Assembly: GCA_024434115.1 (NCBI GenBank)
Contig: QMIT01000003.1
Coordinates: 407,282 to 471,281, forward strand
DNA from: Chloroflexota bacterium
GTDB taxonomy: Bacteria; Chloroflexota; Anaerolineae; Aggregatilineales; J027
Direction: 5' to 3'
Length of the DNA: 64,000 nucleotides
The notes beneath the pieces are model-generated. The model worked only from the letters and a program-made list of their open reading frames with translations. It was not told where the DNA came from and ran no database searches. Position 1 is the stretch's first letter. Each line of letters opens with the position of its first letter. This document shows, piece after piece, positions 1-64,000 of this stretch. The position numbers were made by a program, and so were the translations under genes.

Positions 1-593
1 CGGCAACCACATTGGCATTGTGGGCATTGGTAAAAGCCGGGATTTTGAACGCCGACCAACCGATTTTTGCCGATATTAAGGTGGGCAGCAGTGAGGCTGG
101 CAGCACACCTACCCCCGCCAGCCATCACCCGGCCCGCAGCGGCATCGTGCGCCCCTTCCAACTGACCGGACATCGGCATGAGGCCGAAGTGTGTCAAGCC
201 CTACGCGATTGTGGGGACTTTGATGTGCGGATGGCGGTGACGAGTGTTGAAATGGTGCGCGGGGTGGCAGTAGCGGTGCATGTCACTCTCCCTACCGGAC
301 TACGCGAACGGGATTTGTGGCAGGCCTATCGCGGCGCATGGAAGGGTGAGCCATTTGTCCGTATCGTGCATGAACAGGACGGCCTACATCGTCACCCTGA
401 GCCGCGTTTGTTGGCAGGCACGAATTATGCCGATGTCGGGTGGGAATATGACCCCGCCACCGGACGCACGGTACTGCTGGCGGCGATTGACAATCTAGGT
501 AAGGGCGCGGCGGGAAGTGCCGTGCAGTGCATGAATTTGATGTGTGGATTTGACGAAACAACCGCATTGACCTTTGGGGGGATTTATCCATGA
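1..593 (+). CDS. lysY: LysW-aminoadipyl-6-phosphate reductase (LysY/ArgC family), 5' truncated
   Basis: NADPH-dependent reductase that converts the LysW-bound aminoadipyl phosphate to its semialdehyde in lysine synthesis. The gene enters from the left edge, and the open frame runs from position 3 with no start in the window. The first visible residues (ATTLALWALVKAG) are the helix that follows the catalytic Cys in ArgC/LysY proteins, so that Cys lies just outside. GSSEAG, the HHPARS stretch and GHRHEAE are family motifs. About 197 C-terminal residues are present. The LysY assignment over ArgC rests on the neighbours: lysZ, lysJ, lysK and the homocitrate branch follow directly. It ends in an ATGA overlap with lysZ. 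Confidence 0.9.
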   Translation, partial: ATTLALWALVKAGILNADQPIFADIKVGSSEAGSTPTPASHHPARSGIVRPFQLTGHRHEAEVCQALRDCGDFDVRMAVTSVEMVRGVAVAVHVTLPTGLRERDLWQAYRGAWKGEPFVRIVHEQDGLHRHPEPRLLAGTNYADVGWEYDPATGRTVLLAAIDNLGKGAAGSAVQCMNLMCGFDETTALTFGGIYP

Positions 594-1408
594 CCTATGT
601 ATTGAAAATTGGGGGCGGTGCTGGGGTTGACCATCACGCCGTCCTCCGAAATTTAGCTGAACGCATTCAAACTGGTGAACGCTGGGTGTTGGTACATGGC
701 ACAAGCGCCGCCGCCAACGAATTAGCCGCCCGCTTGGGGGTTGAGGTGCGTACCATCACCAACCCCGGCGGGCATGTCAGCCGCTACACGGATGCCCAAA
801 TGATCGGCATTTATGGGATGGCAGCCGCCTCGGTAAACCAACACCTGTGTGCTGAATTATCGGGCTATGGGGTCCGGGTGGTCGGCTTAACTGGCCCAAC
901 CGTCATCAGTGCCCAACGCAAGCAGGCCATCCGCGCTATCCAAAATGGACGGCCTGTGGTCATTCGGGATGATTTTTCGGGCCGTATCACAGGCATTGAC
1001 CACGATTTGCTTGAATCTTTATTGGATGCAGGCTACACCCCGGTGATCGCACCGTTGGCAATTGGCGAAGCAGGTGAATCATTGAACGTGGATGGAGATT
1101 TAATCGCCGCCACCGCTGCCCGTGCGCTTAATGCTGACCTGCTGATGATTTTAAGCAACGTCCCCGGCTTGCTGCGTGATGTGAATGACCCTACCTCGGT
1201 GATTGAACATTTCGCCTTGCATGAGATTGAGCGTTATGAAAATTTCGCGGTGGGTCGCATGAAGAAAAAATTATTGGCAGCGCGGGAAGCGACTATCGAG
1301 CAGGTTATTTTAGCCGATTCACGACTGGAAAATCCGATTGACGCGGCGATGGCTGGCTCTGGCACACATATTTGGCGGGAGGAGCAGCATGTTGGACACC
1401 ACGCTTGA
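590..1408 (+). CDS. lysZ: [LysW]-aminoadipate kinase LysZ
   Basis: Amino-acid-kinase-fold protein of 272 residues that phosphorylates the side-chain carboxylate of LysW-bound aminoadipate. The N-terminal KIGGGAG glycine loop binds phosphate, and LNVDGDLIAA and the downstream RMKKKL segment fit the ArgB/LysZ family. Its ATG overlaps the lysY stop as ATGA (590-593), so translation is probably coupled. ArgB (acetylglutamate kinase) is the alternative reading, and a bifunctional role in arginine synthesis is possible. The homocitrate-branch genes next door favour lysine. Confidence 0.88.
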   Translation: MTYVLKIGGGAGVDHHAVLRNLAERIQTGERWVLVHGTSAAANELAARLGVEVRTITNPGGHVSRYTDAQMIGIYGMAAASVNQHLCAELSGYGVRVVGLTGPTVISAQRKQAIRAIQNGRPVVIRDDFSGRITGIDHDLLESLLDAGYTPVIAPLAIGEAGESLNVDGDLIAATAARALNADLLMILSNVPGLLRDVNDPTSVIEHFALHEIERYENFAVGRMKKKLLAAREATIEQVILADSRLENPIDAAMAGSGTHIWREEQHVGHHA

Positions 1409-2564
1409 TACCGTTGCCCTCGAACAGAGCCACACCAGCGGTGTCTACATGAAGCGCGACCTGCAAATTGTGCGCGGCGAAGGGGCTTATCTATACGATG
1501 CGACAGGCCGACGTTACCTAGATTGCGTCGGAGGACAGGGAACGGCGAATTTAGGCCATGCCCACCCCGCGATTGTCGCCGCTATCCAGCAGCAGGCCGC
1601 TGAACTCATTTCCTGCCCGGAACTTTTTCATAATCCTGTGCGTGCCCATTATCAAGCCGCTTTGTGTGAGGCTGCTGGCATGAATCGTGTCTTTCTTTGC
1701 AATAGCGGAGCCGAATCAGTTGAGGCGGCTATCAAATTTGCGCGGGCCAGCACCGGACGGACAAACATTATCTCGACCATGCGCGGGTTTCATGGGCGCA
1801 CGTTTGGTGCCCTCAGCGTGACATGGAACAAATCCTACCGCGAACCTGTTGAACCACTCGTGCCGGGGGTCAATTTTGTGCCGTTCAATAATATCGAGCG
1901 CTTGCAGACTGCGCTGAATGACTCGGTAGCAGCGGTAATTGTTGAAGTTGTGCAGGGCGAAGGCGGGGTCTATCCAGCCGAACAAGGGTATTTGCAGGCC
2001 GTCCAAGAGTTGTGCCGTGTCAACGGGTCACTCTTGATTGTAGACGAGGTACAAACCGGATTTGGGCGTACCGGCAGTCTGTTTGCCCATCAGCAGGACG
2101 GCATCACGCCTGATTTGCTGTGCCTTGCCAAAAGCATCGCGGGGGGCTTGCCAATGGGGGCAGTCTTGATCGGTGAACGGCTAAATACGCTTGCCCCATC
2201 GCTTCACAGCAGCACGTTTGGCGGCAATCCGTTGGCGTGTGCGGCAGCATTGGCAACGCTTAACATACTCCAAAGCACAGATATATTGGAAATGACCCAT
2301 CAGCGCGGTACAGCCGTCATGGAACATTTACGAAACGCCCTCCCCGAAAGTGCAGTGCGTGAGATACGCGGACGCGGGTTGCTGATTGGGATTGAACTGC
2401 GCGATAAGGCTGCACCATTTTTGCGCCGACTACAAGAGGAGGGCGTGTTGGTGTTGACCGCTGGCCCAACTGTTTTACGACTGTTGCCGCCGCTGGTTAT
2501 CAGCGATGCGGATTTATGGGATGTAATTGCCACCATTGAAAGGGTATTGACCGATGCCGTTTAA
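1389..2564 (+). CDS. lysJ: [LysW]-aminoadipate semialdehyde aminotransferase LysJ
   Basis: PLP enzyme of class-III aminotransferase type, 391 residues, that aminates the LysW-bound semialdehyde to LysW-lysine. It shows NSGAESVEAA (phosphate site), the HGRTFG segment, VDEVQTGFGRTG (cofactor Asp) and AKSIAGG with the Schiff-base Lys near residue 248. A longer frame exists upstream, but the ATG at 1389 has a GGAGG about 6 bases upstream and starts where the family's N-terminus aligns. It overlaps lysZ by 20 bases. The sequence alone does not separate LysJ from ArgD (acetylornithine aminotransferase). The operon does. Confidence 0.88.
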   Translation: MLDTTLDTVALEQSHTSGVYMKRDLQIVRGEGAYLYDATGRRYLDCVGGQGTANLGHAHPAIVAAIQQQAAELISCPELFHNPVRAHYQAALCEAAGMNRVFLCNSGAESVEAAIKFARASTGRTNIISTMRGFHGRTFGALSVTWNKSYREPVEPLVPGVNFVPFNNIERLQTALNDSVAAVIVEVVQGEGGVYPAEQGYLQAVQELCRVNGSLLIVDEVQTGFGRTGSLFAHQQDGITPDLLCLAKSIAGGLPMGAVLIGERLNTLAPSLHSSTFGGNPLACAAALATLNILQSTDILEMTHQRGTAVMEHLRNALPESAVREIRGRGLLIGIELRDKAAPFLRRLQEEGVLVLTAGPTVLRLLPPLVISDADLWDVIATIERVLTDAV

Positions 2565-3690
2565 CCAATTTGCCATTATTGAAAGCTCCCTACGCGAAGG
2601 GGAGCAGTTTAGCACGGCGACTTTTTCCACCGCGCAAAAGCTGGAAATCGCAGGGCTGCTCGATGATTTTGGGGTCGAAATGATCGAAATGACCTCCCCT
2701 TGTGCCTCCCCCCAAAGTGAGGCCGATATTCGTGCCGTCAGCAATCTAGGATTAAGCGCCCGTATCTTGACCCATATCCGCTGCAATCGGGATGATGCTA
2801 TTCGAGCATTGGATACAGGCGTGCATGGTTTGGATATTGTCATCGGCACATCCCCCCAATTGATGCAGCATAGTCATGGCAAGAACATCAACCAGATTAT
2901 TGACCTTGCCGCTGACGTGATGTGTTTTATCCGCGAACAAGCCCCTAATATTATTTTGCGCTTCAGTACCGAGGACACCTTCCGTAGTCGAGAAGCCGAT
3001 TTGCTGCGGGTGTATCTGGCGGTTGCCGATCTCGGCATGGTCAATCGGCTTGGGGTAGCGGATACCGTTGGGGTCGCTATGCCACAGCAGGTCTATCAGA
3101 TGGTCAATCAATTGGTGCGCCTAACCGGGTTGGATGTCGAATTTCATGGGCACAACGACAGTGGCTGTGCCATTGCCAATGCCTGTGCCGCGTTGGAAGG
3201 CGGGGCGACCCATATTGACACGACCATTTTGGGCATCGGGGAACGCAACGGCATTACCCCGCTGGGTGGTCTTGTAGCGCGGCTGTACACCCTCAATCGA
3301 AATTATGTGACCAAATATAACCTCCGCCTGCTGCCCCAATTGGATCGGCTCATCGCGGATATTTGTGAAATAGACATCCCCTTTAACAATTACATCACCG
3401 GGGCAAGCGCTTTTATCCACAAGGCCGGGATTCATGCCAAAGCGGTGCTGGCTGACCCCTCGACCTATGAAATTTTGCGACCTGAAGAATTTGGGCTGAA
3501 TCGGGAAGTGGCGATTGGGCATCGGCTGACAGGGTGGAATGCCATCCGCGAACGGGCACTGTCATTGGGGGTTAGTCTGGAAAACGCGACCTTGCAAGCC
3601 ATAACCCAAGACATCAAACGCCGTGCCGATGTGCGTCCCTTGACATTACCCGAAGTAGACGCATTAATCTGGGAGGCCGCCAACGCATGA
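2554..3690 (+). CDS. lysS: Homocitrate synthase
   Basis: Condenses acetyl-CoA with 2-oxoglutarate, the committed step of the aminoadipate route. It has 378 residues and a DRE-TIM metallolyase barrel. [10 protein letters not shown] near the N-terminus carries the catalytic Arg and metal-binding Asp/Glu region, HGHNDSG carries the two metal His, and [11 protein letters not shown] is the second family signature. [10 protein letters not shown] towards the C-terminus is typical of homocitrate and isopropylmalate synthases. No long C-terminal regulatory domain like that of LeuA is present, which favours homocitrate synthase. It overlaps lysJ by 11 bases. 2-isopropylmalate or citramalate synthase are alternatives, less likely beside homoaconitase and homoisocitrate dehydrogenase. 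Confidence 0.87.
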
Positions 3691-4943
3691 GTGGCAAGAC
3701 CTTTGTAGAGAAAGCATTAGCTCGCGCCGCCGGGGTTAGTGAGGCCAGCGCCGGGGACATTTTGGATGTGCGGCCAGACATGATTTTTAGTCATGACAAT
3801 TCCGCCGCCATCCGTCGCATTTTCGAGAAAATCGGAGCGAAAAACATTACACGACCTGACCGGGTAGCCATTACGCTTGACCATGCCGTGCCTGCCCCCA
3901 CCACCCAACACGCCCAAAATCACGCCGAAATCCGCGAATGGGTCAAGCAGCAGGGCATCGGGCATTTTTTTGAAGTAGGACGTGGAATTTGCCATCAGGT
4001 CATTAGCGAAGAAGCCCTGATTTTACCCGGCGAAACCATCTTAGGGGCAGACAGCCACAGCACCCATTTTGGCTGGTTGGGGGCATTTGGCGCGGGCGTG
4101 GGTCGGACAGAAATGGCAGCACTATGGGCAACAGGCGAACTCTGGCTGCGTGTGCCGGAAGCGATGCGCGTGACATTGACCGGGCGCTTGCAACCCGGTG
4201 TCACCGCCAAAGACATCAGCCTACGCATTTTGGGCGATATGGGCGTTGAAGGAGGTCTCTATCGTTCGGTGGAGTTCGCTGGGGATACCCTCAGCACCCT
4301 TTCGTTGGATGAACGACCTATCCTGCCTAACGTGATGGCCGAATTTGGCGCGAAAAATGCGTACATGCCACCCGACGAAGTAGTATTCAATTATTTGGAG
4401 GCCCGCCGCACCCGCGATTATACGCCATTGTATCCCGACCCCGACGCACATTATGAGATTGATTATGCGTTGGATGTCAGCCAACTCGAACCCCAAATCG
4501 CGCTTCCTCACCAACCTGATAACGTGGTGCGGCTGTCGGATGCGATTGGTGAACCCGTTCAGCAGGCGTTTATCGGGACGTGTACCAATGGGCGACTGGA
4601 AGATTTGCAGGCGGCGGCAGATGTTCTGCGTGGGCATCAGGTAGCATGTCGGTTGGTGGTCATTCCCGCCAGTTCGCAGGTGTTATTAGAAGCTACCCGT
4701 TCCGGCATTATCGAAACTTTATTGATGGCAGGGGCGACGATTGCCACCCCCGGCTGTGGGCCATGTATGGGGAATCATATGGGCATCCCCGCGCCAAATG
4801 AAGCCACCATTAGCAGCGCCAATCGCAATTTTAAGGGACGCATGGGCACGTCGGAAGCACCTGTTTATCTCGCTAGTCCGTATGTCGTCGCCGCCAGTGC
4901 CATTTGTGGAGCCATTGCCGATCCGAGGGAGTTTTTATCATGA
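3687..4943 (+). CDS. lysT: Homoaconitase large subunit
   Basis: Aconitase-superfamily large subunit of 418 residues. With the small subunit encoded next it isomerises homocitrate to homoisocitrate. [12 protein letters not shown] and [10 protein letters not shown] supply the three Cys that hold the [4Fe-4S] cluster, and [10 protein letters not shown] is the conserved substrate loop. It starts in an ATGA overlap with the homocitrate synthase gene (3687-3690). A GGGAGG lies about 11 bases upstream. LeuC (isopropylmalate isomerase) is very similar, and the operon decides the call. Confidence 0.88.
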
Positions 4944-5440
4944 GCCGTCATCGCTGTTGGGTTTATGGGGATAACGTCAATACGGATGTGATTTTCCCCG
5001 GCAAATATACATATACCCTGAAAACACCAGAAGAGATCGCGGCCCATGCGCTGGAAGACCTTGATACAACCTTTGCCGCCAATGTGCGCCGGGGAGATGT
5101 CATCGTCGCAGGGCAAAATTGGGGCTGTGGCAGCAGCCGTGAACAAGGTGTGACCGCGCCCAAGTACGCCGGGGTAGATATTATCATCGCCACCTCATTC
5201 AGCCGTATCTATTTTCGTAACTGCATCAATCAAGGGGTATTGCCAATCGTCTGCCCCGGCCTGAATGCGCTGGTACAAACAGGTGACAGCATTGAAATTG
5301 ATATTGCTAATGGACAGATTCACGCGGCGGGACAAACCTTCACTTTCCCACACCTATCCCCCTCGGTACAAGCCATTTTGGACGCGGGCGGGTTGGTTCC
5401 CATGTTGCAGCGCCGATTTTTAGGAGAAAAGCAAGCATGA
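4940..5440 (+). CDS. lysU: Homoaconitase small subunit
   Basis: Swivel-domain partner of the preceding large subunit, 166 residues, the usual size for LeuD/LysU proteins. [10 protein letters not shown] near the N-terminus and GCGSSREQ in the middle are the family signatures, with [12 protein letters not shown] following. The ATG at 4940 forms an ATGA overlap with lysT (4940-4943), a better start than the longer frame upstream, which would cut into lysT. The two genes are probably translated in a fixed ratio. Confidence 0.88.
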
Positions 5441-6411
5441 CCCAGACGATTACCTTAATCAACGGCGACGGCATCGGGCAAGAAGTGATTCCCGCTGCCC
5501 GTCAGGTGCTTGAAAGTCTCGGTTTGCCGCTGGAATTTCGAGAGGCCGAGGCGGGTTTTGGCACATTTAAAAAAACAGGGAACGCCCTGCCACCTGAAAC
5601 TTTAGCCTTATGTCAGCAAAGCGACGCGGTGTTGTTCGGTGCGACCAGTTCACCCATGACCAAAACCCCCGGCTATCAAAGTCCGATTTTGGCCCTGCGC
5701 CGCCAGTTTGATTTATTTGCCAATTTGCGTCCAGCGGTTAGCGAAACCATTGACTTACTGATCGTGCGCGAAAACACCGAGGGGTTATATAGTCGGCGGG
5801 AACGGGTCGAGGATGATGGACAGACCGCCATTGCTGAACGGGTCATTACCGCCTATGCCTCCGAGCGCATTGTACGGGTAGCCTGTCAACAAGCCATGCA
5901 GCGCCGCCGACAATTGACCATCGTGCATAAAGCCAATGTCCTGTCCGAGACATGCGGCTTATTTCGACGGGTGGCTCTTGAGGTAGTCAAGGAATTCCCC
6001 GATTTGACCATAAACGAATTATTGGTGGATACGGCGGCGATGAAGTTGGTACAGTCTCCGCAAAATTTTGATGTCATCGTGACGACCAACCTGTTCGGCG
6101 ATATTCTGAGTGATTTGGCGGCGGGATTGACAGGCGGGTTAGGCATTGCCCCGTCGGCGAATGTTGGCATCGGACGGCCTGCGGTATTTGAACCTGTGCA
6201 TGGCAGCGCCCCCGATATTGCCGGACAGGGCATCGCCGATCCGCGTGCCGCCATCTTGAGTAGCGCTATGATGCTCGATTTTCTAGGCTATGGCGAAATT
6301 GGGGAACAGGTACGCCAGATTACTTATCAAACTGCCCATCGTGGCACAGTCCAAGCCACGACCCAAGCCATCATTCACCAATTGCAAGAGGTCGCCATCC
6401 ATGCCAAGTGA
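5437..6411 (+). CDS. hicd: Homoisocitrate dehydrogenase
   Basis: NAD-dependent beta-decarboxylating dehydrogenase of 324 residues that turns homoisocitrate into 2-oxoadipate. NGDGIGQE at the N-terminus and [11 protein letters not shown] near residue 112 mark the isocitrate/isopropylmalate/homoisocitrate dehydrogenase superfamily. [15 protein letters not shown] carries the metal-binding Asp residues, and [12 protein letters not shown] is the cofactor loop. Substrate choice is inferred from the operon. Isopropylmalate dehydrogenase is the main alternative. The start overlaps lysU as ATGA (5437-5440), with AGGAGA 12 bases upstream. Confidence 0.85.
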
Positions 6412-7441
6412 ATTATTGGTGGAATTGGTCAGCCGCTACAGCCCCTCCCGCCATGAAACCCCCGTCGTCGAATTTTTGGTGGCGTGGATGCAGGCACATG
6501 GGTTTGACGCGCACGTAGATGCGGTGGGCAACGCTGTTGGGCGTCGTGGGTCAGCCGATGCACCCCATACCCTGATGTTGTTGGGGCATATAGACACCGT
6601 GCCGGGTGAAATTCCCGTGCGAGTCGAGGACGGCCTTTTATATGGACGGGGAAGTGTGGACGCCAAAGGGTCGTTGTGTGCGTTTGCCGATGCCACCGCC
6701 CTTGCGACGATTCCCGCTGGATGGCAAGTAATTGTGATCGGGGCTGTTGAGGAGGAAATCGCCACCAGCAAAGGCGCTCACCACATCCGTGACCAATTTT
6801 GCCCGGACTTGTGCATCATCGGTGAGCCGAGTGGGGCTGACCGCATCACATTAGGGTACAAAGGGCGGCTGTTGGTGGATTTTTCACTGACCCGTCCTCT
6901 CGCACATACAGCCCGACCTGAACCCAGTGTCGGCGCGAGTGGGGCGGCCTTTTGGCATGATATTTTGGGTTGGTGCGCGGTGCAAAATGAAGGGCATAGG
7001 GCGCATTTCGATCAGATTACGCCGCATCTCCGCAGTATCAACACCGAGCCAGATGGCTTTCAGGACACCGTGAAACTGACCGTTGGTTTTCGTTTACCCC
7101 CGCATCACACCCCGACCAGCGTGTTTGCCGAAATCAGCCGATTCGCACCGCCGGATGCCACTTTGCAACCCTATAGCATGGAGCAGGCGTATCAAGGAGA
7201 TAAAAATAATGCGTTGGTGCGGGGGATGCTCAGTGCGATTCGAGCGCAGGGGACACGTCCGGCCTTTGTCCTAAAAACTGGCACGAGCGATATGAACGTG
7301 GTTGGCGCAAAATGGAGTTGCCCCATCGTGGCGTATGGGCCGGGGGACAGCAATCTCGACCACACACCGAATGAACACCTGCCCCTCGCTGAATATGACA
7401 AGGCAGTAGCGGTGCTGCGACATTTGATTGAGCATCTTTAA
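6401..7441 (+). CDS. lysK: [LysW]-lysine hydrolase LysK
   Basis: M20-type zinc peptidase of 346 residues that releases lysine from the LysW carrier in the last step. [10 protein letters not shown] (metal His), GRGSVDAKG (bridging Asp), [10 protein letters not shown] (catalytic Glu pair) and GEPSGAD are all visible. The ATG at 6401 overlaps the preceding stop by 11 bases. The longer frame would lie inside the dehydrogenase gene and adds nothing family-like. It ends on TAA within TTAA (7438-7441), which also supplies the stop of the convergent moeA-PBP gene. lysW and lysX are not in the window and should lie upstream. Confidence 0.86.
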
Positions 7442-9363
7442 GGAAACATCACTTGCCCGGTTTGGCGGGTGTCGTAACCGGGCTGTTCCCCCAACAATTG
7501 ATGGAAACGGGGGTCGCGCAGGGCTGCCGATAGATTTTGGATGCCGGGGTGGGATTGGTACACATTGGGGATCACCAGATCGTACTGCTCCCACCCAAAT
7601 GGGATAAAATCCAAGCCCATCGCCGAGGCTGCGCTGCGTACCCCCATCCCACAATCTGCTACCTCCGAAGCCACCCCCGCCGCGACAGCTAGATGGGTAA
7701 TCTCCTCGTGGTCATAACCTGCGATAGATTCCGGCGAAATCCCTTGCCGCTGCAATTCGTAATCCAGTAGCAAACGTGTCCCCGCGCCGCGCTGCCGATT
7801 GACAAACCGAACCCGTGTTAGATCAGCAACCCCCTGAATTTGGTGTGGATTACCCGCCGCCACAATAAAACCCTGTTCTCGATGGGCAAAGTTAACGAGG
7901 GTCACGGCCTCGTTAGGCAGATATTTGGCAAGATAGGGGATGTTGTATGTGCCTGTTTGGGGGTCAAGCAGATGTACCCCCGCGAAATGGGCCTCTTGCC
8001 GACGCAGGGCCACCAACCCACCGATTGAGCCAACATTTGCCGAGGCCAGCCGATAACCGGGGTAGTGGGTCGCCAAAAATTCTGCTAATAAATCGAGCAT
8101 GGGGTCATGACTGCCCATCACCAAAATGGTTTGCTGAATCTCATGCAAGGGGCGATAAAGCAGCACATCTATCGGTTGGCCCATGTCCACGCCTTCACTA
8201 AAACGGCGAATGTGGGCGAGGCCGTCCGCTTTGACCAATGATGTAATGACCCCTGCGCCGCGATTTAACGGGCTTGCCAACAAGCGTTCACCCACTTGTG
8301 CCAACGTCACCCGCACAAAATCATCGTCACCAATCGGGGATAATAATTTGCGGGTCATGATGGCTTGAACGTGGGGACGGGTAGACACCGCAGAGGGCTG
8401 CCCTAACCAATGCGCCAATAACGGCTGGATAAAAATCTCTCCTGTCAATGCAGCGCTAACCGGATAACCGGGGACACCGATTACGAGAATATTTTCAATC
8501 AGGCCGATAATGACGGGATGGCCCGGTCTGACCGCAACACCGTGTACCAACAATACGCCTGTTTCTCGAACGATGGATGCCGTGAAATCTTTGCTACCCG
8601 CCGATGAACCCGACAGCACCAAAATCAAATCGGGTCGCTGTTCGATGGCGTTTTTCAATGCGGAACGAATGTTGTCGGGGGTATCCGGCACGATGTCGGT
8701 AATCGCAGCTTGTCCACCCGATTCTTGAATTTGCCCTGCCAGCACCAAGCTATTGTATTCAATGATCTGGCCCGGTCTAGGGGTCTGGGTGACGGGGATA
8801 AGCTCACTGCCTGTCGGGATAATTTGAACACGCGGCTGACGACATACCCAGACAGTCGAATAACCGCATCCCGCTATCGCCCCTAAATCCACCGGACGAA
8901 TCTTGTGATTGGCGGGCAGCACCAATTCACTCGCCACCATATCCTCTCCCATCAAGCGCACATGCTGACGGGGGACGACGCTGGCCCGAATTTCAATTTT
9001 GTCGGGGTCAAGCGGCTGCACATCCTCAATTTTGATGACGGCGTTGGTATCGGAGGGCAAGGGGTCGCCTGTGTTAATCGGAAAGGCTTGCTGACCGACC
9101 TGTAAAATTATCGGGCGGGTCTCGGTGGCGTGCAGGGTATCTTCAGCCTGAACAGCATACCCATCCATCGCGGCGCTGTGATAATGGGGGGACGACAATT
9201 TAGCCCATACAGCGGCGGCGGTAATCCGGCCCAATGCCTGTGATAAGGCGATTTCTTCACCCACCAGCGGTGACGCCTTGCCGACTTGTTCCAGCGCCAG
9301 CATCAATTTGGCCTGTGCCTCATCCAGCGGAATATCCTCAAGGTAAATGTTGCGTTCAGCCAT
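7438..9363 (-). CDS. MoeA molybdopterin molybdotransferase fused to a periplasmic-binding-protein-like domain
   Basis: Protein of 641 residues. Residues 1 to about 400 are MoeA (inserts molybdate or tungstate into adenylylated molybdopterin): AMDGYAV, the [10 protein letters not shown] region, and GVPGYPVSA. Residues from about 415 to the end (starting near [10 protein letters not shown]) form a substrate-binding-like domain with an NRQRGAGTR motif, the type found fused to MoeA or regulators and thought to sense oxyanion or cofactor. It is the last gene of the formate dehydrogenase operon. Its start overlaps the preceding moeA by 8 bases. A second MoeA beside a plain one suggests separate Mo and W handling, which is an inference. 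Confidence 0.85.
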
Positions 9364-10594
9364 CCCACACCATCACTTCAACAGGCGTCCCCGCTTTGAT
9401 GCCGTTGCTATTCAGCGGGATATGCACCACCCCATCGGCCCGTACCAGCGTAAAAATCAGATTCGATTTACCAAACAACGGTTCGGCCTGCCAACTGCCA
9501 TCACGCTCAATTAACCGCACAGGAATGGTATCTTCGCGGCCTGTCACCGAAGCAATATTGTGGGTCAGGGTCGCATGGACAGACATCGGACGTGGTGATT
9601 TTTGGCCTAAGCCGTACCGAATCAAGGGGACAACAAGTTGTCGAGCAACCAACAGTGCCGACACCGGATTGCCCGGTAGACCAATGACAGGCTTGCCATC
9701 ACACACCGCTAAAATCGTCGGTTTGCCCGGTTTGACCGCCAAGCCATGCTGCAAAATCCCCGGCTGGCCCAAGCTGGCAATCACCTCGCGGGTGAGGTCG
9801 CGGCTGGAAACCGAACTGCCCGCCGTCATCAACAATATGTCCACCTCAGCAAATCCGGCATGAGCACGGGCGTGATAATCGGCGGCGTCATCTTTGGCAA
9901 TCCCCAGCATCACCGGATGTCCACCTGCTGCTTCGACCAATGTTGCCAGCATGGGGGCATTGATGTCACGGATTTGGCCGGGGGCAGGATTGCTATCGGG
10001 GGGGACTAATTCATCCCCACAGCTTAAAATACCGATGCGCGGCGGTTCAATGACCTTGATGGCTAACACCCCCACCGCCACCAATCCCCCAATATCTTCA
10101 GGGCAGAGGTGATGTCCAGCGGGCAAAATCAATTCGCCTGTCTCTATATCTTCCCCCACTTGCACCACATTTTCACCGGGAGCGACGGGGGCAAGGATTT
10201 CAATTTCCGCCTCGCCAAGTTTCTGGGTGCGCTCAATCATCACAACGGCATCGGCATGAGGTGGCAGCATCGCACCCGTGAAAATCTCGACGCACTGGCC
10301 TGATTGAAGGACTACATCAGCGGTTTGGCCCATCTGAATTGAGCCAATGCAGGTCAAATAAGCAGGCAGGGATTGAGTTGCCCCAAAGGTATCGGCGGCA
10401 CGCACCGCATACCCATCCATTGTGCTGCGCGGGAAATAGGGCAAGCGTTCGGGGGAGTCAATCGGTTCGGCTAACACGCGGCCCAATGCAGAGCGGGGGT
10501 CAAGGGTGACGGTCTGGCGATTCGGCGACCAATGGGGATAGAGTTTTTCCAAACTCGCCTGCACCGTAGCGACATTAAAAAATTCAGCACTCAT
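9356..10594 (-). CDS. moeA: Molybdopterin molybdotransferase MoeA
   Basis: Stand-alone MoeA of 412 residues. STMDGYAVRAADTF, FTGAMLPPHADAV, the GDELV stretch and GLPGNPVSAL are MoeA motifs in the expected order, covering the MoeA N-terminal, MogA-like and C-terminal domains. The ATG at 10594 follows the fdhD stop directly. A longer in-frame extension reaches into fdhD and lacks family similarity, so it was rejected. No clear ribosome site is seen, so coupling to fdhD translation is likely. It serves the Mo enzymes encoded nearby (formate dehydrogenase, and the hydroxylase at 55.8-59.5 kb). Confidence 0.87.
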   Translation of the reverse strand: MSAEFFNVATVQASLEKLYPHWSPNRQTVTLDPRSALGRVLAEPIDSPERLPYFPRSTMDGYAVRAADTFGATQSLPAYLTCIGSIQMGQTADVVLQSGQCVEIFTGAMLPPHADAVVMIERTQKLGEAEIEILAPVAPGENVVQVGEDIETGELILPAGHHLCPEDIGGLVAVGVLAIKVIEPPRIGILSCGDELVPPDSNPAPGQIRDINAPMLATLVEAAGGHPVMLGIAKDDAADYHARAHAGFAEVDILLMTAGSSVSSRDLTREVIASLGQPGILQHGLAVKPGKPTILAVCDGKPVIGLPGNPVSALLVARQLVVPLIRYGLGQKSPRPMSVHATLTHNIASVTGREDTIPVRLIERDGSWQAEPLFGKSNLIFTLVRADGVVHIPLNSNGIKAGTPVEVMVWDG

Positions 10595-10595
10595 A

Positions 10596-11390
10596 TCAGG
10601 CGGAAATGGGGGCAATTTCGGGCAAGCCCAGTCGTTCGGGATGGGTATAGACACGCATCCCGCCGCGCCGCACATAGCCCACAATGCAGATACCCCATGC
10701 CGTCGCTAACTGCACACTGATGCTGGTCGGGGCGGTGCGGCTGGCAACCAATGGAACACCCAGCCGACGCGCCTTGCCCAGCATCTCGGAGCTAATCCGT
10801 CCGCTGGTCAGCAACAGGCAGTCACGGGTATCAATGTCGGCCTGCAATGCCTTGCCCGCAATCTTATCAATTGTATTGTGCCGTCCCACATCCTCAGCAC
10901 TGACCAGCATGGCGGTTTCATTTGCCAGAATCGAAGTGTGGACACCGCGCACCGCATTATAGAGTTGGGCCGCCCCTTGCAAATCCCCCATGCGCTGCAA
11001 AATGACATCGGGGGTAATGGCAAAATCGGTGTCTAGCGGCGGATGGATGGCGGTTAAGTCCTGCAAACTGATGCCGCCTCCACAACCGGAGGTCAAAATC
11101 ATGCGGCGCGGGGGATTAAATTCGGCCCGATTGAGAAATACATCTACGGCGGTGCGCGGCACATTCGTCTGAATCAGTTTGATTTCCGCCAGCGATTCAA
11201 TAACGGCCTCGTTATAGAGGAAACCGAGCGCCAACGCCTCTTGGTCAAGCGGACTGCACATGACCGTCGCCAACTCCTGCCCGTTGACAAAGATACTAAC
11301 CAGCGATTCTTCAATCACCCCGCCGTCGGTCAATTCGGTTTTTTCGAGGTCAACTGTCCAGTAGGTATAGGGAACTGCACCGGATTCCAT
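10596..11390 (-). CDS. fdhD: Formate dehydrogenase sulfurtransferase FdhD
   Basis: Protein of 264 residues that passes sulfur from a cysteine desulfurase to the molybdopterin cofactor of formate dehydrogenase. EESLVSIFVNG at the N-terminus, AEDVGRHNTIDK and LTSGRISSEM are FdhD hallmarks. The catalytic loop reads TSGCGGGIS, so the first Cys (C103) is kept. The second Cys of the CXXC described for E. coli FdhD is Gly here. It sits 1 base after the Fe-S subunit stop and 1 base before moeA. Confidence 0.9.
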   Translation of the reverse strand: MESGAVPYTYWTVDLEKTELTDGGVIEESLVSIFVNGQELATVMCSPLDQEALALGFLYNEAVIESLAEIKLIQTNVPRTAVDVFLNRAEFNPPRRMILTSGCGGGISLQDLTAIHPPLDTDFAITPDVILQRMGDLQGAAQLYNAVRGVHTSILANETAMLVSAEDVGRHNTIDKIAGKALQADIDTRDCLLLTSGRISSEMLGKARRLGVPLVASRTAPTSISVQLATAWGICIVGYVRRGGMRVYTHPERLGLPEIAPISA

Positions 11391-11391
11391 A

Positions 11392-12105
11392 TTACCCCTC
11401 CTCGATTTCTACCTGTTGACGGCGGCGGGGTTGGCGAGTGCTTTGACGGATTTGCTCTGGCGTCATGCCCTGCTCCATCCCCCACTGAATTTTGGGTTTA
11501 AGTGCCCCCGTCGGACACACCCCGACACACTGCCCACAAAACACACATGGCGATTCGGGCATGGGGATGTCAAAGGCAGTGGCGATGTGGGTATCAAAAC
11601 CCCGTCCGTCAAAAGTCAGGGCGAAGGTATATTGGGCATCTTCGGCGCAGACCTGTACACAGCGCCAACATAACACACATTGGCTGTAATCGCGTACATA
11701 AAAGGGGTTGTCATCCAAAAGGGCATGTTCGCGGCGTTCGGCATCGGGAAAACGGGCAGGGTCAACATCATAATCGGTCATGAGGGTTTGAATCGTCGGG
11801 GCGTGCTGCAAATCTACCCCAGAATTAAGCATCTCCAAGATGGTACGGCGACTGCGTTCTACCCGTTCATTGCGTGTTTCGACCTTAGTCCCATTGGTAC
11901 AGGCCGTGACACAGGCCGCTTGCAGCAACCGCCCATTATTGACATCCACCACACACACCCGACACAGGCCGTTGGAGGTAGTGGCATCATGGTAACAGAT
12001 GACGGGGACTTCAATGCCCAACTGTGCCGCCGCTTCAAGCATAGTTGTCCCGGCGGGAACGGTAATTTCTTGACCATCAATGGTCAGGGTGACGGTATCA
12101 CTCAT
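11392..12105 (-). CDS. Iron-sulfur subunit of NAD-linked formate dehydrogenase (2Fe-2S plus two 4Fe-4S)
   Basis: Electron-transfer subunit of 237 residues. An N-terminal [2Fe-2S] ferredoxin-like domain has Cys at about 37, 48, 51 and 65. Two [4Fe-4S] sites of bacterial ferredoxin type follow ([11 protein letters not shown] and [16 protein letters not shown]). This is the NuoG/HydA/FdhA N-terminal module as a separate protein. Here fdhA lacks it, so it presumably bridges FdhA and the NuoE-NuoF protein. The ATG at 12105 forms an ATGA overlap with the NuoEF gene. The longer upstream frame lies inside that gene. The Arg-rich tail (RQPRRRQQ) is unexplained. Confidence 0.85.
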
Positions 12106-13814
12106 ACAGGCTGCCCTTTCACGGCGAACAAATCGGGCCATTTTTCGAGGGCGCTTAGGACTGCTGAAGCCGCCGTCTGCCCCAATCCACATAAAGATGA
12201 TTCGGTCATCGTCAGGCCAATATCACGCAGGCGCTCCCGATCACCGATCAACGGCGTGTCGGCCCGTTCCAAAATCTCCATCTGACGCTGTGTGCCCAAT
12301 TGACAGGGGAAACATTTGCCGCAGCTTTCATGTTTAAAAAATCGCCCCAGTCGTCGCAAAATATCACGTAGATCAGCAGTCTCATTAAACACCATGATCG
12401 CCCCTGAGCCAAAGGTGCTGCGGATGGCACGTAAATCCTCAAAAGTCAGGCGCACGTCGAGTTGATCGGGAGTCAAAAATGTGCCCGCCGCCCCACCCAT
12501 CAATACGGTTTGCAGATTGCCAATCACCCCGCCGCAAAAATCCTCTAGTAACTGGCGTAGGGTCAGGCCGGGATTAATTTCATAGACCCCCGGACGCTGC
12601 ACATGTCCACTGACTGATACCAATTTTGGCCCGGTGCTTTTCTCGGTGCCCCATTGCTTAAACCACTCCCCACTATGTTCGACGATGCCGGGGATGGTGC
12701 TGAGGGTTTCGACATTATTCACGACGGTGGGTTTCTGAAATAAACCGTGTGTAGTTGGATAGGGCGGCTTGATGCGCGGGAAACCCCGATTCCCCTCAAT
12801 CGCTTCAAATAGGGCTGTTTCCTCGCCACAGATATACGCCCCGCCGCCGCGCCGAATTTCAATATCCAGTGAAAAGTCGCTGCCCAAAATGTTCTCCCCA
12901 AGTAGGCCCGCGTGGGTCGCTTCATCAATCGCCCTTTGCAGCCGCCATGCGGATTCTGGATATTCACCCCGCACAAAGAGATAGGCTTTCGTCGCGCCGA
13001 TGGCAAAGGCACACAGCGCCACCCCCTCTAAAATGAGATGCGGACGGGTTTCCATCAACACGCGGTCTTTAAATGTGCCGGGTTCACTTTCATCGGCATT
13101 GCATACCACATATTTGGGCTGACCAGCAGCTTGACGGGTCATCTTCCACTTGGTCGCCGTTGGGAAGGCCGCACCACCCCGTCCAATGAGATCCGATTTT
13201 TCGACCTGCTCAATAACCCCGTCTGGCCCTAATGTCGTAATGGCGTGATGTAAGGCGAGATAATCCCCATAATCGGCAAGTGATTCAACATGCGTACCAT
13301 CCACACCCTTTAACAGAATATCCCCCCGAATGATGCTTTGGTAGAGCGGAGTGATTTGGAGTTCTAGTACATTGCTTTCGGGAGACACTGGAGCTACCGC
13401 GAATTCCTCGTGTCCACGCTGGCTAATCAAGGCAGCAGGCGCATGGTCGCATAATCCCAAACAGGTCGTATGGCTTACGGCATATTTTCCGTCGGGGGTG
13501 ATTTCGTCGTGGTGGACATTCAATTGACGGCACAGGTGATGCACAACCTCATCCGCACCAGCCAAACCACACACTGGATCGGTACACACGCGAATGACGG
13601 TCTCGGCGGTTGGTTTGGCGGAAAACAGGCTGTAAAAGCTAATTACGCCATAAATATCAGCTTCGGGCACATGCAGCGTATGGGAGATCCGGCGCACCGC
13701 CTCCGGCCCGATATATCCAAAGGCAGTCTGCATATCCCACAAGGCAGGCAGCAAAGCTTCGCGCTGTCGGTTTTGATAGGGGGTTAAAATTTCAGTGATT
13801 GAAGGGGAGTCCAT
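12102..13814 (-). CDS. NuoE-NuoF fusion, NADH-binding diaphorase subunit of formate dehydrogenase
   Basis: Fusion of 570 residues. Residues 1-155 are a thioredoxin-like NuoE domain with [2Fe-2S] Cys 77, 82, 118 and 122. Residues from about 165 are Nuo[10 protein letters not shown] (211 on, FMN), [13 protein letters not shown], the [14 protein letters not shown] loop for NADH, and a [4Fe-4S] site with Cys 498, 501, 504 and 542. It should pass electrons from formate oxidation to NAD+, or run in reverse. A hydrogenase or Nuo role is unlikely because fdhA, fdhD and mobA are in the same operon and no other Nuo gene is seen. Confidence 0.87.
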
Positions 13815-13840
13815 TCCAATTTCCTATGCCAATTGAATAA

Positions 13841-14434
13841 TCATTCACCTGCCAAACGCCGCGCTTCCTCAAGTTCCTGCGGTGTGTTGACATTAAAGAA
13901 CGACAAACCTTTGGGGTCAAAAGAGTGATATTCGGCCTCGTCCAGATAACGCACCCGCACATCACTGTAGAAACCCATCACTTTAAGCTGGTCGGCATCC
14001 AAACGTTTACGAATGGGGGCGAGGCACGCTTGGCTGTAAATCGCGTGTAATCCTTCAGGATAGTTGTCTACACGCGGCACAATCACATCATACGAACCAT
14101 CACACAGCCCTATCATATATTTCAGTAGGGCGGGATTGGCAAAAGGCATATCACAAGCAATCACCAATGTATATTCAGACTGACTATAGGTAATCGCGGT
14201 ATATATCCCCCCCAGTGACCCCTTATCGGGCAGAACATCGGTGAGCATGGGCAGACCCAGCGCGGCGTAATCATCAGGGCGATTGGTAACTAAAATACGT
14301 TCATCTTCGCCCAAATCAGCCAGCCGATCCAACAAGTGTTCAATCAGGGGCTTGCCGAGCAGGGTGACAAACGATTTGTCCGTGCCCATGCGCGAGCTTT
14401 TGCCACCCGCCATAATCGCTAGGGTCAGGCTCAT
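13841..14434 (-). CDS. mobA: Molybdenum cofactor guanylyltransferase MobA
   Basis: GTP:molybdopterin guanylyltransferase of 197 residues, which makes the bis-MGD cofactor needed by formate dehydrogenases. IMAGGKSSRMGTDKS at the N-terminus is the nucleotide-binding signature, followed by KGSLGGIYTA and the metal-binding CDMPFANP. FFNVNTPQELEEA closes the domain. It lies between fdhA (12 bases) and the NuoEF gene (26 bases), on the same strand. A CTP-using paralogue (MocA) for the molybdenum hydroxylase is the alternative, but the position inside the fdh operon favours MobA. Confidence 0.88.
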   Translation of the reverse strand: MSLTLAIMAGGKSSRMGTDKSFVTLLGKPLIEHLLDRLADLGEDERILVTNRPDDYAALGLPMLTDVLPDKGSLGGIYTAITYSQSEYTLVIACDMPFANPALLKYMIGLCDGSYDVIVPRVDNYPEGLHAIYSQACLAPIRKRLDADQLKVMGFYSDVRVRYLDEAEYHSFDPKGLSFFNVNTPQELEEARRLAGE

Positions 14435-14446
14435 GACTTGCCTCTT

Positions 14447-16612
14447 TTAATGCACATAGGTGGTGGGGTCTTTGATCGTGCCCCGTTCATCCAATGCGAT
14501 GTCGGCCCCTTCACGCATTGGCGCATCCGTTTTGCGTAGGCGCACCGCCGCCATTTTAAAGTCCGGGATTTTGGCGCGGGGGTCAATCTTATCAAGCGTA
14601 AGCAGATTCGCCGCCGCCTCGACAAAGTGGAAGGGCAGGAACACCGTGCCTACCGGAGAGCGCCCCGTCACCATCACCCGACACACAACACTGCCCCGCC
14701 GCGAAGTGACCTCCACCCAATCCCCCGAGACTAATTCAAGGGTATGAGCATCATCGGGGTGCATTTCTAATATCGGCTCTGGGAAAATCTCGTTGAGTTT
14801 GGAGGGGCGGGTCATCGTGCCGCCGTGCCAATGGAACAACACCCGGCCTGTGGTCAGATGATAGGGATATTCGGCGTCAGGCAGTTCGCTATCCGTGCCA
14901 TATTCCAATGCCCAGAATTTGCCCCTGCCGCGTGGGAAATCATGTTCAAATAGATAGGGCGTGCCGGGGTGGTCAAGGGATGGGCAAGGCCAATGCACAC
15001 CACCCTCACGTTCCAGCCGTTCATAGGTAATCCCATAAAAATCGGGCGTCAGGAAGCGCATTTCTTCCCAGATGGCCTCCGCATCGGGGTAATCAAATCC
15101 GGCGCTGTGTTCGACCCCCAAGATTTTCTCCATGCGAGTCGCAATTTCACACACAATTTGCCAATCGGGACGCGAATCTCCATAGGCCGGTAGGGCTTGT
15201 CGAACCCGCTGGACACGGCGGTCACTATTGGTAAACGTACCATCTTTTTCGGCAAAGCTAGCGGAGGGCAAAATCACATCGGCCAATTCACTCGTTTCAT
15301 TCATGAAGATGTCAATGCACATCGTGAAATCCAGATGTTCCATCGCGTGGCGGGCATGGGCCAAGTTGGGTTCACTCATGAGGGGATTCTCGCCCATGAC
15401 GACCATTGCGCGGATTTTGCCCAACAGTGCTCCATCCACCATTTCCGTTACGGTCAGGCCGGGGTCGGGCGACAGGGCTGTATGCCATGCCGTTTCAAAT
15501 TTGCCACGAATGGCGGGGTCGGTGATTTTCTGATAGGCGGTAAATACATTCGGCAGGCCGCCGCTGTCCGAGCAACCCTGTACATTATTTTGACCACGTA
15601 GCGGATTGAGACCTGTACCCGGTTTGCCAATATGTCCAGTTAACAGGGCTAGGTTGGTCAAGGCGAGGGCGTTATCCGTGCCGTGTGTACTTTGGCTGAT
15701 ACCCATGCCCCAATAAAACGCGGCGCGATCCGCTTGGGCATACATACGGGCAGCTTGGCGAATTTGCTCGGCGGGCACCCCGCTGATCTCTTCGGCCCAT
15801 TCCGGCGTGAATTGCTCTAGGGATTCAATATAATCGTTGAAATCTTCGGTGCGGCGGCTGATAAAATCCGCATTATAGAGCTTCTCAGCGACAATGACAT
15901 GGGCCATTGCCTGATAGACCGCCACATCTGTCCCCGGTTTTTGCCGCAGCCATAGGGTCGCAAAGTCCGTCAATTCGATTTGACGCGGGTCAATCACAAT
16001 CAGTTTGGCACCATTTTGCCGCACGGCCCGTTTGAGAAATAGGCTAATCACCGGATGGGTTTCGGTGGTATTGCTGCCCGTGACGATAAAAGTGTCGAGA
16101 TACTCCATTTCGGCGATGCTATTGCTCATCGCGCTCGACCCGATGGCGAGTTGCAAGCCGGTCACACTTCCGGCATGGCACAGTCGCGCACAATGATCCA
16201 CATTATTCGTTTTGAGGACGGCCCGCACCCATTTTTGGAACACATAGTTATCTTCATTGGTGGCTTTGGCACAGGCATAGGTGGCAATGCTATCGCCACC
16301 GCTTTCCCGCACAATCTGGCTGAGTTTTTCGGCGACAAGGGTGAGGGCTTCGTCCCAAGTTGCTTCTCGAAATTCACCGGGGCCACCATTACGAATGAGG
16401 GGTGTCTTGAGGCGGCGTGGATGGGTTGTAAAGTCTAGGCCAAAACGACCTTTGACACACAGATTCCCATAATTGGGTGCGGAATCAAACGGAGCACTCA
16501 CGCGGTAAATGACATCATCTTTGATGTACAAATTCATCTGACACCCCACACCGCAGTAGGGGCAGGTAGTACGGACAGTGTGGTCTGGGGAGAGCATGGG
16601 GGCTACGACCAT
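14447..16612 (-). CDS. fdhA: Formate dehydrogenase catalytic subunit (molybdopterin, Cys type)
   Basis: Molybdopterin oxidoreductase of 721 residues that oxidises formate to CO2. It begins with a [4Fe-4S] domain (Cys 17, 20, 24 and 52). HCARLCHAGS holds the Mo ligand Cys145 and the adjacent His146, in the position of Sec140-His141 of E. coli FdhF, and the codon is an ordinary Cys codon. MGENPLMSEPN and the C-terminal molydopterin-dinucleotide domain (MHPDDA, then FLPFHF) are present. The ATG at 16612 has GGAG 8 bases upstream, so it was preferred to the ATG 16 codons earlier. No signal peptide is seen, so the enzyme is cytoplasmic. Confidence 0.9.
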   Translation of the reverse strand: MVVAPMLSPDHTVRTTCPYCGVGCQMNLYIKDDVIYRVSAPFDSAPNYGNLCVKGRFGLDFTTHPRRLKTPLIRNGGPGEFREATWDEALTLVAEKLSQIVRESGGDSIATYACAKATNEDNYVFQKWVRAVLKTNNVDHCARLCHAGSVTGLQLAIGSSAMSNSIAEMEYLDTFIVTGSNTTETHPVISLFLKRAVRQNGAKLIVIDPRQIELTDFATLWLRQKPGTDVAVYQAMAHVIVAEKLYNADFISRRTEDFNDYIESLEQFTPEWAEEISGVPAEQIRQAARMYAQADRAAFYWGMGISQSTHGTDNALALTNLALLTGHIGKPGTGLNPLRGQNNVQGCSDSGGLPNVFTAYQKITDPAIRGKFETAWHTALSPDPGLTVTEMVDGALLGKIRAMVVMGENPLMSEPNLAHARHAMEHLDFTMCIDIFMNETSELADVILPSASFAEKDGTFTNSDRRVQRVRQALPAYGDSRPDWQIVCEIATRMEKILGVEHSAGFDYPDAEAIWEEMRFLTPDFYGITYERLEREGGVHWPCPSLDHPGTPYLFEHDFPRGRGKFWALEYGTDSELPDAEYPYHLTTGRVLFHWHGGTMTRPSKLNEIFPEPILEMHPDDAHTLELVSGDWVEVTSRRGSVVCRVMVTGRSPVGTVFLPFHFVEAAANLLTLDKIDPRAKIPDFKMAAVRLRKTDAPMREGADIALDERGTIKDPTTYVH

Positions 16613-16675
16613 AGACACTACTCCAATAAATTGTAAGCGTAGTGAAAAGCAATATTTCAAAATTTAGTTATTTGA

Positions 16676-16681
16676 ATTATA
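16676..16681 (-). promoter_or_regulatory. Candidate -10 element for the formate dehydrogenase operon
   Basis: An exact TATAAT read on the - strand lies 63 bases upstream of the fdhA start, in the only AT-rich gap of the operon. No good TTGACA-like -35 is seen at 16-18 bases, so the call rests on the -10, the position and the base composition. Confidence 0.4.
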
Positions 16682-16748
16682 CCGCAGAGGGTTGACGAGA
16701 GGAAAATGGATAGAGCAACGAATCACCCCATCCACTATCAAAAATCGG

Positions 16749-18341
16749 CTAGATATAATCGTAGGCGATGACCGTCAAAAATTCGGGATACTCATTGTTG
16801 GCAACCAATTGATCGAGAATTTTTTCGGCATCGGCATAACGCCCATTGGTAAAGGCCTTCTCACCGACCATCTCCTGAATTTTGGCAAGTTCTTCCTGAA
16901 TGATCTGGCGGATCATTGGCACGTCCACCTTGCGGCCATCATTCAATTTGCCATCGGGATGATGTACCCACTGCCAAAGCTGCGAACGAGAGATTTCGGC
17001 GGTTGCAGCATCTTCCATCAGGTTAAAAATCGCCACCGCGCCATTCCCCCGTAACCATGCCTCGATATATTGCAAAGCTACGCTGACGTTATTCTGCACC
17101 CCGGCTTCGGTGATTTGACCACCGGGAATTTTGAAATTAATGAGGTCGGATGCCTTCACATCCACTTCGGGAATACGCTCTTTTTGGTTGGCACGGCCTT
17201 GCAACCCTTCCTCAAAAATGGGGCGGGCGACGGGCACGAGATCGGGATGGGCAACCCATGTGCCATCAAAGCCATCATTGACCTCACGTAGTTTGTCCTC
17301 CCGTACTTTGGTGAGGGCAACCTCATTGACTGCGGCATCCCGCCGGCTGGGGATAAACGCCGCCATGCCCCCCATTGCGTGAGCGCCGCGCCGATGGCAA
17401 GTCTGCACCAACAATTGGGTATAGGCCCGCATAAACGGCACGGTCATGGTCACTTGAGCACGATCCGGCAGGAGAAAATCGGGCTGGCTGCGGAATTTCT
17501 TGATACAGCTAAAAATATAATCCCAACGACCCGCGTTGATCCCGGCAATGTGGTCACGCAATTCATAAAGGACTTCTTCGATTTCAAACGATAACAAGAT
17601 ATGTTCGAGCAGGACAGTCACTTTGATCGTGCCAATTGGCAGACCAAGCTCATTTTGGGCCATGACAAACACGTCATTCCACAGGCGGCCTTCAAGATGG
17701 CTCTCCATTTTTGGCAGATAGAAGTACGGGCCAGTGCCTTTTGCCAAAAGACGGCGGGCATTATGGAAAAAATACATGCCAAAGTCGAACAGGGACCCCG
17801 ACATCGGCTCACCATCCACCAATACATGTTTCTCATCCAAATGCCAGCCGCGCGGACGCACCATCAAAAGGGCCGCCTGTTCATTCAAGCGATATTCTTT
17901 GCCATCCGGGTTGGTAAAAGTAATCGTGCCGTCAATCGCATCCCGCAGATTAATCTGGCCCTCCACCACGTTTGACCACGCGGGAGTATTGGCATCTTCA
18001 AGGTCGGCCATAAACACGTCTGCCCCGGAATTGAGGGCGTTAATCATCATTTTACGCTCGGTTGGGCCAGTGATTTCGACCCAGCGGCGCTGTAAATCAT
18101 CGGGAATCGGCGCAACCTGCCATTCACTGGTACGAACCTGCTCAGTTTCGGGCAGAAAGTTGGGCATAATGCCTTGATGCAAACGGCGTTGTACTTCTTT
18201 GCGGCGCTGCAAAAGTTCACGACGACGACCCCCAAAGGCCTGCTGCAACTTGGCAGCCAACGCCAATGCCTCCGGTGTCAAAATCTCATGGTAGGCGGGG
18301 GGAGTTTGACCTATGACCTGAATATCGGCAAATAACTGCAT
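16749..18341 (-). CDS. aceB: Malate synthase (form A)
   Basis: Condenses glyoxylate with acetyl-CoA to malate. Its 530 residues match form A enzymes (about 530) rather than form G (about 720). [13 protein letters not shown] in the barrel core, [15 protein letters not shown], and the [19 protein letters not shown] segment with the catalytic-acid region are visible, as are [11 protein letters not shown] and [17 protein letters not shown] lies 9 bases upstream of the start. Isocitrate lyase is not in the window, so glyoxylate must come from elsewhere, possibly from a catabolic route such as the FAD oxidase island. No terminator separates it from fdhA (136 bases, same strand). Confidence 0.93.
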
Positions 18342-18761
18342 TCTCTAGCGTCCTTTCTGTCAATCGTGAAATCTTTTGCAATCTTAGAAATGATTGTACA
18401 CGTGCCTAAAAAAATTCCTGCTACAAATCCCGGTAGGGGGACACTACCCAGAAATATAGGGCCGAAGGATTTTATAAACGAACAACACTAAATTTCGGTT
18501 GAGCACGGCCCAAATTATCAACCAACTCGCTTATGATCTATTAACTGTTGACCATTGGTTGGAAAACCGCACGAATTTACGATATTCACGGAAATTTCAT
18601 GAAGTTTTCGAGGATTGCAAGGTAAATGCAATGTAGAATTTCATATAATATTAGTGGCATGAAACTTTTATTTATTTCTTACTAGAACTTTTAGACCTCT
18701 ATATACAAAATTTGAGGTCACGGTAATCAAAGTCTCTCTAGGCTATGGGGGAATCATCAAT
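18342..18761. other. Intergenic region between divergent malate synthase and subtilase genes
   Basis: 420 bases, AT-rich, no supported gene. It must hold the promoters of both flanking genes. The only exact sigma-70-type -10 seen is at 18644-18649. No RNA gene, long repeat or strong hairpin was recognised. Confidence 0.6.
18644..18649 (+). promoter_or_regulatory. Candidate -10 element for the subtilase-like gene
   Basis: TATAAT, 112 bases upstream of the ATG at 18762, in AT-rich sequence. No matching -35 at normal spacing (a TTGCAA is 23 bases upstream). Long leader if correct. Confidence 0.35.
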
Positions 18762-21032
18762 ATGCACCTTCGACGAAAGCTGAAATGGGCATTATTTCTA
18801 ATAATCTTTTTAATTCTCTCTTCCAGTATCCTGTTTTTTAACGATGTTCCAAAAACCAAAGGCCAAGAAACAACCTCCGGTGAATCCTGCGTATTAACGC
18901 CAGAAATCCTCGGTGGGCAAGGTTTCTCAGTCTCTGGGCTTGGATTCTCCGTTTCTGGCCTCGGCTTTTCTGTATCAGGGCTTGGTTTCTCAGTCTCTGG
19001 GCTTGGATTCTCCGTTTCTGGCCTCGGGCTTGACCCTGCACAAGTTGCCCAAGAAATCCGCGATAACCCTATCTCGAATCAATGGCTGCTGGATTTGCAA
19101 CCGGACATTAACGCTGGTTCAGATTTCAACACAACCCATGTGGCGATCCTCATTTTGGACGATTTTAGCACTCCCACCTCACATGGGAACGAAGTGCTGG
19201 CGGTGTTTAATGATCTCGCCAGTGTCGTGGACATGTCCAAAATCCTGCTCGTCCCGATTGACATTGGTGGCGGCAACACAGGTTATCGCACCGAAGACCT
19301 TAAAGCGGTGGTTTATAACACCATTGACGGGCCGGGCGGGTTGATAGATCAAGGCTACAAGCATTTTGTCATCAATATGAGTTTTGGGATTATCCCGTGC
19401 GAAGACCCCGGTATGGTGATTGATGACACGCCCATTCCACCGTTCAAATTTGATGAAGCGGTGTCGTGGATTGATGAGTATGAGCCTGTCACCAACAGCG
19501 CGGTTGTCCCAACCCTCGATTGCGTTGCTAGGCAAACGGATGGGAAGTATGTGGCGTGGTTTGGTTATGACAACGCCAATGATGTGATGGTCAACGTCCC
19601 GGTAGGAACAAACAACCGTTTTAACCCGACCCCGACAGATCGGCAGCAACCACGAGTGTTTGAACCCGGCGACTGGCACAAAGTTTTCTCCGTCAAGTTT
19701 AGTCACGGAACGACATTGGTCTGGAAACTTAAAGGGCCGGATGGTGTGGAGCGGACGGTGAGCGCCAACAAATATTCCACCCCCTGCGAAAGTGTTCCCG
19801 CCGCCCCAACGAACGCGGTGAAGCCTATCGTGAACTGTGTTGCTGATACAGGCGACGGTGTATTTGTCGCACGGTTTGGTTATGAAAACTACAATGCGGT
19901 CTCCGTCACCATTGCGGTTGGAACCAACAATTATGTGATTCCAAATCCCCAAGACCGCAAACAGACCATTACCTTCCTGCCGGGTTTCCATAATGATGTC
20001 TTCCGGGTCAATTTCAACGGTAGTGATCTCACATGGAAATTGAAATCACCCGACGGTAACTACTATCGTGTGATTGCCAACAAGTATTCCCCGCCCTGTT
20101 CGGATGAAATGGGAGTTGGATTGAGTGACTACCTGACAGATCAACTGGGTGTGCCAGAAGACAAGCTGGACTATTACCTCTTCAAATTGACACAATCGGC
20201 AGACGATGAAGCCCAACTCGCCGATTTCCGGGGCTTGCTGAAGGAATATTTGGAGCGTAGTGCCGAGTCTGATGGTGAATTCGCGGTAATCCCAGTGGCC
20301 TCTTCAGGCAATTTCCGTCCTTGGTTGGGATCGTGGCCGCTGTCACCCGCCCGCTGGCCGGAGGTCGTAGCCACTGGCGCGACGCTCGGCAACAATGGCC
20401 CGCTGTGGCAGTTCTCGCATGACGGTAACGTCATCGCCCCCGGTGCAGGCTTCCCGTATGGGGATAACACCTTCCTTGCCGGAACATCATTTGCTGCACC
20501 CTACGTCAGCATGGTCGGCGCTCAATGGCTAACCTATCCCAAAGCCTGCATTTTCGACGGGCAGTATCCACCCCTGACCGAAAACGCGCTTGGCAAAGAC
20601 CTAAATGCCGCGTTCGTGCCGGGAGTTGTTGGCCCCTATAACTGCCTACCAGATCGCTCTTCCGCAGAATGGCGTTTAATTGAGTCGAACGACCCGATTG
20701 TGGCACGGTCAGGCTCGTGGGCAAATGTCAACACAGGAAGTGCCAGTGGAGGCAGCTATCTCTATGCCAGTCGCGCCCGCAACACCTATCTAAAATTCGA
20801 CTTTGAAGGGGAAACGCTGGAAGTCATTTACATCTCAGGGCCGAAGTTGGGCACATTCACCATTATCGTAGATGGGGTAGCGGTTCGCACAGTGAATACC
20901 TATTCTTATAAGACAGAATATGGCAAGACCGAAGTCATCAACTATCTCACCCCCGGCCCACACACCGTCAAGATTGTTCCGGCCTATGGCACAGTCGCCA
21001 TTGATGCCTTCTATGCTGCGGTTAATGACTAG
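18762..21032 (+). CDS. Secreted subtilase-like (S8) protein with heptad repeats and two inserted beta domains
   Basis: 756 residues. A signal peptide (hydrophobic 10-27) is followed by five copies of GFSVSGL (54-88). A shortened S8-like core follows: ILDDF (Asp133/134), SHGNE (His141), SSGN (Asn517) and AGTSFAAP (Ser576). Only 7-8 residues separate Asp and His, far fewer than the roughly 30 of subtilisin. Between His and Asn lie two copies of a domain of about 95 residues (about 248-345 and 355-448), each with an FGY.N motif, VGTNN, a DR(Q/K)Q segment, WKLK and NKYS.PC. A C-terminal beta-sandwich (about 640-756; SGGSYLYASR, TPGPHTVKI, IDAFY) resembles carbohydrate-binding modules. Probably exported. 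Protease activity is plausible but not certain with so compact an Asp-His region. Confidence 0.72.
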   Translation: MHLRRKLKWALFLIIFLILSSSILFFNDVPKTKGQETTSGESCVLTPEILGGQGFSVSGLGFSVSGLGFSVSGLGFSVSGLGFSVSGLGLDPAQVAQEIRDNPISNQWLLDLQPDINAGSDFNTTHVAILILDDFSTPTSHGNEVLAVFNDLASVVDMSKILLVPIDIGGGNTGYRTEDLKAVVYNTIDGPGGLIDQGYKHFVINMSFGIIPCEDPGMVIDDTPIPPFKFDEAVSWIDEYEPVTNSAVVPTLDCVARQTDGKYVAWFGYDNANDVMVNVPVGTNNRFNPTPTDRQQPRVFEPGDWHKVFSVKFSHGTTLVWKLKGPDGVERTVSANKYSTPCESVPAAPTNAVKPIVNCVADTGDGVFVARFGYENYNAVSVTIAVGTNNYVIPNPQDRKQTITFLPGFHNDVFRVNFNGSDLTWKLKSPDGNYYRVIANKYSPPCSDEMGVGLSDYLTDQLGVPEDKLDYYLFKLTQSADDEAQLADFRGLLKEYLERSAESDGEFAVIPVASSGNFRPWLGSWPLSPARWPEVVATGATLGNNGPLWQFSHDGNVIAPGAGFPYGDNTFLAGTSFAAPYVSMVGAQWLTYPKACIFDGQYPPLTENALGKDLNAAFVPGVVGPYNCLPDRSSAEWRLIESNDPIVARSGSWANVNTGSASGGSYLYASRARNTYLKFDFEGETLEVIYISGPKLGTFTIIVDGVAVRTVNTYSYKTEYGKTEVINYLTPGPHTVKIVPAYGTVAIDAFYAAVND
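18921..19025 (+). repeat. Tandem 21-bp repeat, five units, encoding GFSVSGL
   Basis: Five exact heptapeptide copies in frame. At DNA level unit 1 equals unit 4 and unit 2 equals unit 5, while unit 3 differs by synonymous changes. The array is therefore a 63-bp block (three units) followed by a partial second copy. It lies between the signal peptide and the S8-like core. Confidence 0.95.
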
Positions 21033-21089
21033 CACCCAAGCGGGGATGGGGTCAATCCATCCCCTTTAATAGTGTTGCCCATATAAAAA

Positions 21090-21119
21090 GGCCATCTCCA
21101 ATCCACAGGTGGCTTTTTT
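21090..21119. terminator. Bidirectional intrinsic terminator
   Basis: GGCCATC pairs with GGTGGC(T) across a short loop, with A5 on the left and T6 on the right, between the convergent subtilase and kinase genes. A further hairpin (GGGATGG with CCATCCC) lies just before it at about 21041-21064. Confidence 0.7.
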
Positions 21120-21125
21120 GCTGCC

Positions 21126-24100
21126 CTACACCCGACCCATCATTTGCAGCAGCATATTGGCGCGTTCTTGCAGCGCTTCGGCTACCACCGTTTCCAAATC
21201 GAGCGCGACCCCTTTTTCGGCGGCGGCGGCGGCATTTTGAGGGGATACCGCTGATTTGAGTTTTTCCAAGACAGGAGTGGCTAGTTTCTTCGTGCCTTCG
21301 GAAGTCGCTGGGTGGTACATGACCAAACCGAGCCATGTTAAAGCACGGATACGGTCTGGAATCACATCCGCCAGTCCAATCAAGGCTTCCATTAAGGTTG
21401 GGATGGCTTGGATTTCACGAGCCAAACTGAGGGCTTGATAATAATAATCAGCCGCCCGTTCAAGGCTCTTTTCCGCACGCGCCACATGCCCCAAATTGAC
21501 GAGCGTCGTCGCCATCCCCCGCCGATTGCCAATCGCACGGGCAAGCGCAAGGCTGGCTTCAAAATAACGGGTGGCACTGGGATAATCCCCCTTGAGTTCA
21601 GCGACAAATCCCAGATTATCAAGGGCCATCGCTACCCCCCGCCGATTGCCAATAGCGCGGCAGGTTTCGAGGGTTTCTTGGAAGTAACGGGTAGCGCTGT
21701 CAAAATCACCTTGTTCACCCGCCACACTGCCCAAATTCATCAGGGAGATGGCAGCTTGGCGGCGATCCCCAACATTTTGCCAGATCGTCAGGCTCTCGGA
21801 AAAATAGCGCCGCGCACCGGGGTAATCCCCTTGCGCATAGGATACAGTGCCCAGATTGTTAATGACAATCGCACAGCCTTCTAGGTCGTTAATCTCGCCA
21901 ACAAAGCGTAGGCTTTCTTCTAAGCGCTGCACCGCCGTCGCATAATCACCTGTCTCAGCAGATACCATTCCCAAACGATTAAGTGATCGCGCAATGCCCC
22001 TTTGGTCGTTAACGGCCCGTGAAATGGTTAGGCCCTCCTCGCAAATGGCGGCGGCTTTGGGGTAATCCCCTTGTCCCCAATAAGCATCACCCATCAAGTT
22101 GAGAGCGCGGGCCGCTCCCGTTTGGTCATCAATGGCGCGGGCGATTTGCAGGCCTTTTTCCAAGCGACGAATCGCGTTCACGTAGTCGCCAATATATTGC
22201 AGCGTTTCGCCGAGTTTCGTGTGGAGTTCGGCCTCAATGCGCTCGGCTGATTGGCTTGGCAGCAGTTCCAACGCCCGTTCAAAATGGGTAATCGCATCCG
22301 AAAAGGCGCTGATTTTAAGAGCATGTTCACCGGCCCGTTGGGAGTAGAAACGTTCCTTATCCACATCGCCTGCCACACGCCAATGTTGGGCCATCGTTGC
22401 AGCTTGATCGAAAGCATTTGGATAAACCTTTTCAATCGCCTCGGCAATCTTGCGATGATAACTTGGCTGTTGCTCGGGTGGGATAGCGTTCAAAGCAGCG
22501 GCACGCAGTTTATCATGGGCAAAGCGCCATTCGCCCTCCTGTACCTCCAATACAGCACGATTAGCACAGATGATGAGCCATTCATCAAGGTTAAGGCTGT
22601 CCTTCACCTGCTCCAAGACCGCTAAATCCAGTTCGCGTCCCAATACCGCTGCCAATTGCAGCAAAATTTGACCTTCGGCAGGAACCCGATCCAACCGCCG
22701 CTTAATGACCGTTTGAATACCCCCAGCGAAAATGTGCTGTGGGAGATCAACTCGCCCAATTTGGTCAAGCCGCCCCGCTTCTTCGGCCAATGCCCGCACC
22801 ACCTCGACCATGAAAAAAACATTACCCTCGGTCTCACGTTGCAGCAATTCCAGCACCTGCGGTTGACGGCCCGTCTCACCAAGCATCGAAACACTAAGTT
22901 CGGCGATTCCCTCTGTAGAAAGGCGTTCGAGTTTGAGCAGGGTCATTTCGGGCAGTTCTTCAGCAAGCTGTGGGCGATCTTCCGTGCGATAACTGCCCAC
23001 AATCAAAATCGGCAGTTCACCAATCATGCCCGCCAGACGTTTGACGATTTCGAGACTTTCATTTGACACCCACTGCACATCTTCGAGTAGCAGTAAAACA
23101 GGTTGCTGCTGACGTTGGAAAATGCTGGCAATCGTCCCCAAGAGGCGCTGCTGATAGGCTGTGCCCTCCAACTTCACCGCGTCTGGCACTTTTCGCCCGA
23201 TGAGGTCTTCAATATCGGAGATCAAGGCCTTGAGAATGCCCGCTTCGACATCCGTGACATCAGAGGTCAGCACCAATCGTCGCAGCGGATCATGCCAGAT
23301 TTCATAGGGTAGCCCTCCCTCCGATACGGCCTGACCGCGCAGTAGCATGACGCCTTCAACTAGGGCATGGGTACGCAATTCGTCCAACAAACGAGACTTG
23401 CCAACGCCACTTTCCCCGCCGACCAGCCATGCGCTGCCTTGCCCCGACAAAGATTGACTTAGGGCTTTGGTAAGCTGCTCAAGTTCGGTATGCCGTCCAA
23501 CAAATTCGGCGGCCTGCAAAAAGCTCTCCCGGATAGCAGGGGATTCAGCGGGAACTTCTTGACCAATAGCAGCGCATAATTCTTGAATAACATCATAGGC
23601 ATCGTAATAACGGTCAGCCGGGGATTTTGCTAACAATCGCCCAATAATTGAGGCCAAAACATAACGTTCGTGAGGCGTGTCTGGCAAAATCTCAAACTCT
23701 ACATCGCCCTTAAGCGGAGGATTTTTTAGGTGCTGTGTGTCATCCAATAACACAATTCGATTTTCATCCGTGATCGTTTTATCGTCTTGGCTGTCCAATG
23801 CCGCAGTAGGGGGTTGGTTCGCCTCGAAATGAAGCGTATCCCCCAATTCACCATCCAACTCCGGAACAATCTCCCCATAAAAAGTTTGGGCATAAAGCAG
23901 TTCCAAGTCGGGGTTGATGTTTAAAATGGCCCGTACCAAGTGATTGGTATCCCGGACATCAAAGGGATGACGGCCTGCGATGAGTTCATAGGCCATCACA
24001 CCAACCGCGTATAAATCTGAAGCGACAGTGACTTGTTTGCCCTGCAACACTTCAGGCGCCATATAGGCAATCGTGCCCGCAATTTCTTTCGCTTGTTCAG

Positions 24101-24605
24101 ATTTCGCCGCTAAACCAAAATCCAACACTTTGACCTGACCATTTGCATCTACCAAGACATTGCCCGGTTTCAGATCACGATGCAAAATGCCGCGCCGATG
24201 CAGGTAGGCCAATGCTTGAAGCAGTTCGACCAGCATCTCAATTTTTCGTTCCAGCGGCTCGCCTTGTCCGGCCAATACAAAGGGTCGCGCTTCTTGGAGC
24301 AGTTCCATCGTCACAAATGGCTGTCCAACCTCATCAAACCCATAGTCAAGAACGCTAATAATGTGAGGGTGCCGCAGCGAAGCCAATACTTTAAACTCGC
24401 GGGCCAACGCCAAACGGATATCGAATCTTTCGGTACTGGAATCCAAAGGGCGGCTTTCAAACACAGTGGTCACACGCTTGACCGCAACCGTTTGTGCAGT
24501 CAAGCGGTCGGTGGCACGATAAACTGCCCCCATGGCCCCACGTCCAAGAGATTCATGTAGCTGGTATCGCTTTCCAATGAGCGTTGCTGCGGAGTTTCCA
24601 GTCAT
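21126..24605 (-). CDS. Ser/Thr protein kinase with AAA-type ATPase and TPR repeats (PknK-like regulator)
   Basis: 1159 residues. Kinase domain, residues about 14-330: GRGAMGAV loop, Lys43, HRDLKPGN (142-149), DFG (162-164), APE (183-185). ATPase domain, about 370-640: FVGRHTEL, Walker A GGESGVGKS near 400, Walker B LLLLEDVQW near 508. After a helical linker, at least seven TPRs of 40 residues each (about 790-1070), repeating patterns such as NLGxVAxxxGDYxxAxRYFEE. No DNA-binding or membrane segment is seen. This layout is known in large signalling proteins such as AcoK/PknK types. The targets are unknown. GGGGAGG lies before the ATG. The gene is divergent from the giant secreted protein gene. 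Confidence 0.9.
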   Translation of the reverse strand: MTGNSAATLIGKRYQLHESLGRGAMGAVYRATDRLTAQTVAVKRVTTVFESRPLDSSTERFDIRLALAREFKVLASLRHPHIISVLDYGFDEVGQPFVTMELLQEARPFVLAGQGEPLERKIEMLVELLQALAYLHRRGILHRDLKPGNVLVDANGQVKVLDFGLAAKSEQAKEIAGTIAYMAPEVLQGKQVTVASDLYAVGVMAYELIAGRHPFDVRDTNHLVRAILNINPDLELLYAQTFYGEIVPELDGELGDTLHFEANQPPTAALDSQDDKTITDENRIVLLDDTQHLKNPPLKGDVEFEILPDTPHERYVLASIIGRLLAKSPADRYYDAYDVIQELCAAIGQEVPAESPAIRESFLQAAEFVGRHTELEQLTKALSQSLSGQGSAWLVGGESGVGKSRLLDELRTHALVEGVMLLRGQAVSEGGLPYEIWHDPLRRLVLTSDVTDVEAGILKALISDIEDLIGRKVPDAVKLEGTAYQQRLLGTIASIFQRQQQPVLLLLEDVQWVSNESLEIVKRLAGMIGELPILIVGSYRTEDRPQLAEELPEMTLLKLERLSTEGIAELSVSMLGETGRQPQVLELLQRETEGNVFFMVEVVRALAEEAGRLDQIGRVDLPQHIFAGGIQTVIKRRLDRVPAEGQILLQLAAVLGRELDLAVLEQVKDSLNLDEWLIICANRAVLEVQEGEWRFAHDKLRAAALNAIPPEQQPSYHRKIAEAIEKVYPNAFDQAATMAQHWRVAGDVDKERFYSQRAGEHALKISAFSDAITHFERALELLPSQSAERIEAELHTKLGETLQYIGDYVNAIRRLEKGLQIARAIDDQTGAARALNLMGDAYWGQGDYPKAAAICEEGLTISRAVNDQRGIARSLNRLGMVSAETGDYATAVQRLEESLRFVGEINDLEGCAIVINNLGTVSYAQGDYPGARRYFSESLTIWQNVGDRRQAAISLMNLGSVAGEQGDFDSATRYFQETLETCRAIGNRRGVAMALDNLGFVAELKGDYPSATRYFEASLALARAIGNRRGMATTLVNLGHVARAEKSLERAADYYYQALSLAREIQAIPTLMEALIGLADVIPDRIRALTWLGLVMYHPATSEGTKKLATPVLEKLKSAVSPQNAAAAAEKGVALDLETVVAEALQERANMLLQMMGRV

Positions 24606-24999
24606 TAGTGCCTCCCCATCGAACGGGGGTCTGATATCTTACTTAACTCAAATGAGGTAAATGGGTATTTTACCACTTGTAAGCGGACTCTCGATGCTTA
24701 TCTTTGTAGTTTACGAGATGTTGACAGGGTTTACAAATTTGGGAATTAAAAGTTTTTAATTCCCTCACACACATTTCTAACAAGGGCACGTGATAAGTGG
24801 AAGAAGTCCACCAATAGCCAATAAGGTCTCCAATTTTGATTCAAAGTTAGTATACAAACCACTGCCCTTTCGGAAAAATTCACGCCAACGTGCTTCCTCA
24901 GACAATTCTTTCTTATATAATGTGATTTATGGAAGGTTTGTCTAAAGTTCATCCCACGCTACACAAATCATCAGTAATAAGGTGGAGGATCAACGCACG
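24606..24999. other. Intergenic region between divergent kinase and giant secreted protein genes
   Basis: 394 bases, AT-rich, no supported gene. It holds a TATAAT at 24916-24921 facing right and a GGAGG at 24984-24988 that sets the start of the next gene. A 6-7-6 inverted repeat (GGTAAA and TTTACC, 24656-24674) lies 51 bases upstream of the kinase start and is too short to call with confidence. Confidence 0.55.
24916..24921 (+). promoter_or_regulatory. Candidate -10 element for the giant PKD/propeller gene
   Basis: Exact TATAAT, 78 bases upstream of the ATG at 25000. No good -35 at 16-18 bases. The surrounding bases resemble those of the element at 18644. Confidence 0.4.
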
Positions 25000-27900
25000 A
25001 TGCGATATAGCTATAAGCGCTTGTTCTTTAATTTGTTAATTATTCTAACCATTCTAGTCACTGGAACATTGGGAGGAGTGCAGGGTCTGTTGAAGGACAG
25101 CCAACCCCAGACTGCCCTCGCCGATGACCCACCCACCCAAACACCCACTCCCGAACCGCCTCCGCCCACTGATGGTAACGAGGGAGATAACACGACTGAT
25201 CCAACCGCGACCACTGAAACCCCCGTAGCAGAACCCACTGAGGGTGTCATCTCGGTTGATACGGCAGCATCAGAAGATGAAGGTGGTATCCAAGCGCAGC
25301 AGACTTATTGCCAAATGGATATCGGCAATAGCAACGACACCAATCCCTACACCTATACTTTCACAGCGCTGCACTCACCAGATATACTCAACTACGCATG
25401 GAATTTCGGGGATGGTTTTACTGCAACTGGCCCCGGCCCCCACGCCATTACTTACACCGCAGCGGGGGTTAAGGCCATTACGCTCAATTGTGATGCACTA
25501 CCCCAACTCACTGGCAGCATTTCCATCACAACACCGCCCAATGCCGCCTTTACACTCAACCCATCGAATTATATGGGTTTGCTACCCATTACCGTCCAAA
25601 CCTTTAACTCCAGCACACCCAGCGGATTGACCTATCTCTGGCAAGTGACTGCCCAACCTGTTGGTGATCCAACGGTTTATCCCAGCCCGACGACCCAAAA
25701 CGCCTCATGGTCATTCAGCTATTATGGTGCCTATACCATTCAACTAACTGTGACCGATGGCGCTGGATTGTTTTCCATCCTCAGCCGTTCCGTTGCCTTA
25801 AACGCACCACAACCTTCGGCCAACTTCTCGATGGTGCCCTCCGATGGAACTGCGCCACTGACTGTCACTATCGTCCCGGAAGATTTGGGCACAGGCCCAA
25901 TTACGTCATGGTCATTCGATTTCGGCGATGGCACGCCTGTCCAAACATTCACACAAGCCGCTGCACCCGCACCGTTTAATCACACCTATACGGCAAATGG
26001 CCCACTACCTAATCACACCTATGATGTGGTCATGACCTATACCGGCCCCGGTGGAAGCGGAACAGTAACGCGACAGGTTGGTGTCTATCCCTCCGGTCAG
26101 GTCGTCGTTGCCAGTTTTACCTATCAATTCACGGGCAATAACCCCGGCGGGCAAATTGAAGTCTGTTTTACCAACACCAGCAGTGGCCCTATCCTGCACA
26201 ATCGTTGGAATTTTGGCGACGGCACTCCCGTTACCGAAGATAACAACACCATCGTTTGCCACCTTTTTGCCAATCAAGGGCTATTCACCGTTATTCTGAC
26301 AGTGGACGATGGTGGTACCCCCACACCCGCCAGTTCGACGGATACCCAAACACTGAGCGTCGTGTCTGCGCCAATTGCAAGCTTCACCTCAACACCAAGC
26401 GGTGCGATTACGTGGGGCACCAACGTTAACTTCACAGACACCAGTACAGGTGCAATTACGGCATGGTCGTGGGACTTTAATGGTGATGGTGTTGAAGACA
26501 GCAACCTTCAAAATCCCACCAACATCCCAGTTGGCAACATCCTCGGCAATATCACGTTGGGTGGTAATCCTATTCGGCTCACCGTAACAGGCCCCGGCGG
26601 AAGTTCCTATGCCGAGATGACCATTACAGTCAATTTGCTGCAACTGACCTGTGGCATCACGGGCGATTTCGATATTCTGCCCGGTGATCCAGCCCAGACC
26701 TACAACAGCAATGTCGGCAATATCAATGGCCGTACCGTCACCTATAACTGGACAGTCACGGGTGTTGGTGCAGGCCTACCCATCACTGGCGCAGGCCCGA
26801 CCATCAACGTAGATTGGGCCGCGATTGGTTTTGGTTCATTCCAGTTGGAATTTACAGCAACCACCCCCGATGGCGCGTCCTGTGCCGACAGCCAAACTGT
26901 GACCCGCTCATGGCCGCCCTTAAACTGCCTTATGGGAACGACGACACCCGATCTACCCAATCCGCTCTATCCCGATAATCGGACGTATACCTTTAGCGCC
27001 AATGTGCAAAACCTGAATGGTCGTACCCCCTTGACCTATCGCTGGATTGTCAATGGAACAACAGTTCCCGGCGAAACAGGGCCAACCTACGCATGGGCCA
27101 ATACGGACACCACTATCGGCCCCGTTACGATTCGTTATGAAGTAGATGTGGACAACGGTGTCGGGTACACCCCTGCTACTGCTACCTGCTTTGAACAACA
27201 GACCTTTACCCGCACGGATTGGCCGACATTAAGCTGCACCAACATTACCGGCCTAAGCCCAGTCGTACCCGTGAACGCCACCAATGGTAATTTGGTCAAT
27301 CGGAGTTATACGGCCAACGTTGATCCCAACACTATTGCGGGTCGCCCAATTAGCTATGAATGGACAATTTCGGATGGGACGATTATTGCGCCCAATCCGA
27401 ATCCCAATCTTCCAGCGGTCAGCGCTAGTAATCAGGCCACCGTTCGCTGGAATACAACCGCTGGTCAGATAGCCCCGGCGGCAGCAGATGACGTGATTGA
27501 GGTAATCGTCAGAGTGTATGATATGAGTGGCACGGTTCTACTGAGCAGTTGTCCACTGATGACCCTTAACGTCGCCGTCCAATATAATCACCTGACCTGC
27601 AATGCACCCGGTGGTGATACAACGCCAGTGGTAGGCGAAACCGTTGGCTACACGCCGAACATTGTCAATCCTTATGGGCGGGCGATTACCTATGCTTGGG
27701 AACTGGAAATTTGGAATGGGACGGCTTATGTTCCATTTGCAACCAGCGCGACCAATCCGTATAACATCACATTCCCGAATGTTGGAGAACAATATCGCCT
27801 ACGTTATACCGCTACCGCAGCCGCGAATGGCTCTATTCCCGGCGAAACCTGCACCCCGTCCCCTTGGCGAGTTCTGACCGTTCAAGGCACGACTGGCGTC

Positions 27901-30900
27901 AGCTTCGCCTGTGATGGTTGGGGCGGCGGCAACAACTATAGCCCTGCTAACCCCGGCAACTTTGCCTACAACATTGATATTGACAATGGGAATGCGCTGC
28001 CGCTACGCTATACATGGCGGTTGCTTGGCCCCGGTGGCTACAATCAAGTCCTTGCCGATTCAGTCAATACGCCCATCATCCTGACCAACAATGGGGTGTT
28101 CGCTAGCCCAGCCTTTACCTTCAACAGTGCCTTCCTCGCCCCAGTTGGCGTAGATGATTTCACCCTGTGGGTGGATGTAACCGATTCTTCGAATCAAACA
28201 ACGGATTTCTGCCACCTCGAAGCGGATCTGGCGATTGGCACGTTTAATGTTGGATACACCTATACAGGCAACGCAAGCGCGGTTGCAGTGGGTCAATCTA
28301 TCTGCTTCACCAACACGTCCGGCACCAGCTTTGATGGCATTGGCGGCTTGACCTATCTGTGGAATTTTGGCACGGCGAACACCACCCTCGGAACACTGAC
28401 CAGCACCGCTGCCCAACCCGGCTGCCTTAGCTTTAACGCCGCTGGTATTTACAATGTCACGCTCGTCGGCACCAATCCTTCCGGCTCACGCACCAATGCA
28501 GCCACGCCGTTTAGTGTCACGTTTAATGTGTATCCGGCTCAAAGTCTTGCCATCAATCGCACGGGCAGCAACTTTGCGGGCACTAATCAAACATTCAATG
28601 CCATCGCCGCCAATTTGATGGGCAACCTAAGATGGCGCGGGTATGATGCCGCCAACAACCTGCTGTGGACAGTCAACAATGTCCCGCAGAATGGCAGCGT
28701 CACTCGTTTCTTTGCGAACCCCGGACTCTATACGGTTGTCGTGGATGGAAATGGCCCGCTTGGCCCAACCTCCGCCAGCCTACAATTTACGCTGATTGAC
28801 ATCAACAGCATCAGCGCGTCGTTTATTCCGTCGCTGTACGCGGGTCAAGCCCCCATGACCGTGTGTTTTACTGATACCAGCACGGGCAATAACATCACCG
28901 ATTGGGCATGGGATTTTGGCAATGGGCAGACATTGGTCTATACCAATTCCAGCATTCCTGCATCCATCTGCACTACCTATACCACCCCCGGCGGGACATT
29001 CCCGGTGACGCTGAATATCCACAGCGATGTGAGTGGCCTCGATGGTACAGCGACCAATCAGATTCGCACCTATAACCCGCTGGAAGCCTCGGCCACCTTT
29101 ACGATCACGCCCAATGGCACGGCGAACTTCTGCTTTACTGCCGTTCTACCGGTTGGTGTGAGCGTGACCAGTTGGGACTTTGGTGATACCACAACCGGAC
29201 CAGCCCAAAACACAATTTGCCACAACTTCGCGTCATCGGGCACCTATCAGGTGAGTATGCACATCACCAACGGCACCACGACAGGTATCATCACACGTCC
29301 AGTGGTCGTCAATCTCAGTAACCCGAACCCTGTTCCGGCTCTCAATGTGTCCGGCGCTTGCTCGGCCTATCGTGTAGCATCGTTCACCGTAACCAATACA
29401 GGTGATGCTATGGTTACGCCCGATCAGGTCACGATCCGTGATTTGAATGGCGTAGTGGTACTGACCGACGCAATTTTGTTGGGCGCAAATCAGAGTCAGA
29501 CATTCACAGTCTCGAATTTATCCGGCGCGGTCACGTTTAGCTCGTTGGACTTCGGTCTAACCGCTAACACCACCTGCAACTATCCACCGGATTTGACTGC
29601 TAATGGTACGTGTTCAGCCTATCGTGTGGCCTCCTTCACCATCACCAACGACGGTGGCCCCATGCCTGATCCCGATACCGCCACCATCCGCGACCTCAAC
29701 AACAATGTCGTGCTCACTCAGTCCTTCCAACTCGCGGCTAATGGCACTCAGACCTTTACCGTCAACAATCTCTCCGGCCCGGTCACCATGACCACTGGCA
29801 CGTCGGGTGTCACCGCCAACACCACCTGCAATTACCCACCCGACTTGACCGCCAACGGCACCTGCTCGGCTTATCGGGTCGCCTCCTTCACCATCACCAA
29901 CGATGGCGGCCCCATGCCTGATCCCGATACCGTCACCATCCGCGACCTCAATAACAACGTCGTCCTGACTCAATCCTTCCAACTCGCGGCTAATGGTACT
30001 CAGACTTTCACGGTCAACAATCTCTCTGGCCCGGTCACCATGACGACTGGCACGTCCGGTGTCACGGCCAACACCACCTGCAACTATCCTCCCGACTTGA
30101 CCGCCAATGGCACCTGCTCGGCCTATCGCGTGGCGTCCTTCACTATCACCAACGATGGCGGTCCCATGCCTGATCCTGATACCGTCACCATCCGCGACCT
30201 CAACAACAACGTCGTCCTCACCCAATCCTTCCAACTCGCGGCCAATGGTACTCAGACCTTTACCGTCAACAATCTCTCCGGCCCGGTCACCATGACCACT
30301 GGCACTTCCGGCGTCACGGCTAACACCACCTGCAACTATCCACCCGACTTGACTGCCAACGGCACTTGCTCGGCTTATCGGGTCGCCTCCTTCACCATCA
30401 CCAACGATGGTGGCCCCATGCCCGATCCCGATACCGTCACCATCCGCGATCTCAACAACAACGTCGTCCTCACCCAATCCTTCCAACTCGCGGCCAATGG
30501 CACTCAGACCTTTACCGTCAACAATCTCTCTGGCCCGGTCACCATGACCACTGGTACGTCGGGCGTCACGGCCAACACCACCTGCAACTATCCACCCGAC
30601 TTGACTGCCAACGGCACTTGCTCGGCCTATCGTGTCGCCTCCTTCACCATCACCAACGATGGCGGCCCCATGCCCGATCCCGATACCGTTACCATCCGCG
30701 ACTTGGACAACAATGTCGTCTCGACCCAATCCTTCCAACTGGCAGCCAATGGCACTCAGACTTTCACCGTCAACAATCTCTCTGGCCCGGTCACCATGAC
30801 CACTGGCACTTCCGGCGTCACGGCTAACACCACCTGCAACTATCCACCGGATGTCGCCGCGATTGGTATTTGCTCACCTGACCGTGTGGCCTCCTTCACT

Positions 30901-33678
30901 GTCACCAACAACGGTGGCCCCATGCCTGACCCCGACACGGTGACCATCCGTGACCGGAATGGGGTGGTCGTTTTGAGCCAACCCTTCCAACTGACCGCGA
31001 ACGGTTCCGCCGTCTTTAGTGTCAACAATATGTCCGGCCCGGTGACGTTCACGACCAGTTCAACCGCGATCACTGCTTCTGCAACATGTGAATATCCGCC
31101 AAACGTAAGTGTCTTTGGTGCCTGCAACTCGATGACCGTTTCGTTCACCATCAGCAACAGCGATGGCCCAATGATCGCGCCACAGACCTACGAAATCCGC
31201 GATAGTGCAAACAATATCGTTCGGACTGGCACATTCCAACTTGCACGTGGGGCCGCGCCGCTTACGGTATTTGTCTCACCGACGATACCGAATACCAACT
31301 ATCGTTTCGTCAGCACGGGCGACATCGGCAGCTTTGATGTACCCTTCACCTGTTATGAAACCGATGATCTGCCCCCGGCCACGCCAAATCCAAATAGCCC
31401 GACCAGCCTTGTACCGACCATTAAATTCCCGGTGGTCAATGGCACAACGGGCACGGTCTATGATGATGTCAGCCCTTCAGCGCCTTGGCGACCCGTCCCC
31501 GGCTGCGGCTACCAGTGCGTAACCTTCCAAGTCTATCACACCAACCGCACAGGTGATTGGGAAATCTTCCGTCTCGGTGACTATCCCGGTCAACCTGACG
31601 CGAACCCGAATCTGTCGCGTGGCGAGGGTGAAAGCGTGGATGATGTCGCCCCCAGCCGCTCACCCAATGGTGAATGGATCGCCTTTGCCAGCAACCGTGA
31701 TGGCAACTGGGAACTCTATGTCAGCCGTACCGATGGCTCCGAACTGCATCGTGTGACCTTTAATTCCGTTGCAATTGATACCGACCCTGCTTGGGGGCCA
31801 AACAATACACTGGTATTTGAGACCACCCGCGATGGCAACTGGGAACTGTATCTGCTCGACCTTTCGACAGGCGTGGAAATGCGTCTGACCGATGATGCCG
31901 CCACCGACATCAATCCGTTCTGGTCACCCGATGGCTCTAAACTGGTCTTCCAAAGTGACCGCAGCGGCAAGTGGCAACTCTATGAACTGAACCTCGCCAC
32001 GATGGAAACCACCCTCCTGAGCGATGGGCAGGGTGAAGACGTTGACCCGGCTTACTCGGCGAAGGGTGATCGTATCGCCTTCCGTTCGACCCGCGAAGGT
32101 AGCGCCAACGCCATCATCTTTGTGATGGATACCAACGGTGGTGCGCCAGTAGCCATTTCCGACGTGGCGGGCGATGCGACCAATCACACTTGGTCAACCG
32201 ACGATTCACTCATCGCCTATCAATCGAATCTCGATGGCGACCTTGATGTCTACGTCTATGATTTCGGCAGCGGCACTACCCGCCAAATCACCGACAACGC
32301 GATTGCCGACTATGCTCCAACATGGGTCTGCGGCACGAATGAGTTGATCTTTACCTCCGACGTAATGGGCAACCCGGACATCTTCGAGACCAATGCGTTG
32401 CCAATTGATGCGCCTGCTATCAAGGTTGAAGATGTGGCGCTGCAATTGACCGACGAACCTGCTGATGACGTGTACCCACAGAGCTTCCCGGCGGAAGAAA
32501 ACGCCAGCCGTGAAGGTAAAGTACCCGCCGCCAGTATGGAAGGTATTCCGGGTATCCAAACCGACTACCTACATCCTGAACTGGATGTGACCCCGATTGA
32601 CCCAACCGATGAAAACGGCGAGGGTGTCGAAGCTATGAAGGTAAATGGGTGCTCGGCGCTGGCCTGTGTGGATTCGCTGCTCTATCACACCAATCAAACC
32701 AACGATTGGGAAATCTTCCGGCTCGATCTGGATGGACTCAGCCCAGTAGCCGAAGCCAATCTGTCACGCGGTATTGGGGAAGGCATCCATGATGTCGCCC
32801 CCACCCGTTCTCCCAATGGCGATTATGTGGCCTTTGCCAGTAACCGTGACGGCAATTGGGAACTCTATATCGCCTCAGCCGATGGCTCGTTTGTCCAGCG
32901 TGCCACCTTTAATGAAGGGGTGGATACCGATCCCGTTTGGGCACCCAATGGCGAAAGCCTCGTGTTTGAATCTAACCGCGATGGCAATTGGGAACTGTAT
33001 TCGCTCGATTTAGCGACAGGTCAGGTCATGCGTCTGACGGTGGATGAGAGCAGTGACATCAATCCCTTCTGGTCACCTGCCTCCGGTTCCATCGTGTTCC
33101 AGAGTGACCGCACTGGTCAATGGCAACTCTATGCGCTCAATATGAGCACCTACGAAACCACGCTCCTCAGCGACGGCACTGGCAACGACTATGATCCGGT
33201 ATATTCAAACGCTGGTGACTATATCGCCTTCCGTTCGGATCGTCAGGGTGGCAGTGTTCTATTTGTTATGGACAAGAGCGGCGCGAACGTCACCGCGATT
33301 TCCGATGCTGCCGGTAACGCCAGCAATGCCACATGGTATAACGATGATGAACTCCTTGCCTATCAATCGGATGTTGATGGTGACATGGACATCTATGTCT
33401 ACGAATTCAATACGGGCGAAACCCGTCAAGTCACCGCCAATGGGGTCGCGGATTATGCCCCCACATGGGCCTGCGACGCACCCAACGTCGTCTTTACCTC
33501 GAATGTGTTAGGTGCGCCAGACCTCTTCGTCACCCCGGCCCTGCCCATCACGGCAAGTTCGGTGGATGTAGCCCTCAACACCAATCAATTGACTTTCGGC
33601 GTGGGTGATAACCTCTACCCGGAAAATACCCCGAATGAGGAAAACGCCAGCCGCGAGAACTATCTGCCCACCCGGTAA
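25000..33678 (+). CDS. Giant secreted multi-domain protein: PKD domains, 84-residue repeats, two TolB-like beta-propellers
   Basis: 2892 residues. The ATG at 25000 has GGAGG 11 bases upstream and opens a signal peptide (hydrophobic about 11-28), preferred to a GTG six codons earlier. A Pro/Thr-rich linker (about 45-80) follows. Residues about 110-1433 contain some 14 PKD-like beta domains (WNFGDG, WSFDFGDG, WAWDFGNG and similar). Residues about 1444-2120 are eight 84-residue repeats, the central five nearly identical. Two tandem PD40/TolB-like propellers follow (about 2167-2507 and 2555-2892), each with NRDGNWELY blades and ending in EENASRE. No membrane anchor or sortase motif is seen. The protein is probably extracellular or wall-associated, with roles in adhesion or polymer binding. 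That function is inferred. Confidence 0.88.
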   Translation: MRYSYKRLFFNLLIILTILVTGTLGGVQGLLKDSQPQTALADDPPTQTPTPEPPPPTDGNEGDNTTDPTATTETPVAEPTEGVISVDTAASEDEGGIQAQQTYCQMDIGNSNDTNPYTYTFTALHSPDILNYAWNFGDGFTATGPGPHAITYTAAGVKAITLNCDALPQLTGSISITTPPNAAFTLNPSNYMGLLPITVQTFNSSTPSGLTYLWQVTAQPVGDPTVYPSPTTQNASWSFSYYGAYTIQLTVTDGAGLFSILSRSVALNAPQPSANFSMVPSDGTAPLTVTIVPEDLGTGPITSWSFDFGDGTPVQTFTQAAAPAPFNHTYTANGPLPNHTYDVVMTYTGPGGSGTVTRQVGVYPSGQVVVASFTYQFTGNNPGGQIEVCFTNTSSGPILHNRWNFGDGTPVTEDNNTIVCHLFANQGLFTVILTVDDGGTPTPASSTDTQTLSVVSAPIASFTSTPSGAITWGTNVNFTDTSTGAITAWSWDFNGDGVEDSNLQNPTNIPVGNILGNITLGGNPIRLTVTGPGGSSYAEMTITVNLLQLTCGITGDFDILPGDPAQTYNSNVGNINGRTVTYNWTVTGVGAGLPITGAGPTINVDWAAIGFGSFQLEFTATTPDGASCADSQTVTRSWPPLNCLMGTTTPDLPNPLYPDNRTYTFSANVQNLNGRTPLTYRWIVNGTTVPGETGPTYAWANTDTTIGPVTIRYEVDVDNGVGYTPATATCFEQQTFTRTDWPTLSCTNITGLSPVVPVNATNGNLVNRSYTANVDPNTIAGRPISYEWTISDGTIIAPNPNPNLPAVSASNQATVRWNTTAGQIAPAAADDVIEVIVRVYDMSGTVLLSSCPLMTLNVAVQYNHLTCNAPGGDTTPVVGETVGYTPNIVNPYGRAITYAWELEIWNGTAYVPFATSATNPYNITFPNVGEQYRLRYTATAAANGSIPGETCTPSPWRVLTVQGTTGVSFACDGWGGGNNYSPANPGNFAYNIDIDNGNALPLRYTWRLLGPGGYNQVLADSVNTPIILTNNGVFASPAFTFNSAFLAPVGVDDFTLWVDVTDSSNQTTDFCHLEADLAIGTFNVGYTYTGNASAVAVGQSICFTNTSGTSFDGIGGLTYLWNFGTANTTLGTLTSTAAQPGCLSFNAAGIYNVTLVGTNPSGSRTNAATPFSVTFNVYPAQSLAINRTGSNFAGTNQTFNAIAANLMGNLRWRGYDAANNLLWTVNNVPQNGSVTRFFANPGLYTVVVDGNGPLGPTSASLQFTLIDINSISASFIPSLYAGQAPMTVCFTDTSTGNNITDWAWDFGNGQTLVYTNSSIPASICTTYTTPGGTFPVTLNIHSDVSGLDGTATNQIRTYNPLEASATFTITPNGTANFCFTAVLPVGVSVTSWDFGDTTTGPAQNTICHNFASSGTYQVSMHITNGTTTGIITRPVVVNLSNPNPVPALNVSGACSAYRVASFTVTNTGDAMVTPDQVTIRDLNGVVVLTDAILLGANQSQTFTVSNLSGAVTFSSLDFGLTANTTCNYPPDLTANGTCSAYRVASFTITNDGGPMPDPDTATIRDLNNNVVLTQSFQLAANGTQTFTVNNLSGPVTMTTGTSGVTANTTCNYPPDLTANGTCSAYRVASFTITNDGGPMPDPDTVTIRDLNNNVVLTQSFQLAANGTQTFTVNNLSGPVTMTTGTSGVTANTTCNYPPDLTANGTCSAYRVASFTITNDGGPMPDPDTVTIRDLNNNVVLTQSFQLAANGTQTFTVNNLSGPVTMTTGTSGVTANTTCNYPPDLTANGTCSAYRVASFTITNDGGPMPDPDTVTIRDLNNNVVLTQSFQLAANGTQTFTVNNLSGPVTMTTGTSGVTANTTCNYPPDLTANGTCSAYRVASFTITNDGGPMPDPDTVTIRDLDNNVVSTQSFQLAANGTQTFTVNNLSGPVTMTTGTSGVTANTTCNYPPDVAAIGICSPDRVASFTVTNNGGPMPDPDTVTIRDRNGVVVLSQPFQLTANGSAVFSVNNMSGPVTFTTSSTAITASATCEYPPNVSVFGACNSMTVSFTISNSDGPMIAPQTYEIRDSANNIVRTGTFQLARGAAPLTVFVSPTIPNTNYRFVSTGDIGSFDVPFTCYETDDLPPATPNPNSPTSLVPTIKFPVVNGTTGTVYDDVSPSAPWRPVPGCGYQCVTFQVYHTNRTGDWEIFRLGDYPGQPDANPNLSRGEGESVDDVAPSRSPNGEWIAFASNRDGNWELYVSRTDGSELHRVTFNSVAIDTDPAWGPNNTLVFETTRDGNWELYLLDLSTGVEMRLTDDAATDINPFWSPDGSKLVFQSDRSGKWQLYELNLATMETTLLSDGQGEDVDPAYSAKGDRIAFRSTREGSANAIIFVMDTNGGAPVAISDVAGDATNHTWSTDDSLIAYQSNLDGDLDVYVYDFGSGTTRQITDNAIADYAPTWVCGTNELIFTSDVMGNPDIFETNALPIDAPAIKVEDVALQLTDEPADDVYPQSFPAEENASREGKVPAASMEGIPGIQTDYLHPELDVTPIDPTDENGEGVEAMKVNGCSALACVDSLLYHTNQTNDWEIFRLDLDGLSPVAEANLSRGIGEGIHDVAPTRSPNGDYVAFASNRDGNWELYIASADGSFVQRATFNEGVDTDPVWAPNGESLVFESNRDGNWELYSLDLATGQVMRLTVDESSDINPFWSPASGSIVFQSDRTGQWQLYALNMSTYETTLLSDGTGNDYDPVYSNAGDYIAFRSDRQGGSVLFVMDKSGANVTAISDAAGNASNATWYNDDELLAYQSDVDGDMDIYVYEFNTGETRQVTANGVADYAPTWACDAPNVVFTSNVLGAPDLFVTPALPITASSVDVALNTNQLTFGVGDNLYPENTPNEENASRENYLPTR
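29581..30840 (+). repeat. Five tandem 252-bp repeats (84 residues each) inside the giant protein gene
   Basis: Units start at 29581, 29833, 30085, 30337 and 30589. Copies 2, 3 and 4 have identical protein sequence but differ in DNA at many third positions. Copy 1 has Ala for Val and copy 5 carries Asp for Asn and Ser for Leu. Each unit starts YPPDLTANGTCSAYR and ends TANTTCN, with one Cys at each end of the unit. Diverged copies flank the array (about 29329-29580, 30841-31092 and 31093-31360). Confidence 0.95.
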
Positions 33679-33722
33679 TCGGTGAGCAGCAATCAGGGCA
33701 GGGTTTTGAATCCTGCCCATTT

Positions 33723-33756
33723 AAACAGGTGGTGTGTAGCCGCCTGTTTTTGTTTT
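33723..33756 (+). terminator. Intrinsic terminator after the giant protein gene
   Basis: Stem AAACAGGTGG with CCGCCTGTTT (one G-T pair), 7-base loop, then a T-rich run. Another stem (GGGCAGG with CCTGCCC, 33696-33718) lies just upstream. Confidence 0.8.
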
Positions 33757-33846
33757 GTTTAACATCGGATGAGAAGGTGGTTTCAGTAGCCATAAATTCC
33801 ACTATACTGTTCAACAAAAATGATGTGTTAGCAAAGTAGACCTATC

Positions 33847-35133
33847 ATGATTGTGGCACGGTCATTTTTGGCGATTGGCAGCAGCATCCTTTTACTGATG
33901 AGTGGCATGTTGGTCTTCGCCCGAAGGCATCCTTCTGAAGCGCGTCTGGTCGCCCACTCGGATTTTTGGGACGGTGGTAGTGACATTCATCTACGCATCC
34001 CCGGCACGGATTACGATGCCAATTTGACTCACCATCCGGCTCATGACACTCAACCTACATGGTCACCGGATGGCAAATGGATCGCTTTTGTCTCGGATCG
34101 AGAAACGACGCGCCCCGGCGGACATGCCCTCAACGCCATGTATGTGATGCGGCCCAATGGCAGTGCTTTACAAAAGGTCGGCTTATCTTCGCCTGCTACG
34201 GGAACGCGCGTGATTAGCTGGTCAGCCGACAGCCAGTGGCTCTATTCGCGGTATATCACACGTGGTTGGTGGGACAGCTATGTGGTGCGAATTCAGGATG
34301 GTTACACCGAAACCCTGCGCCACGACGCCACCTTTACCTTATATGCCGCATGGTCGCCTGACAATGATCGGATTGCCTATCGTACAGGCATGGACGATGA
34401 TCCCCTCATCTCGATTGGGCAGGCCATTCCCAATGGGGAAGGCGGGATAATGGAAACCCAAGTTCTGCTCAACAGCGAAGATTTTATAGATTATCTGGTA
34501 TGGTCGCCGGACGGACAGCAAATCGCCTTCATTAGCCACACGCGCTCCACCATACAAACCTATAAACTGCATCTTTTGACGGTTGGTGAGCAACAAGCCC
34601 AATTGCTCTTCTCTAGTTCCCGCCCTTTTTTAGACGTTATCTGGACAGGGGAATCCATCAGTTTTTTGAATACCGATGGTCAGACTGTCGCGCTTCACAC
34701 CGTTTCGCCGGATACCCTTGTTGTTATGCCCTTGCCCATCCTCGCGTTACCCGGTCAATATGGCAGATTGGCATGGTCAGATCGTCAGCAATCGCTCGTT
34801 TTTGTGAACTACAATCAGGGCCAAAACACCATCTATCGCTTAAATCTGGATGGCAGTGAGCGGAAAACCCTTTACCAGAGCAGCACCCCAATTCAGCGAA
34901 TTACATGGTCATCCGATGGGGAATGGATTTTTTTGGGGACAGGCTATCGGGAGCAAACCCAACTCTATCAGATGCGTCCCGATGGGAGCGACCTCACCTA
35001 TCTGACGGATGTCGCCTTTGATTGGGATATTCCCCTTTCGCCACCCATTGATAAAACATGGCAAAGCGGACTACTTATCGGCTTCGCTATCTTAATGGGC
35101 AGTTTGGCAATCCTGCGGTATCGTTTTAGGTGA
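33847..35133 (+). CDS. Membrane-anchored TolB/PD40-type beta-propeller protein
   Basis: 428 residues. An N-terminal hydrophobic segment (about 5-25) acts as a signal anchor, and a second one sits at the C-terminus (about 405-422, followed by RYRFR). Between them are several PD40 blades (PTWSPDGKWIAFVSDR, LVWSPDGQQIAFIS, ITWSSDGEWIFLG). The blades resemble those of the upstream giant protein, so the two may be related by descent. It probably exposes a propeller outside the membrane. Ligand and partner are unknown. No catalytic motif is seen. Confidence 0.75.
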   Translation: MIVARSFLAIGSSILLLMSGMLVFARRHPSEARLVAHSDFWDGGSDIHLRIPGTDYDANLTHHPAHDTQPTWSPDGKWIAFVSDRETTRPGGHALNAMYVMRPNGSALQKVGLSSPATGTRVISWSADSQWLYSRYITRGWWDSYVVRIQDGYTETLRHDATFTLYAAWSPDNDRIAYRTGMDDDPLISIGQAIPNGEGGIMETQVLLNSEDFIDYLVWSPDGQQIAFISHTRSTIQTYKLHLLTVGEQQAQLLFSSSRPFLDVIWTGESISFLNTDGQTVALHTVSPDTLVVMPLPILALPGQYGRLAWSDRQQSLVFVNYNQGQNTIYRLNLDGSERKTLYQSSTPIQRITWSSDGEWIFLGTGYREQTQLYQMRPDGSDLTYLTDVAFDWDIPLSPPIDKTWQSGLLIGFAILMGSLAILRYRFR

Positions 35134-35170
35134 GCTAGAAAATTAGGTATGAGGTCAAAAATAAACACTT

Positions 35171-35581
35171 ATGAAACGCATTGGAAGTTGTGCGATTACT
35201 ACCCCCGATGATGTGGATACGCTGCAATTTGATTGGGGAATTATCCACATGTTGAGTGAAGAACGGGTCACCGGGGCGACGAGTTTTAGCTTCGGGCGTG
35301 TTTTGTTACAACCGGGGCAGGGGCATGTCCGCCATAATCACCCGCTGGCCGACGAAATTATTTATGTAGTGTCAGGCGAGGCCGATCAAATGTTGGACGA
35401 TCAACCCCCGGTTCGCATCAAATCCGGCGATTGCATCTGGATTCCCAAAGGGGTCTTTCATTCCACCATCAATCGCGCCGAGCAACCGATTGAATTGATT
35501 GTGGTCTATGCCCCCGCTGGTTCGGAACAAGCATTGCGTCAAGACCCAGCGGTCAAAATTACACCCGCCAAAAACAAATAA
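35171..35581 (+). CDS. Cupin-domain protein
   Basis: 136-residue single cupin barrel. The first metal motif region reads GHVRHNHPLADEIIYVVSGE and the second GDCIWIPKGVFHST, giving His and Glu ligands at the expected places. Cupins of this kind bind a metal and act as small isomerases, dioxygenases or sensors. No substrate can be named. A terminator follows directly, which separates it from the catabolic island. Confidence 0.8.
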   Translation: MKRIGSCAITTPDDVDTLQFDWGIIHMLSEERVTGATSFSFGRVLLQPGQGHVRHNHPLADEIIYVVSGEADQMLDDQPPVRIKSGDCIWIPKGVFHSTINRAEQPIELIVVYAPAGSEQALRQDPAVKITPAKNK

Positions 35582-35608
35582 TTTTCCCTGAAAAAAGTAA
35601 AACAGACA

Positions 35609-35640
35609 AAGGACGAGCGTTGGCCCGTCCTTATTATTTT
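35609..35640 (+). terminator. Intrinsic terminator after the cupin gene
   Basis: AAGGACG pairs with CGTCCTT, with a short inner GC pairing, followed by TTATTATTTT. Confidence 0.75.
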
Positions 35641-35767
35641 CTTAAAAAACATTAGTTTGGGTCACTTTTTTCATAACTTACTTTAAAAAATGAAATAAGT
35701 TCCGCCAAAATTTTCTCATCTTTTTTGTTGCATAAAGCAACTAGCGCTGATATGATTATTTGTATAG

Positions 35768-35789
35768 GATGTACATTGACAAGTACATC
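35768..35789. promoter_or_regulatory. Inverted repeat upstream of ROK regulator, candidate operator
   Basis: GATGTAC and GTACATC form a perfect 7-8-7 inverted repeat of 22 bases, 22 bases before the open start of the ROK gene. The spacer contains a TTGACA (35776-35781) that fits a -35 element, so binding here could block transcription. No clear -10 is seen 16-18 bases downstream. ROK repressors commonly bind palindromes of this size, and autoregulation is an inference. Confidence 0.45.
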
Positions 35790-35811
35790 ATGAGCTAGAG
35801 TTTTTGATTTT

Positions 35812-37155
35812 TTGTTTTTAGGAACTTATTTTTCTTTGAAAAATTCATCAGCCCCTTCTGCGCTTAATAATCAGCAGCAGGTTTATGGTACCTTACCTCT
35901 AAAACTTTCTGTGCCACAAACCAAAGCTGTTGAAATCATTCGTCAGGTTGGTACCCTCTCTCGTACCGAACTGGCCGATAGTATTGGCTGTTCCCGTTCC
36001 CAGATCACCTCAGTTGTTGGCAACCTGATTGAACTTGGCATTCTTCACGAAATTGGCGATGGCAAATCCAGTGGAGGCCGACGACCACGAGTCCTCAGTT
36101 TTAATGCGGATTTTGGTTACGTAGTAGGTGTTGACCTCGGGGCGACCAGCCTTGATATAGCACTCGCCAATTTTGAAGGACAGGTGATAGACCGCCAATA
36201 CGTGGTCATTGACGTGCGTGATGGCCCAGACATGGTGTTAGGCATCATTTGCAAACTGGTGTTAGAGCAAATTGAGCGTCACCACATCCCATTAGAAAAA
36301 ATCTGCGCTTTTGGCATTGGTGTACCCGGCCCGGTTGAATTCTCGACGGGTTTGTTGATTGCACCCCCCATTATGCCCGGCTGGGAAGCCTATCCTATCA
36401 GTGACTTTATCCATAAAACCTTTCCTAGTGCGCTAGTCATCGTGGACAACGATGTCAATGTCATGGCGCTGGGTGAATTACGGGCCGGGGCTGGGGCGAA
36501 TGAACGCAATTTCTTGTTCATCAAAGTTGGCACAGGGATCGGATGTGGGATTGTCTGTAACGGTGCCATTTATCGGGGAGCAGATGGGTGTGCTGGCGAC
36601 ATCGGCCATATCTGTGTTGACCAAAATGGCCCCACCTGTCACTGTGGCAATATCGGCTGCCTCGAGGCAATGGCGGCTGGCCCAGCGATTGCGGCGCGTG
36701 CTATCTTAGCCGTGCGTGATCAAAAAAGCGCCATTCTTGCCCGCCATCTCGAAGCCCAAAATGGAATTTTAACCGCTGAAGAAGTCAGCATGGCAGGCTC
36801 ACAAGGCGACCCAGTAGCCAACGAAATTATCCGCGAAAGTGGACGTATGATAGGCGAGGTCTTGGCAAGCCTTGTCAATTTTTTCAACCCCAGCCTAATT
36901 CTCATTGGCGGCGGGGTCAGCCGCATTGGGCCGCAATTTTTGGCTTCGATTCGGCGTGGTGTGCTGCACCGCTCACTGGCCCTTTCAACCCGTTACCTGC
37001 GTATTGATACCTCACCGATGGGATCAGACGCAGGCATCGTCGGCGCGATAATGCTGGCCCTTGACCACATCTTTACCTATGAAGGTCAAGAGCTTCCTCC
37101 GTTTTTGAAATCTTCAGTGGGGCAGAGTACCCACCCTTGGAAAGTATCTGGTTGA
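35812..37155 (+). CDS. ROK-family transcriptional regulator with intact sugar-kinase fold
   Basis: 447 residues at most. The N-terminal winged helix (about 35-85: [20 protein letters not shown]) is followed by a ROK domain. [10 protein letters not shown] (ATP loop), [12 protein letters not shown] with the catalytic-type Asp, and the zinc motif [10 protein letters not shown] are intact, so sugar or phospho-sugar sensing and even kinase activity are possible. The start is uncertain: the TTG at 35812 lacks a ribosome site, and the frame is open from 35794. It heads the ABC importer and catabolic genes and probably controls them. Thermotoga inositol genes are also under a ROK protein. Confidence 0.85.
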
Positions 37156-37244
37156 ATCGAAGAAGGAGGCCAATATCGAGCGATACCTGTTCACAAAGCT
37201 ATCACTACAAAAAGCAGAGTAGAAGCGAGTTTGGGAGAAAAAAT

Positions 37245-38594
37245 ATGTTAAAGAAAACCTTCTCAGTAGTAGTGCTGATTGCACTACTCAGCATTGCCTT
37301 CACCAGCAATTTTGCGGCTACCCCCCGTCCTGTCCAAGCACAAGGCGTTAGCGAATTGACCATTTGGTGGGCCGAGTGGGACCCCGCCAACTATCTGCAA
37401 CAAATCGGCAACGAATATGAAGCCGAAACAGGTATCAAAGTCACCGTCGTGCAGGAGCCTTGGGCCAGCTATTACAACAAAGTAGGGGCGGAATGGGCCG
37501 TGCAAGGTGACTCGTTTGATATGGTCGTGGGGGATAGCCAATGGGTGGGGCAGGCGGTAGAAGCAGGCCACTATGTTGACCTTACCGCTTTCCTCAATGA
37601 CAATGGCATTACTGAAACTGTGACCCCCGCCACCCTGCAATACTATGGTGAATACCCAACTGGTTCTGGCACTTACTATGCCTACCCAACTGAAGGTGAT
37701 GCCAATGGTTGGGCATATCGCAAAGACCTGTTTGAAGACCCCGACAACATGGCCGCTTTTGAAGCCGAATACGGTTATCCGCTGGCTATTCCCGAAACAT
37801 GGGAACAACTGCGCGACATTGCCAAATTCTTTACCCGTCCCGATGACGGCCTGTATGGAGTAGGCATTTATACACAGGTGGACTATGACGCCATTACGAT
37901 GGGTTTTGAAAACATCATGTTCAGCTATGGCGCAGACTGGAAAGATGCCGACAACAATGTGTTGGGCGTGATCAATTCACCCGAAGCCGTAGCCGCCCTC
38001 GAACTCTACGGTGAGCTTTACGATTATGCCCCACCCGGCACCGACAATGCTTTCTTCGCCGAAATGAATAATGTGTTCATCAATGGACAGGCCGCGATGA
38101 TTATGAATTACTTCGCGTTCTTCCCATCGCTGGACAACCCCGATATTAATCCCTATCGGGATTCAACCGGCTACTTCGCAATGCCCACTGGCCCGACGGG
38201 TGAACGTTTTGCCGCGTTGGGTGGTCAGGGGATCAGCGTCAACAGCTATATCAGCGACGAACGCAAGCAGGCCTCGCTGGACTTCATTAAGTGGTTCGCC
38301 ACCCCCGAAGTACAGGCACGTTGGGCCGCTGTCGGTGGATATACCTGCAATATCGAAGTGCTCGAATCCGAAGCGTTCCTAACCCAGACCCCCTACAACG
38401 CCGCGTTTGCTCAAACGATGACGTTCGTAAAGGACTTCTGGAATATCCCGCAATTTGGGTTGCTGCTCGAACCCGCCCAACGTTATCTCCACGCCTATGT
38501 GGTTGGTGGTGAAGGGACGGCTCAAGCAGCACTCGACGGGATGGCCTTTGAGATGGATGAAATCCTGATTGCCGAGGGTGTCATCTCCGAGTAG
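37245..38594 (+). CDS. ABC transporter extracellular solute-binding protein (carbohydrate type)
   Basis: 449 residues. Signal peptide 1-31 with probable cleavage near PVQAQG, no lipobox Cys. The mature part starts LTIWWAEWDP and follows the family-1 solute-binding pattern (EYEAETGIKVTVV, MNNVFINGQAAMIMN). GGGAGA lies 6 bases before the ATG at 37245, which beats the start 36 codons upstream. It is the capture subunit for the permeases and ATPases that follow. The ligand is probably a sugar-like compound. A hairpin after the gene may stabilise this part of the message. Confidence 0.88.
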   Translation: MLKKTFSVVVLIALLSIAFTSNFAATPRPVQAQGVSELTIWWAEWDPANYLQQIGNEYEAETGIKVTVVQEPWASYYNKVGAEWAVQGDSFDMVVGDSQWVGQAVEAGHYVDLTAFLNDNGITETVTPATLQYYGEYPTGSGTYYAYPTEGDANGWAYRKDLFEDPDNMAAFEAEYGYPLAIPETWEQLRDIAKFFTRPDDGLYGVGIYTQVDYDAITMGFENIMFSYGADWKDADNNVLGVINSPEAVAALELYGELYDYAPPGTDNAFFAEMNNVFINGQAAMIMNYFAFFPSLDNPDINPYRDSTGYFAMPTGPTGERFAALGGQGISVNSYISDERKQASLDFIKWFATPEVQARWAAVGGYTCNIEVLESEAFLTQTPYNAAFAQTMTFVKDFWNIPQFGLLLEPAQRYLHAYVVGGEGTAQAALDGMAFEMDEILIAEGVISE

Positions 38595-38613
38595 TAAGTT
38601 GAGATTCACCTTT

Positions 38614-38642
38614 TCAGGGGTGAGATACACACTCGCCCCTGA
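38614..38642 (+). promoter_or_regulatory. Intra-operon RNA hairpin after the binding-protein gene
   Basis: TCAGGGGTGAG pairs with CTCGCCCCTGA (11 pairs, one G-T) around a 7-base loop. There is no T run on the 3' side, so it is more likely an mRNA-stabilising or processing hairpin than a full terminator. Such elements often raise binding-protein levels over permease levels. Confidence 0.6.
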
Positions 38643-38731
38643 TGTTATGCCTGCAATTTAGCCGAGTTGGTGAGGTTCAGGCGGATGCGTATTCGCAGCA
38701 CAACCGTATCAGGTCGCTAAAAGGATTGCTC

Positions 38732-39664
38732 ATGTCAAGTTACAGCCAACCCGCCAGACGACGACACTTAGGGGACAAAAGACTGATCCAGATGTTTATC
38801 ATCCCAACAGTCCTCTTGTTGATCTTAATGAATGTTTTTCCGCTTATTTACAGTCTCTATTTAAGTTTTACCGAATATTCCGCCATTAATCCCACGCCAC
38901 CCCAATGGGTTGGACTCGATAATTATAAAAAAGTGCTTTCCGACAACTTATATTGGCATAATTTTGCCGTCACAGGTCGTTATGCCCTGATTTCCGTCTC
39001 CCTGCAAATGATTGTGGGATTCAGCCTTGCCATGCTGCTCAAAGAAAAATTCAAGGGCAGCGGTTTATTAACAACCCTAATTTTAGTTCCCATGATGCTT
39101 TCGCCTGCAGTCGTGGGGGCGTTCTGGAAGAATATATTTAACCCCTCCTTTGGGATTTTCGATCAGTTTTTGGGCTATTCCGATCCCAACACCGCACCCC
39201 AATGGTTAGGGGATCCTGATCTAGCGTTATGGGCGGTGGTGATTGTGGATGTGTGGATGTGGAGTCCCTTTGTGATGCTGCTATCCCTCGCAGGCCTCAG
39301 CGCAATTCCAGATTATCTGTATGAAGCCGCTGCGATTGACCGAGCCAGTGCATGGTTCCAATTCCGCCGCATTACACTGCCCCAAGTGATGCCCCTCCTG
39401 CTGATTGCCGTCCTGTTTCGTACCATCGAGGCATTTAAACAATTTGACCTTGTGATGGGCTTAACCGGAGGTGGCCCCAGCCTGTTGCAAGGTACACAAG
39501 CGGTTAATGTAACCGAAACGGTATCGGTGAAGTTGTTCCGCCTTGCAATGCCGCCGCAGGCACAAACAGGCCTCTCCAGTGCGATGGCCTATGTGGTGTT
39601 GGTCATCATCATTGCCATCAGCAATCTCTATATTCGCGCATTAAACAAAGTGCGGGAGGGTTAA
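38732..39664 (+). CDS. ABC transporter permease (MalF/UgpA-like)
   Basis: 310 residues with about six membrane segments, first near 24-45. The cytoplasmic EAA loop reads YEAAAIDRASAWFQFRRITLP, shown here as the ATPase-contact signature. The ATG at 38732 has AAGGA 6 bases upstream, so the upstream extension was not used. It pairs with the permease encoded 3 bases downstream. Confidence 0.9.
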   Translation: MSSYSQPARRRHLGDKRLIQMFIIPTVLLLILMNVFPLIYSLYLSFTEYSAINPTPPQWVGLDNYKKVLSDNLYWHNFAVTGRYALISVSLQMIVGFSLAMLLKEKFKGSGLLTTLILVPMMLSPAVVGAFWKNIFNPSFGIFDQFLGYSDPNTAPQWLGDPDLALWAVVIVDVWMWSPFVMLLSLAGLSAIPDYLYEAAAIDRASAWFQFRRITLPQVMPLLLIAVLFRTIEAFKQFDLVMGLTGGGPSLLQGTQAVNVTETVSVKLFRLAMPPQAQTGLSSAMAYVVLVIIIAISNLYIRALNKVREG

Positions 39665-39667
39665 CCA

Positions 39668-40666
39668 ATGGCAACCCGTGCTTCTGCTCCAAGTGCGCCT
39701 GTCACCATTTCGACACGTGTAGATAAGGTCGGGCTGCGGCCAAAAGTGACCCGCGCCATCCGTGCTTTGGTGGTGGTCATTTTGACGGTGCTTATCCTGC
39801 TGCCGGTGGTCTGGATGGTCATGACCTCCTTAAAATCACCCAGTGATGTGGTGGCTGTACCGCCCAAAATCATTTTTGAGCCTTCTATTGAAAGTTTCAT
39901 CTTTTTGGTGACCGAGCGGGTACAGTTCCCCACACGCCAAGAGGCCGATGAATTTCGTGCTCGTGATGATTTGAAGTGGTATGAAGAAAAGGTCGCCGAA
40001 CGGGGTCAAAAAATTACCCGTGTAGGTGACTTCCCCAAGCAGTTACGCAACTCATTTATCATTGCCGGGACTTCAACGATTTTCTCGGTACTGTTTGGTG
40101 TGCTGTCGGCCTATGCGTTTAGTCGCTTCAAAATTCCCGGTGAAGGCGACCTGTTGTTTTTCATCCTTAGCACCCGTATGCTGCCACCTGTCGCCGTGAC
40201 CATTCCGATTTTCTTGATGTACCGCGAGCTTGGGCTTGATAACACCTATTTTGGGTTGATTTTGCTCTACACCACCTTCAATTTGTCGTTTTCGGTGTGG
40301 CTGTTGAAGGGCTTCATTGATGAAATTCCCAAAGAATATGAAGAAGCCGCGTTGGTAGATGGCTATACCCGTTTGCAGGCATTCCGTAAGGTGGTGCTGC
40401 CCCAAGCCGTGACAGGCATCGCCGCGACCACCGTATTCTGTTTTATCTTTGCATGGAACGAATATGCGTTTGCGGCCATGCTCACCAGCGATGCCACCCG
40501 CACCGCGCCGCCTAGCATTCCTTCAATTCAAGGCGTGGGCCGTATTGAGTGGGAAACCATTGCCGCCGCATCGCTAGTTTTCCTAATGCCAGTCGTGATC
40601 GTAACCTTCGCCCTCCGCAAGCACCTTCTACGGGGGGTGACGTTTGGGGCGATTCGTAAAGGATAG
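39668..40666 (+). CDS. ABC transporter permease (MalG/UgpE-like)
   Basis: 332 residues, about six membrane segments. The EAA loop is EEAALVDGYTRLQAF. A polar stretch of about 60 residues lies between segments 1 and 2 (about 85-118), longer than in typical CUT1 permeases, and probably faces outside, where it could contact the binding protein. It starts 3 bases after the first permease gene. Confidence 0.9.
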   Translation: MATRASAPSAPVTISTRVDKVGLRPKVTRAIRALVVVILTVLILLPVVWMVMTSLKSPSDVVAVPPKIIFEPSIESFIFLVTERVQFPTRQEADEFRARDDLKWYEEKVAERGQKITRVGDFPKQLRNSFIIAGTSTIFSVLFGVLSAYAFSRFKIPGEGDLLFFILSTRMLPPVAVTIPIFLMYRELGLDNTYFGLILLYTTFNLSFSVWLLKGFIDEIPKEYEEAALVDGYTRLQAFRKVVLPQAVTGIAATTVFCFIFAWNEYAFAAMLTSDATRTAPPSIPSIQGVGRIEWETIAAASLVFLMPVVIVTFALRKHLLRGVTFGAIRKG

Positions 40667-40682
40667 GCGGTTTAGAGTACCG

Positions 40683-41777
40683 ATGGCAACGATTGAACTC
40701 ATTAATGTCGAGAAAAAGTTCGGCCCCAGCTACGCGGTCAAGCCGATGAATATGACCATCCACAGTGGTGAATTTGTGGTGCTGCTTGGGCCTTCTGGCT
40801 GTGGCAAAACCACCACCCTACGCATGATCTCCGGCCTCGAAGCTGTGACCGATGGACAAATTTTATTCGATGGCAAAGACGTCACATGGCTGCACCCCAG
40901 CGACCGTGACATTGCCTTTGTGTTCCAATTTTTTGCGCTCTATTCGCATATGACCGCCCGTGAAAACATCGCCTTTCCGCTTCAGGCACAAGGCGAACCA
41001 CGCGACAGTATCCGCAAGCGGGTGGAAGAAGTCGTGAAAATGCTGCGGATTGAGCATCTCATGAACGCACGTCCCGGCGGTTTAAGCGGTGGTGATCAAC
41101 AACGGGTGGCTTTGGCACGAGCATTGGTGCGTCGTCCAGCGGCCTTCTTGATGGACGAGCCATTGGGAGCACTGGATGCTGAATTTCGTGAATCCATGCG
41201 GGCCGAAATCAAGCGCCTGCACATTGAACAAAATGCCACGACGGTCTATGTCACCCATGACCAGATTGAAGCAATGGCGATGGGGGATCGAGTGGTGGTA
41301 ATGTCGGCAGCCGTCGTCCAGCAAAATGGCACCCCCGCCGAGGTTTATCACGACCCAGCCAATCTGTTTGTCGCCAAGTTTATTGGCAGCCCCGGCATGA
41401 ATTTGATTCAGGGGCATTACGCCGATGGCAAGGTCGCCCTACCCGGTGAGAATCGCTATACCGTTCCCGCCGATTGGCACAACGCCATTCATGAAGCCAT
41501 TGGTCGGGATGGAGATATTATTCTGGGTTTCCGTCCCGAAGCGGCCCATATCAGTGCGAGTGGCCCTATCGCCACAACCGTCTATACCACCGATTTACAC
41601 GGTAGTTATACCATGCTGCATCTGGAGTTAAACCGTGACACGATTGTGGATATCCGTGCCGGACGGGGGACAAATTATCCCATTGGCACACCAGCCCGTT
41701 TTGACCTCGACCCGGCGATGGTGCGATTTTTTGACCCCAAGACCGAGGCTGCTATCCACAAAGGGGGCAACCCATGA
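40683..41777 (+). CDS. ABC transporter ATPase (MalK/UgpC type), first of two
   Basis: 364 residues. Walker A GPSGCGKTTT, signature LSGGDQQR (Gln-rich in place of the usual GQ), Walker B AFLMDEPLGALD, H-loop VYVTHDQIEA, then a C-terminal TOBE/OB regulatory region. The start at 40683 was chosen because the domain begins directly with MATIELINVEKKFG. Its ATGA stop overlaps the next ATPase gene, so the two are likely made together. Confidence 0.92.
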   Translation: MATIELINVEKKFGPSYAVKPMNMTIHSGEFVVLLGPSGCGKTTTLRMISGLEAVTDGQILFDGKDVTWLHPSDRDIAFVFQFFALYSHMTARENIAFPLQAQGEPRDSIRKRVEEVVKMLRIEHLMNARPGGLSGGDQQRVALARALVRRPAAFLMDEPLGALDAEFRESMRAEIKRLHIEQNATTVYVTHDQIEAMAMGDRVVVMSAAVVQQNGTPAEVYHDPANLFVAKFIGSPGMNLIQGHYADGKVALPGENRYTVPADWHNAIHEAIGRDGDIILGFRPEAAHISASGPIATTVYTTDLHGSYTMLHLELNRDTIVDIRAGRGTNYPIGTPARFDLDPAMVRFFDPKTEAAIHKGGNP

Positions 41778-42844
41778 GCAGTATCACCCTTCAAAACATT
41801 ACCAAACGCTTCGGCGAAAAAATCGCCCTCAACGATTTGTCCCTGACCATCCAAGACCAAGAATTTTTTGTCTTGTTAGGGCCGACGGGTGCGGGCAAAA
41901 CCACCACTCTGCGTGTGATTGCGGGTCTCGAAAAACAAGATGCCGGGGATGTCCTCTTTGATGGTAATTCGATGACAGGGGCAGTGCCAGCGGAACGGGA
42001 TGTGGCCTTCGTGTTCCAGCAGTATTCGCTCTATCCCAATATGAGCGTATTCGACAATCTTGCATTTCCGCTGCGTTCACCCCTCCGCAAACTGCCCAAA
42101 GGTGAAATTGAGCGGCGGGTCAAAACGGCGGCGGAAACACTGCGGATTACCCATCTGCTGGCACGCAAAACCGCCAAACTTTCCGGCGGCGAAATGCAGC
42201 GTGTCTCTATTGGAAGGGCCATTGTACGTGAGCCGCGTGTCTATCTGATGGACGAACCCCTATCCAACCTTGATGCCAAACTGCGCGAGGCCCTGCGTAT
42301 TGAATTGGTACATCTGCAAAAAACACAGGGCAGCACCACCGTATTTGTAACCCATGACCAGATTGAAGCGCTGACAATGGCCCAGCGTATCGCGGTTTTG
42401 GATGAGGGCCATATCCTACAAATCGGGACACCGCATGAGATTTACGACGCCCCGGCCACAACATTTGTTGCCACATTGGTTGGCACACCACGCATCAATT
42501 TGATGCAGGCCAGTCGCCAAGATGGACGCATTTTTGTCAAAGACAGCAGTGTGCGCCTGCCCCCGCTGACAGGGATTGATCTTCCAGCCGACTTCTTATT
42601 AGGGGTGCGTCCTGAAGATGTCCGACCCACCAACAGCGGCGAATTTTCCGGCAAGGTCGCGCTGACCGAACCGCTCGGCGTCGAGACGATTGTCCATATT
42701 CGCTCCGGTGAAAATATCCTCACCAGCCTCGTCCCCGGCATTACGCCAATAGGTGTTGGGGATGAGATACGATTCGATATTGTGCGTGAACGGTTGCATT
42801 ACTTCCATCCGACAGGCAAGCGCATTGTAGCTGCCTCGGCCTAG
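41774..42844 (+). CDS. ABC transporter ATPase, second of two
   Basis: 356 residues. Walker A GPTGAGKTTT, signature LSGGEMQR, Walker B VYLMDEPLSNLD, H-loop VFVTHDQIEA, and a C-terminal TOBE region (LGVRPEDVRP). ATGA overlap with the first ATPase. Most CUT1 importers use one ATPase gene. Two adjacent, different ones point to a heterodimer, as in some polyol-type importers. Confidence 0.92.
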   Translation: MSSITLQNITKRFGEKIALNDLSLTIQDQEFFVLLGPTGAGKTTTLRVIAGLEKQDAGDVLFDGNSMTGAVPAERDVAFVFQQYSLYPNMSVFDNLAFPLRSPLRKLPKGEIERRVKTAAETLRITHLLARKTAKLSGGEMQRVSIGRAIVREPRVYLMDEPLSNLDAKLREALRIELVHLQKTQGSTTVFVTHDQIEALTMAQRIAVLDEGHILQIGTPHEIYDAPATTFVATLVGTPRINLMQASRQDGRIFVKDSSVRLPPLTGIDLPADFLLGVRPEDVRPTNSGEFSGKVALTEPLGVETIVHIRSGENILTSLVPGITPIGVGDEIRFDIVRERLHYFHPTGKRIVAASA

Positions 42845-42859
42845 AAGGGAGATAAAGCC

Positions 42860-43708
42860 ATGAAATTTGGAGTGAATTGCTGGGTGTGGGTTTCCCCTGC
42901 CAACCTCGAAGAAGTCACCAAACTCGCCCCTAAAGTGAAAGCAATGGGTTTTGATTGGATTGAAATCCCGATTGAAGGAACAGGCGACCTTGATTACGCC
43001 GCTGCCGCCAAAATCGTTCGTGACAACGGCTTAGGAGTCAGCGTCTGTGCCGCGATGGGACCAGACCGCGACCTCATTCATCCCGATACCGCCATTCAGA
43101 AAAACGGCGTGGAATACATTCGCCATTGTATTGATGCGGTGAAAATTCTCGGTGGTAGTCATGTCGTCGGCCCAATTTATTCTGCTGTTGGACGGGTCTG
43201 GCAGCAAACCGAGACCGAACGAGCGAAGGATGTGGACACGTTGGTCAGTCAATTAAAAGGTCTGGCGGGTTATGCCCACGATAAAGGCGCGGTCATCTGC
43301 ATTGAACCCCTCAACCGTTTTGAGACCAGCTTTATCAATCTTGCCACACAAGCAATTGAAGTGGTTGACCGCGTAGACAGCCCTGCTTGCCAGATTATGC
43401 TGGATACCTTTCACATGAATATCGAGGAAAAATCGCTTGGCAACGCGATTCGTCAAACAGGCAGACGACTGGCACACTTCCATGCCTGTGAAAATGATCG
43501 CGGCGCACCCGGCTCTGGCAATGTCACGTGGGGCGAAGTCGGCACGGCCCTGCGTGAAATCGGCTATGACGGCCCGGTGGTGATTGAATCGTTTACTAAC
43601 AAGGTCAAATCTATTGCCCGTGCGGCGGCGATTTGGCGTCCCTTTGAGCCAAGCCAAGACGCACTGGCCCAAAATGGTCTCACTTTCTTAAAGCATCTTT
43701 TAGCGTAG
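42860..43708 (+). CDS. Sugar epimerase of the D-psicose/tagatose 3-epimerase type
   Basis: 282-residue xylose-isomerase-like TIM barrel. The four metal ligands of this family are in place: Glu in CIEPLNRFE, Asp in MLDTFHMNIEE, His in AHFHACEND and Glu in VVIESFT. These proteins move a keto group or invert the carbon next to it in free keto-sugars or keto-acids. GGGAG precedes the start. It follows the transporter directly. The substrate is unknown. Confidence 0.85.
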   Translation: MKFGVNCWVWVSPANLEEVTKLAPKVKAMGFDWIEIPIEGTGDLDYAAAAKIVRDNGLGVSVCAAMGPDRDLIHPDTAIQKNGVEYIRHCIDAVKILGGSHVVGPIYSAVGRVWQQTETERAKDVDTLVSQLKGLAGYAHDKGAVICIEPLNRFETSFINLATQAIEVVDRVDSPACQIMLDTFHMNIEEKSLGNAIRQTGRRLAHFHACENDRGAPGSGNVTWGEVGTALREIGYDGPVVIESFTNKVKSIARAAAIWRPFEPSQDALAQNGLTFLKHLLA

Positions 43709-43719
43709 GGTTTTTATCC

Positions 43720-44463
43720 ATGGCAAAATATCTTGGCCCTATCAAAATCTTAGGTACGGCGGCGGTGATTGTGTTCCTGTTTGGGCGCATCTTCCCGGCG
43801 CTCAGTAAGGAATTGCTATCGGAGGATACCCGGGACAGTGTGTTGGTTCGGGCGATTCCGTTTGTGACCGTCTTTGTGAGCATCATTTTGCTCTATATTC
43901 TGTTAATTTTCATGGTCGCCATCCGGTTCAACGGCAAAATCCCCTATCGCACCTATCGGCCTATCGAACTGACGGTCATTGCCGGGATATTGATCGGGAT
44001 TTTCTGCTTATTCCAGCCGTGGGAGTTAATCGGCTATGAATATGGCTTTTTGCTGCTGCTGGCCTCAACCATTGGCTTCATTATGTGGAGTCATATCGTC
44101 CCGCAAAGTGCCGCCAACGGCAAAGACCTTGCCCCGTTTGAGCTATGGCATCATGCTGTTGCGGTGATTGCCGCCTTATTGGTACTCGGTGTTTTTGCCT
44201 ACAACTTCACCCAGAATGAAAAGCCCGCCGCCCCCTATGGTTACACCCAGCGTCAGTGGGATCGGGGGTTGCGCCCAGAGCGTAAAGCCGAAATTATCAA
44301 AGAAGCTGAGGACACCTATAACACCTATGAAGTTCCCTTTTTGATCTTTATCAGCATTGGCCCTGCGCTGCCCATCTACTTCTTTTTGCGTGAAATTCTA
44401 GCTTCCGCTGTCAGCAAAGAGAGACAGGCTAACCCAGCAGTTGCCGCCACAACCAGTGCTTGA
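43720..44463 (+). CDS. Multi-pass membrane protein of unknown function
   Basis: 247 residues. About six hydrophobic segments: near 8-28, 45-68, 83-101, 107-124, 142-162 and 209-230. A charged stretch (about 165-205, RQWDRGLRPERKAE) separates the last two. No transporter signature, catalytic motif or known domain was recognised. It sits 11 bases after the epimerase, inside the importer/catabolic run, and could help uptake or anchor an enzyme. That role is only a guess from position. Confidence 0.7.
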   Translation: MAKYLGPIKILGTAAVIVFLFGRIFPALSKELLSEDTRDSVLVRAIPFVTVFVSIILLYILLIFMVAIRFNGKIPYRTYRPIELTVIAGILIGIFCLFQPWELIGYEYGFLLLLASTIGFIMWSHIVPQSAANGKDLAPFELWHHAVAVIAALLVLGVFAYNFTQNEKPAAPYGYTQRQWDRGLRPERKAEIIKEAEDTYNTYEVPFLIFISIGPALPIYFFLREILASAVSKERQANPAVAATTSA

Positions 44464-44522
44464 GATTGAAAGGCAGTACATAATATTCTCGCGTTTTCAT
44501 AATTCTTTTAGGAGCAAAGGAT

Positions 44523-45527
44523 ATGGCAAGACCAGTAACACTCTTTACCGGACAATGGGCTGACCTCACCCTTGATACGCTTGCGGGCAAGGCAGCCAGT
44601 ATGGGTTTTGATGGCCTTGAATTAGCCTGTTGGGGCGACCATTTTGAAGTGGACAAAGCCCTCGCCAGTGATCAATATGCCCGCAGTCGTTGGGATATTT
44701 TGGAAAAACATGGGCTGAAGTGCTTCGCCATCAGCACCCATCTCGTAGGCCAATGTGTCGCTGACGCCTATATTGATGAGCGCCACAAGAGCATTTTGCC
44801 GCCGCGTCTGTGGGGAAATGGTGATCCCGAAGGGGTACGCCGCCGCTGTGCCGAAGAAGTCGCCAATACCGCCCGTGCCGCTGCCCAATTCGGTGTCAAG
44901 GTGGTGAATGGCTTCACTGGCAGCCCGGTATGGCATCTGATTTATCGTTTCCCGCCGACCTCGGATGAAATGGTGGACGCGGGGTATCGGGAATTTGCGG
45001 ATCGCTGGAATCCGATTTTGGACGTTTTTGATCAGGTCGGTGTCCGGTTCGCCCTAGAAGCACACCCCGCTGAAATCGCCTATGACATCTACACAGCGGA
45101 AAAAACACTGGCAGCCGTCAACCATCGCCCCGCATTTGGGTTCAACTTCGACCCCAGCCATTTCATTCACCAGTTGTTTAATCCGGTTCACTTCATCGAG
45201 CATTTCCCGGATCGCATCTATCACATGCACGTCAAGGATTCCAAAGTCAAGCTGAATGGCTACACCAGCATCCTCGGTTCACACCTGCAATTTGGCGATT
45301 CGCGGCGCGGCTGGGATTTTGTATCTCCCGGTCATGGTGATATTGATCTCGAATCCATCATCCGCGTGTTGAACCGGATTGGTTATGAAGGGCCGCTGTC
45401 GGTGGAATGGGAAGACAGCGGGATGGATCGTGAACATGGCGCGGCGGAATCGGTGCAGTTCGTCAAGAAAGCCGATTTTAAGCCCTCCGCAGTGGCTTTC
45501 GATGCAGCCTTTGCCAGCGATAAATAA
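44523..45527 (+). CDS. Xylose-isomerase-like TIM-barrel sugar isomerase/epimerase
   Basis: 334 residues. Metal-type residues appear as Glu in FALEAHPAE, Asp in FNFDPSHF, His in YHMHVKDSK and Glu in LSVEWEDSG. It is longer than the epimerase at 42860 and belongs to another branch of the family, often found next to Gfo/Idh/MocA dehydrogenases, as here (23 bases before one). AGGAG lies upstream. Isomerase or dehydratase action on a keto-sugar or keto-acid is likely, with the substrate unknown. Confidence 0.82.
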
Positions 45528-45550
45528 GCACATTTAAGGGAGCAAATGTC

Positions 45551-46744
45551 ATGACCGATCAAGTCGGTTTTACCAGTATGGCAGGCGCAAAAGCGAGTGG
45601 AACTGCGCCCGAAATCGGCATTGGGATGTTGGGGTACGCCTTCATGGGGAAAGCCCATTCCAACGCTTTCAAAAAATTGCCCTATATGATGTACCCTCCG
45701 GTGGCGATTCCGCGTTTGGTCGCAATCTGTGGCCGCAATGAAGAAGCCACTGCCGAGGCCGCCCGTCGTTATGGCTATGAGGGCTATTACACCGATTGGC
45801 GCAAGATGCTCGAAAATCCAAATATTCACGTCTTCGACAACGGTGGCCCGAATGATGCCCATGCCGTACCCAGCATCGCCGCCGCCCAAGCAGGCAAACA
45901 CGTTTTTTGTGAAAAACCGCTGGCCCGCACTGCCGAAGAAGCCAAATCCATGCTCGACGCCGTAAACAAAGCAGGGGTCAAGCACATGGTCGCGTTTAAT
46001 TATCGCTTCGTCCCCGCGATTATGCAGGCCCGCAAGATTATCGAAAGTGGCGCGTTGGGTCGGATTTTCCATTTCCGTGCCAGCTATTTGCAGGAATGGA
46101 TTATTGACCCCAATTTCCCCAAGATTTGGCGTTTGGACAAATCCGTCGCGGGCAGTGGCGCGTTGGGCGATCTTGGCGCACATGTGATTGACTTGGGACG
46201 TTTCCTTGTTGGTGAACCCAAGCGAGTCATGGGCATGACCAAGACGTTTATCGAAGAACGCCCCCTGCCGGATGGTTCGGGTATGGGTAAGGTAGACGTA
46301 GACGACGCCTTTGTCGCGCTGTTGGAATTTGAAAACGGTGCAATCGGCACGGTTGAAGCCTCCCGCTTCTGTCACGGGCACAAGAATTATGAGGTACTAG
46401 AAATCAACGGCGAAAACGGCTCGATTCGCTTCAATCTAGAACGCCTCAATGAACTGGATGTCTTCTGGGCCGATGAAGACCCCAAAGAAACACGCGGTTT
46501 CCACAACACCCTCATTAGCGAAGGCTATCACCCCTATTGGGAAAATTGGTGGCCGCATGGTCATATGCTTGGCTGGGAACACAGCTTTGTGCATGAATTC
46601 CATCACTTCTTCAGTGCCATTGTCAACAAAACCAATGTGGCCCCTTATGGCGCGACGTTTGAGGACGGCTATCGTAACGCGGTCATCTGCGACGCGATTG
46701 TGGCGTCGGCCCAATCCGGGCGTTCTGTGGACATCAAATACTAA
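45551..46744 (+). CDS. Gfo/Idh/MocA-family NAD(P)-dependent oxidoreductase
   Basis: 397 residues. Rossmann fold near 24-40 (GMLGYAFMGKAHS), EKP catalytic Lys in FCEKPLARTAEEA, and GDLGAHVIDLGRF with the conserved Asp/His pair, followed by the mixed beta-sheet substrate domain. Family members oxidise inositols, glucosides or sugar acids. A good ribosome site (GGGAG) precedes the start. It sits between isomerase and Tm-1-like genes, as expected for an early oxidation step. Confidence 0.87.
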   Translation: MTDQVGFTSMAGAKASGTAPEIGIGMLGYAFMGKAHSNAFKKLPYMMYPPVAIPRLVAICGRNEEATAEAARRYGYEGYYTDWRKMLENPNIHVFDNGGPNDAHAVPSIAAAQAGKHVFCEKPLARTAEEAKSMLDAVNKAGVKHMVAFNYRFVPAIMQARKIIESGALGRIFHFRASYLQEWIIDPNFPKIWRLDKSVAGSGALGDLGAHVIDLGRFLVGEPKRVMGMTKTFIEERPLPDGSGMGKVDVDDAFVALLEFENGAIGTVEASRFCHGHKNYEVLEINGENGSIRFNLERLNELDVFWADEDPKETRGFHNTLISEGYHPYWENWWPHGHMLGWEHSFVHEFHHFFSAIVNKTNVAPYGATFEDGYRNAVICDAIVASAQSGRSVDIKY

Positions 46745-46756
46745 ACTGCTTTTCAT

Positions 46757-46781
46757 CGGGAGGGCCTCAACCTCCCTCCCG
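46757..46781 (+). promoter_or_regulatory. Intercistronic RNA hairpin before the Tm-1-like gene
   Basis: CGGGAGG pairs with CCTCCCG across an 11-base loop, and a T7 run follows 8 bases later (46790-46796). It could be a weak attenuator or stabiliser that separates the first part of the operon from the second. Confidence 0.45.
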
Positions 46782-46804
46782 TGTATCCATTTTTTTGAGG
46801 CCGG

Positions 46805-48025
46805 ATGCTCATGAACAAAACAATCTGTATTGTCGGGGCGCTCGATACAAAAGGTGAAGAATTTGCCTTTTTGAAGGCCGAAATTGAAAAACGCGGGTTT
46901 AAGACGCTGGTCGTAGATACAGGCGTAATGGGCAGCCCGCTGTTTATGCCCGATGTCTCGCGGGAACACGTCGCCGATGCGGGTGGTACCGCACTGGAGG
47001 AATTAGTCGAGCAGGCAGATCGTGGCACGGCAATGGCAGTGATGACCAGCGGCGCGGCGGAAATTGTGCGCCGTCTGTATGCCGATGGCAAAATCAACGG
47101 CATTATCGGGATGGGTGGCGGCGGTGGCACCGTCATTGCGACCAGTGCCATGCGCGGCTTGCCCATCGGTTTTCCCAAAGTGATGGTATCCACTGTTGCG
47201 TCAGGCGATGTCAGTGCCTATGTGGGTACATCCGACATTACCATGATGCCCTCTGTCGTGGATGTGGCAGGCATCAACCGCATTAGCCGTGTGATTTACG
47301 TCAATGCCGCTGGCGCGATTTGTGGCATGGTCGGGGGTGAAATTCCTACGGGCGAGGTCAAGCCGATTATCGCCGCAACGATGTTTGGCAACACAACCCG
47401 TGCCGTCAATCATGCCAAAGAAATCTTTGAGGCGGCAGGTTATGAAGTATTGGTGTTTCACGCCACCGGAACAGGGGGACGCACAATGGAATCCCTGATT
47501 GACGCGGGTTACATTGAAGGCGTATTGGACATGACCACCACCGAGTGGGCTGACGAAATTTGCGGCGGGGTATTGACCGCTGGCCCAAGTCGTTTGGAGG
47601 CAGCGGGCCGCGCCGGAATTCCCCAAATCGTCGTCCCCGGTTGCCTTGATATGTGCAATTTCTGGGCGCGAAACACTGTGCCAGAAAAATATCAGGGCCG
47701 CTTGTTGTACGAATGGAATCCTAATATTACGCTTATGCGTACCACCCCCGAAGAAAATGCCCAGATGGGTCATCTCTTTGCCGAAAAACTCAACGCTGCC
47801 ACTGGCCCAACCCTTGTCTATATTCCACACGGGGGATGGTCGGAACTCGATTATCCTGAAAAACCGTTCTGGTGGCCGGAAGCGAATGACGCCTTTGTAC
47901 AAGCGCTCAAGGCCGACCTGCGCTCGGATATTCCTGTGATTGAAATGTCGGAAGACATCAATCACCCGAATTTTTCTGGCGCAGTCGCCAATCGGCTGTT
48001 GGAACTGCTAAAAGAAAGGGCATAA
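46805..48025 (+). CDS. Tm-1-like ATP-binding protein (UPF0261), copy 1
   Basis: 406 residues. N-terminal [16 protein letters not shown], the glycine loop [11 protein letters not shown], and [17 protein letters not shown] match the UPF0261 family, the N-terminal half of the plant virus-resistance protein Tm-1. No reaction is established for the bacterial proteins as far as I know. The start is either 46805 or the ATG two codons later, both with GAGG nearby. It is followed 2 bases later by the PEP-hydrolase-like gene, the same order as the two halves of plant Tm-1. Confidence 0.82.
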
Positions 48026-48027
48026 CA

Positions 48028-48864
48028 ATGGCCTTTACACGCGAAGAAGTTCTCAAGCGGTTGCGTACCCAAGTCAAAAATGGCAAACCGATTATCGGCA
48101 CAGGTGCAGGGACAGGAATCTCCGCCAAATTTGAGGAAGCCGGGGGAACTGATCTCATCATTATCTACAACTCCGGGCGCTATCGTATGGCGGGGCGGGG
48201 ATCGTTATCCGGGCTATTCGCTTACGGAGATGCCAACGCGATTGTGTTGGAGATGGCGGGGGAAGTATTGCCCGTCGTCAAAAATACGCCTGTCCTCGCC
48301 GGCGTCAATGGCACTGATCCTTTCCGCCTAATGCCTATGTTCCTCAAACAGATTAAAGAGGTCGGTTTTTCTGGTGTGCAAAATTTCCCCACCGTCGGCC
48401 TATTTGACGGCATGATCCGCGTCAACATGGAAGCGACAGGGATTAGTTATGCCCAAGAAGTTGAGATGATTGGCATCGCCCGTCACATGGATATTTTCAC
48501 CTCGCCCTATGTATTTACGCCAGACGAAGCCGAAGCAATGGTCAAGGCCGGGGCGGATTTAATTGTCTGCCATCTTGGATTAACCACCGCTGGCAGCATC
48601 GGGGCAGGTTACGCCCTATCACTAGATGACGGCATTGCAAGGGTAATGGGCATGGCGGAACGAGTCTGGTCAATCAAGGCCGACCAACTGGTCATTTGTC
48701 ATGGTGGCCCATTTGATGAGCCGGAAAATGTCGGCAAGGCCCTCAAGAAAATGCCGGGGATTGCTGGATTTTATGGCGCGTCCAGTGCGGAACGCCTGCC
48801 CGTCGAAAAAGCAATTAAGTCACAGGTGGAGTCGTTTAAACACCTGCAAATTGTTCCAAAGTAA
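48028..48864 (+). CDS. Phosphoenolpyruvate-hydrolase-family TIM-barrel protein
   Basis: 278 residues. [30 protein letters not shown] (split here only as a description of residues 22-51), GVNGTDPFR and [12 protein letters not shown] fit the family equal to the C-terminal half of plant Tm-1. The barrel fold resembles PEP-mutase/aldolase-type enzymes that form or break C-C or C-P bonds on small keto acids. AAGGG precedes the start. It lies directly after Tm-1-like copy 1, and the two probably form one enzyme or complex. Confidence 0.8.
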
Positions 48865-48890
48865 AGTACATATTTTTTAAGGAGTGTTGT

Positions 48891-49778
48891 ATGAAAATCT
48901 GTATGCACAACTGGATGCGACCCGAACCCGTCGAGGTGACAATTGCCCGCCTTGCCAGATATGGCTATGACGGCATCCAAATCATGGGGGAGCCGCGCAA
49001 ATATGATGTTAAAGAAGTGAATGGTTATCTCAAAAAATATAAAATTGCTTGCATGGGGTCAGTCAGCATCATGCTGGCAGGCCGTGATCTGATTCACCAA
49101 GACCCTTACTATCGGGAAATGTCGGCGGCCTATTGCAAAGAAATCATCACAATGATTGAGCAGTTGGGGGGAACAATTCTAACCCTCGTCCCCAACGAAG
49201 TAGGCCGCGTCACCCCCCGCGCCGACCCTGATACTGAATGGGGCTGGTGTGTGGAAAAAGTGCAAGAACTGGCCGATTTTGCCAAACCCAAAGGCGTGCA
49301 TATCGCGCTAGAACCGCTGAATCGCTTTGAAACCAACTTCCTTAATCGTCATGACCAAGCCCTCAAGCTGGCGGAAGATGTAGGCCGTTCCAATGTTGGG
49401 GTTTGCCTTGATGCCTTCCATATCAATATCGAAGAAGCCGACCCCATGCAGGCGATATTGAACGTTGGCAAAGCGGGCAAACTGCTCGACTTCCACGTGG
49501 CCGATAACAACCGCCGTCCACCCGGTGAAGGCAGCTATAACTGGAAGCTGGTCGTGGATACCCTCAAGAAATCCGGCTATGACGGCTATCTGACCAGTGA
49601 ATTTGTCGTGCCGTTTGATCGCTCGCCGTTGGCGCACAAAGATGAGGACTCTGGCACTTCCGCCTCGGCTGAAGAATTGAAATTCATCCGCGATCATGGC
49701 AGTGATTTGATGAGCGACGCCGCCTATTCACGCCATGTCGAAAACACCATCAAGCATCTACGGGCTGCGGGGGCGTAA
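48891..49778 (+). CDS. TIM-barrel sugar epimerase/isomerase, second psicose-epimerase-like copy
   Basis: 295 residues. ALEPLNRFE, CLDAFHINIEEAD, DFHVADNNR and LTSEFVVPF give the Glu, Asp, His, Glu metal set. It is clearly related to the protein at 42860 (shared EPLNRFET and NIEE segments), so the island carries two paralogues that may act on successive intermediates. AAGGAG precedes the start. Confidence 0.85.
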   Translation: MKICMHNWMRPEPVEVTIARLARYGYDGIQIMGEPRKYDVKEVNGYLKKYKIACMGSVSIMLAGRDLIHQDPYYREMSAAYCKEIITMIEQLGGTILTLVPNEVGRVTPRADPDTEWGWCVEKVQELADFAKPKGVHIALEPLNRFETNFLNRHDQALKLAEDVGRSNVGVCLDAFHINIEEADPMQAILNVGKAGKLLDFHVADNNRRPPGEGSYNWKLVVDTLKKSGYDGYLTSEFVVPFDRSPLAHKDEDSGTSASAEELKFIRDHGSDLMSDAAYSRHVENTIKHLRAAGA

Positions 49779-49786
49779 TCATCATC

Positions 49787-51022
49787 ATGGCAACCGTCCT
49801 CCTCATAGGAACGCTCGATACCAAAGGCCCGGAGACCGCCTATTTGCGTGACCGTGTGCGTGAATTAGGCTGTGATACGCTGGTTTTGGATTCGGGCATC
49901 TTGGGGGAGGCGGTTGGCATTGATGCCGATTTTACCCGTCAGCAGGTGGCTACCGCTGCTGGCTCAACCATTGATGCCCTGCGTAACGCGGGAACTCGTG
50001 GCAAGGCCGTCGAAGAAATGCTGAAGGGGGTACGCACAATCGCCCTTGACCTGTTTGCGGAGGGCAAGATTCATGGGGTGGCCTCGTTGGGCGGCGCCGA
50101 AGGGGCTGTCCTCGCCGCTTCAGCCATGAAGGCGCTGCCGGTTGGTTTCCCCAAGCTGATCGTCTCTCCGCTGGCGTCGGGTCATCGCAAATTTGCGCCC
50201 TTCGTTGGCACCAAAGATGTGATGGTCATGCACTCCGTAGTAGATATTTTAGGCCTGAATCCCGTCAGCCGCGCTGTTTTTGATAACGCCGCCGGAGCGA
50301 TTGCAGGCATGGCCCGCGCTTATGAACTGCGTCAAACCATGCCTCAAAAATCCGATGGGCGCCCAGCCATTGCTGCTACCATGCTCGGCAATACCACCCG
50401 CCCCTTAATGCACATCAAACCTGCCATTGAAGGCAAGAATTTCGATTTTGTGATCTTTCATGCCAATGGCGTCGGTGGCCCCGCGATGGAGGAACTCATT
50501 GCCCGTAATACCTTCGCGGCAATTTTGGACTACACCCTCAGCGAAATCGCTGGATTTGTGGCAGGCGGGTTTCACAACGGTGGGTCGGAACGGTTGGAGG
50601 CCGCTGGTAAAGTAGGCATCCCACAGTTGATTGTCCCCGGCTGTCTTGACTTCATTGTATTTGGGGCCAAACACGAAATCCCAGAGAGCTTGCGGGATCG
50701 CCCCATGTACTATCACAATCCCGAATTCACCCTTGTGCGCCTGACCCACGAGGAACAATTGCAGGCGACCCGTCTCGTCGTCCAGAAATTAAACCAAGCA
50801 ACTGGCCCGGTGTCCGTCGTCGTGCCATTGGGTGGGGGGTCGGTGATGGATATTCAGGGGGGTGCTTTTTGGGACCCTGACCTTAATGAACAATGCCGTA
50901 CTATATTGCGACAGGGATTCAACAAAAATATTCAGGTTCGTGAAGTTGAAGGTCATATCAATGACAACAGCTTTGCCGATGTGGTATTGGCAGAACTGGT
51001 CAGACTAATGGGCCTCGTGTAA
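49787..51022 (+). CDS. Tm-1-like ATP-binding protein (UPF0261), copy 2
   Basis: 411 residues. LLIGTLDTKGPETAYL, SLGGAEGAVLAASAMKALPVGFPKLIVS and LPLGGGSV-type C-terminal glycine loop (VVPLGGGSVMD) match the family. It shares the frame of copy 1 (LDTKG, SGHRKFAPFVGTKD versus [12 protein letters not shown]) but the glycine loop GMGGGGG of copy 1 reads SLGGAEG here. The ATG follows the isomerase by 8 bases with no ribosome site, so translation is probably coupled. Confidence 0.82.
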   Translation: MATVLLIGTLDTKGPETAYLRDRVRELGCDTLVLDSGILGEAVGIDADFTRQQVATAAGSTIDALRNAGTRGKAVEEMLKGVRTIALDLFAEGKIHGVASLGGAEGAVLAASAMKALPVGFPKLIVSPLASGHRKFAPFVGTKDVMVMHSVVDILGLNPVSRAVFDNAAGAIAGMARAYELRQTMPQKSDGRPAIAATMLGNTTRPLMHIKPAIEGKNFDFVIFHANGVGGPAMEELIARNTFAAILDYTLSEIAGFVAGGFHNGGSERLEAAGKVGIPQLIVPGCLDFIVFGAKHEIPESLRDRPMYYHNPEFTLVRLTHEEQLQATRLVVQKLNQATGPVSVVVPLGGGSVMDIQGGAFWDPDLNEQCRTILRQGFNKNIQVREVEGHINDNSFADVVLAELVRLMGLV

Positions 51023-51041
51023 GTTTGTTTGGAGGAATTTT

Positions 51042-51932
51042 ATGGCTCGTAAAACCAAAGATTTGAAATTCCCCTCCTTCTGTTTAGGAGATTTGACCTA
51101 TGTGGACATCCAAGCATATCTGAAACTTTCGGATACCATCTTGATTCCACACGCCAGCTTGGAACAGCATGGCCCGCATTTACCCCTGTATACCGACACC
51201 ATCACCTCCACTGAGGTCGCATCCCGCGCCGGGGAGGAGGCAGGGATTTTGTATACCCCGACTCTGTGGCTGGGTTATTCACCCCAGCACATGCGGGCAC
51301 CGGGTTTTGGGGCAGGCACGATTACCCTGCGTTCCAATACCCTACTCAATGTCATTTATGATATTGGGCGCAGCCTGATTCATCACGGCTTTAATCGGCT
51401 AATTTTTGTGAATGGGCATGGCTCGAACGTCAAAGTGCTTGACCCCGTACTGCGCCGCTTGCGATATGAAACGGGCGCATTGATTGGCTTCTACAAACCC
51501 TATGCCGAACGCTATATCGGCATGTTGAAGGATGTCTTGGAAGGCACACCCGAACAAACCCCCGGTTGGCACGCGGGCGAGTTGGAAACCGCCCAAGTCT
51601 TGGCCCATAACCCCAACATCGTGCGTATGGATCGGGCAGCGGTAGACAAGGCCCATGCTCCCCAATGGCTTGGCCCGGCGTGGGTGAAGAAAGATGGGAT
51701 GCCCGACGCCGAATTTCAGGGCTACCAATATTTCAACTTCCCATTCGACCACGAAGAGTTTACCGATTCCGGCGTGATGGGTGTGCCCTCAATGGGGACA
51801 GCGGAAAAAGGTGAAATTGCGTTTTCGCGTTTTGCCAAACACCTGATTGACGCCGTTGAAGAACTCGAAAAAGTGGAAGTCACCGTACATAACCGCGATT
51901 GGACAGTGGATAAAGCATGGCAGCCAAGCTAA
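51042..51932 (+). CDS. Creatininase-family metal hydrolase
   Basis: 296 residues. EQHGPHLPLYTD, FVNGHGSN and WHAGELETA are the metal and catalytic segments of creatinine amidohydrolases. Members include creatininase, MftE, FAPy deaminase and IolN, which opens a diketo-inositol ring in Thermotoga. Given the Gfo/Idh dehydrogenase, ROK regulator and epimerases here, a lactone- or ring-opening role like IolN is the best inference. GGAGG lies 8 bases upstream. It overlaps the next gene by 16 bases. Confidence 0.85.
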   Translation: MARKTKDLKFPSFCLGDLTYVDIQAYLKLSDTILIPHASLEQHGPHLPLYTDTITSTEVASRAGEEAGILYTPTLWLGYSPQHMRAPGFGAGTITLRSNTLLNVIYDIGRSLIHHGFNRLIFVNGHGSNVKVLDPVLRRLRYETGALIGFYKPYAERYIGMLKDVLEGTPEQTPGWHAGELETAQVLAHNPNIVRMDRAAVDKAHAPQWLGPAWVKKDGMPDAEFQGYQYFNFPFDHEEFTDSGVMGVPSMGTAEKGEIAFSRFAKHLIDAVEELEKVEVTVHNRDWTVDKAWQPS

Positions 51933-53353
51933 TTGAAAAACTCACCACGATTGTCGGCGCGGCAAATGTCATCCCAGAGCCAGAGGCACGGCGGCAGTAT
52001 GCCAGTGATCAATACTGGTACGCGATAGCAGCGGCGGCAGCAGGTCAACCCCTTAGCCGTCCTGATGTCGCCGTAAAACCCACCACGCCCGAACAGGTTG
52101 TCCAGATTGTGCGGGTTGCCAATGAACTCGGTGTGCCGATTACGCCTTGGGGTGGTGGCAGTGGCGTTCAGGGGGCGGCCAATGCGGATCGCGGCGGGAT
52201 AGTGATTGATTTGCGGGCGATGAACCGTATCCGCGCGATTGATCTCAAATCGCTACTGTGTGTGGTAGACGCGGGGATGGCCTGTCGTGACTTCGAAGCC
52301 GAATTGAATCAACAAGGGCTTACCTTTACCCACTATCCAGCCTCAACTGAATGGGCCACCATCGGCGGCTCAATTGCGGCGCGGGGGTCGGGGGTGCTGT
52401 CTAGCAAATATGGCAAAATCGAAGACCATGTATTGAGTGTCGAATTTGTTACGCCGACGGGGGAACTGATTACCACTCCTGCCGTCCCGCGTCATGCCGC
52501 TGGCCCAGAATTGACTCAGTTGTTAATTGGCTCAGAAGGCACACTTGGTATCGTGACAGCAGCAAGTGTCAAACTCCGCGCCTTGCCGAAAAAACGGGTC
52601 TTTGGGGCGTTCGCCTTTGAGAATATCAGTGATGGCATCGAGGCAGGTCGCCGCATCATGGTGAGTGGGTTACGTCCCCCTGTGCTACGCCTATATGATC
52701 ATCATGCCGCTTCGCACAGTCTTGCCCGCGCCGTCGAAATCGAATTGACCGCCCCAACAATGGTTCTGATGTTTGATGGGGAATATTCCGAATTGGTTGA
52801 ACTCGAAGCCAAAATCGCATTCGATATTTGCCGCGAACTCAAAGGTCAAGCCCTGCCCTCCAAGATTGCCGAAACATGGTGGGAGCGGCGTTATGTCTTC
52901 TACTACCCACCCTATGCCCCGGAATTACCAAGCATCTGGGGCACGGTAGATGTCGTCTCTGATTTTAAGGTCATTGAAGCGGTCTATCATGCCACTACCG
53001 AAGCGATGCGTGCCGCCTGCCCACCCGAATACGGCCTGCAACTCAATACCCACCTCTCGCATTGGTACGAGTGGGGGTCAATGGTTTATGCCCGCATGAA
53101 AATTCCCAAAGGGCCAGATAACCTTGCCGAAGCCAAAGCCCTGCACGACCACGTATTTTATGCTGGGGTTGAAGCCTCCATGAAAGCTGGGGCGGTCTTG
53201 AATGACCATCACGGCGTCGGACTACGGCTTGCCCCATATATGAAAGCGCAATATGGGGAGGGGATGCTGGCCCTGTCGCGGATCAAGAAGGGGCTTGACC
53301 CCAACAATGTCTTGTGTCCGGGTAAGCTGGAACTCACACCGGAGTTAGTGTAG
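51917..53353 (+). CDS. FAD-binding oxidase (GlcD / D-2-hydroxyacid dehydrogenase type)
   Basis: 478 residues. PCMH-type FAD domain near the N-terminus: TPWGGGSGVQGA, LDLRAMNRI-type strand, and YPASTEWATIGGSIAARGSG. The C-terminal oxidase half ends NDHHGVGLRLAPYM, with the substrate-side His pair. These flavoproteins oxidise D-2-hydroxy acids to 2-keto acids, or act as alkylglycerone-phosphate synthase. In this setting a hydroxy-acid step is likely, feeding for example glyoxylate to malate synthase if glycolate is an intermediate, which is speculative. Confidence 0.83.
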   Translation: MAAKLIEKLTTIVGAANVIPEPEARRQYASDQYWYAIAAAAAGQPLSRPDVAVKPTTPEQVVQIVRVANELGVPITPWGGGSGVQGAANADRGGIVIDLRAMNRIRAIDLKSLLCVVDAGMACRDFEAELNQQGLTFTHYPASTEWATIGGSIAARGSGVLSSKYGKIEDHVLSVEFVTPTGELITTPAVPRHAAGPELTQLLIGSEGTLGIVTAASVKLRALPKKRVFGAFAFENISDGIEAGRRIMVSGLRPPVLRLYDHHAASHSLARAVEIELTAPTMVLMFDGEYSELVELEAKIAFDICRELKGQALPSKIAETWWERRYVFYYPPYAPELPSIWGTVDVVSDFKVIEAVYHATTEAMRAACPPEYGLQLNTHLSHWYEWGSMVYARMKIPKGPDNLAEAKALHDHVFYAGVEASMKAGAVLNDHHGVGLRLAPYMKAQYGEGMLALSRIKKGLDPNNVLCPGKLELTPELV

Positions 53354-53355
53354 CC

Positions 53356-53742
53356 ATGAAAGTTCGTTTACAACACGTCAGCATTCCCCGACCACCGGGG
53401 AGCGAAAATCTAACCCGTGCATTTTACGGGGAAATACTGGGACTGGAAGAAATTCCAGTTCCCTCCACCATCCAGCAGTTCGATCTAATCTGGTTCGCGC
53501 TAGGGCCAGAGACCGAACTGCATGTGTTTGCGGAAGAAGCCTTTTCAGACCAGTCAGGGCGACATTTTTGTTTGGTAGTCGAAGATTTAGATGGATTGAA
53601 GCACAAACTGGCTGAAGCGGGGATTGAAACTTGGGAGCCAGCCACGATACAAGGTCGCCCTCGCTTCTTTTGCCGTGATCCTTTCCGCAACATTATCGAA
53701 TTCACGACGATTGAGGCCGACTACAAGTCATTTGAAGAGTAA
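53356..53742 (+). CDS. VOC-family (glyoxalase/bleomycin-resistance-like) protein
   Basis: 128 residues. LQHVSIPRP, ELHVFAEE and IIEFTTIE mark the paired beta-alpha-beta-beta-beta units with His/Glu metal ligands. Members act as lyases, isomerases or dioxygenases on small carbonyl compounds. It starts 2 bases after the FAD oxidase gene and is surely cotranscribed. The substrate is unknown. Confidence 0.82.
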   Translation: MKVRLQHVSIPRPPGSENLTRAFYGEILGLEEIPVPSTIQQFDLIWFALGPETELHVFAEEAFSDQSGRHFCLVVEDLDGLKHKLAEAGIETWEPATIQGRPRFFCRDPFRNIIEFTTIEADYKSFEE

Positions 53743-53786
53743 AATAGCGTCAATATTCATTCTATCTGCATGTTAGGTAAAGCCTC

Positions 53787-55040
53787 ATGCCTCATACAAG
53801 AGCTATTCGTACTGCCGACCAAGCGTTGGTACGTGAAATCAATCTCTCGCTAGTGCTAAAGCATCTGCACGAACACGCCCCTGTGTCACGTGCCAATTTA
53901 GCTGAAATCATTGGCCTCAACAAATCTACTGTTTCGAGCCTTGTTACCGAACTGACCGAACACAACTTTGTGAGCGAAATCGGCATTGATAACACCGGGA
54001 TTGGACGCCCTTCGCGGTTACTGACACCCAATCCACAAGCCGGGTTTATCGTCAGTGCCCAACTCAACGTGGACTCCATATCGGTGATTTGCACCAATTT
54101 CGTTGCTGATGTGTTGTGGTTGTCCCATGAAAACTTTAGGCCCCAGTCGCCTCAGCAAATCATCCTTGAACAACTCACTGCCTTGCTGCGCCAAGCCATT
54201 CAGATTGGCCAAACTTTTCAACCCGATAAGGCCCGCTTATTGGGCTTGGCACTAGGCCTACCGGGGCTGGTAGATCAGTCTAGTGGGACACTGCTGTTTG
54301 CTCCAAATCTCGGTTGGCGCGATGTGCCAGTTGCCCAAATCCTCACCAACACACTTGGGCATCATTTGGCTGAACTCATATTTGTCGAAAACGAAGCGAA
54401 CATGGCGGCGCTTGGTGAATATTTCTTTGGCGCGGCACAGGGGTTTCATCAAGTCTTGTATCTGAGCGCAATTGGCGAAGGGCTTGGGGGGGCTTTTGTG
54501 AACAATGGGCAGTTGTTCCGGGGCAAAAGCGGCTTTGCTGGTGAGTTCGGGCATATGACGATGGATGCCAATGGCGAATTGTGCCGTTGCGGAAATCGAG
54601 GCTGCTGGGAAACCCAAGTGAGTCAGAGCGCCATTTTCCGCCATGTCCGCACCGCCATTAAATCGGGTCAATCCAGCATATTAGAGGAAGACCTTCAAGG
54701 CGAAACCCTGACGATTCCAATGGTAGTTGATGCAGCCACACATGGCGATCCTGTCGCATTGCAGGCATGGGAGCAAGTCGGCCATAAACTCGGCATAGGG
54801 GTTGCCGCATTGGTCAATGCCTACAATCCCGACCTTGTGGTGCTGGGGGGGATTCTCAGTTCAGGCAGCCCATTTATGCTGCCCGCCATAGATGCCGAAC
54901 TGCATCAACGGGCCTTACGCTGGACAGCCGATGCCACCGAAATTCGTATTGCCAAACACGGCGCGGATGCCTGTGAAATGGGCGGGGTAGCGATGGTAAC
55001 GCAATCCGTTTTGACTCATCCGCAGCACTTTCTTGGCTGA
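53787..55040 (+). CDS. ROK-family transcriptional regulator, kinase residues degenerate
   Basis: 417 residues. Winged helix about 25-80 (VSRANLAEIIGLNKSTVSSL). The ROK domain keeps the zinc motif CRCGNRGCWE and GFAGEFGHM. The ATP loop of copy 1 (DLGAT) is replaced by QLNVDS, and the catalytic Asp position reads ENEANMAALGE, with Glu in place of Asp. It is therefore probably a pure sensor-repressor. It sits mid-island and may control the cyclase and molybdenum-hydroxylase genes that follow. Confidence 0.87.
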   Translation: MPHTRAIRTADQALVREINLSLVLKHLHEHAPVSRANLAEIIGLNKSTVSSLVTELTEHNFVSEIGIDNTGIGRPSRLLTPNPQAGFIVSAQLNVDSISVICTNFVADVLWLSHENFRPQSPQQIILEQLTALLRQAIQIGQTFQPDKARLLGLALGLPGLVDQSSGTLLFAPNLGWRDVPVAQILTNTLGHHLAELIFVENEANMAALGEYFFGAAQGFHQVLYLSAIGEGLGGAFVNNGQLFRGKSGFAGEFGHMTMDANGELCRCGNRGCWETQVSQSAIFRHVRTAIKSGQSSILEEDLQGETLTIPMVVDAATHGDPVALQAWEQVGHKLGIGVAALVNAYNPDLVVLGGILSSGSPFMLPAIDAELHQRALRWTADATEIRIAKHGADACEMGGVAMVTQSVLTHPQHFLG

Positions 55041-55061
55041 TTCATTGAATGGGAGCCTTAT

Positions 55062-55733
55062 ATGCGTATAGTGGATTTAACAGTAACGATTGGGCCAGAT
55101 ACGCTAAGTCCGCCATCGGTCAATAAACGCCTAACCCTCACCTCGAATTATCGTGGGCCGGGGTTCTGGCGGGCCTCATCGGTGGATATGGTATTGCACA
55201 CCGGGTCACATGTGGATTTTTCGCTACATGTCCAAGAAGGGGGTGAAACCGCTGCCGATGTTACACTAGATCGTATCTGCGGCGAGGCGTTGGTTCTCAA
55301 CATGACCCACCTTGGGCCGGATATGCCTATCACAATTGAGGATGTCAAAGCCCGCGCCGACCACATCCGCCCCGGCGATATTATTCTGGTACGAACGGAC
55401 TGGACAGAAAAAATGTGGGGCAACTTCCCCGATTATTACCTTCACTCGCCCTATTGCAGCCCTGAAGCAGTGGAATATCTCGTCCTAGAGCGCAAAATCA
55501 AGGCGGTAGGTTTTGATTGTTTTAGTGAATATTGTGCTCGCCTGCCCAATTTCACATCCGAGGAATTCATCATTCACAAAATTATTCTCGAAAACGGCGC
55601 GATCCTCATGCAGCAGATGACCAACTTATCCAAGTTGCCCGTAAATCGGCATTTTCAGTTTTTTGCGCCCTGCATCAAGATGGTCGGGGCCGAAGGATCA
55701 CCTGCCCGCTTTTTTGCCCTGCTTGACGAATAG
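55062..55733 (+). CDS. Cyclase-family (kynurenine formamidase-like) metal hydrolase
   Basis: 223 residues. The signature HTGSHVDFSLH stands for the HxGTHxDxPxH metal motif, with Ser for Thr and no Pro. The later FDCFSEYCA and HKIILENGAI segments fit the fold. Members hydrolyse N-formylkynurenine, isatin or cyclic amides and lactones. GGGAG lies upstream. It may open a ring made by the molybdenum hydroxylase encoded next. Confidence 0.82.
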   Translation: MRIVDLTVTIGPDTLSPPSVNKRLTLTSNYRGPGFWRASSVDMVLHTGSHVDFSLHVQEGGETAADVTLDRICGEALVLNMTHLGPDMPITIEDVKARADHIRPGDIILVRTDWTEKMWGNFPDYYLHSPYCSPEAVEYLVLERKIKAVGFDCFSEYCARLPNFTSEEFIIHKIILENGAILMQQMTNLSKLPVNRHFQFFAPCIKMVGAEGSPARFFALLDE

Positions 55734-55796
55734 ACGCGATCTACCGAGCTAGGGATCGCGGTTATCTCAACAAAAATAATCGTTTTTGGAGGTGCT

Positions 55797-56621
55797 ATGA
55801 ATGCAGATTTGTTTATCCCTCGTTCACTTGATGAAGCATTGAATGTGGTTCAAACGCATGGTGCTGGCCTGCTCGTGATGGGGGGTGGCACGATGATGAT
55901 GGCCCACCTTAATGAAGGCATCTTTTTCCCCCAAAAGGTGATGAGCCTTGCCCGCGCCGGGTTGTCTGGGGTCTATCGCAATGGTCACACCCAAATTGGT
56001 GCGACGACCCATCTGGCCGATGTAAGCCAAATTGCCGATTACCCAATTTTGGCGGAGGCGGCCTATCAAATTGGTGGCCCGGCGATCCGCAATATGGGTA
56101 CGATTGGCGGCAACCTCTATATGCCCCAACCTGCCGGCGATTTGGCTGTTCCGCTGCTCGTCTACGATGCCCATGTTGAATTGGCAAGTCCCTCTGGTAG
56201 CCGAACAGTCTCCCTTGAAGATTTTCTCGCCGAACCCCGTTCACATCGCGGCGTTCATGAGCTACTCGTGGCCGTTCATTTGCCTAATCCATCGGGTTAT
56301 GCCGCCTATCTCAAATTAGGCCGACGTGAAGCCAATACACCCTCAGTGGTTGCGGTGGGCGTGCGGGTCGTCACGGATAAGCAGGGTCACATCAGCGATG
56401 TCCGGCTTGCGCTTGGTGCGGTTGGGTCATTCGCCTTCCGCGCCAAAAATGCTGAAGCTACCTTGATAGGGCAGAGTCTCAATGCCAAGAGTATTGCGGA
56501 CGCGGCCCAAATAGCAATGGAAGAATCCAATCCCTTCACTGATGCGCTGGCAACCGCATGGTATCGCCGTCGTATGGTCGGTGTTTTTGTCAAGCGCACC
56601 CTCGAACAATTAACAAAATAG
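55797..56621 (+). CDS. Molybdenum hydroxylase FAD subunit (CoxM/XdhB type)
   Basis: 274 residues. MGGGTMMM and IRNMGTIGGNLYM are the two FAD-binding motifs of the medium subunit, followed by the CO-dehydrogenase flavoprotein C-terminal domain (SVVAVGVRVV, GSFAFRAKNAE). A strong GGAGGTG lies 6 bases upstream. It takes electrons from the Fe-S subunit encoded 16 bases downstream. Confidence 0.88.
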   Translation: MNADLFIPRSLDEALNVVQTHGAGLLVMGGGTMMMAHLNEGIFFPQKVMSLARAGLSGVYRNGHTQIGATTHLADVSQIADYPILAEAAYQIGGPAIRNMGTIGGNLYMPQPAGDLAVPLLVYDAHVELASPSGSRTVSLEDFLAEPRSHRGVHELLVAVHLPNPSGYAAYLKLGRREANTPSVVAVGVRVVTDKQGHISDVRLALGAVGSFAFRAKNAEATLIGQSLNAKSIADAAQIAMEESNPFTDALATAWYRRRMVGVFVKRTLEQLTK

Positions 56622-56637
56622 CAGCGGGAGCCTTTTT

Positions 56638-57114
56638 ATGGAATCCATTACAGTCACCTTTAAATTAAACGGCAAGACCACCGCCGTCGCCGTTGAACCA
56701 CTCGAAAGTTTGCGGACGGTCTTGCGTGAACATCTGCATCTCCACGCCACCAAAGCGGGGTGTGGGCAAGGTGGTTGCGGAAGCTGCACGGTTTTGGTCA
56801 ATGGCGAACCTATCCTTTCGTGTCTGATGTTGGCGGCGTTGGCCGACGGGCAAGAAATCACCACACTAGAAGGCATCGGCACAGCCCAGCATATGCACCC
56901 CCTTCAGGCGGCATTTTTTGACCGATTCGCGGCCCAATGTGGCTATTGCAGCCCCGGCATGATTATGGCGGCCAAAGCCTTGCTCGATAAAAATCCGCAC
57001 CCCACCCGTGCCGAAATTGCCGAAGCCCTTGCCGGAAATCTTTGCCGCTGCACAGGGTACGTCGCCATTCTGGACGCCGTCGAAGCGGTAGTCACCCAAA
57101 TGCAGGAGGCGTGA
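56638..57114 (+). CDS. Molybdenum hydroxylase 2Fe-2S subunit (CoxS type)
   Basis: 158 residues. Plant-type [2Fe-2S] site GCGQGGCGSC with Cys in ILSC, then the second cluster in the helical domain (QCGYCSPGM and LCRCTGY). The length is normal for the family. It connects the Mo site to the FAD subunit. Confidence 0.93.
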   Translation: MESITVTFKLNGKTTAVAVEPLESLRTVLREHLHLHATKAGCGQGGCGSCTVLVNGEPILSCLMLAALADGQEITTLEGIGTAQHMHPLQAAFFDRFAAQCGYCSPGMIMAAKALLDKNPHPTRAEIAEALAGNLCRCTGYVAILDAVEAVVTQMQEA

Positions 57115-57115
57115 G

Positions 57116-58468
57116 ATGGGCGTTAAACAACTAGGCATTGTCGGCCAATCCGTCAAGCGGCGCGATGGCATCGGCCACGTTACTGGACAAACCCAATATG
57201 TGGATGATGTATTTTATCCGGGCATGTTATGGCTCAAGATGGTACGTAGCCCAATCTCACGCGGCATTATTCACAGGATTGACACCTCCAAAGCCGAAGC
57301 CTTCCCCGGTGTCGTAGCCGTCGTCACTGCCAAAGATGTGCCAAACAATTGGTACACCATTTTGTGTCTCATCGGGGTCGAACCCAATGATGAACCCGTA
57401 TTGGCTCACGAAGAAGTCATGTATATGGGCGAACCTATCTGCGCGATTGTGGCCGAAACCGAAGCCATTGCTGCTGAAGCCGCTGGACTGGTCAAGCTCG
57501 ATATTGAAGAACTCCCGCCCGTGCTGGATATGGAATTTGCTATCAGCCCCGATGCCCCGGCCATCAAAAAATGGGGGAATAACACCTTTATGTATGACGG
57601 CTACAATCACCGCAAACTGCGCTTCGGCGACTTTGAAAAAGCAATCCAGCAGGCCGATCATGTCATTGAAGGCGACTATTCGCTTTCACCCATTGAACAC
57701 GCCCCGATTGAAACCCACTGCTGCGTCGTCAAGCCCGAACCGGATGGTCGCTTGACGGTGCATAGCAACACACAGGCCCTCTATTTTACGATGGACAATA
57801 CTGCCATCATCCTGCAAGTTCCTAGTCAACGCCTGCACATGATTGGCGGGACAGTCGGCGGCGGCTTTGGCGGCAAGGTGGATGTTATCACCGAACCCAT
57901 CACCTGTATCGCTGCGATGAAAACCGGACGGCCTGTGAAATGGCGCTGGACACGTGAAGAAGAAATGCGAAAATCTTCCACCCGTGCTGGTGTCAAAATG
58001 CACTATACCGACGGCGTGATGAATGATGGTCGCATTATTGCCCGCAAAGTCCGCTCGTTGGAGGATGCCGGGGCGTATCATCGTCACTCCCCCTATGGTG
58101 TGCAGAAACACATGGCAAATCTGCCCGGCCCCTATACCATCCCGAATGTTTGGGTAGATGCCTACTGCGTCTATACCAATCGTCAGCCATCCTCCGCTAT
58201 GCGTGGTTTCGGCGTGACCGAGGCGACCTTTGCGGTAGAGTGCCAGATGGAGCGTATCGCCCGCACGATTGGCATAGATTCATGGGAAATCCGCTTGATT
58301 AATGCCTATCGCAATGGGCAAATGCGTCCGGTGCAAAAAGTCGTTGAAGACGCGACATTAATCGAAACGATTCAGGCGGCTGCGGAATTGATCGGGTATG
58401 AATTACCTGCCCACCTGAAAGCGATGAGTTCAGATGATTATGCGGGCAATGGAGGACATCATGGCTAA
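57116..58468 (+). CDS. Molybdenum hydroxylase large subunit, N-terminal part (hammerhead and first MoCo domain)
   Basis: 450 residues. It begins GQSVKRRDGIGHVTGQTQY, covers the a/b hammerhead and the first molybdopterin domain (GGTVGGGFGGK, then SSAMRGFGVTEA), and stops where a normal large subunit of about 770 residues would go on. The Mo-site Cys/Ser-Arg loop of CO dehydrogenase (AYRCSFR) is absent, so it is not a form I CO dehydrogenase. The rest is encoded by the next gene, overlapping by 8 bases. Aldehyde, purine or N-heterocycle oxidation is possible. Confidence 0.82.
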   Translation: MGVKQLGIVGQSVKRRDGIGHVTGQTQYVDDVFYPGMLWLKMVRSPISRGIIHRIDTSKAEAFPGVVAVVTAKDVPNNWYTILCLIGVEPNDEPVLAHEEVMYMGEPICAIVAETEAIAAEAAGLVKLDIEELPPVLDMEFAISPDAPAIKKWGNNTFMYDGYNHRKLRFGDFEKAIQQADHVIEGDYSLSPIEHAPIETHCCVVKPEPDGRLTVHSNTQALYFTMDNTAIILQVPSQRLHMIGGTVGGGFGGKVDVITEPITCIAAMKTGRPVKWRWTREEEMRKSSTRAGVKMHYTDGVMNDGRIIARKVRSLEDAGAYHRHSPYGVQKHMANLPGPYTIPNVWVDAYCVYTNRQPSSAMRGFGVTEATFAVECQMERIARTIGIDSWEIRLINAYRNGQMRPVQKVVEDATLIETIQAAAELIGYELPAHLKAMSSDDYAGNGGHHG

Positions 58469-59468
58469 ACATTATGGTCGCGGCATTGCAGCGGTGAATT
58501 ATCCAACGGGCATGAATTTAGGTGGCGACCCCACCCAAGCCTTGATTTTCTGCCAGCCAACTGGGGGGTTTAGTGTCAAACTCGCCAGCACTGACCTAGG
58601 GCAGGGCCTCAAAACAGTCATTGCCCAAATCGCGGCGGAGACCCTCGGCGTACCCTTTGATTCGGTCATCGTTGACACAGGCGATACCGATTCCGCCCCA
58701 CACTGTATGGGCACATTCGCCAGCCGCGCCACTCACCGAGTTGGCAATGCGGTTATCATGGCCGCCAACGAAGCACGTAAAGCCTTGATGGATGTCGCTG
58801 CTGATGAAATGGAAGCCGCCCCGGAAGATTTGGTGTTGGAAAACGGCGAGATTTATGTCAAAGGCGCACCTGAGCGTAAAACCAATGTCTTTAATGTCGC
58901 GCTGGCGGCCCATTTTAAATATGGCAAAACCATCTCTGGGCGCGGCATCTATCTTAAACAAAAAAGCAGCCTCGACCCCGAAACTGGTGCTTGTGACCCC
59001 GATTCCACCGAAGCCCACGCGACAACAGTGGCGGAAGTGGAAGTAGATGACGAAACAGGCGAAGTCAAAGTACTGCGCCTCGCTAGTGCCTACGAAGTCG
59101 GGCGACAGATCAACCCTGAAATGGTGAAAGGCCAGATCGTGAGTGGGGCGGTCATGGGGATGTCGCACGCGCTCATGGAAACGGTCTTCCCTTATTATCC
59201 GGCCCTCGACCACCACACTTACAGTTTTGGCGAATATATCATCCCGACGGCACTGGATATTCCCGAAATTGAAAGTGTGGTGTTGGAGTACCCTTCATCC
59301 AACGGGCCATATGGTGTGAAGGGTGTGGGTGAGATGACCGCTAATTCACCCATCCCGGCAATTGTGAACGCGATTTACGACGCAGTGGGGGTGTGGGTCA
59401 CGGATTTGCCCGTCACTCCCGAAAAAGTGCTGCGTGCTCTTGAAGAAAAATCATTAGAAACACACTAA
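58461..59468 (+). CDS. Molybdenum hydroxylase large subunit, C-terminal part (second MoCo domain)
   Basis: 335 residues. It starts MAKHYGRGIAAVNYPTG and carries DLGQGLKTVIAQIAAE and the VKGVGE loop with the catalytic Glu near the end. It has its own start, with GGAGG 5 bases upstream of the ATG at 58461, overlapping the stop of the first part by 8 bases. The two halves meet at a domain boundary, so this looks like a working gene fission. A sequencing error causing a frameshift remains possible, since the frames differ by one base. Confidence 0.8.
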   Translation: MAKHYGRGIAAVNYPTGMNLGGDPTQALIFCQPTGGFSVKLASTDLGQGLKTVIAQIAAETLGVPFDSVIVDTGDTDSAPHCMGTFASRATHRVGNAVIMAANEARKALMDVAADEMEAAPEDLVLENGEIYVKGAPERKTNVFNVALAAHFKYGKTISGRGIYLKQKSSLDPETGACDPDSTEAHATTVAEVEVDDETGEVKVLRLASAYEVGRQINPEMVKGQIVSGAVMGMSHALMETVFPYYPALDHHTYSFGEYIIPTALDIPEIESVVLEYPSSNGPYGVKGVGEMTANSPIPAIVNAIYDAVGVWVTDLPVTPEKVLRALEEKSLETH

Positions 59469-59477
59469 GGAGACCCC

Positions 59478-59789
59478 ATGATTAAGCTGATTTCCCTGAT
59501 GAAACGTAAAGAAGGCATGACCCGCGAGGAATTTGCGAAATGGGCCGTTGAGGAACATTCGCCGATTGGCAAACGTTTCCCCGGTATCCGCAAATACCAC
59601 ATCAGCGTACTGCGGGCTGACCAGCCGGAAACCGAATTTGATGGGGTGTTTGAACTGTGGTTTGACAGCATGGAGGCGTTGGATGCTGCCCTTGCCTCAC
59701 CCGTCGGAATCGAAGCCCGCGAAGATGCGATGGCTCATGCCTCTAAACGCATTCATCTTCGTACCGAAGAAAACATCATCGTCGAATAA
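59478..59789 (+). CDS. EthD-domain protein
   Basis: 103-residue ferredoxin-like alpha-beta barrel protein. MIKLISLMKRKEGMTREEF at the start and EEHSPIGKRFPG fit the EthD family of small dimeric catabolic helper proteins, whose reactions are mostly unknown. AAGGAG precedes the start. It is the last gene of the island and is followed by a strong terminator. Confidence 0.8.
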   Translation: MIKLISLMKRKEGMTREEFAKWAVEEHSPIGKRFPGIRKYHISVLRADQPETEFDGVFELWFDSMEALDAALASPVGIEAREDAMAHASKRIHLRTEENIIVE

Positions 59790-59814
59790 TCGGCCCGACT
59801 GAATTTCACCATCA

Positions 59815-59848
59815 AAAAAGGACGCTGACCAAAATCAGAGTCCTTTTT
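59815..59848. terminator. Strong bidirectional intrinsic terminator
   Basis: AAAAAGGAC pairs with GTCCTTTTT and CTGA with TCAG around a 6-base loop. A and T runs on both sides let it serve the island on the + strand and the small membrane protein gene on the - strand. Confidence 0.9.
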
Positions 59849-59872
59849 AATTTCCAATATGAACATACCGCT

Positions 59873-60040
59873 CTAATGAACCGGTTTGTGGTGTTCGGTC
59901 ATGGTGCGCTGTACCTCGACATTGCGGTGCTTCTGCCAGCGGTCAATCACCATACCGAGTGCGATCAGAAGAATGACCGGAATCCCAACCCGTACCAAAA
60001 ACAGAGCAATTACACTGAGGGTTAGCAGTACGTTTTCCAT
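59873..60040 (-). CDS. Small single-pass membrane protein, 55 residues, unknown function
   Basis: An ATG at 60040 is preceded by AAGGAG with a 7-base gap and opens 55 codons ending TAG. The peptide starts MENVLLTLSVIALFLVRVGI and has one hydrophobic stretch (about 5-31), then a basic/polar tail (DRWQKHRNVEV) with His residues near the end. The good ribosome site, hydrophobic pattern and terminator just downstream support a real gene. No family was recognised. It is transcribed away from the histidine kinase gene. Confidence 0.72.
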   Translation of the reverse strand: MENVLLTLSVIALFLVRVGIPVILLIALGMVIDRWQKHRNVEVQRTMTEHHKPVH

Positions 60041-60250
60041 GTAGAATCTCCTTGAGTCATAACCGAGTGCTTGCTCGGTGAAAGTTCCTTGTTGTTGGTT
60101 GATTCCATCATATCGAATTGCGCGGCTTAGTTAAATTAGGGAAGAACATCATTTCAAAATGGGGCAAACACCCCATGCCAACCCCACCATTCACCCTATA
60201 CAATTATTTTTAGATTGGACACCCAACCATGCTTCTTTGAAAGAGCCATC

Positions 60251-61804
60251 ATGTCCACTGAATTTTGGGACGAAGCCTTCATCGCCATTTACTTCCTCTA
60301 TGGATTAGCTTTTTATTCATTAGGATTGGCGTTATTGGTAGAGTCGGGGCGGGCCTCAGAACTAGGGTTTGCCCATTCCATGCGATTGTTAGCGGGCTTC
60401 GGTCTGCTGCATGGAGTCCATGAGTGGATTGATATGCTGGAACAGGTGAACCAAGAGTTACACCAACAACCGCTTCCAGATTGGCTGTTGTGGCTGCGCT
60501 TGGTCATTCTGGTGACTTCTTTCCTCGCTTTACTTGCCTTTGGTGAACATCTCCTCATTCGAGAACGCACAGGTAATGCTCCTACGTGGCGGTTAACCGT
60601 CCTCGCAGTCGGATGGTATACTGCCTCGTGTATTATGGTGCGGATTCTCTTTGATTTGGATGACAAAGAATGGCTGCTGGCCGCCGATGTATTATCCCGT
60701 TATGTGCTCGGCATCCCCGGCGCATTATTTGCGGCATGGGCCTTGCTACATCAACGTAAGCCTTTTCGGGAAAGGGGCATGGGCAAGTTCGTCCGCGACC
60801 TCAATATCGCAGCCGTAGCCCTCGCGGTTTATGGTGGAGCAGGCCAAGTTTTCCCGGCCAAAAGCGAAATTTTCCCAGCGGATACGATCAACAGTGAGTT
60901 TTTCCTCGATACCTTTGGCTTCCCCATCCAATTGTTCCGGGCAGGGACAGCAATTATTGTGGCAGTCGCCATGATGCAGGTGTTACGCGCACTAGAATTT
61001 GAAAATCAGCAGCGCCTTGCCACCATTGAAAATGAAAAGGTCGAAAACGAGCGCCAGAGCCGCGAAGCCCTTGCGAATCTGAACGCCGAATTACAGAAAG
61101 CCAATGAAGAAACCTCCCGTTTGTTGCAGGAAGTCCAGCGACGTGATGCAGTGCGCGGGGAACTGCTCCATCACATTACGGCGGCACAAGAATCCGAGCG
61201 TAAACGCATCGCCCGTGAACTACACGATGAAACAGGACAAGCCTTAACTGGGCTGGCACTTGGCCTCAAAGGGCTGGTCTCAATGGTCGAGGCCAAACCC
61301 GATCTCGCCAAGCGCCGCATCGGGGATATGGGCGAAATGGCAACCACAGCGCTTGGGGAATTGCGTCACTTAATTAATGATCTGCGTCCTCCTCAATTGG
61401 ACGATATGGGACTCATGGCAGCCCTCCGATGGATGGTTGAACGTTCCAATGAACGAGGTTTGTTCCAGACCGAGCTAAAGATTAGCGGTGAACCGATACC
61501 TCTCCCCTCCGAAGTAGAAACGACCCTGTTCCGCATCGGGCAAGAAGCACTCACCAATGTATCCAAACACGCCCACGCGAAACATGTTACTATTTCACTA
61601 GATTATGCCGATGGGCCATCGTTGACCGTCTGTGATGATGGGGTTGGTTTTGACCCAGCCGCCATGCTTGAACCAGCCAATTTACGGGCCTCATGGGGAT
61701 TAATTGGGATGCAAGAGCGAGTGAGTTTAATTAATGCCTCTTTGGAAATCGAATCGGAGCCACATCAAGGAACACGCTTAACCGTCCGCCTAAATCGTGA
61801 GTAG
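60251..61804 (+). CDS. Membrane sensor histidine kinase (NarX/LiaS-type, HisKA_3)
   Basis: 517 residues. About seven N-terminal hydrophobic segments (about 10-250) form a membrane sensor with no large outer domain. A coiled coil (about 255-305) leads to the dimerisation helix with phospho-acceptor His325 in ARELHDETGQ, then a HATPase domain with RIGQEALTNVSKHA, VCDDGVGFDP and GLIGMQERV. The ATG at 60251 gives the family start and was preferred to a TTG 12 codons earlier. Its partner regulator is encoded 16 bases downstream. Confidence 0.9.
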   Translation: MSTEFWDEAFIAIYFLYGLAFYSLGLALLVESGRASELGFAHSMRLLAGFGLLHGVHEWIDMLEQVNQELHQQPLPDWLLWLRLVILVTSFLALLAFGEHLLIRERTGNAPTWRLTVLAVGWYTASCIMVRILFDLDDKEWLLAADVLSRYVLGIPGALFAAWALLHQRKPFRERGMGKFVRDLNIAAVALAVYGGAGQVFPAKSEIFPADTINSEFFLDTFGFPIQLFRAGTAIIVAVAMMQVLRALEFENQQRLATIENEKVENERQSREALANLNAELQKANEETSRLLQEVQRRDAVRGELLHHITAAQESERKRIARELHDETGQALTGLALGLKGLVSMVEAKPDLAKRRIGDMGEMATTALGELRHLINDLRPPQLDDMGLMAALRWMVERSNERGLFQTELKISGEPIPLPSEVETTLFRIGQEALTNVSKHAHAKHVTISLDYADGPSLTVCDDGVGFDPAAMLEPANLRASWGLIGMQERVSLINASLEIESEPHQGTRLTVRLNRE

Positions 61805-61820
61805 AAGTCTGAGGCGCATC

Positions 61821-62480
61821 ATGACAATCCGAGTCGTTATCGTAGATGACCACAGTGTAGTCCGTGCCGGTATGCGAATGTTGTTAGAAAGCGACCCCGA
61901 ACTAGCAATTGTTGGGGAAGGCGAAAATGGGCAGCAAGGCCTGCAACTGGCCCATAAGTTTAAACCCGATGTCATGGTCATGGATGTCACCATGCCCGAA
62001 ATGGATGGGGTCGAAGCCACCCGCCGTATCAAACAAGAAATTCCCCAAGTCGCCGTCCTTGCCGTGACGATTCATGAAGGGGCGGATTATTTTTTCCGCA
62101 TGTTGCAGGCTGGCGCGTCCGGTTATGTCCCCAAACGAGCCGCGCCAGATGATCTACTCCACGCCATTCATGTCGTCGCTAAAGGGGATGTGTTTTTGGA
62201 ACCCCGTATCGCCAAAGAGTTGGTTTTTGATTATGTCAGTCGGGTGCGGCAAGGCGTGGCCCAAGAAAGTTATGACGGCCTCACCGAACGGGAACGCGAA
62301 GTATTGGCCCTGATTGCCGAAGACGAAACCAATCAGGCCATTGCCAATCGCCTCAGTATCTCGGTCAAAACAGTGGAACGCCACCGTGAAAATATCATGC
62401 AAAAACTGAACTTACATACCCGCACCGAATTGGTGAAATATGCCATTCGTAAGGGCATCATTTCGTTAGATGAGGATTGA
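61821..62480 (+). CDS. NarL/FixJ-family response regulator
   Basis: 219 residues. Receiver domain with acidic pair Asp9-Asp10, phospho-acceptor Asp55 (VMVMDVTMPEMDG) and Lys near 105, then a LuxR-type helix-turn-helix (LTEREREVLALIAEDETNQAIA, described by its ends, and VKTVERHREN). The ATG at 61821 has GAGG 6 bases upstream. It pairs with the kinase before it and could control the cytochrome gene that follows. Confidence 0.93.
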   Translation: MTIRVVIVDDHSVVRAGMRMLLESDPELAIVGEGENGQQGLQLAHKFKPDVMVMDVTMPEMDGVEATRRIKQEIPQVAVLAVTIHEGADYFFRMLQAGASGYVPKRAAPDDLLHAIHVVAKGDVFLEPRIAKELVFDYVSRVRQGVAQESYDGLTEREREVLALIAEDETNQAIANRLSISVKTVERHRENIMQKLNLHTRTELVKYAIRKGIISLDED

Positions 62481-62696
62481 AATCGCATCAGTGATAAACC
62501 TCACTTCGAATGATGACAAGACTGCTTGTAGGAGCACGTCGCACACCCTAAAATAGAATCAAGAAAAAGTTAATTTATCGAGGGGATATTAACCTTTAAC
62601 TGGCTGCATAGCTTTACTCATATCAGCCTTGCAATCGCCCTCATAGACGCCAAACAACGACACAGCGGTTAGAGGAACTTAACTAAATAGAAGAAC

Positions 62697-62740
62697 AAAG
62701 GGCGACTGCGAGGATGGGCACTCTCGTGAAGTTGCCCTTT
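62697..62740 (+). promoter_or_regulatory. Two-part leader hairpin upstream of the multiheme cytochrome gene
   Basis: AAAGGGCGACT pairs with AGTTGCCCTTT (11 pairs, one G-T), with an inner CGAG/CTCG stem, and a short T run follows. It ends 23 bases before the TTG start. It could attenuate transcription or shape the leader. No known riboswitch class was recognised. The rest of 62481-62763 shows no gene. Confidence 0.5.
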
Positions 62741-62763
62741 TGTCTTCAATGGAGAGGCTACCC

Positions 62764-64000
62764 TTGGTACGAAAAGCACTCAGTCTCACAGTAGTTGTAA
62801 TAGGGTTTGGCCTTGTGTTGATTGGATTGGCGTCGTTCTTTATGGAATCATCGCCCATTCACGCGCAAGATAACGGCGAACCAGAGTATGTGGGGGCAGG
62901 CGAATGTAGCGACTGTCACCGCGATTATAGTCAAAGTCACAAGGAATCCCGTCATGCCCGTGCTTTAATCGAAGCCGATGATGAAGATTTCCCAATTCTT
63001 GCCGATTTTTCGAAGGGCGAGGATGTGCGCCAAGTAACGTTCCCCGGCGCTTCCGAAACTCGTGCCTTTACGCTTGACGATGTTGTTTATGCGGTCGGCT
63101 CAGGCCGCTATGTGCAGCGCTATCTTTATGCGACAGGCGAGGATGAATATCAGGTACTGCCTGCGGAATGGAACACCCTAACGCAGGAATGGCAGGCTCT
63201 AACGCTTGCCGAAACTTGGCCCGATCCCGCCTATGATTGGAATCAGAATTGCGCCGGATGCCACACTACCGGATTTGAGCTAGATAAAGGCGAATGGGAA
63301 GATGAAGGTGTGCAATGTGAAGCCTGTCATGGCCCCGGTTTGGCCCATGTCGAAGCCGCCGATGATGCGGGTTCCCGCCCCACTGAAGAAGAACTTCAGG
63401 TTGTACGCGACGCGATTGTCGTCAGTCCCGATGCCCAAATCTGTGGTCGCTGCCACAGTCAAGGCACGGAAGTCGCCAATGGCTTGCCCTATGCAGCAAG
63501 CTACCTCCCCGGTGACACATTAGTACAGGATGGTGTCTTTACCCTGACTCCGCCCGAAGATCATGCAACATGGTGGGCCTCCGGTCACGGCAAACAGCCC
63601 AATATGCAGTTCAATGAGTGGTTCAATTCAGCCCACGCCAATTCACTGACCAACCTCAAAGCCAGTGAAATCGCTGAAGATAGCTGTCTAGAATGCCACA
63701 GTGTAGATTACCGCCAGCGCCAAGCGCTTATCGCCAAATACGAATCGGGTGAAATTGAAGGCACACCACCCGAACCCATCACGATAGAATCCGCACAATA
63801 TGGCATCACCTGTAGTACCTGTCATGTGACTCATAGCGATACACCACCGGCGGATTATCTACTGACGAAAGAACCCTATGCCCTATGTGTGGATTGCCAT
63901 AGCAATGGCCGGACGGGCAGCGTTCATTATCCGGTACAGGAAATGTACGAAGGCGACGCAATTGTTGCCGGGCTTGAGGGCATTCCCTCTGGGCACTTTA
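62764..64000 (+). CDS. Secreted multiheme cytochrome c, 3' truncated
   Basis: The frame is open from here to the right edge (412 codons). A signal peptide or anchor (hydrophobic about 6-26) is followed by seven CXXCH haem sites: CSDCH (62905), CAGCH (63250), CEACH (63316), CGRCH (63442), CLECH (63685), CSTCH (63811) and CVDCH (63886). More may lie outside. The spacing fits a large multihaem redox protein of the cytochrome c554/octaheme kind. The TTG at 62764 has GGAGAGG just upstream. An ATG at 62749 in the same frame is the alternative but lacks a ribosome site. It lies outside the membrane and may transfer electrons to nitrogen, sulfur or metal acceptors. Confidence 0.85.
   Translation, partial: MVRKALSLTVVVIGFGLVLIGLASFFMESSPIHAQDNGEPEYVGAGECSDCHRDYSQSHKESRHARALIEADDEDFPILADFSKGEDVRQVTFPGASETRAFTLDDVVYAVGSGRYVQRYLYATGEDEYQVLPAEWNTLTQEWQALTLAETWPDPAYDWNQNCAGCHTTGFELDKGEWEDEGVQCEACHGPGLAHVEAADDAGSRPTEEELQVVRDAIVVSPDAQICGRCHSQGTEVANGLPYAASYLPGDTLVQDGVFTLTPPEDHATWWASGHGKQPNMQFNEWFNSAHANSLTNLKASEIAEDSCLECHSVDYRQRQALIAKYESGEIEGTPPEPITIESAQYGITCSTCHVTHSDTPPADYLLTKEPYALCVDCHSNGRTGSVHYPVQEMYEGDAIVAGLEGIPSGHF

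Follow-up and report, generated by a model that had tools for sequence, protein, structure and literature searches.

Exact Heptapeptide Arrays in the Propeptide Position of a Predicted Secreted Subtilase Family of Chloroflexota, Encoded Preferentially beside STAND-TPR Genes

INTRODUCTION

The closest described counterparts of the locus analyzed here are the RRNPPA peptide signaling systems, of which Rap-Phr is an example. Phr pheromones are 5 to 10 amino acids long and are encoded beside TPR receptor genes; their propeptides, which sometimes contain up to 8 identical copies, are matured by extracellular proteases (PMC11343458, PMC5199041). PhrC, for example, is cut by Vpr (PMC10657474). No RRNPP system in Chloroflexota was found in the papers searched.

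Short repeated elements are also known from other settings. The BASS amyloid signaling motifs are common to STAND receptors and effectors, and the ice-binding protein 3ULT has heptad repeats with a V-x-G core.

Here, we analyzed a 64,000-nucleotide stretch of a Chloroflexota genome from the order Aggregatilineales ("the window" refers to this whole stretch), centering on a gene for an S8 subtilase that carries five identical heptapeptides near its N terminus. Like Rap-Phr systems, the locus combines a predicted exported precursor, short peptides (5 to 10 amino acids in RRNPPA systems) in identical copies, an adjacent TPR gene, and candidate paralogous channels. Unlike in RRNPPA systems, the candidate precursor is not a short propeptide gene (50 to 120 aa) but the N terminus of a subtilase (756 aa in the window and 660 to 1,600 aa across the family). 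In place of a Rap, Rgg, NprR, PlcR, PrgX, or AimR receptor, the partner, whose receptor role is putative, is a kinase-AAA_16-TPR protein of ~1,150 aa. Cleavage and binding are likewise putative here, and the phylum is Chloroflexota. With S8 subtilisins (PF00082; Bacillus Vpr), the protein shares an S8 core scoring above the family cutoff, the Asp, His, Asn, and Ser residues, and predicted secretion; it differs in its two inserted beta domains, its N-terminal peptide array, and the lack of a detectable I9 domain. The partner has kinase, AAA_16, and TPR regions in the same order as MalT/PknK-like STAND regulators, presumably resembling PknK in layout, but no DNA-binding domain was found in it. 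As in BASS systems, a STAND protein is encoded beside a candidate effector with a short repeated motif, but the effector here would be exported. A BASS-type amyloid pair was rejected, with an array-like heptad in 0 of 18 partner sequences. Neither the S8 core nor the STAND-TPR architecture is new in kind; the papers searched contained no case of a STAND regulator genetically paired with a secreted subtilase.

RESULTS

The array lies between an N-terminal helix and the S8 core

A first-pass annotation, made from the DNA letters of the window, had described five exact GFSVSGL heptads in a secreted subtilase-like protein. The heptads were confirmed to the base, as a 63-bp block followed by a 42-bp partial copy (Table 1), and the protein indeed combines a hydrophobic N-terminal helix with an S8 core above the Pfam cutoff (Peptidase_S8, PF00082; 24.7 bits versus 21.8). 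The hydropathy peak (2.31 at aa 7) and the modeled N-terminal helix lead us to infer that the array subtilase is exported. Across 15 diverse members of the family, the Asp-His-Ser triad and oxyanion Asn (D133, H141, N517, and S576) are complete. C43 and G52-Q53-G54 of the anchor are invariant in these members as well, and Cys213, given its own invariance, is a possible disulfide partner of Cys43. The array occupies the propeptide position, as the annotation had proposed: the signal peptide and the S8 core are only ~45 aa apart, and Pfam at E ≤ 1 returned CE2_N and Peptidase_S8 only, with no Inhibitor_I9 prodomain.

Table 1. Features of the array subtilase gene and its partner gene (positions in the window)
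Feature	Position	Strand	Basis
Array-bearing secreted (predicted) S8 subtilase, 756 aa	18762..21032	+	ORF, Pfam, in-genome paralogue 55% identical
Signal peptide/N-terminal hydrophobic helix (aa 1-35, helix 2-24)	18762..18866	+	Hydropathy, AlphaFold helix
Anchor C43-x-x-TP-x-x-L-x-GQG54, kept in array-bearing members	18888..18923	+	Alignment, 15 diverse members
Array, five exact GFSVSGL heptads, aa 54-88	18921..19025	+	Translation, unit comparison
63-bp block, units 1-3; first 42 bp repeated at 18984-19025	18921..18983	+	Unit comparison
Helical linker into S8 core, xPxQxAQEIRDNPIS.W	19026..19136	+	Predicted helices aa 92-101, 106-112; W108 invariant
Catalytic Asp133 (19158-19160), His141 (19182-19184)	19158..19184	+	Invariant, 15 diverse members
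Cys213 in SFGxIPC, invariant	19398..19400	+	15-member alignment
Two copies, inserted ~90-aa beta domain (ECV..FGY..)	19503..20081	+	Alignment
Oxyanion Asn517 (20310-20312), catalytic Ser576 (20487-20489)	20310..20489	+	Invariant, 15 diverse members
C-terminal CE2_N-like domain	20679..21023	+	Pfam 26.2 bits, just below cutoff 27.9
Partner gene, Ser/Thr kinase-AAA_16 (STAND)-TPR, 1,159 aa	21126..24605	-	Pfam, neighbor comparison

The two inserted beta domains sit inside the catalytic domain, after the catalytic His and before the oxyanion Asn. The domain (ECV..FGY..G.NN.F.P....R.Q...F.PG) was also seen in Chloroflexota proteins that are otherwise unrelated and in the C-terminal region of a further protein, L022. 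The CE2_N-like domain, possibly a surface attachment or sorting domain, is shared with roughly a dozen further proteins encoded in the genome, most of them large (L003 to L014).

Peptide identity is maintained while the DNA diverges

Within the window array, units 1 and 4 and units 2 and 5 are identical at 21 of 21 bases, and the remaining pairs differ by 5 to 7 bases (TRF: period 21, 4.7 copies, score 112). The units differ at about one-fifth of their bases, all silently, with 0 of 44 codon differences being nonsynonymous. Among five orthologues of the GFSVSGL (S) type, 0 of 35 array columns varied in amino acid and 28 of 35 varied silently, compared to 154 and 306, respectively, of 676 columns elsewhere in the mature sequence (Fisher P = 2.6 × 10−5). 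The array is therefore far beyond chance, since homologues keep its amino acids while silent sites change. Units at the same position differed less across species than units at different positions (3.6 versus 5.1), indicating that the five units were inherited in place. At the codon level, neighboring units were less alike than in random order and units two apart were more alike, consistent with either 42-bp block events or selection against slippage. The edges of the array are clean (flanks match the unit at only ~1 to 1.5 of 7 positions), and arrays consist of whole units with no degenerate capping repeats. Repetition of the DNA itself is incidental: relatives have scrambled codons but unchanged peptides. 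Taken together, the alignments show a protein-level element in the propeptide position whose units purifying selection has held identical.

Each lineage of the order carries its own unit

A genome-wide pattern search found such arrays only in the window gene and its in-genome paralogue, which is 55% identical and carries five exact GFSVTGL (T) units; between S and T units a single residue changes, and it changes in each of the five copies. Both paralogues were present in all five genomes of the genus, with exactly five units in all ten genes. Copy number, which the first-pass annotation had expected to vary between strains, thus differs between genera only.

We then searched 154 genomes of the order with a profile and inspected the N termini of the matches. 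The relatives located are Anaerolineae metagenome assemblies, and their common layout begins with an invariant Cys in a C-x-x-TP-x-x-L-x-GQG-like anchor, of which genomes G387 and G430 have a looser form, followed by the array and a helical entry to the S8 core. Arrays have 2 to 8 units of a lineage-specific peptide. Besides GFSVSGL (×5) and GFSVTGL (×5), the unit types are GFSVSGQ (×3 to 6), GFSLSGQ (×5 to 6), GFNFSGQ-type (×8), GLNITGL-type (×5), G[LF][NS]VT[GQ][FL] (×6), GFNVSSL (×7), GNYAVTGL-type octads (×5), GRFTLSGL (×2), GRFSLDGA-type (×3), and GLTPGAL-type (×8; proline mid-unit in 7 of 8 units). Mean unit identity was 0.95 within genes versus 0.66 between genes. Homologues thus carry repeats of their own, and no frameshifts between copies were seen in relatives. 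Several subtilase genes can lie together: G387 has two in tandem (L241/L108), each with two exact GRFTLSGL octads, and G462 has three in a row (L167).

In-frame matches to the array pattern within the order fell in this subtilase family only; those outside it in G249, G345, G269, and G512 were rejected as low-complexity sequence or other frames of other genes. In 396 genomes of the class, the GL-type pattern matched the genus and one low-complexity stretch only. A phylum sample yielded no array outside the subtilase family, the outside matches resembling simple repeats (at the DNA level only). Beyond the order, in a 400-genome phylum sample with three candidates scored per genome, there was no full-length relative, only the FGY domain.

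Array subtilase genes are preferentially paired with STAND-TPR genes

By Pfam, the partner has the AAA_16/NB-ARC ATPase and TPR sensor regions of a STAND NTPase; no membrane helix was predicted in the window copy. The genome contains exactly two full-length kinase-AAA-TPR members (48% identical), one beside each array subtilase, and all other matches to the partner cover the kinase part or the TPR part only. Co-duplication of subtilase and kinase was considered: the S and T subtilases are sisters, but the kinase tree leaves S and T unseparated. Because that tree does not resolve the two, we do not claim co-duplication.

Counting array loci nonredundantly (n = 22; the S and T genes of the genus counted once each), a STAND-TPR neighbor was found in 13. 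Twelve are full-length kinase-AAA-TPR homologues at 39 to 59% identity, a count that includes homologues truncated at a contig end or interrupted by a frameshift, and one is a more distant cyclase-AAA-TPR protein. The kinase genes are convergent, divergent, or tandem to the subtilase gene, in G440 with one intervening ORF. In two other loci a kinase gene lies 14 and 20 kb away rather than adjacent, four of the 22 have no partner in the flanks read, and three more are too near contig ends. These counts show a preferential pairing of array subtilase genes with STAND-TPR signaling genes, a result beyond the first-pass annotation. In the cyclase case (L250 in G006, partner of a GRFSLDGA-type subtilase), a cyclase-like domain replaces the kinase (PF00211, 29.3 bits), which suggests that outputs may be swapped on one sensor.

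Nine loci (L253 to L261) encode short subtilases of ~440 aa with no array. They carry a related anchor (C-x-x-TPDQ-x-x-GQ) and, in the array's place, a conserved single-copy segment, C-x-x-TPDQ-x-x-GQA[YF]S-x-TAGA-x-GE...GLTPEGEDI. Each of the nine has a DUF4062-NB-ARC-TPR partner encoded on the strand of the subtilase gene; eight of these partner genes adjoin it and one lies ~5 kb from it. Since these relatives are also paired, the TPR pairing is a trait of the subtilase family rather than of the array by itself. Judging from domain content, what stays the same in the partners is a STAND ATPase combined with a predicted TPR sensor, and the output domain varies (kinase, cyclase, or DUF4062).

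PADLOC gave no defense match for the subtilase; its matches to the partner were all of a generic kinase/TPR kind. Divergent from the kinase gene lies a gene (24982-33678, + strand) for a 2,898-aa secreted protein. It encodes PKD domains and PD40 propeller repeats and contains 5.5 tandem copies of a 252-bp (84-aa) repeat (29566-30955; 89% matching). Secreted proteins weakly similar to its product adjoin array subtilases in G430 and G471.

DISCUSSION

We tentatively favor, at less than even confidence, the reading of the array as a multicopy heptapeptide precursor fused to a subtilase and read by the neighboring TPR sensor with RRNPP-like logic. The array subtilase would be exported, and its array would be cut into identical GFSVSGL-type peptides by the subtilase itself, in cis or in trans, or by another extracellular protease. 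The released heptapeptide would be imported via an oligopeptide transporter, and its binding by the TPR part of the kinase-STAND-TPR protein would switch the kinase. Peptide uptake appears at least possible, with 18 SBP_bac_5 peptide-binding proteins encoded in the genome. The paralogous GFSVSGL and GFSVTGL pairs of one genome would form two separate channels. The fuller proposal, a self-contained Chloroflexota signaling system in which a secreted 2- to 8-copy pheromone precursor and its maturation protease are served by a dedicated kinase-STAND-TPR receptor next door, is somewhat more doubtful still.

We counted in favor of a precursor the peptide-level identity of clean, whole units that are uniform within a gene; the all-copy substitution between paralogues, with the unit sequence otherwise free between lineages; and the exported S8 enzyme with intact catalytic residues beside a STAND-TPR neighbor. 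Against it, array-less relatives are TPR-paired, 6 of the 22 array loci lack an adjacent partner in flanks that were readable, and the literature covered has no RRNPP system from this phylum. Coevolution of unit type with TPR sequence gave no signal, unit distance correlating with TPR distance at r = 0.32 and with kinase distance at 0.45. Moreover, most lineages share a G-hydrophobic-small-hydrophobic-small pattern that suits a structural or docking role too, and the residue preceding the presumed cut varies (L, Q, F, or A).

Two other accounts appear unlikely, and about equally so. In the first, the array replaces the propeptide as a tandem pseudosubstrate: it would fill the active-site cleft, where a Cys43-Cys213 disulfide might tether it, and the enzyme would stay inactive until the array is cut away, each unit mimicking a cleavage site (P4 to P1, [VILF]-[STD]-[GQS]-[LFQA], then G). 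Its placement directly before the first predicted S8-core helices, with no I9 domain found by Pfam where a propeptide would be, argues for this account, as do the invariance of both Cys43 and Cys213 and the retention of the anchor and a conserved segment by array-less relatives. In subtilisin, the site of Cys213 presumably comes after the strand lining the substrate cleft. However, one inhibitory site would be enough, leaving unexplained the 2 to 8 exact copies, the paralogue-wide substitutions, and the Pro that GLTPGAL would place at P4; the Gln that one large clade would have at P1 is unusual for a subtilisin, and the disulfide is itself putative.

In the second account, units form strands that stack, as two heptads per 14-residue coil or as cross-beta, to oligomerize or anchor the enzyme. 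Hydrophobic and small polar residues alternate strictly in most units, several arrays have a 42-bp DNA periodicity (lag-2 P = 0.005), and the secreted S8 enzyme Vpr forms active fibrils (PMC10657474). A PDB search gave a weak match to the heptad beta-roll protein 3ULT, which shares the heptad repeats, but the match is at chance level (E = 0.83) and was not reproduced by the family's other arrays, which match unrelated folds or nothing. We rejected the PDB matches of three array types altogether as unrelated, chance-level, and inconsistent. AlphaFold placed no strand in the array, at a confidence too poor to interpret (pLDDT of ~22 for the whole protein, run with 8 sequences, and ~30 to 39 for the isolated array). 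The (GLTPGAL)8 array, with proline in nearly every unit, is hard to fit to a beta strand, and structural repeats usually allow S/T mixing and degenerate ends, which these arrays do not. On these grounds, the beta or fibrous role suggested by the first-pass annotation did not gain support.

It is improbable that the array stays uncut as a recognition strip, a multivalent docking motif for an extracellular protein or the cell wall with copy number setting avidity. Identity within genes and change between genes would suit a repeated binding site equally well; the sole nearby candidate receptor, however, is a cytosolic-looking STAND-TPR protein (no membrane helix is predicted for the copy in the window) that has no array-like motif of its own. 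A neutral or tolerated low-complexity spacer from replication slippage, to which the one recent block duplication visible in the genome (units 1 and 2 = 4 and 5) might point, is contradicted by the selection data and very improbable, given 0 of 35 amino acid changes against 28 silent ones, exactly five units in ten genus genes, and adjacent units less alike in codons than random, the opposite of fresh slippage.

The annotation's view of the array as a new kind of element fits the libraries used, in which it is undescribed; neither the exact-repeat prosegment nor its genetic link to STAND-TPR genes turned up in searches of Pfam, NCBIfam, PDB, and the literature (among it few subscription journals). 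If the precursor reading is true, it would mean peptide quorum sensing in a phylum with none described in the papers searched, with precursor and protease in one chain and a kinase-STAND-TPR protein as receptor. The predicted signals (GFSVSGL, GFSVTGL, and others) are short enough for synthesis and testing. Even if the signal reading is wrong, these data describe a subtilase family that has an unusual exact-repeat prosegment and is strongly associated, at the genetic level, with STAND-TPR proteins, a lead to what such Chloroflexota sensor proteins respond to.
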